Shown here in pieces: positions 1 through 38,780 of a stretch of DNA of 38,780 bases. Source of the DNA: Candidatus Schekmanbacteria bacterium RIFCSPLOWO2_02_FULL_38_14 (GTDB lineage Bacteria; Schekmanbacteria; GWA2-38-11). The stretch is taken from contig MGDH01000024.1 of NCBI GenBank assembly GCA_001790855.1, positions 42,165 through 80,944 of the forward strand, in the 5' to 3' direction. A model generated the notes under the pieces. It worked only from the letters and a program-made list of their open reading frames with translations. It did no database searches and had not been told where the DNA came from. Position 1 is the first letter of the stretch. Each line of letters begins with the position of its first letter. The position numbers and the translations under genes are program-made.

Positions 1-196
1 TCCTGTTCAGGGTCATGAAATACCCGCTTTCTCCCTTGCAAAATGGCGGTCCCAGAGACCTTGAGGGGTCGCCTCCGCCCGGAGTCTCTATCTTAATGAC
101 CTCAGCCCCTAAATCTCCGAGCATCATTGAGCAGAAAGGTCCTGCTATTACCCTTGTCAGGTCAAGAACCCTTATTCCCTTAAGTATTGAACTCAT
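1..196 (-). CDS. CoA-transferase family III (CaiB/BaiF), 5' part only
   Basis: Only the first 65 codons are in the window; the gene runs off the left edge. The N terminus reads [16 protein letters not shown], followed by [20 protein letters not shown], the typical opening of family III CoA-transferases, which move CoA between an acyl-CoA and a free acid. The ATG at 196-194 has an AGAGGT ribosome site lying in the last codons of the upstream TetR gene, with only 2 bases between that stop and this start, so the two are almost certainly one transcript. The substrate cannot be told from this fragment. Confidence 0.88.
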
Positions 197-198
197 TT

Positions 199-774
199 TT
201 ACCTCTTGCAAATTCCATTAAGCGCAAATTCAGAAAAGACCTCTGCTATCTGGTCTGTTGTCATTCTTCCGTCCTTCTTGTACCACTTGTAGATCCAGTG
301 ACACATGCCAATGATTGCCTGCGCCGTTATTTTTAAATCCATATCTTTTCTGAAAACATCCCTCTCTCTTCCCTCAGACAATATCTTCCGCCAGAGTTCT
401 TCGTCTTCCTTTTGTCCCTTTTTTAAAAACGAACGTTCCTTTTCTGAAAGCTCATCAAATTTCTCATGGAGAAAAACAAGGATTTCCGGATAGAATTTAT
501 CAAAAGCCCGAAGCCTTGTCTTTATGGCAACCTTTAGTTTCTCCTCAGGAGGAATATCGCGGCTGACTATCTCTTTCAGCTCGTCAGTTGTGGCTTTGAG
601 AGGGGCAATGCCAATTTTGTAGAGAAGCTCCTGCTTGCTCTTTATATAGTAATAGATGCTTCCTTTCAGAAGTCCGACTTCATCAGCAACATCCTGAATT
701 GTTGCCCTCTGATACCCCTTTTTTCTGAAAATTTTTGCTGCTGCAGATAGAATTTCCTGTTCTCTGTGATTCAT
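199..774 (-). CDS. TetR/AcrR family transcriptional regulator
   Basis: 191-residue regulator. The N-terminal helix-turn-helix is clear: [20 protein letters not shown], then [20 protein letters not shown] and [11 protein letters not shown], which is the TetR_N domain. The ligand-binding half is less conserved, as is usual. The frame stays open upstream to a TTG at 804, but that codon overlaps a good -35 element, so I prefer the ATG at 774 (MNHREQ). It lies directly upstream of a CoA-transferase gene with 2 bases between them. By analogy with FadR/AcuR-type TetR proteins it may sense an acyl-CoA; that part is inference. Confidence 0.9.
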
Positions 775-784
775 AGCGCCTGTT

Positions 785-817
785 TTTATATGCCATTCTC
801 TCAACTTGTCAAGACAA
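785..817 (-). promoter_or_regulatory. promoter and possible operator for the TetR/CoA-transferase operon
   Basis: On the minus strand TTGACA (812-807) and TATAAA (790-785) are separated by 16 bases. The -35 overlaps an inverted repeat TTGTC-NN-GACAA (806-817), a plausible autoregulatory operator. The implied start of transcription would leave a very short leader before the ATG at 774, so either the message is nearly leaderless or the -10 is slightly different. Confidence 0.45.
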
Positions 818-974
818 TTAATAAGCTCAATTTTTTCCTGACAATTTACGCATTTTTAGATTTATTTTTTCAGGTCTAAATCATCTTTGGTATTTTGGCT
901 CATCGTGGAAGTGAGTGGGTAAAAGTTACCGAATTATTGAGCTAGTACAACCGTCCCCTTTTCCTAATAATCAG

Positions 975-1003
975 TTGACAAACTAATTTATCTCTATTAA
1001 TCA
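975..1003 (+). promoter_or_regulatory. candidate sigma-70 promoter for ribE
   Basis: TTGACA at 975-980 is followed after 17 bases by TAATCA at 998-1003, which is a weak -10. It lies 22 bases before the ribE ATG. No FMN riboswitch (RFN element) consensus is visible between 805 and 1024, so control here does not appear to use the usual riboflavin switch. Confidence 0.4.
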
Positions 1004-1024
1004 TAAAGCGTTACGGAGAAACAA

Positions 1025-1681
1025 ATGTTTACAGGAATTGTTGAAGAAACCGGAATAATTGCCTCTATTAAACCCGGCAACAACGGAAAAGAAATTACAT
1101 TGCAGGGAAATAAAATAATAGAAGGAACAGGCATAGGTGACAGCATTGCAGTTGACGGAGTATGCCTTACTGTAAAAAACATATCAGGAAAGGAATTTTC
1201 TGCTGATTTGTCAGAAGAAACCCTGAAACTGACAACTCTTTCAGAGTTAAACCCGGGGTCAAAAGTAAACCTTGAAAGAGCACTGAAAATGAACAACCGT
1301 CTTGGAGGACATTTTGTAACAGGGCATATTGACGGAAAGGGAAGTATAGCAGAAAAAACAGTTTCAAACCAATCAGCAGAAATAACAATATCTGTTCCAG
1401 AGGAAATAATGCAGTATGTTGTAAAAAAAGGGTCAATAGCTGTTAACGGTATAAGCCTTACTGTTGCAAGATGTGATTCCAACAGCTTTACTGTAGCCAT
1501 TATTCCCCTGACACTTCAGATTACAAATTTAGGAATGAAGAAGATAGGTGATGAGGTTAATATTGAAACAGATGTCATTGGGAAATATATAGAAAAGTTT
1601 TTAGGAAGGCTTGATGGCAATTATGAACTCAAAAACAGGAAATTAAACCTCAACTATCTGAAAGAGCACGGGTTTGCTTAA
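1025..1681 (+). CDS. ribE: riboflavin synthase, alpha chain
   Basis: 218 residues, the usual length. It catalyses dismutation of two 6,7-dimethyl-8-ribityllumazine molecules to riboflavin. The N terminus MFTGIVEETGII is diagnostic, and two tandem lumazine-binding domains are visible: residues ~1-95, with the GVCLTV motif and NLERALKMNNRLGGHFVTGH at the junction, and ~97-200, with GISLTVA and NLETDVIGKY-like NIETDVIGKYIEKF. A GGAG ribosome site precedes the ATG at 1025. It is the first gene of a plus-strand riboflavin cluster with ribBA and ribH; ribD is not in the window. Confidence 0.97.
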   Translation: MFTGIVEETGIIASIKPGNNGKEITLQGNKIIEGTGIGDSIAVDGVCLTVKNISGKEFSADLSEETLKLTTLSELNPGSKVNLERALKMNNRLGGHFVTGHIDGKGSIAEKTVSNQSAEITISVPEEIMQYVVKKGSIAVNGISLTVARCDSNSFTVAIIPLTLQITNLGMKKIGDEVNIETDVIGKYIEKFLGRLDGNYELKNRKLNLNYLKEHGFA

Positions 1682-1690
1682 GAAAATCAG

Positions 1691-1759
1691 CAGGACAAGA
1701 ATGTCCTGCCTACCTGCCTGTCGGCAGACAGGTCAATAGGCGGGGTTTTCTAACCCCGC
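1691..1759. repeat. cluster of three adjacent hairpins between ribE and ribBA
   Basis: Three inverted repeats lie side by side: CAGGACA / TGTCCTG (about 1691-1708), CCTGTC-GGCA-GACAGG (about 1718-1733), and a perfect 8-bp stem GCGGGGTT-TTCT-AACCCCGC (1740-1759). None ends in a run of T, so they look like a dispersed REP-type repeat rather than a terminator. The CCTGCCTG-type stem recurs inside the repeat at 3101-3189. Confidence 0.6.
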
Positions 1760-1795
1760 ATTTCAGAAAATTTGAGTTTACTGTGGAGAAAAATA

Positions 1796-3025
1796 ATGAG
1801 CAATAAAACAGATAAAAATGAATATAAGTTTAATTCCATCGGAGAAGCTATTGAAGATATAAGACAGGGGAAAATGGTGATTCTCTGCGATGATGAGGAC
1901 AGGGAAAATGAGGGAGACCTCACAATGGCTGCAGAAAAAGTAACACCTGAAGCCATCAATTTCATGGCAAAATTAGGAAGAGGGCTTATATGCCTTCCCT
2001 TAACCTCTGAAAGATGTGAGGAGCTTCAGCTTCACCCAATGGTATCAGAAAACACCTCTGCTTTTAATACCGCCTTTACTGTTTCCATTGAATCAAAGAA
2101 AAATGTAACAACCGGCATATCTGCCTCTGACAGGGCTATAACAATTCTGACCGCCATAGACCCGAATACAAAACCTGCTGACCTTGCAAAACCGGGACAT
2201 ATTTTCCCTCTGAAATCAGCAAAAGGCGGAGTGCTTGTCCGTTCCGGGCAAACAGAAGGAGCAGTTGACCTTGCAAGACTTGCAGGACTTTATTCTGCAG
2301 GTGTTATTTGCGAGATAATGAACGATGACGGGACAATGTCAAGGGTTCCTGAGCTTATGGAATTTGCAAAAAAACATAACCTCAAGATAATCACTATAAA
2401 AGACCTGATTCAGTACAGGTTAAGAAATGAATCTTTTATAAAAAAAGAAGCCCAGACAATACTCCCCACAGATTTTGGAAATTTTACAGCAATAGCTTAC
2501 AGGAGCATAATCGACAACCATACCCATATTGCTCTTGTTAAGGGAAAGATTGATGAAGAGAGTGAAATACTTGTAAGGGTTCATTCTATGTGCCTCACAG
2601 GGGATGTTTTCGGTTCAAGAAGATGCGACTGCGGAGAACAGCTTCGTCATGCAATGGCTATGATAGAAAAGGAAGGAAAAGGGGTAATCCTCTATTTGTA
2701 CCAGGAGGGAAGAGGGATAGGATTGCTTAATAAAATAAAAGCCTATGAGCTTCAGGACCAGGGAATGGATACTGTGGAAGCAAATGAGCACCTTGGTTTC
2801 AAACCTGATTTGAGGGAATATGGAATTGGGGCTCAGATACTGGTTGATTTAGGGCTTAAAAAAATCAGAATCATTACAAACAACCCAAGGAAAATAATAG
2901 GCATCCACGGCTATGGTCTTGAAGTAGTAGAAAGGGTCCCCACTGAGGTAGCTCCAAGAGAAAGCAATCTGAAATACCTTAAGACAAAGCAGAAAAAACT
3001 GGGTCACGTTTTTGATAAAATTTAA
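1796..3025 (+). CDS. ribBA: bifunctional DHBP synthase / GTP cyclohydrolase II
   Basis: 409 residues. The N-terminal half (about 1-205) is 3,4-dihydroxy-2-butanone-4-phosphate synthase, with [11 protein letters not shown] and the [15 protein letters not shown] stretch. The C-terminal half is GTP cyclohydrolase II, with the zinc site [11 protein letters not shown], the YQEGRGIGL loop and ITNNPRKI. Together they make both precursors of the lumazine ring from ribulose 5-phosphate and GTP. An in-frame TTG at 1772 exists, but GGAG just before the ATG at 1796 supports the shorter start. Both domains have their key motifs, so both activities are expected. Confidence 0.96.
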
Positions 3026-3100
3026 ATTGTAGATTACGCAGAATGAATAACCCTGCGGCAAGACCGCAGGGTATCAAAAATTAGAAAACAGAACGAGTCT

Positions 3101-3189
3101 GTCATTCCTGCCTGCCTGCGGTAGGCAGGCGTAAGCAGGAATCCAGAGCCTTTATTCTTTTTCTGGATTCCCACTTTAGTGGGAATGAC
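3101..3189. repeat. GTCATTCC...GGAATGAC dispersed inverted repeat with a nested hairpin
   Basis: The element is bounded by GTCATTCC (3101-3108) and GGAATGAC (3182-3189). The inner arms end with GGAATCCAG (3138-3146) and CTGGATTCC (3163-3171). The left arm is longer than the right because it carries an extra hairpin, CCTGCCT-GCGGT-AGGCAGG (3111-3129). This type of GTCATTCC/GGAATCCAG palindrome is widespread in bacterial intergenic DNA; assigning it here rests on pattern recognition. Confidence 0.75.
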
Positions 3190-3242
3190 GGCACAAAAGA
3201 AACCCAGTGGCAAGACCACGGGAAATTAACAAATTAAAAACA

Positions 3243-3316
3243 GATTACACAGATTATAAAAATGGAAATTTAAACAATTTAAAATCTCTATAATCTTATT
3301 AAAAATCTGTGTAATC
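3243..3316. repeat. 13-bp perfect inverted repeat upstream of ribH
   Basis: GATTACACAGATT (3243-3255) pairs with AATCTGTGTAATC (3304-3316). The 48-base loop has weaker self-complementarity. It could fold in the leader of ribH. The same word is scattered elsewhere in the window (3032, 5972, 7544). Confidence 0.65.
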
Positions 3317-3334
3317 ATTACAAGAGGAGATATT

Positions 3335-3799
3335 ATGCCAAAAGTTATCGAAGGAAAAATTGATGCATCAGGTTTGAAATTTGCAATAGTCACAAGCAGG
3401 TTCAATGAATTCATTACAGCAAAACTCCTTGAGGGATGCCTTGACTGTCTCTTGAGGCACGGGGCAAGCGACCAGCATATTTCTATTATAAAAGTCCCCG
3501 GATCTTTTGAAATTCCGCTAATAGCTCAGAAAGCAGCCCAGACAAAGCAGTATGATGCCGTTATATGTCTTGGAGCAGTAATCAGGGGTCAAACCCCCCA
3601 TTTTGAGTATGTTGCTTCTGAAGTTACTAAAGGAATTGCATCTATCCAGCTTGAGCTTGGTGTCCCTATTGCCTACGGAATAATAACTTCTGATAATATT
3701 GAACAGGCAATTGAAAGGGCTGGCACAAAACTTGGAAACAAGGGATGGGATGCAGCCATATCAGCAATTGAAATGGCAAATGTCTTAAAAGCCATATAA
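3335..3799 (+). CDS. ribH: 6,7-dimethyl-8-ribityllumazine synthase
   Basis: 154 residues, the standard size. It condenses the pyrimidine product of GTP with 3,4-dihydroxy-2-butanone 4-phosphate to give the substrate of RibE. Hallmarks are [12 protein letters not shown] near the N terminus, [24 protein letters not shown] (the His of the PHFEYV segment is the catalytic base in the family), and NKGWDAA near the C terminus. An AGGAG site lies 7-8 bases before the ATG. It forms the riboflavin cluster with ribE and ribBA, and nusB follows, a common order. Confidence 0.97.
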
Positions 3800-3817
3800 A
3801 AGGGTTCTAGGATTCTA

Positions 3818-3872
3818 GGGTTCGAGGGTTCAAGTGTAAATTTTAACCCCTCGACCCCTTTTTTTATTTTTT
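3818..3872 (+). terminator. probable rho-independent terminator after ribH
   Basis: GGGTTCGAGGGTT (3818-3830) pairs, with one bulge on each side, with AACCCCTCGACCC (3845-3857) and is followed by CTTTTTTTATTTTTT (3858-3872). It sits only 18 bases before nusB, so it may attenuate rather than fully stop read-through into nusB and the fusion gene behind it. Confidence 0.65.
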
Positions 3873-3889
3873 CAGCAAGAGGTATTTTT

Positions 3890-4324
3890 ATGGGTCTTCG
3901 CCGTACAGGAAGAGAATATGCGTTGCAATTTCTCTTCGCAATCGATTTTAACAAAGATAAGCTGACAAAGAATGTTGTTGATGAAAAGCTGTCTTCTTTC
4001 TGGAAAAACCTAAATCCTTATTTCAATTCTCAGAGCAGGGAGTTTGCTGAAAAATTAATCAGAAACACCCTTGAAAATAAAAACAAAATTGATTCCCATC
4101 TTAAAAAAGTTTCTGAGAACTGGAAACTTGACAGAATGTCTGCAGTAGATAGAAATATTTTAAGAATTGGTATAAGCGAATTTCTTTTTTTTGATGACAT
4201 AGACTATGATGTAACAATAAATGAATCCATAGAAATTGCAAAAAAATTTGGAACAGAAAAATCCCCTTCATTCATAAACGGAGTTTTGGATAAAGTTAAA
4301 AAAGAGTTATCAAAGAAGGAATAG
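3890..4324 (+). CDS. nusB: transcription antitermination protein NusB
   Basis: 144 residues, typical of NusB, an all-helical RNA-binding protein that acts with NusE (S10) in antitermination of rRNA transcription. The N terminus [19 protein letters not shown] matches the family R..R..A.Q.LY pattern, and the C-terminal [24 protein letters not shown] is the conserved NusB signature. AAGAGG lies upstream of the ATG. It is placed after ribH, as in many bacteria, and is followed after 7 bases by the glutaredoxin-thioredoxin reductase gene. Confidence 0.95.
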
Positions 4325-4331
4325 AGCAAAT

Positions 4332-5540
4332 ATGCCGGAGATAATTATATATACGAGAATCAACTGTCCTTATTGCAATATGGCAAAAGACCTTTTTAAA
4401 AATAAAGGTCTCTCCTTTAAGGAAATTGATATAACTGACAACGAGGCTCTGGAAAAAGATATAGAAGGAAGAACAGGAAGGGAAACTGTTCCTCAGATTT
4501 TTATAGGAAACCTCCATGTTGGCGGTTATGATGGTTTAAAAGAATTTGACAGGGCTGGAAAGATTGATGAAATCTTTGGATTGAAACAAGCAGAAAAAAA
4601 AGAAAAAACTTATCAAGTAATTATCATAGGGTCAGGTCCTGCCGGTTTAACAGCAGCACTTTATTCTTCAAGGGCAAATCTTTCACCCCTTGTAATTTCA
4701 GGAAGAGAACCCGGAGGACAGCTGACAATAACAAGCGATGTTGAGAACTATCCGGGCTTTCCTGACGGAATTTTAGGTCCAGACCTTGTTGGTGCAATGA
4801 GAAAGCAAGCAGAAAGGTTTGGCACTGAATTCATTGAAAAGGAAGTAACAAAGGTAGATTTGAGCAGACGTCCATTTAAAATTTTTGCAGATGACTCTCT
4901 CTTCCTCGCAGAAGCACTCATAATTGCATCAGGCGCCACTGCAAAACTCATTGGGATTGAAGCAGAAAAAAGACTGATGGGAAGAGGTGTTTCAGCGTGT
5001 GCAACCTGTGATGGCTTTTTTTTCCGCGGAAAAGAGGTGGTTGTTGTCGGAGGAGGGGATACTGCCATAGAAGAAGCCGTTTTTTTAACAAAATTTGCAA
5101 GCAAAATTTCAATCATCCACAGAAGAGACAAACTCAGGGCAAGCAAGATTATGCAGGATAAGGCGGTAAGGAATGAAAAGATAGGTTTTATATGGGACAC
5201 TGTTGTTGAGGATATTGTTGGAGATAAAGAAACCGGCGTATCAGGTGTTAAGCTCAAGAATGTTAAGACAAATGAAGTTTCAGTAAAAAACTGCCAGGGA
5301 ATTTTTGTTGCCATAGGCCATAAGCCGAACACAGAGCTGTTTCAGGGAATTTTGGAGCTTGATAAGGGCGGATATATCGTAACCCATGACGGGACAAAAA
5401 CAAGTATTCCCGGAGTTTTTGCCGCAGGTGATGTACAGGACCATGTTTACCGTCAGGCAGTAACTGCCGCCGGCTCAGGCTGTATGGCTGCTATTGATGC
5501 AGAGAGGTTTCTGGATAATCACGAAAACCTCTTGCGGTAA
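4332..5540 (+). CDS. glutaredoxin-thioredoxin reductase fusion
   Basis: 402 residues with two domains. Residues ~1-84 are a glutaredoxin with active site C12-P-Y-C15, VPQIFIG (the TVP cis-proline segment) and GGYD. Residues ~92-402 are an NADPH-dependent thioredoxin reductase with FAD motif GSGPAG (100-105), redox-active C223-A-T-C226, NADPH motif GGGDTA near 240, and the C-terminal FAD motif [10 protein letters not shown]. The predicted role is electron transfer from NADPH through FAD and the CATC pair to the attached CPYC domain. This would replace a separate thioredoxin or glutathione system. The gene starts 7 bases after nusB, and its last 22 bases overlap a convergent gene. Confidence 0.95.
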
Positions 5541-5950
5541 TTATAGAGAGCCACACATATTGCTCCGGCAAGAAATATTCCTATAATTTCATACATGAGC
5601 TTTGTTTTAGTTGAGGTGCTTGTTGCCATCAAAGCCCATGAGTGGGTGCTGACAACAGCATAAATCATATAAGCAAAAGTCAGGAAATATCCTACCTTTT
5701 TCATTGCAAAAAGTCCGTATATCATAGTGATTATCAAGATTAACTGAATAACATCTGTAATCTTTGCATGGATTCCAAAGATTCTGAACCCGAGTATTAC
5801 ATTTACTGATTTCCCGTTCATCTTTGGGCTCATCTGGGGAATAATCTCTGAAAAATCCAGAAAAACCATCAACGCCCAGAGTATAAAAGCAACTGCTATT
5901 ATAGTAATCGCTACAGGTCTTTTGTTGTTTTGAGAAAGTCTATTTTCCAT
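5519..5950 (-). CDS. small four-helix integral membrane protein, unknown function
   Basis: 143 residues starting [17 protein letters not shown] lies just upstream of the ATG at 5950, which settles the start although the frame is open to 6034. Hydrophobic segments are visible at about residues 17-35, 60-80, 83-105 and 115-135 (for example [19 protein letters not shown]), giving a predicted four-pass membrane protein with Lys/Arg-rich ends. I see no catalytic motif. Its 3' end overlaps the 3' end of the convergent fusion gene by 22 bases. It is not recognised beyond a general resemblance to small DoxX- or DUF-type membrane proteins. Confidence 0.75.
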
Positions 5951-6047
5951 TCCAGTCCCTCCTTTAAAAAGGATTACACAGATTAATACATTTAAACTAA
6001 TGTATATATCTAAGCTCCAAATCACAAGCACCAAATTTCAAACAAAT

Positions 6048-6713
6048 TTATTCTTCTGGCTCCCTATCATCCATCATCATCGTAAAAAAAGCACGCTGGG
6101 CAGAAAGAGGCACATCAAAGCCTTCATCCTTAAAAAGATGAAATTCAACTATCGCCTGTTTTCCTATTATCCTTTCTCTCCACAGATGTACCGGGCACTT
6201 TGCCGGCTCTGACTCAAGAACCCTGCTGTATGCTTTTAGGACCATTGGCAGAAATTTATCTGATATTTTATTATTAATCTCTCCGGGTTTTTGATAAATA
6301 AATCCTGTTATTCCAACTTCCTTTGCCACTGGTCTTTCTTTAAGGCTTTTTGATAGCTGGTTATAATCCAGCCCTATTTTCCTTAGCTCATTTCTCAGAA
6401 CATCATCAAAAATTTTAATATGCTCTTTGCTCTGGACTGTAGGGAGCCCTGCAAAAAAAAGCGAAAGCTTTTTTCCATGTGCTACTTTTGCAGCCCCATC
6501 TGTTGACAGGGGCGGGTAACCGTCCTTTGTAATCCAGATACTCTTGGGAAGCCTCACAAAATTTTTGCCTTTCTTTGTTTCCTTCTTTAATTCCACATAC
6601 CTTATTTTATTTTCTGCATTATAATATTCTTTAATCTTATGTGTGACTTTTGTATCCTTGTAACTATAAGTATAATTATAATTTCCAATCAGTTTCCCTT
6701 TGAGTCTAATCAT
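6048..6713 (-). CDS. conserved-looking hypothetical protein, no family recognised
   Basis: 221 residues from the ATG at 6713 (MIRLKGKLIGNYNYTYSY), chosen because GGGAGG lies at the right distance; the frame is open to 6764. It is soluble and basic, with no signal peptide or membrane helix. The C terminus is acidic, ending TMMMDDREPEE. A single Cys occurs in AKCPVHLW. I cannot assign a fold. It stands alone on the minus strand, divergent from the ECF sigma gene, with 171 bases between the divergent starts. Confidence 0.7.
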   Translation of the reverse strand: MIRLKGKLIGNYNYTYSYKDTKVTHKIKEYYNAENKIRYVELKKETKKGKNFVRLPKSIWITKDGYPPLSTDGAAKVAHGKKLSLFFAGLPTVQSKEHIKIFDDVLRNELRKIGLDYNQLSKSLKERPVAKEVGITGFIYQKPGEINNKISDKFLPMVLKAYSRVLESEPAKCPVHLWRERIIGKQAIVEFHLFKDEGFDVPLSAQRAFFTMMMDDREPEE

Positions 6714-6884
6714 ACTGGTTTCCTCCCTGGCAGTGGTTAAAATATAAAAACTTATTATATTCATGTTTGAAAGAATATACCTCTTTTGTTTTTTTTAATC
6801 AAAAGAATTTCTCGCTTTTCTGTTTACTGCAGGAGGGTTAAAGATTCTGGTTGTAGAAAGGTTAAAATATAAGATAAAATAATG

Positions 6885-6912
6885 GAACTGTTTCAAAAAA
6901 ACAATCGTCTTA
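6885..6912 (+). promoter_or_regulatory. ECF (sigma-E/AlgU type) promoter of the sigma gene
   Basis: GAACTG (6885-6890, within GGAACTG) and TCTTA (6908-6912, within CGTCTTA) are 17 bases apart. This fits the RpoE/AlgU pattern GAACTT-N16/17-TCTGA. It lies just upstream of the sigma factor gene, which suggests autoregulation. A near match precedes the Gly-rich gene at 10218. Confidence 0.65.
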
Positions 6913-6946
6913 TCTTAATAAAAAAACTCTGCCAGAGGGTTTGGTT

Positions 6947-7522
6947 TTGATAGATTTTGATGATTCTCTGCTTGTCCAAAGGTCAAAGGATGGAGATATA
7001 AAAGCCTTTGAAAAGCTTTTTTTAAAATATCAGTCAAAGGTCTATAACTTTACCCTGCGTATGGTACAAAACAGGGAAGATGCTGAAGAGTTAACGCAGG
7101 AATCCTTTGCAAAGGCATATGTATCCATCAGGAGGCTAAGGGAAAATGATGCATTCAAGGGATGGCTAATGAGAATTGCAATAAACACAATCAGAGACAA
7201 ACTAAAATCAGGAAGAGAGGATAAATGGTCTTATAGTGGAATAAAAACTGATTCTGATGAAGATACAAGACAAAATCAGATACCTGATTCATCGTGGAAT
7301 GGAGAAAAAGAGGTTTTGGATAAAGAGCTGAAGAAAATAACCATTGATGCTTTATCATCCCTTACAAGCATCCACAGAGAAGTAATCCTGCTTCACCATT
7401 TTGAATCTCTGAGGGTTGAGGAAATTGCAAAAATCTTACAATTGTCAGAGGGAACAGTAAAATCAAGACTTGCAAGGGGAAGAGAAGCGCTTGTTAAAAA
7501 ACTAAAACCTTATCTTAAATGA
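6947..7522 (+). CDS. ECF-family RNA polymerase sigma factor (RpoE-like)
   Basis: About 191 residues. The region 2 signature is intact: AFEKLFLKYQSKVYNFTLRM, then REDAEELTQESFAKAY with the DAEELTQE core and an FKGWLMRIAINTIRD-type region 2.4. Region 4 ends REVILLHHFESLRVEEIAKI, then LSEGTVKSRLARGREAL, the -35-binding helix-turn-helix. No ATG is available; TTG codons occur at 6941 and 6947, and AGAGGG (6934-6939) gives proper spacing only to 6947. The anti-sigma gene follows after 48 bases. A matching ECF promoter upstream argues for autoregulation. Confidence 0.94.
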   Translation: MIDFDDSLLVQRSKDGDIKAFEKLFLKYQSKVYNFTLRMVQNREDAEELTQESFAKAYVSIRRLRENDAFKGWLMRIAINTIRDKLKSGREDKWSYSGIKTDSDEDTRQNQIPDSSWNGEKEVLDKELKKITIDALSSLTSIHREVILLHHFESLRVEEIAKILQLSEGTVKSRLARGREALVKKLKPYLK

Positions 7523-7570
7523 TGATTATGGCAATTTAAGTAAGATTACGCAGATTAGGGAAATAAAAGA

Positions 7571-8071
7571 ATGAATTGCAAACTGGTAAAGACAAAACTC
7601 TATTATTATTCTGCAGACGCTTTGAGCAGGAAATTACAGACCAAGATTGAAAGGCATCTTTCAGAATGCCCTGTATGCAGGAGTGAATTTGAAGCAATAG
7701 AGAAGGCATTGGAAATTGCTAAAAAACTGCCTCGCGAATCCCCGCCTGCAGGTATGTGGAATGGAGTTCTTTCAAAAATAAATATAGGCAGGAAAATGTT
7801 AAGGAGAGCTAAGGGATGGACCGGGTTTTCAGGAATATGGGAAATAATCAGATTAAAACCTCTCCCTGCAGTTTCAGTATTTGCAATTATAGTACTGTTT
7901 GTTAGCGGGATTTATTTCTTTACAGAATACAGATACCAGACTCCGGAGAAAGAAAACCAAAGTTATTTCAATGAATATATTTCGTTCTCTGCGCAGGACC
8001 CCCTTGCTGATAAAATAGCCATTAACAGAATAATGGCAATCAAATATGCAAACGAGAGAATAGAAAAATGA
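7571..8071 (+). CDS. zinc-finger anti-sigma factor with one membrane segment
   Basis: 166 residues. The N terminus carries the ZAS/zf-HC2 pattern: C3, then H29-x3-C33-x2-C36 (RHLSECPVC), which in this family holds zinc and clamps the partner sigma. A single hydrophobic helix lies at about residues 98-117 (LPAVSVFAIIVLFVSGIYFF), followed by a short, probably periplasmic tail, so it should hold the sigma at the inner membrane. It overlaps the next gene by ATGA (8068-8071), so the two are translationally coupled. The spacer before it contains the GATTACGCAGATTA word. Confidence 0.9.
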   Translation: MNCKLVKTKLYYYSADALSRKLQTKIERHLSECPVCRSEFEAIEKALEIAKKLPRESPPAGMWNGVLSKINIGRKMLRRAKGWTGFSGIWEIIRLKPLPAVSVFAIIVLFVSGIYFFTEYRYQTPEKENQSYFNEYISFSAQDPLADKIAINRIMAIKYANERIEK

Positions 8072-9138
8072 AATTTATATTGAAGAAAATAACAGTTTTT
8101 TTAATTGCCCTCTCAATTACCTTTTACACACACATACCGGCAAGGTGTGAGGATGGAAATGAGATTTTAAAAAAAGCCCTTGAAACAGAAGGAATGGTTG
8201 ATTTATCCGGCTTTTGCTATACAGCATCACTTATGAAACCTTATGAGTTTTCAAACAATGTAAAAGTCTTCTGGAAAAGACCGGGCAAGACCCGTATGGA
8301 ATATTTTTCAGGAAATATTCTGCAGATGATAGTTATAACAACAAAAGATAAATCCATAGAATTCTCACCCGCAGAAAACATAGTCTATATTAAAGAAATA
8401 TCTCCTCAGAAAAAAGAACTGGAAAAAACAAAGCAGAGCCTTCTCTTCTCAAATTATGAAGCTAAGATTGCGGGAAAAGAGACTGTTTCAGGAAGAGATG
8501 CAACTCTGGTAAAAGTCGACTCCAGATACCCTGACAGACCCTCCAAGAAACTCTGGATAGATGATAAAACCGGTACAATACTGAAGTCAGAACAGTACAG
8601 TAGCAGCGGAAACTTAATATTCCTCACATATTTTAAAAAGATAAACTTCAATTCGGTTATAAATGACAGCTTTTTCATGCCTCCTCAGGGAATGTCTGTA
8701 AGAACTGTTTCTGAACCAAAAAAGAAAAACTTTACTCCAGAAGACCTTTCAAAGCTTGTTGGATTTAAAGTAGTTATTCCTTACTCTATACCCGAAGGAT
8801 ATGTGCTTGAAGGCTGTTACGTATATCAGTGCGGTTGCGGAGTTGATATGGCACATATGAGGTTCTTTGATGGACTAAACAGTATTTCAATCTTCGAAGG
8901 AAAAAAAGACTGCCCTGTATGCAGTAAAGATAAAGGAATGGGATTTTTCCGGGGAAGGAGGGGAAGAATGGGTATGGGAAGAGGGCGCGGGATGGGATGT
9001 TCCCCCCGTGAGTGTGAACTTCTGGACAGAAGGCAGGAAAGGGTGATGGCTTTTACAGACAAGGAGATACGTTTTGTCATAATAGGGGACATACCTGAAT
9101 CTGATGCAAACAGAATTGCAGATGGACTGAAAAAATAG
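8068..9138 (+). CDS. RseB/MucB- and LolA-like secreted protein with a Cys- and Arg-Gly-rich tail
   Basis: 356 residues. There is a signal peptide at ~1-26 (KKITVFLIALSITFYTHIPA). Residues ~30-205 resemble the LolA-like domain of RseB/MucB (FWKRPGKTRMEYF, then a KLWIDDKTGTILKSEQY hairpin). The C-terminal part (~225-356) begins like an RseB C-domain (VVIPYSIPEGYVLEGC) but carries Cys at 250, 255, 257, 282, 285, 311 and 316 and a Gly/Arg/Met-rich stretch at 291-310 (GRRGRMGMGRGRGMG). I know no RseB with that insertion; it could bind metal or undergo thiol exchange. Its place after sigma and anti-sigma genes matches RseB, the periplasmic modulator of anti-sigma stability. Confidence 0.8.
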   Translation: MKFILKKITVFLIALSITFYTHIPARCEDGNEILKKALETEGMVDLSGFCYTASLMKPYEFSNNVKVFWKRPGKTRMEYFSGNILQMIVITTKDKSIEFSPAENIVYIKEISPQKKELEKTKQSLLFSNYEAKIAGKETVSGRDATLVKVDSRYPDRPSKKLWIDDKTGTILKSEQYSSSGNLIFLTYFKKINFNSVINDSFFMPPQGMSVRTVSEPKKKNFTPEDLSKLVGFKVVIPYSIPEGYVLEGCYVYQCGCGVDMAHMRFFDGLNSISIFEGKKDCPVCSKDKGMGFFRGRRGRMGMGRGRGMGCSPRECELLDRRQERVMAFTDKEIRFVIIGDIPESDANRIADGLKK

Positions 9139-9150
9139 TAAGATAAAAAG

Positions 9151-10095
9151 ATGCGTTACAAAACACTTAGTAAAAGCGACCTCAAAGTCTCAGTCATTGG
9201 CTTGGGAACATGGGTAATGGGTGGAGAAAACTGGGGCAAGGCTGATGATGCAAAATCCATTGCCACTATCCACAAAGCCATTGACTCAGGAATTAATCTC
9301 ATTGACACAGCCCCTGCTTATGGGAACGGCCATGCAGAAGAGATTGTTGGAAAAGCTATCAGGGGAAAACGCTCACAGCTAATCATTGCCACAAAATGCG
9401 GGATAGACAGGAGAAGCGGTTTTGCCTTCAATTTAAAACCTGAGTTTATCAGAATGGAAATTGAAAATTCCCTGAAACGCCTGAACATAGATGCGATTGA
9501 CCTCTACCAGTGCCACTGGCCTGACCCGTCAACCCCTGTTGAAGATTCAATGAATGAGCTTCTGAAAATGCAGTCTCAGGGAAAAATCCGCTACATAGGA
9601 GTTTCTAACTTTGATGTTCCGCTCCTTGAAAAAGCCATGGAAACAACCCCTCTTGTAAGCGTGCAGCCCCATTATTCCCTGCTTGAAAGAGACATCGAAA
9701 AGAACCTTTTACCATTTTGCAGAGAAAAAAATATTGGAGTTCTAACCTATGGCTCAATAGGAGGAGGAATACTTACAGGCAAATATAAAAAACCTCAGAG
9801 CTTTGGCGGGATGGACGCACGAAACTTTTTCTATGCCTTCTTTAAAGAACCTTACTGGAGTAAAACCCAGAATCTGATTTCAGAGATGAAAGAAATTGCT
9901 GAAAAACACAGGAAACCTCTTGCTCACATAGCAATAAACTGGGTAACACAGCAATCTGGAATTACAAGTGCCCTTGTTGGTGCCCGCACACCTGAACAGA
10001 TTGAAATCAATGCAGGTGCAGGAGAGTGGGAACTGTCTCAAGAAGAACTCCAGCAGATTCAGGATTCTCATAACCGTATCTTTGGCATTCAATAA
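9151..10095 (+). CDS. aldo/keto reductase
   Basis: 314 residues, standard for the NAD(P)-dependent aldo/keto reductase TIM-barrel family. Visible are LGTWVMGGENWG, GINLIDTAPAYGNGHAEEI (catalytic Asp and Tyr), ATKCG (Lys region), DLYQCHWPD (the His position), GVSNF and SVQPHYS. It has the YghZ/YdhF-like layout with C-terminal GARTPEQIEIN. It follows the RseB-like gene by 12 bases and probably shares the sigma-factor transcript, so it may be part of the stress response; the substrate is unknown. The ribosome site is weak. Confidence 0.93.
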   Translation: MRYKTLSKSDLKVSVIGLGTWVMGGENWGKADDAKSIATIHKAIDSGINLIDTAPAYGNGHAEEIVGKAIRGKRSQLIIATKCGIDRRSGFAFNLKPEFIRMEIENSLKRLNIDAIDLYQCHWPDPSTPVEDSMNELLKMQSQGKIRYIGVSNFDVPLLEKAMETTPLVSVQPHYSLLERDIEKNLLPFCREKNIGVLTYGSIGGGILTGKYKKPQSFGGMDARNFFYAFFKEPYWSKTQNLISEMKEIAEKHRKPLAHIAINWVTQQSGITSALVGARTPEQIEINAGAGEWELSQEELQQIQDSHNRIFGIQ

Positions 10096-10154
10096 TAATC
10101 CTAAATGGTAATAGCCATTTTGAACTTTGTTCCTTTGTTATTTGAACTTTTTTG

Positions 10155-10181
10155 GAACCTTCTTTCACCTGCCTCGTCTTA
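10155..10181 (+). promoter_or_regulatory. second ECF-type promoter, upstream of the Gly-rich gene
   Basis: GAACCT (10155-10160, in TGGAACCT) and TCTTA (10177-10181, in TCGTCTTAA) are 16 bases apart. The -10 region CGTCTTA is identical to that of the promoter at 6885-6912, and GGAAC is shared in the -35. It sits 37 bases before the start codon of the downstream gene, which has a near-perfect AAGGAGGTG ribosome site. Confidence 0.6.
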
Positions 10182-10217
10182 AATAATTGTTAGCTTTTTT
10201 TTAAGGAGGTGAATGGT

Positions 10218-10529
10218 ATGAAAAAGTCTGTAATAGTTTTACTGCTGATAATGGGGCTGATTGCATGGGGTGTGATAGATTATGCAATTGCGAAAGATGA
10301 AAAAGAAACTGCTCAGCCATCACAGGAACAGGCTCAACCCTATCCAGAAACTCCTCAGGGATATTTTGTTCCGGGTGGATGCTGTGGCGGATACTCTGGC
10401 GGCAGAGGTATGATGGGTTATGGCAGGGGCAGTGGCAGATATGCCCAGCCACAGGGAGGTACCGGATGGTTTTGCCCGGGTCCTTACTGGTTTAACCCCC
10501 AACCCCAGCAGGCTCCACAGTCAAAATAA
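10218..10529 (+). CDS. small secreted Gly/Gln/Pro-rich protein
   Basis: 103 residues from the ATG at 10218, set by AAGGAGGTG seven bases upstream; a GTG at 10209 inside that site is rejected. It has a signal peptide at ~1-25 (MKKSVIVLLLIMGLIAWGVI). The mature part has a Gln/Pro stretch (AQPSQEQAQPYPETPQGY), then GGCCGGYSGGRGMMGYGRGSG, and ends in Gln-Pro. One CC pair and one further Cys (WFCPG) could bind metal or form disulfides. No family is recognised. The Gly/Arg/Met composition echoes the tail of the RseB-like protein nearby, and the ECF-type promoter ties it to that regulon. Confidence 0.75.
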   Translation: MKKSVIVLLLIMGLIAWGVIDYAIAKDEKETAQPSQEQAQPYPETPQGYFVPGGCCGGYSGGRGMMGYGRGSGRYAQPQGGTGWFCPGPYWFNPQPQQAPQSK

Positions 10530-10554
10530 GCCTTTTAAAAAGTAACCGGAAACA

Positions 10555-10619
10555 AGTAGAGAGTAGCGGGCAAAAAAGTTTTTAATATCTCGCTACTCTT
10601 TACTTTAAAACCCTTTTTT
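10555..10619 (+). terminator. probable terminator after the Gly-rich gene
   Basis: AGTAGAGAGTAGCG (10555-10568) pairs with CGCTACTCTTTACT (10591-10604) with one mismatch across 14 bases. A T-run (CCCTTTTTT) begins a few bases later at about 10611. Confidence 0.5.
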
Positions 10620-10662
10620 CCCTCCATTACCTCCTATCCGCCATTTCTTTATCAAGAAAAGC

Positions 10663-10691
10663 TTTATTATAAATTTCAAAAATGGTATAAT
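10663..10691 (+). promoter_or_regulatory. extended -10 promoter for the lipoprotein gene
   Basis: TGGTATAAT (TATAAT at 10686-10691 with the TGN extension) lies 29 bases before the lipoprotein ATG. The -35 position 17 bases upstream is poor (TTTATT), as is common for extended -10 promoters. Confidence 0.5.
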
Positions 10692-10720
10692 GTTTACAAA
10701 TTTAGATTAGGAGAAAGAAA

Positions 10721-11197
10721 ATGGGTATAAAAAACAAAATAAGCATGTTAGCAATTCTATTTCTTTTTTCTGCAATGGGGCTTTCATCATGCCTGAATGG
10801 AGATATGTATGACAGAACTGAGCCCTCTTTTCCAATAGCCCTTGAATCTGGAAGCGTCGGACAATCAGGCGTTATGAAAACATTAAACATTCCTGACCTC
10901 AGAAAACCTGTTCCCGTTAAAGAGGAAACAAAAAGGCTTACCCTTGAAGGCGAAATAATATGCCTGCCTTGTGAACTTAAAAAAGAACTTCGGGCTAATT
11001 CACAGTGTGAAAAGTACGGCCATCAGAATGTGCTTAGAACCTATGAAGGAAATGTCTACAGCTTCATAGAAAACGACAAAACCTCTGATTTAATCAAAAA
11101 TGAAAAATATCAGAACAAAATTGTCAGGGTCATTGGAACGCTTTTTAAAGAGGCAAATATTATAGATGTTATCAGCTTTGATGTAATTGAAAAATAG
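10721..11197 (+). CDS. lipoprotein with a possible metal-binding OB-like domain
   Basis: 158 residues. The signal sequence ends in the lipobox LSSC with C24 as the acylated residue; there is no Asp at +2, so outer-membrane sorting is possible. The conserved-looking part is residues ~75-158: TLEGEIICLPCELKK, SQCEKYGHQN, VYSFIENDKTSDLI and KIVRVIGTLFKEANIIDV. The CLPC pair plus C..YGH could hold a metal, and the strand pattern resembles small OB-fold proteins. AGGAG precedes the ATG. Function unknown; the LigD-type gene follows after 18 bases. Confidence 0.75.
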   Translation: MGIKNKISMLAILFLFSAMGLSSCLNGDMYDRTEPSFPIALESGSVGQSGVMKTLNIPDLRKPVPVKEETKRLTLEGEIICLPCELKKELRANSQCEKYGHQNVLRTYEGNVYSFIENDKTSDLIKNEKYQNKIVRVIGTLFKEANIIDVISFDVIEK

Positions 11198-11215
11198 GGT
11201 TTGAGTTAAAAACTT

Positions 11216-11692
11216 ATGTCTCTTGAGGAATACAAAAAAAAACGGCGGTTCAGCAAAACCCCGGAACCGGAGGGAGAAGCAAAGAGAAATCCTTCTCAGA
11301 AATTGATTTATGCAATTCAAAAACATGATGCATTGCACCTTCATTATGACTTAAGACTTGAAATCGATGGAGTGCTCAGAAGCTGGGCTGTTCCAAAGGA
11401 ACCACCCAAGGAAGAAGGAACAAAAAGGCTTGCAGTGGAGACAGAAGAGCACCCGGTCGGATATGAGCAGTTTGAAGGCACAATCCCTGAAGGAGAATAT
11501 GGCGCCGGAACTGTTCAGATATGGGATAAGGGAAGTTATGAGTTAGAAGAGATTAAAGATGATAGAATCATCTTTAATATTAATGGAAAGAAACTCTACG
11601 GGGTTTATTGTCTCATAAAGCTCAAGCCAAAGGAAAGGGGTGATAAAAACTGGCTGTTTTTTAAAAAGAAAAATCATACAAAAATAAATTAA
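11216..11692 (+). CDS. stand-alone LigD-type 3'-phosphoesterase domain protein
   Basis: 158 residues. The core motif HDALHLHYDLRLE (H37, H41, H43, D45, R47) matches the DNA-end-processing phosphoesterase module of bacterial LigD, and SWAVPKEPP, LAVETEEHPVGYEQFEGTIP and GEYGAGTVQIWDKG follow as expected. In LigD this domain trims 3'-phosphates and ribonucleotides during non-homologous end joining. Here it is alone, with no ligase, polymerase or Ku in the window. Such single-domain versions are known in bacteria and archaea. The N-terminal 25 residues are basic and polar. Its ribosome site is weak. Confidence 0.9.
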   Translation: MSLEEYKKKRRFSKTPEPEGEAKRNPSQKLIYAIQKHDALHLHYDLRLEIDGVLRSWAVPKEPPKEEGTKRLAVETEEHPVGYEQFEGTIPEGEYGAGTVQIWDKGSYELEEIKDDRIIFNINGKKLYGVYCLIKLKPKERGDKNWLFFKKKNHTKIN

Positions 11693-11851
11693 AGACTTTC
11701 TCCGAAAGAAAGCTTAAAATGATAGTCTTGTTAACTTTTCCTTGAAATTCTACAAAAAATATTGTTTGAAATAAAAAAATAGATAAAAAAGATTTTATAT
11801 ATTTTTTGCCATTCTAATTTTTTATAACTTATCTATTTCTGGAGATTAAGA

Positions 11852-13306
11852 ATGCCTGATGTAATATTGGTTAATCCACTCGGTCTCAAGGTTGTAGGAG
11901 ATAAGACCATGCCAATGGGGTTACTCTGTGTCTCATCTTATGCATCTAAAGATTTCAATATTAAGATAATAGACCAAAGGTTTGAAAAAAAATGGAAACA
12001 ACTTCTTCTTGAGGGAATTAAGAGCAATCCTCTTTGTGTTGGAGTAACCTCTCTTACTGGAAAGCAGATTCTTTCAGCTCTTGAAATAGCAAGCACTGTA
12101 AAAAAACATTCATCAATTCCTGTTGTCTTGGGTGGAGTTCATCCAACCTTTTTGCCTGAGGAGACAATTAAAGATCCATTGGTAGATATACTAATAGAGG
12201 GTGAAGGAGATATTTCATTCCATGAACTTCTCAAAAAGCTTTCATCAAATGCCTCTATAGAAAATATTCCTGGGATATGGTACAAAGATTATGGAAAAAT
12301 AAAGAAAGGACCTCCACCAGTACCTGTTGACATAACAAGATTGCCCCCCATTCCATATGAGCTTATAGATATCAATAAATATATAGAAAATGGGAATTAT
12401 GGTAGGACACTCAGTGTTTTTACTTCAAGAGGATGTCCAAATCGGTGTACTTTCTGCTATAATGTAAAGTTCTTTGACTGTAAATGGAAGGGTTTCTCTG
12501 TAAAGAGATGTTTAGATGAAATAACAAATTTTATAAAGAGTTATAGAATAGAGCATATCCAATTTATGGATGATAATTTCTTTGCTGACATAGAGAGGGG
12601 CAAAGAGATAATCACAAAGATGTATGAAAAAAACCCAGGTATTACTTGGTCTGTGTTTGGTATTCATGTCAAAACCGTGCTTCAAATGGACCTAAACTTT
12701 TTAAAACTTTTGGAAGAGTATGGATGCAAGATTTTTAATATTGGTTCTGAATCCGGATCAGAGAAAATATTAAAATTATTGAATAAAGGATTTACCAAGG
12801 AGGACCTATTGGAATGTAATCGTCATATGTATAAAACTAATATAAAACCCTCTTATAGTTTTATAGTTGGATTCCCTGATGAAACAGATGCTGACATTAA
12901 AGATACCATAGATATTGTATTCCGTTTAAAAGAAGAAAATCCAAATGTGATATATGGTTCAATAAAACCTTTTGTCTCTTTTCCAGGAACCGCTTTATAT
13001 TCTTTATGTCTGAAAAAAGGCTTTACTCCACCTGATACCTTAAAAAAATGGGGAAATTATAGTTGGCATAACTATTTAAAAATTGATATCCCTTGGGCAG
13101 ATAGAAAAAAGAGACAATGGCTGTCTGATTTATATTTTACCTCGATAGTAATGAATCCTGACCATCTTTTTGTCAGATCTAAGGTTTTTAAATTTATAGT
13201 TAAGTTTATGAAACCGTCAATGGAAAAAAGAGTAAAGACATTAAAAGTTGGCACCTTTCCTCTGATTGCAAGAACACTATCCTTTATTCAAAACCACATT
13301 CTCTAA
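11852..13306 (+). CDS. B12-binding radical SAM protein
   Basis: 484 residues. The N-terminal ~1-140 is a cobalamin-binding-like Rossmann domain (ILVNPL, GVTSLTGKQ, VVLGGVHPTFLPEE, DILIEGEGD). The radical SAM core begins at ~187 with C195-P-N-R-C199-T-F-C202, followed by FMDDNFFAD and NIGSESGSEKILKLLNKG, typical of the BchE/MagE-like class. The C-terminal ~90 residues are family-specific. Enzymes of this class methylate or rearrange lipids, sugars or cofactors. A glycosyltransferase gene follows after 4 bases, so a role in making a surface glycolipid or modifying a lipid carrier is plausible, by context only. GGAG precedes the ATG. Confidence 0.93.
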   Translation: MPDVILVNPLGLKVVGDKTMPMGLLCVSSYASKDFNIKIIDQRFEKKWKQLLLEGIKSNPLCVGVTSLTGKQILSALEIASTVKKHSSIPVVLGGVHPTFLPEETIKDPLVDILIEGEGDISFHELLKKLSSNASIENIPGIWYKDYGKIKKGPPPVPVDITRLPPIPYELIDINKYIENGNYGRTLSVFTSRGCPNRCTFCYNVKFFDCKWKGFSVKRCLDEITNFIKSYRIEHIQFMDDNFFADIERGKEIITKMYEKNPGITWSVFGIHVKTVLQMDLNFLKLLEEYGCKIFNIGSESGSEKILKLLNKGFTKEDLLECNRHMYKTNIKPSYSFIVGFPDETDADIKDTIDIVFRLKEENPNVIYGSIKPFVSFPGTALYSLCLKKGFTPPDTLKKWGNYSWHNYLKIDIPWADRKKRQWLSDLYFTSIVMNPDHLFVRSKVFKFIVKFMKPSMEKRVKTLKVGTFPLIARTLSFIQNHIL

Positions 13307-13310
13307 GCTT

Positions 13311-14030
13311 ATGGCAAAACCTCTTATAATAGTACCGACATTTAACGAACGAAAGAATATTAGACAGCTTGTGGATGAAATAATGAGGTTATATAATGAT
13401 TTTCATATCGTTATTGTGGATGATGACTCTAAGGATGGGACTGCTGAAGTAATTGATGAGCTTTCTTCAAGATACAAAGGGAAGGTATATCTAATCCATA
13501 GAAAAGGGAAAAGAGGGTTTGGAAGCGCTTCTATTGCTGGAATGAAGTTTGGTTTAAAGAATGGCTATGATCTAATTCTCACTATGGACGCTGACTTATC
13601 ACATCAACCAATCTATCTTAAAGACTTCCTATCAGCAATTTCTGAAAATGATTTGGTTATTGGTTCAAGATATACAAGAGGAATAAGCATAGTAAACTGG
13701 TCTTTGAAAAGATTGATGTTAAGTCTTTGGGCAAATATGTATATCAAAGCTATCATACGGATAAAGATATCTGATTTTACATCTGGCTATAGATGCTGGA
13801 AAAGGGAGATATTAGAAAAAATAAATCTTGATAATATAATGTCAGAGGGTTATGCTTTTCTTGTTGAAATGGTATATAGAGCGTATAAGCTTGACGCTAG
13901 GATTAAGGAAATACCCATAATTTTTGTCGAAAGAGAAATAGGAAAATCTAAGATAAACAAAAAAGTCCTCCTTGAATCCGTCCTCATGCCATGGAAGCTG
14001 GTAATCAAAAATATATTAAAAAAATTATAG
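13311..14030 (+). CDS. GT2 glycosyltransferase, dolichol-phosphate mannose synthase-like
   Basis: 239 residues from the ATG at 13311 (MAKPLIIVPTFNERKNI), 4 bases after the radical SAM stop; the frame is open to 13266, but that would overlap the upstream gene. GT2 motifs are IVIVDDDSKDGTAEV, LTMDADLSHQP (DAD metal site), VIGSRYTRG and DFTSGYRCW. It lacks the C-terminal membrane helices of longer homologues, like the simple DPMS/ArnC-type catalytic domain. The expected reaction is transfer of a sugar from NDP-sugar to polyprenyl phosphate. A GT-C enzyme that could use such a lipid-linked sugar is encoded convergently next door, with a 6-base 3' overlap. Confidence 0.93.
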   Translation: MAKPLIIVPTFNERKNIRQLVDEIMRLYNDFHIVIVDDDSKDGTAEVIDELSSRYKGKVYLIHRKGKRGFGSASIAGMKFGLKNGYDLILTMDADLSHQPIYLKDFLSAISENDLVIGSRYTRGISIVNWSLKRLMLSLWANMYIKAIIRIKISDFTSGYRCWKREILEKINLDNIMSEGYAFLVEMVYRAYKLDARIKEIPIIFVEREIGKSKINKKVLLESVLMPWKLVIKNILKKL

Positions 14031-16328
14031 TGCCTCCCCTGATATGGAGCTCAGTTCCTCTTTAAACCCTTTTTCTACTAATGGTTTATATAAAGGGTCT
14101 AATTCCTTTAATATTGAATTTGCGTCACTTTCATTATCACCAAATCTAAAAGCTATCCGGGCGCCAACCCCTTCATAAAAATATTGAAGATACTTTTTAT
14201 TTAATGAATTGGAAAATTTAAATATTTCAGAGAAATGGAAGCCATATCTTTCAGCCATATACCTTCCAAGACCTCTGTAAGCTGAGATTCTCTCTTTGCT
14301 CTCAAGTTTATCAATCTCATCCCTTATTGAATTTGCTCTGTTGCGGTAGTAAAACCCGATTGCTGAGCCAGCGCCCTCATAAAAAGCGTCTCTGAAATTT
14401 GCCGGAACAAAAAACCATTTCATTGTTTTTTCAAAATCGTCGGTTTTATAATGTGAATAATATTTAAAAAGAAAAGCTCCGGCTTCATAGTATAGATAAA
14501 ACTGGTTTTTTTTATCTGTTTTTTCAATTGCAAGTTCAAATGAATCAAGGCTCATTTTTTTCAGATAATATTCTCCAAGGGAAATATAGAAAAATCTTCT
14601 GTATTTTTCATCAACTGCTGAAACAATTCTTGGAATATCAGTATCTTCACGGCAGTTTTCATTTATTACAATTGACATTCCAAGATAGGCATATGGTTTG
14701 TACTTTTCATCTATCTTCTCTATCCCTTTAATACATTTCTCATACTGGTTATACACAGAGTTAAATCCAACATTATATCCAATGCCCTGGTAATAGTAGC
14801 TTCTGTGTTTTGGGTTGACATCTTCTGCTAATTTATAGATATTTTTAAATTCTTTAAATTTTTTTACCCACACTAGTCCCCTTCCTCCTACGCTCCATCC
14901 TATCCCGTGATAATATAGATGTCTGAAAACAGGGTTAATCTTATCTCCAAGCTCAAAGTATTTCTTATAGTCAAGATCAAACTTTGTAACTGTTGTCCAA
15001 CCGAGCCTTTCATAAGAATATCCATCGAGGTTGCGATAGGTCGGTATCCTGTCATAAGAAGGAATTTTTGCGCTGCCAAAAAGACCTAAGAAAAGAAGTA
15101 TTATAAGAAGAAGTATTAATGGAATATTTTTTGATTCTTTGATGTCAAACTTAGAAAAAAACAAGGAAAAAATGATGAAGATGAACGGATAAAGAGGAAT
15201 AAAGTACCTGTATGTGAGATATCTGTCTTCCAGAGTAGAAAAGATTGATACATTGCTTAAGAAAAACATAACTGAGAAAATAACAGGAACAGCAAGAAAA
15301 AAAAGTTCTTTTGAAAAACTCTCTGGAATAAGACGGTATTTTCTTGAAGGTGGTAATGCCTTTATCAATTGTATGAACGAATGTCTCTCAATGTAGAGAA
15401 TAAAAAAAAATGCTGTCAGAAAAATAAAGTAATAAAAATAAGGAAGCACGGCAATTCCAAAAATTTTTGCCTGGTGAAAATCAAAAAGCGCCGGAAGGTC
15501 ATAGGTAAAATATTTTACTGCTTTTTCAAAAACCTGATTTTTAGCTTCAGGATATCCCCAGTATTTCTTGACTATGTTCATCCCTTTAAATGAATTGATC
15601 CAGTTATAATATAACCATGGAGAAAATCCTGCAAGGAACGAGACTGAGAAGATTAAAAAATATTTTTTCAAAAAGAACATTTTGTCAAAAAGATACCAGA
15701 AAAAAAGGCATGAAATAAGGCAGTATAAAGTAATGTATGCAAAATACAGGGAGAAGCCGCAGGATAATCCAAAGGCAATAAACAAAAGATAAGATTTTTT
15801 CTGGTTGCCAAGATAGTAGCTTTTTCCTGAAAAGAAAATTTCATAAAAAATCAAGATAGTGAACATTGAAAGAGAGATTGACTCAGCATGCGCTCCCCAA
15901 GCAATAAGGGTTGATTCTGTGTATGTGGAGGGCGAGAAGAGGAAAAATAAACCTGCAATAATGGCAGTTCTCCTGCTGAAGTAGAGGTTAAGGAGTATGA
16001 GGCAAAAAATGAGGCTCAGGGTGGAGAATAACAGAGCCACAAGTTTAAGAGAAAAGTAGGAATTGCCAAAAAGCTTGAAAAAAACTGCTGCTAAAACTCC
16101 GACAACTATTGTTCCTCCATTATGAGGAGTATACTGGTAGTCAAGGAGGGGCAGGTTTAAGCCTTGAAGAATTTCCATGGCAATAGTGCCATTGTAGAGT
16201 TCTTCATCATTCCACATGAAGATTCCCCTGTCCAGCACCCATAGTCTTGAAATGATAAAAAAAAGGACAATAAGAAGAAAGATACCTTTATCTTTAAAAA
16301 AAGATACTCTGGTATTGGTTTGAGGCAT
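14025..16328 (-). CDS. GT-C membrane glycosyltransferase fused to about nine ~35-residue repeats
   Basis: 767 residues. Residues ~12-420 form a polytopic GT39/PMT-like core: about ten to twelve hydrophobic helices, with the acidic MWNDEELYNG motif in the first outer loop (D41/E42), the usual metal/substrate site of GT-C enzymes. From ~430 the protein is soluble and built of repeats whose motif [YF]-x-x-G-[IVLA]-G recurs near residues 440, 475, 515, 549, 583, 615, 651, 686 and 720, a period of 32-40. Each is preceded by a [VIL]-[DN]-x-x-Y/F-[KR] segment (such as DKINPVFRH, EDVNPKHRS, EKIDEKYKP). The pattern suggests a TPR-like superhelix, but it is not a TPR or Sel1 consensus I know. The start follows MPQTNTR; the ribosome site is weak. 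Confidence 0.85.
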   Translation of the reverse strand: MPQTNTRVSFFKDKGIFLLIVLFFIISRLWVLDRGIFMWNDEELYNGTIAMEILQGLNLPLLDYQYTPHNGGTIVVGVLAAVFFKLFGNSYFSLKLVALLFSTLSLIFCLILLNLYFSRRTAIIAGLFFLFSPSTYTESTLIAWGAHAESISLSMFTILIFYEIFFSGKSYYLGNQKKSYLLFIAFGLSCGFSLYFAYITLYCLISCLFFWYLFDKMFFLKKYFLIFSVSFLAGFSPWLYYNWINSFKGMNIVKKYWGYPEAKNQVFEKAVKYFTYDLPALFDFHQAKIFGIAVLPYFYYFIFLTAFFFILYIERHSFIQLIKALPPSRKYRLIPESFSKELFFLAVPVIFSVMFFLSNVSIFSTLEDRYLTYRYFIPLYPFIFIIFSLFFSKFDIKESKNIPLILLLIILLFLGLFGSAKIPSYDRIPTYRNLDGYSYERLGWTTVTKFDLDYKKYFELGDKINPVFRHLYYHGIGWSVGGRGLVWVKKFKEFKNIYKLAEDVNPKHRSYYYQGIGYNVGFNSVYNQYEKCIKGIEKIDEKYKPYAYLGMSIVINENCREDTDIPRIVSAVDEKYRRFFYISLGEYYLKKMSLDSFELAIEKTDKKNQFYLYYEAGAFLFKYYSHYKTDDFEKTMKWFFVPANFRDAFYEGAGSAIGFYYRNRANSIRDEIDKLESKERISAYRGLGRYMAERYGFHFSEIFKFSNSLNKKYLQYFYEGVGARIAFRFGDNESDANSILKELDPLYKPLVEKGFKEELSSISGEAL

Positions 16329-16358
16329 ATTTTCTTAAAAAATAAAGAGGTTGGTTTA

Positions 16359-16454
16359 GTTTCAGGTTTCAAGTTTAAAGTTTTGGAACTAAAACTAATG
16401 AATATAGAAACATTTCAATTTTTAACATTAAACCTTAAACTAGAAACCTGAAAC
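16359..16454. repeat. 25-bp inverted repeat between the AOR and GT-C genes
   Basis: The arms 16359-16383 and 16430-16454 are complementary at 23 of 25 bases (beginning GTTTCAGGTTTC and ending GAAACCTGAAAC), with a 46-base loop. On the plus strand a run of seven T follows, but no plus-strand gene ends here. On the minus strand it lies just past the AOR stop, and could act as a weak terminator or be a dispersed palindrome. Confidence 0.65.
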
Positions 16455-16468
16455 TTTTTTTGCACCCT

Positions 16469-18259
16469 TTATATTATCCCCAGTTCTTTAAGCTTTTCCT
16501 GAGTTGGCACACCATCTTTGTCCCATCCCCTGATTTTGTAGTAATCATCAAGCATTGGCTCAAGAATTGCAACTTCTCCCTTTGTCGGACCATCAGGAAC
16601 AGGTTCTTCAAGAAGTCTCTTGGGAATGGAATCAGCCTCTCTTTTAAGCCCAGCCCTGACATTAAACAGTCTTTCAATATTCCATGTTCTTTCACCTGAA
16701 AGCTGGTAATCTCTGAGAGTAAAGTTTTCTCCTGTTGCGGCATTCAAGAGATTGACAAATGGTTCATGGCTGACAACAACAGTTGCAAACATACAGACAC
16801 CGTTGCTGTCGTTTGCTGCCCCTAAATCCTGCAGCTCTCTTGCAATTTCCGCCTTGCCTTCAATTATTTTGGATTTTACTTTTTTGGGAATTCCGAAAAC
16901 CTCTGCAAATACTGTTGCACCCCTTGTATGGTCTCCGCCTCTGGGGTTTGTTGCATAGGTAAGCGCCATCCCTTTTGAACCCCTCGGGTCATAGGCTGAT
17001 ATCTCCTGTTTTTTTGATGTCATCGAAAACTCAGGATGCCCGTATCTTGAAGCAAGCCTGAAGCTTCCTTCAGCAAGTTTGTCCCCAAAGCCTTCCCTCA
17101 TTCCTGTTTTCCTTACCATCTCAACCATTGCCTTGGCATTGCCAAAACTCAGGTTCATGCCAACTTCTTTTTCTGTTATATAACCCTTTTCAAAAAGCTC
17201 CATTGCGCAGGCGATTGTCACACCCATTGAAATGCTGTCCATCCCAAGTTCATTGCAGATGTAATTTGCCTTTGCCACTGCGCTCAGGTTATCAATCATG
17301 CAGGTTGAACCAAAGGCATAAACAGTTTCATATTCAGGTCCCTCGCCCATTCCTGCAAAATCAGGGTCAGTTACCTTTGTAACCCTTCCGCAGCCAAGAA
17401 CACAACCGTGGCAGCTTCTTTTTCGCACCAGTATATTTTTTCTTATTGCCTGACCGCTTATATTTGGCGCGCCTGCAAAAATAGATTCTCTGAAATTGTT
17501 CGCAGGCAGAATTCCGACCTGATTGCATATATCAACAGCCATTGTCGTGCCAAGGATTCCGTAACCTTTTGCAAGGTCTCCTGCAAAGAGGTTTGAGATT
17601 TCAAGATTTTTGTCCCTGAAGCCATCTGCAACTCCAAATCCCTTTGTTCCCCTTACAACAATGGCTTTAAGGTTTTTTGAACCCATAACTGCGCCGACCC
17701 CGGACCTTGCCGCAGACCTGTTCCTGTCATTCATAATAGCGGCAATCAGAACAAGTTTTTCTCCTGCAGGACCTATGCAGGCGACCCTTGCCTTGCAATC
17801 CGTTTCTTTTCTTAAAATGTCGTCTGTCCTGTGAACATCCTTTCCCCAGACGCCTGAAGCCTCTTTTATTTCAACCCTGTCATTCTTAATCCAGAGATAG
17901 ACAGGCTTCTCGCTTTTACCCTCAATGATTATTCCGTCATATCCTGCAGCCTTGAGTTCAGGTCCCCAGTACCCTCCTGAATTTGAGCAGGCAATCGATT
18001 CAGTCAGGGGAGATTTTGTTACAACCATGAACCTTGCCCCGCAGGGAGCGCCTGTTCCTGTCAGCGGACCGGTTATGAATATCAGTTTATTTTCAGGACT
18101 CAAACCATCAACTTTCGGGTCAACCTCATCAAGCAGAATTTTTGACGCAACCCCTCTTCCCCCAATATAATCTTTGGCAAGAGACTGATTTAAATCTTCT
18201 ATTTTTATTTCTTTGTTAGTTAAGTTTATTCTTAATATTTTTCCAACCCATCCCTTCAT
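16469..18259 (-). CDS. aor: aldehyde ferredoxin oxidoreductase (tungsten-pterin family)
   Basis: 596 residues, full length. It oxidises aldehydes to acids, or the reverse with low-potential electrons, using a bis-pterin tungsten cofactor. The N-terminal AOR_N domain shows RINLTNKEIKIEDL, YIGGRGVASKIL and TGPLTGTGAPCGARFMVVTKSPLT. The [4Fe-4S] ligands are C283-H-G-C286-V-L-G-C290 and C489 (SNGVC), at almost the spacing of the Pyrococcus enzyme. GPEYET and DPRGSKGMAL are conserved pterin and active-site stretches. Its ATG overlaps the ferredoxin stop by ATGA, so the two are translationally coupled, as in AorAB pairs of anaerobic aromatic degraders. No FAD subunit (AorC) is present in the window. 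Confidence 0.95.
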   Translation of the reverse strand: MKGWVGKILRINLTNKEIKIEDLNQSLAKDYIGGRGVASKILLDEVDPKVDGLSPENKLIFITGPLTGTGAPCGARFMVVTKSPLTESIACSNSGGYWGPELKAAGYDGIIIEGKSEKPVYLWIKNDRVEIKEASGVWGKDVHRTDDILRKETDCKARVACIGPAGEKLVLIAAIMNDRNRSAARSGVGAVMGSKNLKAIVVRGTKGFGVADGFRDKNLEISNLFAGDLAKGYGILGTTMAVDICNQVGILPANNFRESIFAGAPNISGQAIRKNILVRKRSCHGCVLGCGRVTKVTDPDFAGMGEGPEYETVYAFGSTCMIDNLSAVAKANYICNELGMDSISMGVTIACAMELFEKGYITEKEVGMNLSFGNAKAMVEMVRKTGMREGFGDKLAEGSFRLASRYGHPEFSMTSKKQEISAYDPRGSKGMALTYATNPRGGDHTRGATVFAEVFGIPKKVKSKIIEGKAEIARELQDLGAANDSNGVCMFATVVVSHEPFVNLLNAATGENFTLRDYQLSGERTWNIERLFNVRAGLKREADSIPKRLLEEPVPDGPTKGEVAILEPMLDDYYKIRGWDKDGVPTQEKLKELGII

Positions 18260-18741
18260 AGTTCTTTCACCCCCTCAAGCTTTAAGCTTAGATCAGAAAA
18301 AAGTTTATCCCTTCCAGCCTTCTCTTCATCTGATATCTCTCTCCACTCCAAAGCCTTGTCCCTGCAGAAAAGCACACACTCAGGATTTCCCTGGCAAAAA
18401 TCACACTTAATCACATGCCCAGAATCATCATAGTGGAATATATGTTTTACAGGACATGCCTCAACACAGGCCCCGCAGCAGGTGCATGTATCCTGATCAA
18501 TTGTTACAATCCCTGTCTCTTTGTCCTTTGAAATTGCATCAACCGGACAGGCAGAAAGACATGGCGGATTATTACATTGAAAACAGGTGACAGGAAAATA
18601 CAGATTTTCCTCATCAAATGTTACGCACTTGATTTTTGAAAGCTGATTGGTGAACACATTAAAATACTTGTGAGAACAAGCTGTCTCACACCTCTTGCAG
18701 CTTGTGCATTTATCAGGCTTGAAATGAATTACATTAGCCAT
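18256..18741 (-). CDS. four-cluster ferredoxin, electron-transfer subunit for the AOR
   Basis: 161 residues. Sixteen Cys form four [4Fe-4S] sets: C12/15/18/22, C53/56/61/65, C86/89/92/96 (C88 is an extra Cys), and C113/116/122/126, the HycB/CooF/DmsB-like arrangement. The tail (~130-161) is acidic and basic without Cys. AGGAGGGG precedes the ATG. Its stop overlaps the AOR start, so it is very probably the partner subunit, comparable to AorA, which carries electrons between the tungsten enzyme and a soluble or membrane acceptor. Confidence 0.93.
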   Translation of the reverse strand: MANVIHFKPDKCTSCKRCETACSHKYFNVFTNQLSKIKCVTFDEENLYFPVTCFQCNNPPCLSACPVDAISKDKETGIVTIDQDTCTCCGACVEACPVKHIFHYDDSGHVIKCDFCQGNPECVLFCRDKALEWREISDEEKAGRDKLFSDLSLKLEGVKEL

Positions 18742-18763
18742 AACCCCTCCTCTGACAGATAAT

Positions 18764-18819
18764 TAACTTATAACTTACAACCTATGACTTATAACTAACA
18801 GCTTACGACTTCTAACAGT
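18764..18819. repeat. degenerate ACTTATAACTTACAACC-type repeat
   Basis: The short gap between the ferredoxin and QueG-like genes holds several imperfect copies of an ACTTAYAACT word (taacttataacttacaacc, then tgacttataactaacagc, then ttacgacttctaac). There is no gene and no obvious hairpin. The function is unknown; it is probably a decayed dispersed repeat. Confidence 0.5.
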
Positions 18820-18841
18820 TTAAAATTTGTGCAATATTATA

Positions 18842-19969
18842 TCAACTCATAGACTCCAGAGAGTCTTTGATTTCTTTTTTAACACCCGCATCCTGCTCTT
18901 TTTTCAGAGCCTTTTCAAGCCCTGTTTTTGAGCCTGCACCCTTGATTTTACCAAGTGCCCAAGAAGAATATTCTCTTACAACATCCTCGCCATTTTCAAG
19001 AGCGTCAAGAAGCGAAGCAGTCGCCCTTTCATCAGAAAAATTTCCAAGTGCTATTGCAGCGTTCCTCTGGAGATATTTTTTCTCAACAAGGAAAAATCCG
19101 AACAGTGTCGGGGCATATTTGTTTTCCCATTGCTCATCTGAAATAGAAAGTATTGATGTCAGTTCAGGCGAAATAATATCATCCGGAATATTTCCGTGCT
19201 CAACAGGTTTCAGGTTCCTGTTATAGGGGCAGACGTCTCTGCATATCCTGCACCCTTCGCCAAGGAGGTTGCCTCCTGCATCGCGGATTTCCTTCGGGAG
19301 ATATCCTTTGTTATGTCCAAAATTAAAGTCAATACATTTTCTCACATCACAAAAATATGGTTTTTCAAGCGCTCCTGTCGGGCAGGCTTCAATGCAGAGA
19401 GTACATTCTCCGCAGCCATCCTTTAATGGCTCATCAGGCTCCATTTCCGCATCAGTTATAAAAGCAGAAAGGGAAATCCATGCACCGAGCTTATTGTTCT
19501 GGATAACTGCATTTTTTCCGTATCTTCCAACACCACATTCTGATGCCTTTAACTTTATCGGGAAACCTCCTGCTGCAAGAGAAGAGCACTGGTAGCCCCT
19601 TTTTTTTAAAAAATCTTCTATTTCAGAAGACCTCTTTGCGCTTTTACCTAAAAAATCCGAATCAACATGGCTTTCTTCCACATAACCAAGGAGCCTCCTT
19701 TTTGCCTTTTCCATATCAGAACCTTTGCCAAAGTATGAATTAGTTCCTGTAACAATAACTGATTTTGCACCAGAAAGAAAATCCTCAGGTTGGTAGATGT
19801 TTGCATCTCCCCCTGCAATTGGTGTTGACTTGGCAAAAACCTCTCTCATAATCCTGATTCTTTCGCAATCCTCATTGCTGTAATTATCAGCAGAGGCTAT
19901 CCCGACTTCATCAACACCGAGTTTCTCCAGTGCAAATTCTTTTAGTTCTTTTTTTAGAGAATTATTCAT
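18842..19969 (-). CDS. QueG-like double 4Fe-4S protein with C-terminal HEAT repeats
   Basis: 375 residues from the ATG at 19969 (a TTG directly before it is rejected). It has the architecture of epoxyqueuosine reductase: a cobalamin-binding region (~60-170, GAKSVIVTGTN, LAAGGFPIKLKASECGVGRYGKNA), two [4Fe-4S] sites (C186/189/192/196 and C240/243/247 with a distal Cys), and HEAT-like repeats (RNAAIALGNFSDERAT, REYSSWALGKI) at ~300-375. The N-terminal stretch MREVFAKSTPIAGGDANIYQ is unlike classic QueG, so this is probably a paralogue with a different substrate. It is encoded upstream of the ferredoxin-AOR pair on the same strand, which suggests an Fe-S redox partner. No clear ribosome site. 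Confidence 0.85.
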   Translation of the reverse strand: MNNSLKKELKEFALEKLGVDEVGIASADNYSNEDCERIRIMREVFAKSTPIAGGDANIYQPEDFLSGAKSVIVTGTNSYFGKGSDMEKAKRRLLGYVEESHVDSDFLGKSAKRSSEIEDFLKKRGYQCSSLAAGGFPIKLKASECGVGRYGKNAVIQNNKLGAWISLSAFITDAEMEPDEPLKDGCGECTLCIEACPTGALEKPYFCDVRKCIDFNFGHNKGYLPKEIRDAGGNLLGEGCRICRDVCPYNRNLKPVEHGNIPDDIISPELTSILSISDEQWENKYAPTLFGFFLVEKKYLQRNAAIALGNFSDERATASLLDALENGEDVVREYSSWALGKIKGAGSKTGLEKALKKEQDAGVKKEIKDSLESMS

Positions 19970-20074
19970 CAATAAATTTAATCAATACAGACTGCTTTCA
20001 GCCCGCATTAGATAACATTTTGATATCTTTTATTAAAGAAAACGAATTTAGTCAAACAATAATTAAGAGAGATG

Positions 20075-20197
20075 TTAACGGTTTGTTTTTTTCCATTCTT
20101 CAAGGAGTTCATCCCTGAATTTTTGGTGGGCAATGTTGATTAGTGCCTCTGCGCGCTGGCTCAAGGTCTTACCTTTTAGTTCAGCGATTCCTGAGCA
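20075..20197 (-). pseudogene. relic of an acetyl-CoA hydrolase / 4-hydroxybutyrate CoA-transferase C terminus
   Basis: On the minus strand a 40-codon frame closed by TAA (20077-20075) reads AELKGKTLSQRAEALINIAH and then QKFRDELLEEWKKTNR. This is the conserved end of acetyl-CoA hydrolase/transferase family proteins (...LKGKS..QRAEALI.IAHP.FR.EL...). It is directly preceded by an in-frame stop (20200-20198), and the remaining ~390 residues are absent, so this is a deletion remnant. It lies between the QueG-like and PNPOx-like genes, evidence that a CoA-transferase was lost here. Confidence 0.75.
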
Positions 20198-20234
20198 TTA
20201 GAAATCAGTTTACTATGTTATGAGTGCAACCAAC

Positions 20235-20978
20235 CTACTTCTTAAAATTAGGATTCTCCCAGAGCTGATAAGGGGAATATCCTTCTTTCATTAAAGATGA
20301 ATCAAAGTAAATAACTCTTTCAATATCTATCTTTGTCATCACCATTCTTTTTTTTGCCCTGTCGCTTTGCACTCTGTAAAAAACATATTTCTTGCTAAGT
20401 TCCTCAAATTCCTTTGCATCAGAATCGAACATTGTTGCCTTGCCGAATATCTGCACACTTTTCCACCAGCGTTTCTCAGGCGGATTTGGGCCTTCAATTG
20501 AGCCCTCAAAATGAACCAAGCTCACATAGGGATTCTTTTTAAGCTGGGCAAGTTTCTCTGTTCCCTTTTCGTTTGAGCAGATGATTATATGCTCATCCGG
20601 CACAAGGGTGAAATCCGCTGTTGTTGCAGTTGGATAAGGGTTCCACCATGAACCTCCAACTGTTGCCATGACAAAACGCTGTCTGTAGGGAAGGAAATCA
20701 GCAATTTTTTTCCATATTTCATCCCTTGTCATCTGCTTGTAGTTGTTTATCCACATGCGGGTTGCAGTGGATTTTGCATCGTAATCAACTTCGTGGCATT
20801 CAGAACATGTCATGGAAATTTCTGTAGTAGGATGAGAGGAGCTTTTTTTGTCTGATGCAGTTATTTTCCCTCCTTTTTCTTTTGCAACTGTGCTATCTGC
20901 TGCAAAAGAGTTGTGGAAGAAATATATTCCAAAAATGCAAATAAATATTAATATCAGAGCTAATCTTAATTTTTTCAT
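20235..20978 (-). CDS. exported PNPOx-like protein with one haem c motif
   Basis: 247 residues. A signal peptide (~1-27, LRLALILIFICIFGIYFFHN then SFAA) is followed by a Lys/Ser-rich linker and a single CSECH motif (C58-C61-H62), a covalent haem c site. Residues ~80-247 resemble the pyridoxamine 5'-phosphate oxidase-like split barrel (ADFTLVPDEHIIICSNEKGT, NPYVSLVHFEG, WWKSVQIFGKATMF, KIDIERVIYFDS), which usually binds FMN, haem or F420. A periplasmic haem-flavin fusion would be unusual. The gene has its own promoter and stands apart from the AOR cluster. The redox partner and substrate are unknown. Confidence 0.82.
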   Translation of the reverse strand: MKKLRLALILIFICIFGIYFFHNSFAADSTVAKEKGGKITASDKKSSSHPTTEISMTCSECHEVDYDAKSTATRMWINNYKQMTRDEIWKKIADFLPYRQRFVMATVGGSWWNPYPTATTADFTLVPDEHIIICSNEKGTEKLAQLKKNPYVSLVHFEGSIEGPNPPEKRWWKSVQIFGKATMFDSDAKEFEELSKKYVFYRVQSDRAKKRMVMTKIDIERVIYFDSSLMKEGYSPYQLWENPNFKK

Positions 20979-21013
20979 TCCTATCCCTTCATCTTTATAA
21001 TTTATTGAAATAC

Positions 21014-21042
21014 TAAATATTGCATACCAACTTTAAAGTCAA
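21014..21042 (-). promoter_or_regulatory. promoter of the exported PNPOx-like gene
   Basis: On the minus strand TTGACT (21042-21037) and TATTTA (21019-21014) are 17 bases apart, 36 bases before the start codon at 20978. Confidence 0.5.
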
Positions 21043-21121
21043 GAATTTTTCTTTAGCCACTTTAATCTTTGACTTTTAGCATCTCTGCATACTATATTTT
21101 AAAGAATCAGATACTGGGCAT

Positions 21122-22282
21122 ATGATTATGAAATGGGAAAAATTCAGAAATCAATTTCCTGTCACAAAAAACTACATCTATATGAATACCGGCTGGTGTG
21201 GGCCAAGGTCTCTGCGCGTACAAAAAAAGATTGATGAAATATTTAAGATTGAGTGCGAGCAGGGCGTTGCAAATCCTGAGCTTTTAAAGATACGTGAGGA
21301 TATCAGAAACAACACAAGAAAAAAAATTGCACAGCTTCTTAATGCCTGCGAAGAAGAAATAGCATTAACAGACAATACTTCAAACGGCATAAACATAATC
21401 GCTGCAAGCATTGATTGGAAAAAAGGAGATGAAGTAATAATCTCTGATGAAGAACATCCTGCAGGGGTTGTCCCATGGTTTCACCTGAGAAATCTATATG
21501 GTATAAAGGTAAAAGTTGCAAAGATAGGAAACAACGAGAATGATTTTTTAACAAGGCTTGAAGAATCCATTACTGAGAAAACAAGGCTTATCTGTCTAAG
21601 CCATGTATCATGCATGACAGGCTTCAGGCTTCCTGTTGATAAAATAAGCAGGGCAATGAAAGGAACAAAAGCGCTTTTCCTTGTCGATGGAGCGCAGTCT
21701 GCTGGGCAGATTGAAATAGATGTGAAAAAGCTTGAATGTGATATATATTCAGTGCCGGGGCAGAAATGGCTGATGGGACCTGAAGGAACAGGCGCTCTTT
21801 ATGTAAGGAAAAATTTGATAGATAAACTGAGCTGTATAAATGCAGGCTACAGATCAGTAAAGACTTTCAATTTTGAAAAAGAAGAAATGGCTCTCCACGA
21901 CTCAGCAAAGCGCTTTGAAATGGCGGATAAGAACACTGCGCTCCTTGCAGGGTTTGGCGAGGCAATGGATTCTTTGTCAGAAATAGGAATAGAAAAGATT
22001 GAAGAAAGGATAAAAAAGCTTTCTTTTAAATTAATTTCTTCCCTGAAACGAATTCCGGGCGCAGTGATACTGTCTCCCTTTGATGGAGGAATCTGTCACT
22101 CAGGATTGGTTTCAATAACTGTCAGCGACAAACTATCTTCTGAGATAGTAAACCGTTTATGCAGCGAAAAAAAAATAATATGCCGCTCTTTCCCGAGCAA
22201 AAACATAATGCGCTTCTCCGTGAATTTTTTCAATACAGAGGAAGAGATAGAAACTGTATCAATGGCAGTAAAAGAAATATGA
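21122..22282 (+). CDS. class V aminotransferase (PLP-dependent, cysteine desulfurase-like fold)
   Basis: 386 residues. It is a fold-type I PLP enzyme of class V: YMNTGWCGPRS, ALTDNTSNGINI (phosphate-binding turn), EEHPAGVVPW, LCLSHVS-like ICLSHVSCMTGFRLPV, LVDGAQSAG (PLP-binding Asp) and the Schiff-base Lys in VPGQKWLMGPEGTGALYV. It lacks the Cys-bearing loop of SufS/IscS desulfurases and looks nearer to the isopenicillin N epimerase-like group of racemases, lyases or aminotransferases. The substrate cannot be assigned. The start is ATG 21122 or 21128; no clear ribosome site. It is isolated, divergent from the PNPOx-like gene. Confidence 0.9.
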   Translation: MIMKWEKFRNQFPVTKNYIYMNTGWCGPRSLRVQKKIDEIFKIECEQGVANPELLKIREDIRNNTRKKIAQLLNACEEEIALTDNTSNGINIIAASIDWKKGDEVIISDEEHPAGVVPWFHLRNLYGIKVKVAKIGNNENDFLTRLEESITEKTRLICLSHVSCMTGFRLPVDKISRAMKGTKALFLVDGAQSAGQIEIDVKKLECDIYSVPGQKWLMGPEGTGALYVRKNLIDKLSCINAGYRSVKTFNFEKEEMALHDSAKRFEMADKNTALLAGFGEAMDSLSEIGIEKIEERIKKLSFKLISSLKRIPGAVILSPFDGGICHSGLVSITVSDKLSSEIVNRLCSEKKIICRSFPSKNIMRFSVNFFNTEEEIETVSMAVKEI

Positions 22283-22493
22283 AGAAAGATTAAAGAGATT
22301 TCTCTGCGAATTGTTAAGATAGACTTAACTCAGACCAATTCTCCTGCAGCGAAAATGCATAGCGGGAGCATTCCCCAAAGCTTGCTTCAGGAAACTTTGA
22401 TAAATCTTATTGAAAAACTTCTGACAATTATGAAACAATTTCATTCCAATTTATTTCAAGGAGTTAATTTTTAATTGAGTAAACATACAAAAA

Positions 22494-22832
22494 TTGCACC
22501 TTTTGAACAGCGTAAAGAAGACAGACGCCAGAGACCAACACTGCCTTGCAGCAGTAAGAGCTTCTCAGGAAAGATATCATACCAGACAAGGCACATACGC
22601 TGATGAAATAACCTCACTGGATATAAAGATGAGTCCTGCAAAATATTTCGCAGTAGGGTCAATTCAGGGTGGTTCTACAGGAAGCCTTAAAGACTCGTGG
22701 ACTCTTACGCTCACCCGTACAGGCACACCAGCAGGTTACGGCGCATACACAATCACCTTTACAGAAGAAGGTTTTGATGCAACAAACAGCACCATAGCCG
22801 GTTTGCCCGATATTAATCCAATGGGTACCTAA
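22494..22832 (+). pseudogene. truncated type IV pilin-like protein
   Basis: The frame encodes a pilin-type C-terminal domain: DARDQHCLAAVRASQERYHT, RQGTYADEITSLD, then SWTLTLTRTG, AYTITFTEEGFDA and TIAGLPDINPMGT. The prepilin leader and the hydrophobic N-terminal helix (FTLIE...) are missing, there is no ATG at the start of the frame, and no matching N-terminal sequence appears in the 210 bases before it. I read this as a decayed pilin gene. The upstream gap has only low-complexity sequence and an AAGGAG site leading to a TTG in a different frame, which is a dead end. Confidence 0.6.
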
Positions 22833-22841
22833 TACCGGTAA

Positions 22842-22997
22842 CTTTATCTCCCCATTCGGCTTGCAAAATACAGGCTGAACAGGGAATTTTTTCCTCCAGA
22901 TTCCACTGCCATGAAGAAAAAAATATCAATAAAGGATTACAGGAGAACTCTTGAGCAGTCAAGGGGTGGATATAGTATAAAACTTCTTTCCGGTTGA
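22842..22997 (+). pseudogene. possible remnant of an unidentified C terminus
   Basis: A 51-codon frame between stops reads LPIRLAKYRLNREFFPPDST, then KKKISIKDYRRTLEQSRGG and SIKLLSG before a TGA. The internal ATG has no ribosome site. The composition is protein-like and basic, but I recognise no family. It directly follows the pilin relic and may be another decayed gene; chance is also possible. Confidence 0.25.
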
Positions 22998-23055
22998 TTT
23001 TTTCCATACATAGTGTTAATTAAAATTCAGGTTTGATTTAAATAAGTTTTATTTT

Positions 23056-23931
23056 ATGAAAAAAATAACGCTATTTCTGCTAATATCTTTTGCTGCTGTT
23101 GCTATATTTCTTTCATTCCAAAAACCCTGCCATTCAAAGGACCTTGTGCAGAATTTCAAGACAGGCAAAATAAACTGGACAAAAGGGGTTATTGTTGCAT
23201 GGGGAGATGGATATGCTCCTAATGATGTAGCAGACAAAAATCTTGCAAGGGAACTTGCAAAAAGAGTGGCAATTCTTGATGCAAGGAAAAACCTTATTGA
23301 AATAGTAAAATCTGTCCGGCTTGATTCAAAGTTATCAATAGAGGATATTGCAAAAAGCTGGGACATGGCAGAAGAAAACCTGAAGAGAGCATCATTTGTC
23401 TCAAAAGCAAGGACAGACTTTATTGCTGACAACAGGGCAAGGGCAACCCTTGAGCTTAAAATTTACGGGATGCTTGCAGACACAGTTTACCCATTTGCTT
23501 CTGAGCCAGAAATTAAAGAATCAGAAAAAGAGAGATTTCCCCCTTTTGAGGGAAAAGAACTCTCTGCTGAAAAGGCAAAAACAGACAGCTTGTATTCAGG
23601 CATCATCATTGATGCAAGAAACCTTGAAGCAAAGCCTGCTCTTTTCCCAAAGATATTTAATGAAAAAGATGAGTTAATATATAATTACTCAAAAGTAGAT
23701 TATCCCTATGCGGTTGAGCAAGGAATGGTAAGATACACAAAGGATTTAAAAAGCGCAAGAAAGGATGAAAGAGTAAGCCCGAAACCACTTGTTTTAAGAG
23801 CTGTTGCAGTAAAAGGAGAAGAAAAAACAAATATTGTTATAAATACTGATGATTCAAAAAAACTGATGAAAGAAGAAAAAAATAGCGGGTTTTTGAAGCA
23901 AGGGAAAGTGGTTATTGTTGTTGATAAATGA
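23056..23931 (+). CDS. secreted LPP20-like protein
   Basis: 291 residues. It has a signal peptide (~1-27, MKKITLFLLISFAAVAIFLS, Cys at ~25 without a good lipobox). Residues ~40-150 show the LPP20/FlgT-N pattern (GYAPNDVADKNLARELAKRVA, LDARKNLIEIVKSVRLDS, then a Arg/Leu strand ATLELKIYGM). The second half (YSGIIIDARNLEAKPALFPKI, then YAVEQGMVRYTKDLKSARKD, NPLV-like PKPLVLRAVAVKG and TNIVINTDDSKKL) is a companion domain in this family of envelope proteins, often linked with flagella or lipoproteins in other bacteria. No flagellar genes occur here. No clear ribosome site. Confidence 0.75.
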   Translation: MKKITLFLLISFAAVAIFLSFQKPCHSKDLVQNFKTGKINWTKGVIVAWGDGYAPNDVADKNLARELAKRVAILDARKNLIEIVKSVRLDSKLSIEDIAKSWDMAEENLKRASFVSKARTDFIADNRARATLELKIYGMLADTVYPFASEPEIKESEKERFPPFEGKELSAEKAKTDSLYSGIIIDARNLEAKPALFPKIFNEKDELIYNYSKVDYPYAVEQGMVRYTKDLKSARKDERVSPKPLVLRAVAVKGEEKTNIVINTDDSKKLMKEEKNSGFLKQGKVVIVVDK

Positions 23932-23984
23932 AAAACAGGGTTTAGGGTTTAGAGTTAAGGGGTAAGAGTAAAGAATTAAGACAG

Positions 23985-24749
23985 CTAAAAATTGTATGTT
24001 TTCCCTTGTTGCAATATTCTGATGTCTTTATTCCTTAGTTTCATGATATCTTTAATAATATTGTTTTTAAACTGTGGCTTTAGGTGGGAGATATAGACAG
24101 GACAGTTAAGAGTTTCTATTTTCTCAAGCTCTTTTTTAAGAGCCTTTGGAGTCAGATGCCCGCCGAGGTTTGCAAGCCTTTCATGTTTATCAGGAAAAGA
24201 AGTTTCAAGAATTATTCCTTTAATGTTTTTTATATTTCCAATCTTTTCCCATAGCTCGTCTGTTGGTCCTGTATCGCCGGAATAAACTATTGTGCTGTTA
24301 TTTTTGGTTATTGAATATCCTACGCACGGAACAGAATGGTTTACGCTTATTGCTTCAATAGTAAACCCCTCTATTTGAATCCTTTTGTTTTCAGGAATAG
24401 TTTTTAAAACCAGGACAGGGTTTTTTGTATCAGGTATTTTTGTAAAATCAGGCCAGAGCACATTGTTGAATGCATGTCTTTTTAACGCATATATTACTTT
24501 CCGGATACTGTAAACTTTTAGTGGAGATCTTTTCCTACTGATCAGGTTATCAGGCAGAAAAAAAATATCCTTTATATGGTCAAAATGGCTGTGGGTTAAA
24601 AGTATGGCTTTTATTTTCATCTGTTCCTCAAGGGTGAGGGAAGAAACAATTGCGCCTGCATCAAGAGCGAGGATTCCGTCAATCAAAAAACTTGTAAGTT
24701 TTTGTCCTGGAAATCTTGAGCCGTGACAACCAAGAACTTTAAGCTTCAT
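23985..24749 (-). CDS. metallo-beta-lactamase-fold hydrolase, class II cyclic-nucleotide phosphodiesterase-like
   Basis: 254 residues. The di-metal site is THSHFDH (H53, H55, D57, H58), with further metal ligands expected in NHSVPCVGY (137-145), GDTG (158-161) and the C-terminal ISHLKP. The string VYSGDTGPTDELWEKI with GIILETSFPDKHERLANLGG is the form found in class II 3',5'-cyclic nucleotide phosphodiesterases (PDE1/CpdP type) rather than in RNase Z. Cyclic nucleotide hydrolysis is therefore likely but not proven. It stands alone on the minus strand, divergent from the nucleotidyltransferase gene. Confidence 0.82.
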   Translation of the reverse strand: MKLKVLGCHGSRFPGQKLTSFLIDGILALDAGAIVSSLTLEEQMKIKAILLTHSHFDHIKDIFFLPDNLISRKRSPLKVYSIRKVIYALKRHAFNNVLWPDFTKIPDTKNPVLVLKTIPENKRIQIEGFTIEAISVNHSVPCVGYSITKNNSTIVYSGDTGPTDELWEKIGNIKNIKGIILETSFPDKHERLANLGGHLTPKALKKELEKIETLNCPVYISHLKPQFKNNIIKDIMKLRNKDIRILQQGKTYNF

Positions 24750-24891
24750 TAGATAGCAGCTTTCAGAATTAAAATATTTTAAGTGTTGCTCTGTTTATTT
24801 TTAACCATATCAACAAAATTATGACAAGAAAAATATAATTACAATATAATCATTTCTTGACCAAGCGGGGAATTTCTCATAAATTAAAAGT

Positions 24892-26139
24892 ATGAATAAA
24901 AAAGATTTTTACACTCTAAACCCTTCACAACAACTGATTCTTTTGTGCTCCAGAATAAAATTTAATGAGAGCGAAAAAGAAAGCCTTGAAAAAATCATAG
25001 GAGACAGGGTTGTTGACTGGGATCAAATCATCAACAATGCTTTCAGAAACAGCATACTGCCATTTATATATTTCCATTTAAGAGCTTTCAGCCTCCTTTC
25101 AAAAATTCCTCAGGACGCGAGAGACAAGATGGAAAAATTTTACCACTTCAACACAGCACGCAATACATGGATACTTCTCTCTCTTGAAAAAATTGCTGAG
25201 GTCTTAAATAAAAAAAATATTCCTTTTATCCTGATACAGGGCTCCTCCCTGCTTGCAGATGTCTATCCAGACCCGTCTCTGAGATATCTGAGCGATATTG
25301 ATATTTTAATAAAGAAAGATGATATTTCAGGCATAGAGGATGTTATCGCACCATTGGGGTGGAAAATGTCAGACCATCCCGGAGACAAAGACTGGTGCAT
25401 AAAAAACCTGAACCATCTGCCTGTTTTTTTCAGGAATGGAGAGCCTGTGGCGCTTGAGGTGCATTTCAAACTCCCCTTTCCGGAGGGTAAAAAAGAAACG
25501 GAAGGCAAATGGATATGGGAAAATGTCTCTCACAGTAAAATCCGTTCAAGTGAGGCAAGCATACCTTCTCCGGAGAATATGATTCTCCACCTCTCAATGC
25601 ATATATCCAAAAAATCTCACATCAATGACCTGACAATAATTCTGCGCCACTGCTGCGATATTTCGGCAATACTTGAGAGGTATGGAGAAAGCGGAATCAA
25701 TGTTGATTACTTAATCCATACTGCAAAAAGAGCAGAATTATCTGAAGCCCTTTATCATTCTCTCAAGGTGTCAAATTCAGTAATAAGAAAGAATTTTTTA
25801 AAAAAAATAGTGGATAAAGTTTCAGAAAATGTTTCCAAAGATGCAAAGGAGTTTTCAGAATTTGTGTCAAAATGCCTTAATGAGGCTGATAAAAACATTA
25901 AAATTCCGCTTGACGGGCTAGAATTATTTTTTAACAAAAAGGGTTTTTTTGAAAAATTAAAATTTTTCTTCAGGCATATTTTCTTCCCGCCGCTTGATTT
26001 TATGGAAAAAGAGTACGGAGCCTCAAAATCAGAAAAGAGAATTTATCTTTACTATATCTTCAGGCCTTTTCTCCTTGCAAAGAAGTTTTCATGGACAAGG
26101 GTTGTTATGGCATACAGGATATCCAGCAAGAAGGAATAA
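24892..26139 (+). CDS. nucleotidyltransferase family protein (NTP_transf_5 type)
   Basis: 415 residues. The motif LIQGSSLLADVYPDPSLRYL followed by SDIDILI (D135, D137) is the core of the uncharacterised PF14907 nucleotidyltransferase group, in which the G-S and D-x-D residues bind nucleotide and metal. The rest is helical, with HLSMHISKK and LTIILRHCCDISAIL. Such proteins are often found near exopolysaccharide, exosortase or ribosomally made peptide genes; the GT2 gene downstream on the other strand fits loosely. No target is known. AAAAGT precedes the ATG without a strong ribosome site. Confidence 0.85.
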   Translation: MNKKDFYTLNPSQQLILLCSRIKFNESEKESLEKIIGDRVVDWDQIINNAFRNSILPFIYFHLRAFSLLSKIPQDARDKMEKFYHFNTARNTWILLSLEKIAEVLNKKNIPFILIQGSSLLADVYPDPSLRYLSDIDILIKKDDISGIEDVIAPLGWKMSDHPGDKDWCIKNLNHLPVFFRNGEPVALEVHFKLPFPEGKKETEGKWIWENVSHSKIRSSEASIPSPENMILHLSMHISKKSHINDLTIILRHCCDISAILERYGESGINVDYLIHTAKRAELSEALYHSLKVSNSVIRKNFLKKIVDKVSENVSKDAKEFSEFVSKCLNEADKNIKIPLDGLELFFNKKGFFEKLKFFFRHIFFPPLDFMEKEYGASKSEKRIYLYYIFRPFLLAKKFSWTRVVMAYRISSKKE

Positions 26140-26165
26140 AAACCAGTTTCTTGTTGTTGGTTCTT

Positions 26166-26264
26166 AGTGACTCGGTGTCCGTGATTTGTTGTCCATAATA
26201 CGGGTCACGGGGTACGAGTTACTATATTTACTGCGGACTTTACAGACGCAAGCTAAGGCTTGCG
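26166..26264. repeat. long imperfect hairpin plus a 7-bp hairpin between convergent genes
   Basis: AGTGACTCGGTGTCCGTGA (26166-26184) pairs imperfectly (14 of 19) with TCACGGGGTACGAGTTACT (26205-26223). Then CGCAAGC-TAAG-GCTTGCG (26247-26264) overlaps the stop codon of the GT2 gene. Either could stop transcription from both sides, but neither has a T-run. Confidence 0.5.
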
Positions 26265-27092
26265 GTTGCCGGACCTAATCCAAAATCCCAAATCACGGAA
26301 AAATTCATAGGGAGTGAGAAAAATATCTATAGGGATTATGTTGTATGATTTTGTTCTTATATCCTCAAAGATTCTGTTCCTTGAAGTCCTGAAATTATGC
26401 CTGAACCTGAAAAGAATATTGCTCAGATTAGAAGGGGTATGCCACCCCCTGTACCAGTTCCAGTGTGTACGGTATAGAGAAAAAATCTTGTCCCTTCTCA
26501 GATGATACGCCACTGCTTCCGGCTGGTAGATTAACAAATATCCCTTTTCTTTTAGCCTCTGTGATATGTCATAATCCTCACCGTTGTTACCGCATTTTTT
26601 ATTGTAATAGCCAACATCAGCTACTGCAGATTTCCTGAACACATTGTTGCTGCCAAAGAGAAATTCCGGATTTTCTATAACCCTGTCGCCCCAGTACTGA
26701 GGCATATTGAGCGAACGCCATTTATCTGCAGGCTTTTCACAGTATCTCTCAAGCAGTTTTCCTCCAACCCCTCCAACCCTCTCATCACTGAACTCCTGCA
26801 TCATCTTTTCAAGCCATTCAGGCTCAGGGACACAGTCTACATCAAGAGAGGCAACAAGATCACCTGAGGCATTTTTAAATGCAGTGTTTCTTACCGCGGA
26901 AAGCCCCCTGTTTCTTTCATGGCTGATGATTCTTACAGGATATTTTGACGCAGTAGCAACAGTCTCATCTTTGCATCCGTCATCTATTATCAGGATTTCA
27001 TCAACTTTATAGGTCTGCTTCATTACTGCTTCAATGCAACCTTTTATAAAACACTGAACATTATAACAGGGGATATAAAGAGATACTTTCAT
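26253..27092 (-). CDS. GT2 family glycosyltransferase
   Basis: 279 residues. GT2 fold: VSLYIPCYNVQCFIKGCIEA, EILIIDDGCKDET (UDP-binding Asp pair), ERNRGLSAVRN and the metal-binding D84-V-D86 in ASLDVDCVPEPEW. GGVGGKLLE and the FGSNNVFRKSAV / GEDYDISQRL (ED catalytic) segments follow, similar to rhamnosyl- or hyaluronan-synthase-like enzymes. There are no membrane helices apart from a C-terminal hydrophobic patch. It begins 14 bases after the site-2 protease gene with an AAGGA site and is probably co-transcribed with it. Confidence 0.92.
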   Translation of the reverse strand: MKVSLYIPCYNVQCFIKGCIEAVMKQTYKVDEILIIDDGCKDETVATASKYPVRIISHERNRGLSAVRNTAFKNASGDLVASLDVDCVPEPEWLEKMMQEFSDERVGGVGGKLLERYCEKPADKWRSLNMPQYWGDRVIENPEFLFGSNNVFRKSAVADVGYYNKKCGNNGEDYDISQRLKEKGYLLIYQPEAVAYHLRRDKIFSLYRTHWNWYRGWHTPSNLSNILFRFRHNFRTSRNRIFEDIRTKSYNIIPIDIFLTPYEFFRDLGFWIRSGNRKP

Positions 27093-27106
27093 TAAATTTC
27101 ACATCC

Positions 27107-27943
27107 TTACTCAAGAGAAATCGGCACAGGAATAAATGTTAGTGCAAAAATTAAAAGCATTAAAGCTCCAATCAGTTTTCTTTTTTTATCAAGAGGAATG
27201 AAATCGTAGACTGGGGGTGGGTGCCTGAACCCAAGAATAACAAGAAGTATTGCCCAGAAAAACCATCCGGGCCAGAAATATCCTAACACCAGAAGGACCC
27301 CGAGCAGCACCTTTCCAAGAGTTTCAGCTTTTTCGCCAATAATTGCATAGATAATGTGCCCTCCGTCAAGCTGTCCTATTGGGAGCAGATTAAAAGAGGT
27401 AACAAGAATCCCAAACCATCCTGCAAAAGCTATAGAGTTTAGTACTATGTCCTGGTTTGCCGGAACAGACCCCAAAGCAAGGTAGCTTATCAATTTAAAA
27501 ATAATGGAATCGCCAAGCCTCAACCCTTCTGCACTGGTTCCAATTGGTTTGATTTCTGAAAACATAAGTCCCAAAAAACAGGCAGGAATCGCAATGGCAA
27601 GTCCTGATAAAGGCCCTGCTATTCCTATGTCAAAAAGGGCTTTACGGTGAGGCAGCCTTGACTTGATTTTTATGACTGCGCCAAAGGTTCCAAGAATGAA
27701 AGGAGGAGGCGCTGGAATAAAATATGGCAATGTCGCAGGAACACCATATCTGCGGCATACAAGGTAATGACCTGTTTCGTGAGCTCCAAGAATTGCAAGG
27801 AGTGTAAATGAATAAGGAAAGCCCAGAAAAATCTGCCATGGGTCTTTTATTGGGTCACCACCCTCAAAATAAGACCCCATAAACAATGTTGAAACGACGG
27901 TCAGAACGAAAAGGAGAATATGAAAAGATGTTTTCTGAGTCAT
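27107..27943 (-). CDS. site-2 protease family membrane metalloprotease (M50)
   Basis: 278 residues, about six or seven membrane helices. Zinc motifs are H55-E-T-G-H59 in the second helix and NLLPIGQLDGGH (192-196) with the Asp ligand in a later helix, the signature of intramembrane-cleaving M50 proteases. It lacks PDZ domains and fits the compact group with a periplasmic loop (GVPATLPYFIPAPPPFILGT FGAVI). These enzymes cut transmembrane substrates such as anti-sigma factors. The one here may act on the ECF anti-sigma encoded 20 kb away, but that is speculation. It is followed on the same strand by a GT2 gene. Confidence 0.92.
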   Translation of the reverse strand: MTQKTSFHILLFVLTVVSTLFMGSYFEGGDPIKDPWQIFLGFPYSFTLLAILGAHETGHYLVCRRYGVPATLPYFIPAPPPFILGTFGAVIKIKSRLPHRKALFDIGIAGPLSGLAIAIPACFLGLMFSEIKPIGTSAEGLRLGDSIIFKLISYLALGSVPANQDIVLNSIAFAGWFGILVTSFNLLPIGQLDGGHIIYAIIGEKAETLGKVLLGVLLVLGYFWPGWFFWAILLVILGFRHPPPVYDFIPLDKKRKLIGALMLLIFALTFIPVPISLE

Positions 27944-28228
27944 ATTTTTTTAAGTTTTGTACTTTGAGCCCTCAACTTTATTTTTAATCCTCAAGACATA
28001 ATCCTTTTTGATAACACTGCAAACCAATTATTTCAAGGCAATTCTGGAAATTTTGATTACAAAGATTTTATTTTTTTTAGGCTCTTCGCGTAATCGAGTG
28101 GGGCATTTCATATCTCCGTCTACATATTGTTACTTACTACTCACTATTTTAAAAAGTATAGCACTATCTTATATTTCTACAATAAAAATTATTTTGACTT
28201 TATTAGCTAACATGATAAGAAATTAAGT

Positions 28229-29293
28229 ATGCCAAAGTTTATTAAAAAAAGATCAAAAAAATCAGGACTCCTTCCAGGAACTCTTATACATATTGGCGAG
28301 AAAAAGAGCGATGAAGTCAAAATTAAAGTAATAGACTACAATGAAGAAAGTTTTCAGGAAAAGGAAATAAAAACCATAGAGGAATGTTTTATATTCAAAG
28401 ACAAACCTACTACTACATGGATAGATATAGAAGGACTTCATAAAATTGAGAACCTGGAAGCTCTTGAAAAGTGCTATGGATTTCACTCTCTCATGCTTGA
28501 AGACATCCTCAATACAGACCAGCGCCCAAAAATAGAAGACTTCGGTGATTATATATACGTAGTACTCAAAATGATTTTTGAAGATAAAAATAATGAAATT
28601 GCAACTGAACAGATAAGTCTGGTTATAGGAAAAAACTTTGTCATCTCATTTCAGGAAGGAATTGAGGGAGATGTTTTTAACGCAATCAGAGAAAGAATAA
28701 GAAACGGGAAAGGTAGAATAAGGAAAATGAGCAGTGATTACCTTGCCTATTCTTTATTAGATGCAATCATAGATAGCTATTTCATAATTCTTGAAAAACT
28801 TGGAGAAAAAATAGAACTTATTGAAGAAGAGTTAATAGCAAACCCAACACAGAAAACTTTGCAAATTATCAATAATTTAAAAAGAGAGATGATTTTCCTG
28901 CGTAAATCTATTTGGCCTTTAAGGGAAGTAATAAGTGGCTTAGAAAGAGGAGAATCATTGCTGATTAACGAATCCACACGGATATATCTCAGGGACATTT
29001 ATGACCATACAATCCATGTGATTGACACAATAGAGACTTTTCGTGATATGCTTGCTGGAATGCTCGATATCTACCTCTCAAGCATCAGCAACAAGATGAA
29101 TGAAATAATGAAGGTTTTGACAATAATAGCTACTATATTTATTCCTCTTACCTTCATAGTAGGATTATATGGAATGAATTTCAAGTATATGCCTGAGCTT
29201 GAATGGAAATGGGGATATCCTTTAATTCTATTTCTTATGTCTGCTGTTGTAGTTTTTATGCTGTTCTATTTTAGAAAAAAGAAATGGTTCTAG
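28229..29293 (+). CDS. corA: CorA-family magnesium/cobalt transport protein
   Basis: 354 residues. The N-terminal cytosolic alpha/beta and long-helix domain (DIEGLHKIENLEALEKCYGF, LEDILNTDQRPKIEDFGDYI) and two C-terminal membrane helices flank the GMN motif (VGLYGMNFKYMPELEWKWGYP), the selectivity signature of the pentameric Mg2+ channel. The tail is basic (FRKKKWF), as expected. It is followed after 21 bases by the glutamate synthase-like gene, perhaps by read-through. The 285-base upstream gap contains no gene I can support, and no M-box-like Mg riboswitch is evident. Confidence 0.95.
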   Translation: MPKFIKKRSKKSGLLPGTLIHIGEKKSDEVKIKVIDYNEESFQEKEIKTIEECFIFKDKPTTTWIDIEGLHKIENLEALEKCYGFHSLMLEDILNTDQRPKIEDFGDYIYVVLKMIFEDKNNEIATEQISLVIGKNFVISFQEGIEGDVFNAIRERIRNGKGRIRKMSSDYLAYSLLDAIIDSYFIILEKLGEKIELIEEELIANPTQKTLQIINNLKREMIFLRKSIWPLREVISGLERGESLLINESTRIYLRDIYDHTIHVIDTIETFRDMLAGMLDIYLSSISNKMNEIMKVLTIIATIFIPLTFIVGLYGMNFKYMPELEWKWGYPLILFLMSAVVVFMLFYFRKKKWF

Positions 29294-29314
29294 AAAGAAA
29301 GGGGAGGAAAAATT

Positions 29315-30907
29315 ATGACAAACCTTAGAAGACCAAATGCTAACGAGGCAACCGGAACTTTTAATCGTTCAAGAAATGTTGTGCCGATGTCCGGAATCTG
29401 TACAGCGTGCCACGATGGCTGTACCGGTGGTTGTGAAATATTCATGGCTTCATTCAGGGGTCGTGAACTTATTTATCCTGGTCCATTCGGGGTAATTACT
29501 GCAGGAGCAGACAAAAATTATCCTGTAGATTATTCTCATCTGAATATTCAGGGGTATGCTGTAGGGGCAAAAGGTTTGCCAAAAGGAGTTAAGCCCAGCC
29601 CTGATACAGCAATCTTTCCAAAAGTTGACACTGAAACAGAGTATGGGCAGAAGAAAAAGATTAAAATGCGCTTGCCTGTTTTTACAGGGGCATTGGGCTC
29701 TACAGAAATAGCAAGGAAAAACTGGGAGCATTTTGCAGTGGGTGCAGCTATCTCAGGAATTACTCTCGTTTGTGGTGAGAATGTATGCGGTGTAGACCCT
29801 GAACTTGAATTAGATAAAAAGGGGAAGGTGAAAAAGTCTCCTGAGATGGATCGTAGAATAGAAACTTATAAACAGTTTCACAGAGGTTATGGGGAAATAC
29901 TTGTACAGATGAATGTAGAAGACACAAGATTTGGTGTAGCAGAATATGTATTGAAAAAACATCATCTGGATACTATCGAGTTGAAATGGGGACAGGGTGC
30001 TAAATGTATTGGCGGAGAAATAAAAGTTAAGACAATAGAAAGAGCTCTTGAACTAAAAAAAAGGGGATATATTGTTATTCCTGACCCTTCACACCATGAC
30101 GTTCAAAAAGCATATGAAGAGAGAGAAATCAGAGAGTTTGAACGGCATTCAAGGCTTGGGTTTGTTACCAAGGATTCATTTCTAAAGGAAGTAAAACGGC
30201 TTCGAAATCTCGGGTTTAAGAGAATTACACTTAAAACAGGAGCCTATTCTTCAGTAGAACTTGCCATGGCACTACGCTACGGAGCAGAGGCAAAATTAGA
30301 CCTTATTACCATAGATGGTGCTCCTGGTGGCACAGGAATGAGCCCATGGCCCATGATGAACGAGTGGGGAATACCAACAATCTATTTACAGGCGCTTGCT
30401 TACGAATTCTGTGAAAAGCTGACAAAAAAAAGAATCATGGTTCCGGATATTGCTATAGCGGGAGGATTTTCTACAGAGGACGGTGTATTCAAGGCAATTG
30501 CAATGGGTAGTCCCTATGTAAAAGCAGTTTGCATGGGAAGGGCTTTAATGATACCCGGAATGGTGGGAAAAAATATTGAGAATTGGTTAAAAGAAAATAA
30601 CCTGCCTAAAACAGTTTCAAAGTATGGAACAACAATAGAAGAAATCTTTGAGTGTTATGAAGAGCTGCGAGAGGACTTCGGAAAGGATATAAAGAACATA
30701 CCCCTTGGTGCAGTAAGCGTGTATACATTCTCCCAGAAGATAAAAGTCGGACTTCAGCAGTTAATGGCTGGAAGCAGAAACTTCAGACTTTCAACAATCT
30801 CGCGTAATGACCTTATGTCCCTAACAGAAGAAGCTTCAAAAGTTACCGGAATCCCCTATGTGATGGACGCTTACAGAGAAGAGGCAGAGAGAATTTTGGA
30901 GAAATGA
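29315..30907 (+). CDS. stand-alone glutamate synthase-like flavoprotein with a Cys-rich N terminus
   Basis: 530 residues, containing one Glu_synthase FMN/TIM-barrel domain (~80-500: LPVFTGALGSTEIARKNWEHF, AAISGITLVCGENVCG, KWGQGAKCIGGEIK, TIDGAPGGTGMSPWP and IAGGFSTEDGVFKA). The glutaminase domain and C-terminal beta-helix of GltB are absent, so it is not a complete glutamate synthase. The N terminus carries C29-x2-C32-x3-C36-x3-C40 (CTACHDGCTGGC), which looks like an Fe-S ligand set and differs from the 3Fe-4S site of GltB. GGAGG precedes the ATG. It lies 21 bases after corA and is followed by a hairpin and a flavodiiron protein gene. The physiological reaction is unknown; ferredoxin-linked oxidation or reduction of an amino acid or imine is an inference. 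Confidence 0.88.
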   Translation: MTNLRRPNANEATGTFNRSRNVVPMSGICTACHDGCTGGCEIFMASFRGRELIYPGPFGVITAGADKNYPVDYSHLNIQGYAVGAKGLPKGVKPSPDTAIFPKVDTETEYGQKKKIKMRLPVFTGALGSTEIARKNWEHFAVGAAISGITLVCGENVCGVDPELELDKKGKVKKSPEMDRRIETYKQFHRGYGEILVQMNVEDTRFGVAEYVLKKHHLDTIELKWGQGAKCIGGEIKVKTIERALELKKRGYIVIPDPSHHDVQKAYEEREIREFERHSRLGFVTKDSFLKEVKRLRNLGFKRITLKTGAYSSVELAMALRYGAEAKLDLITIDGAPGGTGMSPWPMMNEWGIPTIYLQALAYEFCEKLTKKRIMVPDIAIAGGFSTEDGVFKAIAMGSPYVKAVCMGRALMIPGMVGKNIENWLKENNLPKTVSKYGTTIEEIFECYEELREDFGKDIKNIPLGAVSVYTFSQKIKVGLQQLMAGSRNFRLSTISRNDLMSLTEEASKVTGIPYVMDAYREEAERILEK

Positions 30908-30924
30908 TAATAAGAAGAAATCGG

Positions 30925-30958
30925 AGACAGAGTGGGATCAGGGAAACCCACTCTGTCT
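30925..30958 (+). terminator. perfect 12-bp hairpin after the glutamate synthase-like gene
   Basis: AGACAGAGTGGG (30925-30936) and CCCACTCTGTCT (30947-30958) form a perfect 12-bp stem around a 10-base loop, 18 bases after the stop. It has no strong T-run (TTGAAAATG), so it may terminate weakly or act as an mRNA-end stabiliser. Confidence 0.6.
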
Positions 30959-30991
30959 TGAAAATGCAAAGAGAGCCTGCTTAAATCTACC

Positions 30992-31028
30992 TTTACAAAA
31001 GAATTCCTTTTTTATATTACAATATAAT
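30992..31028 (+). promoter_or_regulatory. candidate promoter of the flavodiiron protein gene
   Basis: TTTACA (30992-30997) with TATTAC (31015-31020) has 17-base spacing. An exact TATAAT is at 31023-31028 but lacks a well-spaced -35. Transcription is likely to begin in this stretch, 70-100 bases before the gene. Confidence 0.4.
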
Positions 31029-31096
31029 AGTTTGTTGCTAAAAAATTTTTATGTGTTAGTGGGAAATGCTTAAGGAAACATATTGGAGGTATAAAG

Positions 31097-32275
31097 ATGA
31101 GTAAACATAATGTGCCGGAAATTTCTGAGGGTGTGTACTGGGTTGGTTCAAAGGACTGGAACCGCAAAATCTTTGACTCGCTTATACAGCTTCACCAAGG
31201 AACATCTTATAATTCTTATCTTGTAAAAGGGAAAGAAAAAATCGCCCTTATTGATACTGTAAATCCCGGGTTTGAAAAGGAGTTCACAGAAAAACTCTCA
31301 CAGATTACAGACATAAAAAACATAAACTATCTCATAATGAACCATGCTGAACCAGACCATTCCAATGCAATTCCACTCATAATGGAAATGAGTAACGCCA
31401 CACTCATTACATCTGAAAAAGGCGCAAAGATGGCTGATGTTTACTATAAGGTTCCTGAGGAAAGGATAAAGAAAGTAAAAGATAATGATACCATAGATCT
31501 TGGAGGGAAAACTCTCAAATTCTTTGATGCCCCATGGCTTCACTGGCCAGAAACAATGTTCACATATCTTGTAGAAACCGGAGTTCTATTCCCCTGTGAT
31601 TTTTTTGGAGCCCATACTGCCGCAGGGCTTTATGACAGCGATGTGGATGAAATACTTTCATACGCAAAGGGATACTTTGGGGAAATAATGATGCCCTATA
31701 AGAATATGGGAAAAAAAGCCATTGACAAAATAGAAAACATTGGGATTAAAATGATTGCACCAAGCCACGGTCCTGTTTACAGAAACCCCGAAAGGATTCT
31801 TGAAGTCTATCGCAAATGGACTGTTGGAGAAACAAAAGAAAAAGCAGTTCTTGCTTACGTGAGCATGTGGAATTCCACAGAAAGAATGATAAAAACTATT
31901 TCAGAAACACTGCTATCTGAAAGCATTGACGTAAAAATTTATAACCTCGCAATTGCGGATTTGGGAAATCTTGCAGCAGACCTTGTTGATTCACGTGCAA
32001 TTGTCCTTGGCTCACCTACAGTACTTGGAGGAATGCACCCGGTTGCAATGTATGGAGCGCTCCTTGTAAAGGCTTTGAAGCCGCCTTTAAAATATGGCGC
32101 AATACTCAGCTCTTACGGCTGGGGAGGGGTGGCAATTAAACAGGCGCTTGAGATTCTTGGTCCTACCAAAATTGAAGTAGTTGGAACACACGAGATAAAT
32201 GGGCCACCAACACCGGATGACCACCAGAAAGTAACTGAAATAGGAAAACAACTTGCAGGCAAAATAAAGCAGTAA
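31097..32275 (+). CDS. fprA: flavodiiron protein (rubredoxin:oxygen oxidoreductase / FprA)
   Basis: 392 residues, full length. The N-terminal metallo-beta-lactamase-like domain carries the di-iron ligands NHAEPDHS (H83, E85, D87, H88), with the remaining ligands visible in PWLHWPETM, PCDFFGAH and APSHGPV. The C-terminal flavodoxin domain (~255-392: AYVSMWNSTERMIKT, ADLVDSRAIVLGSPT, GAILSSYGWGG) binds FMN. It reduces O2 or NO to water or N2O with electrons from rubredoxin or similar donors, typical of anaerobes defending against oxygen. GGAGG lies nine bases before the ATG. There is no fused rubredoxin domain. Confidence 0.97.
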   Translation: MSKHNVPEISEGVYWVGSKDWNRKIFDSLIQLHQGTSYNSYLVKGKEKIALIDTVNPGFEKEFTEKLSQITDIKNINYLIMNHAEPDHSNAIPLIMEMSNATLITSEKGAKMADVYYKVPEERIKKVKDNDTIDLGGKTLKFFDAPWLHWPETMFTYLVETGVLFPCDFFGAHTAAGLYDSDVDEILSYAKGYFGEIMMPYKNMGKKAIDKIENIGIKMIAPSHGPVYRNPERILEVYRKWTVGETKEKAVLAYVSMWNSTERMIKTISETLLSESIDVKIYNLAIADLGNLAADLVDSRAIVLGSPTVLGGMHPVAMYGALLVKALKPPLKYGAILSSYGWGGVAIKQALEILGPTKIEVVGTHEINGPPTPDDHQKVTEIGKQLAGKIKQ

Positions 32276-32363
32276 CTTTTTCGAGAGTTTAAAGAAACGG
32301 GAAGCATTCATTAAAAAACTTCTGGGGTCAGCTTGAAAAGAAACAGATTAGGGTTTTAAAGAT

Positions 32364-32810
32364 TTGAAAGCAGTAGTACAACGCGTTAAAAAAGCCTCTG
32401 TAATCATCGAAGGGAAAATTTTCGGAACAATAGAAAAAGGATTTGCCATACTTCTTGGTATATCAGAAACTGATACAGAGGAGGATGTAAAATACCTTTC
32501 AGAAAAAATTGCTAACCTGCGTATTTTTGAAGATTCACAGGGAAAGATGAATCTGTCGTGTCTTGACATAAAGGGAGATTTCCTTGTAGTCTCTCAATTC
32601 ACCCTTATTGCTGACTGCAGAAAGGGAAGAAGACCAAGTTTTATCGAAGCTGCAAGACCTGAAAAAGCAATACCTCTATATGAAAATTTCATTTCCCTTT
32701 TAAGACAAACAGGTTCAAAGGTTGAAACCGGAGAATTTGGGGCATCAATGGTTGTTGAAATTCACAATGACGGTCCAGTCACAATAATCCTCGATAGCAG
32801 GGAAAGGTAA
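32364..32810 (+). CDS. dtd: D-aminoacyl-tRNA deacylase (Dtd)
   Basis: 148 residues. It hydrolyses D-aminoacyl-tRNA in translation quality control. The family start MKAVVQRV is encoded from TTG 32364; no ATG is nearby, so the TTG start is well supported although the ribosome site is weak. Key motifs are [17 protein letters not shown] (the catalytic Thr lies in SQFTL) and the C-terminal [20 protein letters not shown] (cross-subunit Gly-Pro lid). The next gene follows after two bases, so the pair is likely translated together. Confidence 0.95.
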
Positions 32811-32812
32811 CA

Positions 32813-33466
32813 ATGGCGAATGAAATTCAAAAACAGGGTTTGCTTCAATACACTCCCTATTTTCTGCCTTTTGCAGTTTTTCTTGTTCTAACATCTATTG
32901 GCAACCGGTTTGATAATGGTCCCTATATAATTTACCCAATTAAAACAATCATAACTGCTTTTCTTTTATTTTACTACTGGAAAAACTATGAGGAAATAAA
33001 ATTCAATTTTTCTTTTATCCCTGTAATAGTAGGGATAATTGTTTTTGCAATATGGGTTCTTCCTGAAGGACTTTATCCAAAGCTCAGCCATTCAAGTTTT
33101 AATCCCTACAAATTCGAGAGCAAAGAACTGGCATATTTTCTAATCTTTTTCAGACTTGCGGGAACTTCATTGGTTGTTCCCATATTTGAAGAGCTTTTCT
33201 GGAGGTCTTTTCTCATAAGGTATATAATTAACCCTGACTTTAAAAGCGTGCCACTTGGAAAATTTACATGGTCTTCTTTCATAATAACAACTCTTCTATT
33301 TGCTTCGGAGCACAATGAATGGCTTGTCGGGATAATAGCAGGCGCAGTCTATAATAGCTTGCTCTATTACAGGAAAGATTTATTTTCTTGCATCATTGCC
33401 CATGGAGTTGCAAATCTTATTTTGGGAATCTATGTGCTTTCAACCCAATCGTGGCAGTTTTGGTAA
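32813..33466 (+). CDS. CPBP/CAAX-type intramembrane metalloprotease
   Basis: 217 residues, about six to eight membrane helices. The active-site pattern is EELFWRSFL (glutamate pair in a helix), then ASEHNEWLVGIIAG (His-x-x-x-x-W type) and HGVANLILG (His-x-x-x-N), as in the ABI/CPBP family, close to the CAAX prenyl protease-related proteins of exosortase systems. It starts with ATG two bases after dtd. Its substrates are unknown. A link to envelope protein processing is by family; no PEP-CTERM target or exosortase is visible here. Confidence 0.88.
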   Translation: MANEIQKQGLLQYTPYFLPFAVFLVLTSIGNRFDNGPYIIYPIKTIITAFLLFYYWKNYEEIKFNFSFIPVIVGIIVFAIWVLPEGLYPKLSHSSFNPYKFESKELAYFLIFFRLAGTSLVVPIFEELFWRSFLIRYIINPDFKSVPLGKFTWSSFIITTLLFASEHNEWLVGIIAGAVYNSLLYYRKDLFSCIIAHGVANLILGIYVLSTQSWQFW

Positions 33467-33523
33467 AAAAATCAACAATTGGAAGTTTAAAATTCCAATT
33501 TACATTTTTGGTTCTTTCTCGTT

Positions 33524-33721
33524 TCAAGTGGGTAACCCAACTTTACTATAGTCCAACTTTCCTGTAAGCATATAGATTATTATCTTGAGATTTTTGAATG
33601 TTCTATAGCCTCTTGCCTTTGCTGCCTGTACCAAACTGTTGAGTCCTTCCAATATGCCATTGCTTCCCTTGCTGTTATACCATCTTATCACGCCGACCAA
33701 TGTTGTTTTATTGTTTTTAAA
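33524..33721 (-). pseudogene. C-terminal stub of an ISL3-family transposase
   Basis: On the minus strand the frame reads VGVIRWYNSKGSNGILEGLN, then SLVQAAKARGYRTFKNLKII and YMLTGKLDY, the well-known C terminus of ISL3/IS204-type DDE transposases (...NG.AEG.NS.IQ.AKARARGYR...NF....YL..GKL). The remaining ~350 residues are missing; upstream the frame runs into the palindromic element at 33723-33840. The DNA after the stop (ACCCACTTGAAACGAGAAAG on the minus strand) also resembles the 3' flank of ISL3 transposases. Confidence 0.85.
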
Positions 33722-33722
33722 A

Positions 33723-33840
33723 AGGGGGACGTCAGAGTGTGTGAAAAGTCGATTTTCAAAAATGTGAGTCAACAAAATCAATAAGCAAGAAACCACAAAA
33801 GTTCAAAAAGTGGGGTTTTCGCATAGTCTGACGTCCCCCT
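33723..33840. mobile_element. 118-bp MITE-like element with 25-bp inverted ends
   Basis: The ends are AGGGGGACGTCAGA (33723-33736) and its exact complement (33827-33840). The match extends to 25 bases with three mismatches. The interior (about 68 bases) has no gene. It interrupts the 5' side of the transposase stub. No flanking target duplication is evident. The TIR could belong to an ISL3-type element, but that link is by position only. Confidence 0.7.
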
Positions 33841-33859
33841 ATTTTGAGAGAAAAATTAC

Positions 33860-34912
33860 CTAATCAGGTTGATTGTCTGGATTAATTGTCAGGTAGTTCA
33901 GGTTTCTAACAGTACAGTACGGAATATAACCATTCTCTCTGGATTTTTTATAAGTATTATTTATTTTCTTCTTAGATTTTTTATTAAAGCAAGGTTTATT
34001 TTCAGAGCATGAAAAAGGGTAATCAATGGTTAATACGAGCTTTCCTGCATTTTTAAAAACATTAAGGTATCCTTCTAATTCCTTTGTAATTTTCTTAAGC
34101 GTTTTTTCCCCATCACTATTATAACCATAATAAATATCTTCTTGTCCTATTCCAGTTACTGCATTAAGATATTCTTCATGTTTCCCTAATGGGGCACCAT
34201 TTTGCGGGAATATACCAAAGTCAGAGTTTTTACTCCTTGCGTATTCTGAAATCTTAACAACAAAGTCAACCATCTCATCCTCTGCTGTTTTTCTATCCTT
34301 GCCGCTGTCTCCGTCAGGACCCCAGTATTCATAGGCATCTATAATATCAAGATAAACTCCATCAAAACCTGCCTCAATAATTTTATCAAGATAACTTGTT
34401 GGTAACCCAAAGACTATTGCCTGCCATTCAGGTTTCCAGTATTTGACCTTATAGTTTCCGGGCCAGTTAGGATTAGACAGGCCAAGCCACGAAGGAGCTC
34501 CTTTATCAGGAATACCATTTTTATCTACATCCCAGCTTTTCTTCCAGTACCATCTATAATCTTCTGCCTCTCCAATACTCACATATGCAAGCACAAGTTT
34601 TAGACCATTAGCGCTATTCTTTAATGCCTCAATTTCCTCAGCAGTGAATCTCCCAGATTCACTACCATCTCTTGAGTAATCTATTATGACTAAATCAAAT
34701 TTTGTCTTTTCTATGGTATTAAGGTTTATATCCTGCAGTTGATATGTAAAATCATTCACAGAATTCCAGGGTATAGATGATTTAACTGTTTGCCCTTCTG
34801 CTTTGCTCCAAAATTGGGAAAGAAGAGATATTAAAACTAATGCAATAGAAAAAATAACAGTAAAAAAAGGAAAAAGGGAAGGTTGTTGAAGATTATCACT
34901 TTCACTTTTCAT
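33860..34912 (-). CDS. GH114-like (TM1410 family) protein, membrane-anchored or secreted
   Basis: 350 residues from ATG 34912. An N-terminal hydrophobic segment (~13-33, SLFPFFTVIFSIALVLISLL) is a signal-anchor. The catalytic-type TIM-barrel domain includes DLVIIDYSRDGS, LVLAYVSIGEAEDYRWYW, GFDGVYLDIIDAYEYW (acidic cluster) and NGAPL, as in the endo-alpha-1,4-polygalactosaminidase/TM1410 family (Glyco_hydro_114). The frame extends to a TTG at 34987, but that part derives from a 69-bp repeat (34871-34939) also present downstream, so the added residues are probably not native. The real substrate is unknown. AAGG lies 11 bases before the ATG. Confidence 0.85.
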   Translation of the reverse strand: MKSESDNLQQPSLFPFFTVIFSIALVLISLLSQFWSKAEGQTVKSSIPWNSVNDFTYQLQDINLNTIEKTKFDLVIIDYSRDGSESGRFTAEEIEALKNSANGLKLVLAYVSIGEAEDYRWYWKKSWDVDKNGIPDKGAPSWLGLSNPNWPGNYKVKYWKPEWQAIVFGLPTSYLDKIIEAGFDGVYLDIIDAYEYWGPDGDSGKDRKTAEDEMVDFVVKISEYARSKNSDFGIFPQNGAPLGKHEEYLNAVTGIGQEDIYYGYNSDGEKTLKKITKELEGYLNVFKNAGKLVLTIDYPFSCSENKPCFNKKSKKKINNTYKKSRENGYIPYCTVRNLNYLTINPDNQPD

Positions 34913-34939
34913 ATTTTGAATAGCCTTGACAATTACATA
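34871..34939. repeat. 69-bp direct repeat, copy A (over the GH114 start)
   Basis: Matches 36772-36840 at 64 of 69 positions in the same orientation. It covers the start codon region of the GH114-like gene. On the minus strand it encodes YVIVKAIQNMKS, which continues into the GH114 frame here but meets a TAA in copy B. Confidence 0.8.
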
Positions 34940-35138
34940 AGTATACTCTGCAAATGCCTTGCTATCTCTTCTTGCAGATATACCCAATTCATGACTTTGA
35001 ATAAACTGTCTGTCCTCTCATCATCACATGATGAAAAGTTCCGGAAGCATTCAGTCTTACTTACCTGAGCAAAAACACCGACCAACGATTGAGGAACCCT
35101 AACTGAATCTATATAATGTGTTAAAACACGAATAGACG
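34934..35138 (-). pseudogene. unassigned open remnant upstream of the GH114-like gene
   Basis: A minus-strand frame between stops encodes VLTHYIDSVRVPQSLVGVFA, then QVSKTECFRNFSSCDDERTD and SLFKVMNWVYLQEEIARHLQ. It has no convincing start, and its end overlaps repeat copy A. The residue pattern looks protein-like but is not recognised. Adjacent frames show FHHVMMRGQ, reminiscent of REP-associated Y1 transposases, so the stretch could be a decayed mobile gene. The rest up to 35333 is AT-rich with no gene. Confidence 0.3.
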
Positions 35139-35333
35139 TATTTTATAATTTTTGTTCTTTTATATATTTCTTGTTGACAGCTCTTTTCATAGATGTCTCC
35201 CATTCCCGTCTGTAGTTTTTAATTAGATTATATTTACCCAGAACTTTAAAAATTGGTCAAGGTGTATTTTTTAAGTACTTGTATAAAAATATGATTTATA
35301 GTAATATAAAAATATAATTTTTAATCAAAACAA

Positions 35334-35657
35334 ATGCCAATTAAAGAAAACGAAAAGTCTGCACTTTTGGAGTTAAAAAAAAAATTGCAGGAGCGTTATG
35401 GGCTTCTCGATTTCAGAATCTTTGGGTCAAAAGCAAGAGGAGAAGATAGCCCTGATTCAGATATTGATGTGATGATTAAGTTGCCAGAGATTTCCTTTGT
35501 TATTGAATCTGAAATAGACAAAATCATATTCAGTATTAACTTAAAAAATGATTGTTTCATAACAGCAGTGATTTTTGGGAAAAAAGAATTGGAAGAAGGG
35601 CCAATGGACCAGTCACCCTTGTACAAGGCTATCGAAAGAGAAGGAATAACTATTTGA
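35334..35657 (+). CDS. MNT-type nucleotidyltransferase (antitoxin of an MNT-HEPN pair)
   Basis: 107 residues, a minimal nucleotidyltransferase. The catalytic motif GSKARGEDSPDSDIDV (31-46) has the G-S-x-x-R-G and D-x-D metal residues intact. In HEPN-MNT systems this protein neutralises the HEPN toxin, in known cases by transferring AMP to it. The stop overlaps the next start by TTGA, giving tight coupling. No ribosome site is apparent before the ATG, and the upstream 250 bases are AT-rich. It was probably acquired with the surrounding mobile remnants. Confidence 0.9.
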   Translation: MPIKENEKSALLELKKKLQERYGLLDFRIFGSKARGEDSPDSDIDVMIKLPEISFVIESEIDKIIFSINLKNDCFITAVIFGKKELEEGPMDQSPLYKAIEREGITI

Positions 35658-36064
35658 CTATTGAAGAGAAAAAAAAAGAATTGGCATTATACCGTTTGAA
35701 ACAGGCTGAAGAAACTTTTGATGAAGCGGAGTTTCTTCTTAATGGCAAGAAGAGTCCAAGAGCGGTAATAAACAGAATCTATTACTCAATGTTCTATGCA
35801 GTACTTGCACTTCTAATATTTGAACCATATTCATCTTCCAAACATAGTGGAGTGCTTTCTTACTTCAACGTTAGATTTATTAAAGACGGAATATTTACCA
35901 CGGAAATGGGCGAAGCAATAAATACTGCCTTTGAAATAAGACAGCGTGGAGACTATAAAGAATATGTTGAACTTACTTCTGAACAGGTTGAGCCTTTTTT
36001 AGAAAAAACAGAAAAGTTTATAAAAGAAGTCAAAAGTTATCTTCAAGCCAAATCATTAATCTAA
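35654..36064 (+). CDS. HEPN-domain protein (partner of the MNT protein)
   Basis: 136 residues from the TTG at 35654 (LTIEEKKKELALYRLKQAEE), which shares four bases with the MNT stop; the frame is open to 35552, but that would overlap the MNT gene by 100 bases. It has the HEPN helices KSPRAVINRIYYSMFYAVLALL, the SKHSGVLSYF motif and EIRQRGDYKEYVEL. The last carries R-x4-D-Y rather than the R-x4-H of RNase-active HEPN toxins, the form usual in the PF05168/UPF0332-like branch. RNase activity is therefore uncertain. Toxin-antitoxin or phage-defence roles are both plausible. Confidence 0.88.
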   Translation: MTIEEKKKELALYRLKQAEETFDEAEFLLNGKKSPRAVINRIYYSMFYAVLALLIFEPYSSSKHSGVLSYFNVRFIKDGIFTTEMGEAINTAFEIRQRGDYKEYVELTSEQVEPFLEKTEKFIKEVKSYLQAKSLI

Positions 36065-36183
36065 CTTCCGGTTGTCCAACCTCACAGCAATTGTAAAGTG
36101 TTCTTTTTCAACAACGTCCCCTATTTCCACTCAAGTAATTAAAATAAGCAAAGATTTTAGGGAGCATCTAATCTCGCTTGTCG

Positions 36184-36462
36184 TTATGCGTTTCTCATTG
36201 TTTTAATCAACTTATCGTACTCATTATGAGATCCTATCCAAAACCATACTATCTCATTATCGTGAGTAATACCGACGGCACGATAATTTCTTGATATTCT
36301 AACAGAAAATATAGGACGTGTTGAATGAATTCTTTTGAAGTGCAAGCCTGGATGATAAGGGTTATTTACAAAGCGATGAAATGCCTGTCGTGCCTGTTTC
36401 TTGATTTCAACAGGCAAGTTTGCGTAATGCTTCCAAAACTCGTCTGAAGTCTTGGAATTCAC
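36184..36462 (-). CDS. RelE/ParE-like toxin
   Basis: 92 residues from GTG 36462; the antitoxin stop TGA shares bases with it (GTGA overlap). It has the RelE/HigB fold pattern: SDEFWKHYANLPVEIKKQAR, HPGLHFKRIH, PIFSVRISRNYRAVGI and a basic/aromatic C terminus IVWFWIGSHNEYDKLIK. Such toxins cut mRNA in the ribosome or poison gyrase; the SHNEYDKL ending is typical of the mRNA-interferase side. Genes run antitoxin then toxin, as in most type II pairs. Confidence 0.88.
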   Translation of the reverse strand: MNSKTSDEFWKHYANLPVEIKKQARQAFHRFVNNPYHPGLHFKRIHSTRPIFSVRISRNYRAVGITHDNEIVWFWIGSHNEYDKLIKTMRNA

Positions 36463-36677
36463 AGTCGTTTCAAATCCAATTGTTTGGTTTTTCCTTTTCT
36501 GTGTGTTTCTAATGCTTCATCTGCAAGCCGACTGAGGATATCCTCCGAATCAGCGAATTTATTATCCCATTCTCTGTCAGATTCAAGTTCATCAAGTAAC
36601 CACTTCGCGAGAGTGTTTTGTTCCAAATCAGGCAGTTTAGATGCTCTTTTGAATGCCTTTTCCAATAGTTTTGTCAT
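36459..36677 (-). CDS. type II antitoxin (cognate of the RelE-like toxin)
   Basis: 72 residues. LLEKAFKRASKLPDLEQNTL, then LAKWLLDELESDREWDNKFA and LSRLADEALETHRKGKTKQL, match a short, abundant antitoxin family in which the N-terminal helices dimerise and the C terminus wraps the toxin. No helix-turn-helix or clear DNA-binding motif is visible. It is the first gene of the operon, and overlaps the toxin by GTGA. A near-consensus promoter lies 57-85 bases upstream. Confidence 0.88.
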   Translation of the reverse strand: MTKLLEKAFKRASKLPDLEQNTLAKWLLDELESDREWDNKFADSEDILSRLADEALETHRKGKTKQLDLKRL

Positions 36678-36733
36678 TTTCTTACTCCTTCGCGCATAAC
36701 ATTTACTTTTAAATTTATTCTATAATAAGAAAT

Positions 36734-36762
36734 ATAATATTATTGAAAAAGTTTGCTGTCAA
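36734..36762 (-). promoter_or_regulatory. strong promoter of the toxin-antitoxin operon
   Basis: On the minus strand TTGACA (36762-36757) and TATTAT (36739-36734) are exactly 17 bases apart, 57 bases before the antitoxin ATG at 36677. The repeat copy B (36772-36840) lies just upstream. Confidence 0.65.
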
Positions 36763-36771
36763 GCTTTTCAG

Positions 36772-36840
36772 AAAAAGGGGAGGTTGTTGAAAATTATTAA
36801 TTTAACTTTTCATATTTTGAATAGCCTTGACAATTACATA
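36772..36840. repeat. 69-bp direct repeat, copy B (upstream of the toxin-antitoxin operon)
   Basis: Same orientation as 34871-34939 with 5 mismatches in 69. On the minus strand its frame ends as SFFYKDQKCAYVIVKAIQNM-K-S and then TAA, so it looks like the tail of a gene. The two copies enclose about 1.8 kb with the MNT-HEPN and toxin-antitoxin genes. Confidence 0.8.
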
Positions 36841-36959
36841 TGCACATTTCTGGTCTTTGTAGAAGAAGGAATCATTTAGATGTTCTCAAGAGAAAACTCA
36901 TCATAAATATATTAAGCTAACCACCCTCTACAGGAGTCATGAACACTACCTCCAAGGAT

Positions 36960-37613
36960 TTAGTTAGATCTTTCCAACTTGTTTTTATCTAATAATATTT
37001 TATCTCTGATTTCACTTATAACTTTATTAAATGCATTATTTAATTGAGTTCCTATTCCAAATGTTGGATTATTATACATAGTATAAAGCCCGGAAAATTC
37101 TGTCATCTGCCTGTAACTGCTTATCAATTCTCTTTTTGGAGAAAAAAGGGAAATTTCTATATCTACTTCTCCTTCATTTGAAAGCACTGGCACACCAAAT
37201 AACCAGATCGGGTCAATAGGAATTGTACACCAAAATAGAGCATTAGGACCTGCTTTTCCATAAAATCTATGGATTTTACCTCGTAGAATTAAGTCTGGAT
37301 TATCAATTCTCCTTGTTATTATATCAAAAACTTGACTCTCATAAAAAGCTTTCATTACAGCATTAGTTATGCCTACTGTTAATGATCCTTCAAGAGTATC
37401 TGCAGAGGTACAAGATGTACCACCTATTTTTTTTGAATGATCTCCTTGAGGTGTTTCATCAATGAATTCCTCTATCTGCACTTTTGCTTGTATAGTTTCA
37501 GAGCTTAAACCCAAACTTAAATCTGGTTTGTAATTAAAACTCATGCATCCAATACATGAGATAATTATAAATAAAAAGAACAAAAATTTAGAACTTATTT
37601 TAAAAACACTCAT
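36960..37613 (-). CDS. predicted outer-membrane lipoprotein, unknown function
   Basis: 217 residues starting MSVFKISSKF at ATG 37613, preceded by AAAGGGGGT; a TTG at 37631 is rejected because the ribosome site lies after it. Lipobox ISCIGC gives an acylated Cys at about residue 23. The mature part (VQIEEFIDETPQGD, FYESQVFDIITRRIDNPDLI, LRGKIHRFYGKAG, GEVDIEISLFSPKRELISS) resembles the YajG/GNA1162-like group of small envelope lipoproteins that share an alpha/beta domain. It is the second gene of a two-gene operon with a similar lipoprotein 62 bases upstream. Confidence 0.75.
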   Translation of the reverse strand: MSVFKISSKFLFFLFIIISCIGCMSFNYKPDLSLGLSSETIQAKVQIEEFIDETPQGDHSKKIGGTSCTSADTLEGSLTVGITNAVMKAFYESQVFDIITRRIDNPDLILRGKIHRFYGKAGPNALFWCTIPIDPIWLFGVPVLSNEGEVDIEISLFSPKRELISSYRQMTEFSGLYTMYNNPTFGIGTQLNNAFNKVISEIRDKILLDKNKLERSN

Positions 37614-37675
37614 ATAATTACCCCCTTTCAAAAATTGTTATTTTTTATTCTAATAGTATTCACTATTAATGTAAT

Positions 37676-38350
37676 TTAAGTGGTAGCAAGGAACATATAT
37701 AATTTTATTAAGCAATCCTCCAAAGCCTCTTGAAATGATTTTCTTAAAGATTCTGTCATATCTTTTTTAACATCTCCTCCTCTAAAAAAGGCACTATGTT
37801 CTCCCTTCCCTTCAGATAGTAAAAGCTCATTTCCATTTTGATTGCTTAATTTCATTTCAATAACAACCGTTGATTTTAAGGTGCTTGTAAAGTAACCAGC
37901 TCTAACCCAAAAATCTTTAATTTTACAATCAAGGAATAAAGATACTTCATCCTTATCAGATTCCACAGGTTGTATACCAGCTTTAATCAGTTCTTTATTG
38001 AGTACTTCACGAAAAAAATCATCAACATTCTTTTCAAGAAAATATTTGTTAGCAGTCCAACCTGTATCAGCAACCTCTTTACCTATATAAGCCTTATCCT
38101 TTTCTTCCTTATTGACCTCTCTGATATCTTGAATTTTACCTACTTTTATCATCATAGATTTATTCTTAACCAATGATGGATTTGAATATATAGGACTATA
38201 TTCCAATTCGGATTTAGGTACGATAGTTGTACATCCTATAAGCATAAAAAATAACAATAACCCGACAGATAATGTTCTTACCCAGAAATAACCTTTCTTG
38301 ATAAATATAACATCTCTATCCAATCTCTTAGTGATTTTAAAAATCTCCAT
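37676..38350 (-). CDS. predicted outer-membrane lipoprotein, paralogue-like partner of the next gene
   Basis: 224 residues from ATG 38350; AGGAGG lies 8-9 bases upstream. Lipobox LIGC ends a long, basic-headed signal (KKGYFWVRTLSVGLLLFFML). The mature domain (MMIKVGKIQDIREVNKEEKD, TANKYFLEKNVDDFFREVLN, SLFLDCKIKDFWVRAGYFTS, STVVIEMKLSN) is of the same general YajG/GNA1162 style as the following lipoprotein. Probable operon: this gene then the 36960-37613 gene. No transport or assembly partner is encoded nearby, so the function is open. Confidence 0.75.
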   Translation of the reverse strand: MEIFKITKRLDRDVIFIKKGYFWVRTLSVGLLLFFMLIGCTTIVPKSELEYSPIYSNPSLVKNKSMMIKVGKIQDIREVNKEEKDKAYIGKEVADTGWTANKYFLEKNVDDFFREVLNKELIKAGIQPVESDKDEVSLFLDCKIKDFWVRAGYFTSTLKSTVVIEMKLSNQNGNELLLSEGKGEHSAFFRGGDVKKDMTESLRKSFQEALEDCLIKLYMFLATT

Positions 38351-38656
38351 AGGGGCTTCCTCCTTTTTTTACCTGCAACGATAAACAAAAAGATTAAAAA
38401 TTAAGAAATGTGTGAACATATTTTTAGTGATGCCGGGCAAAGGAAAATATTTGCGAAAACAAAAATGAAGATAAAAAATAAGAATTTAAATTTTTTAAAG
38501 AAATGAGATTTTGTTTGTTGTGAGAAGTGTTCCACCTTTTCTCCTCATGAAAAAAAGAGAAAATCGAGAGGTTAATTCTTGTGCTATTTCTTGAGTTCAA
38601 CTATATTGAGTTTGATTTATTTGTCAATAATAAAGTGATTACTTGTCAAGCCAATT
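38351..38656. other. 306-base leader region upstream of the lipoprotein operon
   Basis: No gene is seen. The sequence is AT-rich, contains the minus-strand promoter candidate at 38600-38627, and ends in the repeats at 38657-38716. The ribosome site of the lipoprotein gene lies at its left edge. Confidence 0.6.
38600..38627 (-). promoter_or_regulatory. candidate promoter for the lipoprotein operon
   Basis: On the minus strand TTGACA (38627-38622) and TATAGT (38605-38600) are 16 bases apart. It reads out from the repeat cluster at 38657-38716 toward the lipoprotein genes, about 250 bases away, leaving a long 5' leader. Confidence 0.45.
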
Positions 38657-38716
38657 TAGAAATGTCCTGTTTTTGCCAAAGTAGAAATGTCCTGTTTTTG
38701 TAATACAGGACATTTC
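38657..38716. mobile_element. repeat cluster resembling an insertion-sequence terminus
   Basis: TAGAAATGTCCTGTTTTTG occurs twice as direct repeats (38657-38675 and 38682-38700), 25 bases apart, and its core returns inverted as CAGGACATTTC (38706-38716). Tandem binding-site arrays of this kind are found at the ends of some insertion sequences. The element itself would lie to the right, outside the window, so the family is not assigned. Confidence 0.55.
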
Positions 38717-38780
38717 CTCCATGGATGGTTCTTTGGAGGAATGTATTTCTTTTTTATCTTAAAGGGCTTTAAAGGTTTTT

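Follow-up and report, generated by a model that had tools for sequence, protein, structure and literature searches.

The window, that is, the whole stretch of 38,780 nucleotides analyzed here from Candidatus Schekmanbacteria bacterium RIFCSPLOWO2_02_FULL_38_14, carries on its reverse strand an open reading frame of 767 amino acids (14025-16328), which is predicted to encode a GT-C glycosyltransferase. Residues 1-426 (15051..16328, reverse strand) constitute the N-terminal GT-C module with 11 predicted transmembrane helices, as delineated by a PMT_2 match (E 1.8e-5), Foldseek, a positive-inside test, and column conservation, and residues 427-767 are encoded by 14028-15050. This tail is composed of nine contiguous helical-hairpin units of 32-40 residues (residues 437-749; 14082..15020, reverse strand; unit HMM, shuffle tests, and AlphaFold2) and a C-terminal capping helix equivalent to half a unit (residues 750-767; 14028..14081, reverse strand), the latter being the last helix in the models of both the tail (H322-337) and the full-length protein (H748-763). 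On the forward strand, a gene for a GT2 glycosyltransferase akin to polyprenyl-phosphate sugar synthases, its best curated matches (13266..14030; PF00535, E 2.3e-29; AglJ/PpgS/ArnC-like in NCBIfam, below the cut-offs), is arranged tail-to-tail with the GT-C gene, and the two genes overlap by 6 bp. A B12 radical SAM gene (11852-13306) is located just upstream of the GT2 gene. Also found on the forward strand of the window were a LigD-type 3'-phosphoesterase domain (PF13298) standing alone without the ligase (11216-11692) and two proteins with glycine/arginine/methionine-rich low-complexity stretches (8068-9138 and 10209-10529), for example, GRRGRMGMGRGRGMGC and GGCCGGYSGGRGMMGYGRGSGRY.

The repeat in the tail was described with an HMM that was iterated from the units of the window protein itself and then run on the family. 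The unit borders thus obtained are 437-470, 471-510, 511-545, 546-578, 579-610, 611-645, 648-681, 682-715, and 716-749, in agreement with the original prediction of about nine units of 32-40 residues, and the best-scoring units are canonical 34-mers. When 93 units including those of Omnitrophota members were compiled, the 34-residue consensus was YFYEGLGREIGERFGYDIKKIIKIIEKIDEEYRP, in which position 3 is aromatic in 98% of the units, position 7 is Gly, Ala, or Ser in 95%, and position 33 is Lys or Arg in 86%; the pattern can be written as Y-x-Y-E-G-[LI]-G-x-x-[IL]-[GA]-x-R-F ... I-x-K-I-D-x-x-Y-[RK]. Units 4-6 are degenerate, and the sixth unit scored only 5.5 bits. Ungapped self-similarity of the tail peaked at lags of 68 (z 6.3), 34 (z 3.3), and 102 residues (z 3.1); in shuffled sequences, the highest z over all lags had a 99th percentile of 3.9. 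Furthermore, an HMM whose units came solely from Omnitrophota gave 55.6 bits on the window tail versus 10.6 bits or less in 5000 shuffles, and the score of the transmembrane half with the same HMM was -0.6 bits. The motifs noticed originally are therefore present, but the Y/F-R/K element, which had been regarded as a separate segment, is the end of a unit right before the next Y-x-x-G-x-G, and one long helix holds both in the model. Aromatic residues amount to 19.6% of the tail; this richness would be compatible with glycan binding, while many of such positions look like core packing.

Indeed, the tail was modeled by AlphaFold2 as a wholly helical solenoid (mean pLDDT 81.6, pTM 0.84), as had been anticipated from the regular spacing, although the underlying alignment had six rows with the middle in poor register, leaving units 2 and 4-6 unsure in detail. 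Helix A, which is about 18 residues long and has a GxG core, covers YRxxFYEGxGxxxAxRF and alternates with helix B, which has 8-10 residues. No match at E <= 0.001 was found when the tail model was compared by Foldseek with the PDB and a viral library. Chains of the 26S proteasome gave the highest TM-scores, yet these were only 0.35-0.37 and too weak for the chains to be taken as relatives. A search of the tail sequence against PDB sequences returned matches only to Borealin, which we take as chance.

The assignment of the N-terminal half to GT-C, already made from the sequence at the outset, was corroborated in several ways. While the PMT_2 match of the window protein (25.5 bits) is 0.6 bits below the Pfam cut-off of 26.1 bits, that of a paralogue (L022:5778-8060) is above it. 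The full-length model (pTM 0.75, from a shallow alignment of eight rows) hit ArnT best among PDB entries, together with PglB, ALG12, AglB, STT3, Pmt4, and AftB, with Foldseek probabilities near 1.00 and modest E-values of 2e-3 at best. The Foldseek probabilities and the PMT_2 match of the paralogue are thus those of a polytopic membrane module with the fold of the GT-C superfamily, and segments of this module are conserved across the paralogues. In the extracytoplasmic loops, we noticed an acidic residue in EL1 (E43), H147/E149 in EL2, K269 in EL4, and an arginine in EL5 (R374). E43 is kept in 25 of 27 members and R374 in 22 of 27, and counterparts of these two, an EL1 acid and an EL5 arginine, have been described for GT-C enzymes (PMC7801869). 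The topology of 11 transmembrane helices is our own assignment from hydropathy, model helices, and loop charge rather than the output of a dedicated predictor, and residues 74-87 were taken as a juxtamembrane helix in the first outer loop. In all of the 12 members compared, Lys and Arg account for a fraction of 0.20-0.32 in the loops assigned to the cytosol versus 0.07-0.11 in the outside loops, and this bias places the tail outside. The solenoid is, therefore, likely to be extracytoplasmic and on the active-site side of the membrane, a point that the original prediction had left open between periplasm and cytosol.

The window genome encodes about nine full or near-full relatives of this protein, and matches to the family were present in all four Schekmanbacteria genomes examined (including a relative of 62% identity in Candidatus Schekmanbacteria GWA2_38_11) and in 6 of 285 sampled Omnitrophota genomes. 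No convincing score was obtained in approximately 380 other genomes scanned; phages searched with the window tail, plasmids searched with an Omnitrophota tail, and genome contigs searched with the window tail as a single-protein query gave no match. The tails from Schekmanbacteria and Omnitrophota were aligned over 317 columns with an hhalign probability of 99.6%. In the tree of the GT-C half, most paralogues of genome G000 pair with one from genome G002, so much of the duplication is older than those genera; the copies of Omnitrophota and Schekmanbacteria were not cleanly split, and the deep forks are weak. In all of the intact genes examined, the repeat was fused to GT-C. Units apart from GT-C were also sought: across the four Schekmanbacteria genomes, each match with E <= 0.001 belonged to a family member or a fragment thereof. 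The number of units differs from about nine in the type of the window protein to about five in another (the C11 type). In a paralogue of 1091 residues in the window genome (L022:11519-14791, reverse strand, contig C10), GT-C and the repeat precede a de-N-acetylase domain of the PIG-L/LmbE type (E 9.6e-22). Another paralogue (L104/L040; contig C44 of genome G001) occurs as two neighboring open frames (199 and 252 residues), which might reflect a damaged copy or an error of assembly.

In genome G002, the orthologous GT-C gene is followed after 11 bp by an orthologue of the GT2 gene (L028:9095-9814, 52.5% identity), and both are read in one direction. The adjacency of GT-C and GT2 is hence kept in two genera although their relative orientation differs, and its survival of rearrangement argues that the two are a functional pair, in which the adjacent GT2 is probably the maker of the donor lipid. 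A block of aldehyde ferredoxin oxidoreductase, ferredoxin, and a QueG-like iron-sulfur protein ending in HEAT repeats (Fer4_16; 18842-19972 on the reverse strand of the window) is also conserved next to the GT-C gene in three genera, with another arrangement in G002. In different genomes, sulfatase-family genes directly adjoin several paralogues (L024:9116-12035; L029:12092-13471; L101:3326-4675 and 7265-9313), PF00884 being confirmed for three of them, and further neighbors of paralogues include other GT-C and GT2 genes and asparagine synthetase (named by sequence). In three loci of Omnitrophota (L091, L093, and L095), the GT-C-repeat genes belong to clusters that also encode several B12-binding radical SAM proteins, a long protein with TPR and GDSL, GT2, and UDP-galactopyranose mutase. 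Among the neighborhoods compared, there was no partner gene common to all paralogues, and no GtrA-type flippase was recognized beside the GT-C-repeat genes.

What kind of repeat forms the tail then needs to be considered, given that no family in Pfam, NCBIfam, or PHROG covers it. A period of 34 residues and a helical hairpin are shared with TPR and PPR, designed PPRs and TPR proteins are among the best Foldseek matches of the tail, and a real TPR array scored 26 against the tail profile versus 14 for shuffled profiles, albeit with a probability of 2.7%; the repeat might accordingly be a strongly diverged TPR or PPR, in which case the repeat would not be new and the protein would be a TMTC-type GT-C with a TPR tail in a bacterium. 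We nonetheless consider this unlikely. In none of the members scanned did Pfam profiles of TPR, Sel1, or PPR match, even at E-values up to 10, the TPR HMM scored 2.9 bits on the tail, and hhalign between the unit and the TPR unit aligned only three columns with a probability of 1.4%, whereas true TPRs of neighboring genes were recognized at once. These results bear out the original view that the consensus is neither TPR nor Sel1, and the short helix B, the long helix A, and the GxG core would also set the unit apart. A far better match than TPR was given by DUF1702 (PF08012), to which a resemblance had been suggested. In a search of seven tails against Pfam at E up to 10, where only scattered weak matches were found, DUF1702 appeared in one member with an E-value of 0.12, below the Pfam cut-off of 25 bits, and PF08012 had no match in the window genome; the resemblance is thus evident only at the level of profiles. 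There, the similarity was insignificant with three DUF1702 sequences, which changed when twelve were gathered. The unit HMM scored up to 13.2 bits on these proteins versus a shuffle maximum of 6.5, and hhalign between DUF1702 and an alignment of 12 tails, both being small and hand-built profiles, gave a probability of 71.7% and a score of 44.1 over 198 columns, compared with 13.9 +/- 2.4 (maximum 24.2) for column-shuffled and 23.4 for reversed controls. Additional alignments were obtained in other repeat registers, and the probability was 43-49% in the reverse direction, the range in all being 42-72%. In its C-terminal half, DUF1702 has [YF]xxG[hydrophobic]G elements about 33-34 residues apart like our repeat, but it also has strongly conserved Trp/Phe positions and longer linkers, both of which are absent from the tail repeat, and no fusion with GT-C was seen in the records inspected. 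In Streptomyces plasmids, DUF1702 is annotated by CRTAC1/VCBS-repeat genes and cytochrome P450. Among the families listed, DUF1702 is thus the nearest to the repeat. The similarity is suggestive and common descent is plausible, with convergent selection for GxG helix packing as a possible alternative. With due reserve, we can go further and envisage a new class of extracytoplasmic alpha-solenoid repeats (34 residues with a long GxG helix A and a short helix B) that includes DUF1702 and that GT-C enzymes took up as a ruler for the choice of acceptors, the number of units varying among paralogues and setting the acceptor specificity; this wider proposal is speculative, and we hold it to be rather doubtful. 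A profile is now available for a repeat that had been unlisted, and the model provides a first structural hypothesis for DUF1702.

GT-C enzymes use lipid-linked sugar donors at an outward-facing active site. Our favored reading, to which we give a probability of roughly 55%, is that the window protein is an ArnT/PMT-like extracytoplasmic GT-C glycosyltransferase with a nine-hairpin solenoid outside, which is fed by the adjacent GT2 and captures its acceptor with the solenoid. In favor of it are the nine units, the solenoid model, the GT-C matches, the loop charge, E43/R374, the adjacency of GT2, the fusion with PIG-L, and the neighboring sulfatases, GT2/GT-C genes, and UDP-galactopyranose mutase. 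The present data show the repeat, its fusion to GT-C, the family with its distribution, and the conserved neighborhood of GT2, along with a solenoid by prediction and a topology that fits the outside; from these, we infer catalysis, the donor, and an acceptor to which the solenoid would bind. Against it, we count the PMT_2 match below the cut-off, the modest Foldseek E-values, and the shallow alignments for the models. Alpha solenoids, moreover, most often bind proteins, and the tail of an active GT-C might instead be a scaffold on which partner proteins such as a flippase, a polymerase, or a hydrolase are docked. The varied neighbors of the paralogues (sulfatases, other GT-C proteins, asparagine synthetase, and B12 radical SAM proteins) and the different numbers of units would fit such a scaffold, but the lack of a partner gene shared by all paralogues and the position of the tail on the active-site side speak against it, and we regard a docking role as a possible but less probable explanation. 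It is also conceivable that the membrane module is no longer catalytic and merely anchors a binding or sensing solenoid in the periplasm, given that two distant Omnitrophota members lack the equivalent of E43 in the alignment; this appears very improbable, however, because most members keep E43 and R374, the membrane-module segments are conserved across paralogues, and a donor-type GT2 adjoins the GT-C gene. Returning to a catalytic GT-C with an acceptor-capturing solenoid, the biology of GT-C enzymes and the pairing of GT2 with GT-C in multi-component systems (PMC8035078) lead us to propose that the adjacent GT2 would load a sugar on polyprenyl phosphate at the cytosolic side, the sugar-lipid would be flipped across the membrane by a putative flippase, and the GT-C module would pass the sugar to an acceptor held by the solenoid next to the active site. 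Paralogues with other numbers of units may serve other acceptors, and such differences make a hypothesis on solenoid length or specificity directly testable.

In multi-component transmembrane glycosylation, a GT-A/GT2 enzyme, a flippase, and a GT-C enzyme work together (PMC8035078), and the window resembles these systems in having a GT2 of the polyprenyl-phosphate sugar type by GT-C; unlike them, where the flippase is part of the system, the present family has the repeat tail and no adjacent GtrA-type flippase was recognized. ArnT (PDB 5ezm and 5f15), the best match among solved structures, and other PMT-type GT-C enzymes have the fold, the EL1 acid, and the EL5 arginine in common with the window protein, whereas ArnT has no solenoid tail. 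A parallel in the overall layout is human TMTC1-4, O-mannosyltransferases with DUF1736, in which 11 transmembrane segments, JM1-JM3, and about ten C-terminal TPRs in the ER lumen have been described with ArnT as the nearest template (PMC7801869). The topology predicted for the window protein coincides with the published one: an 11-helix GT-C module with a cytosolic N terminus and ArnT as the nearest structure, followed by an array of helical-hairpin repeats (about ten in TMTC) on the non-cytosolic side. The tail of TMTC is nonetheless TPR, whereas that of the window protein is not by profile and belongs to a family of bacterial paralogues; furthermore, no match to DUF1736 (PF08409), which together with a TPR tail marks TMTC, was found in the Pfam scan of the full protein. 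The window protein is hence TMTC-like in its predicted layout but is not a TMTC member as judged by its sequence. As a bacterial counterpart of TMTC with an unrelated-looking repeat, it suggests that the combination of a GT-C active site with a helical acceptor-binding rod evolved on more than one occasion.
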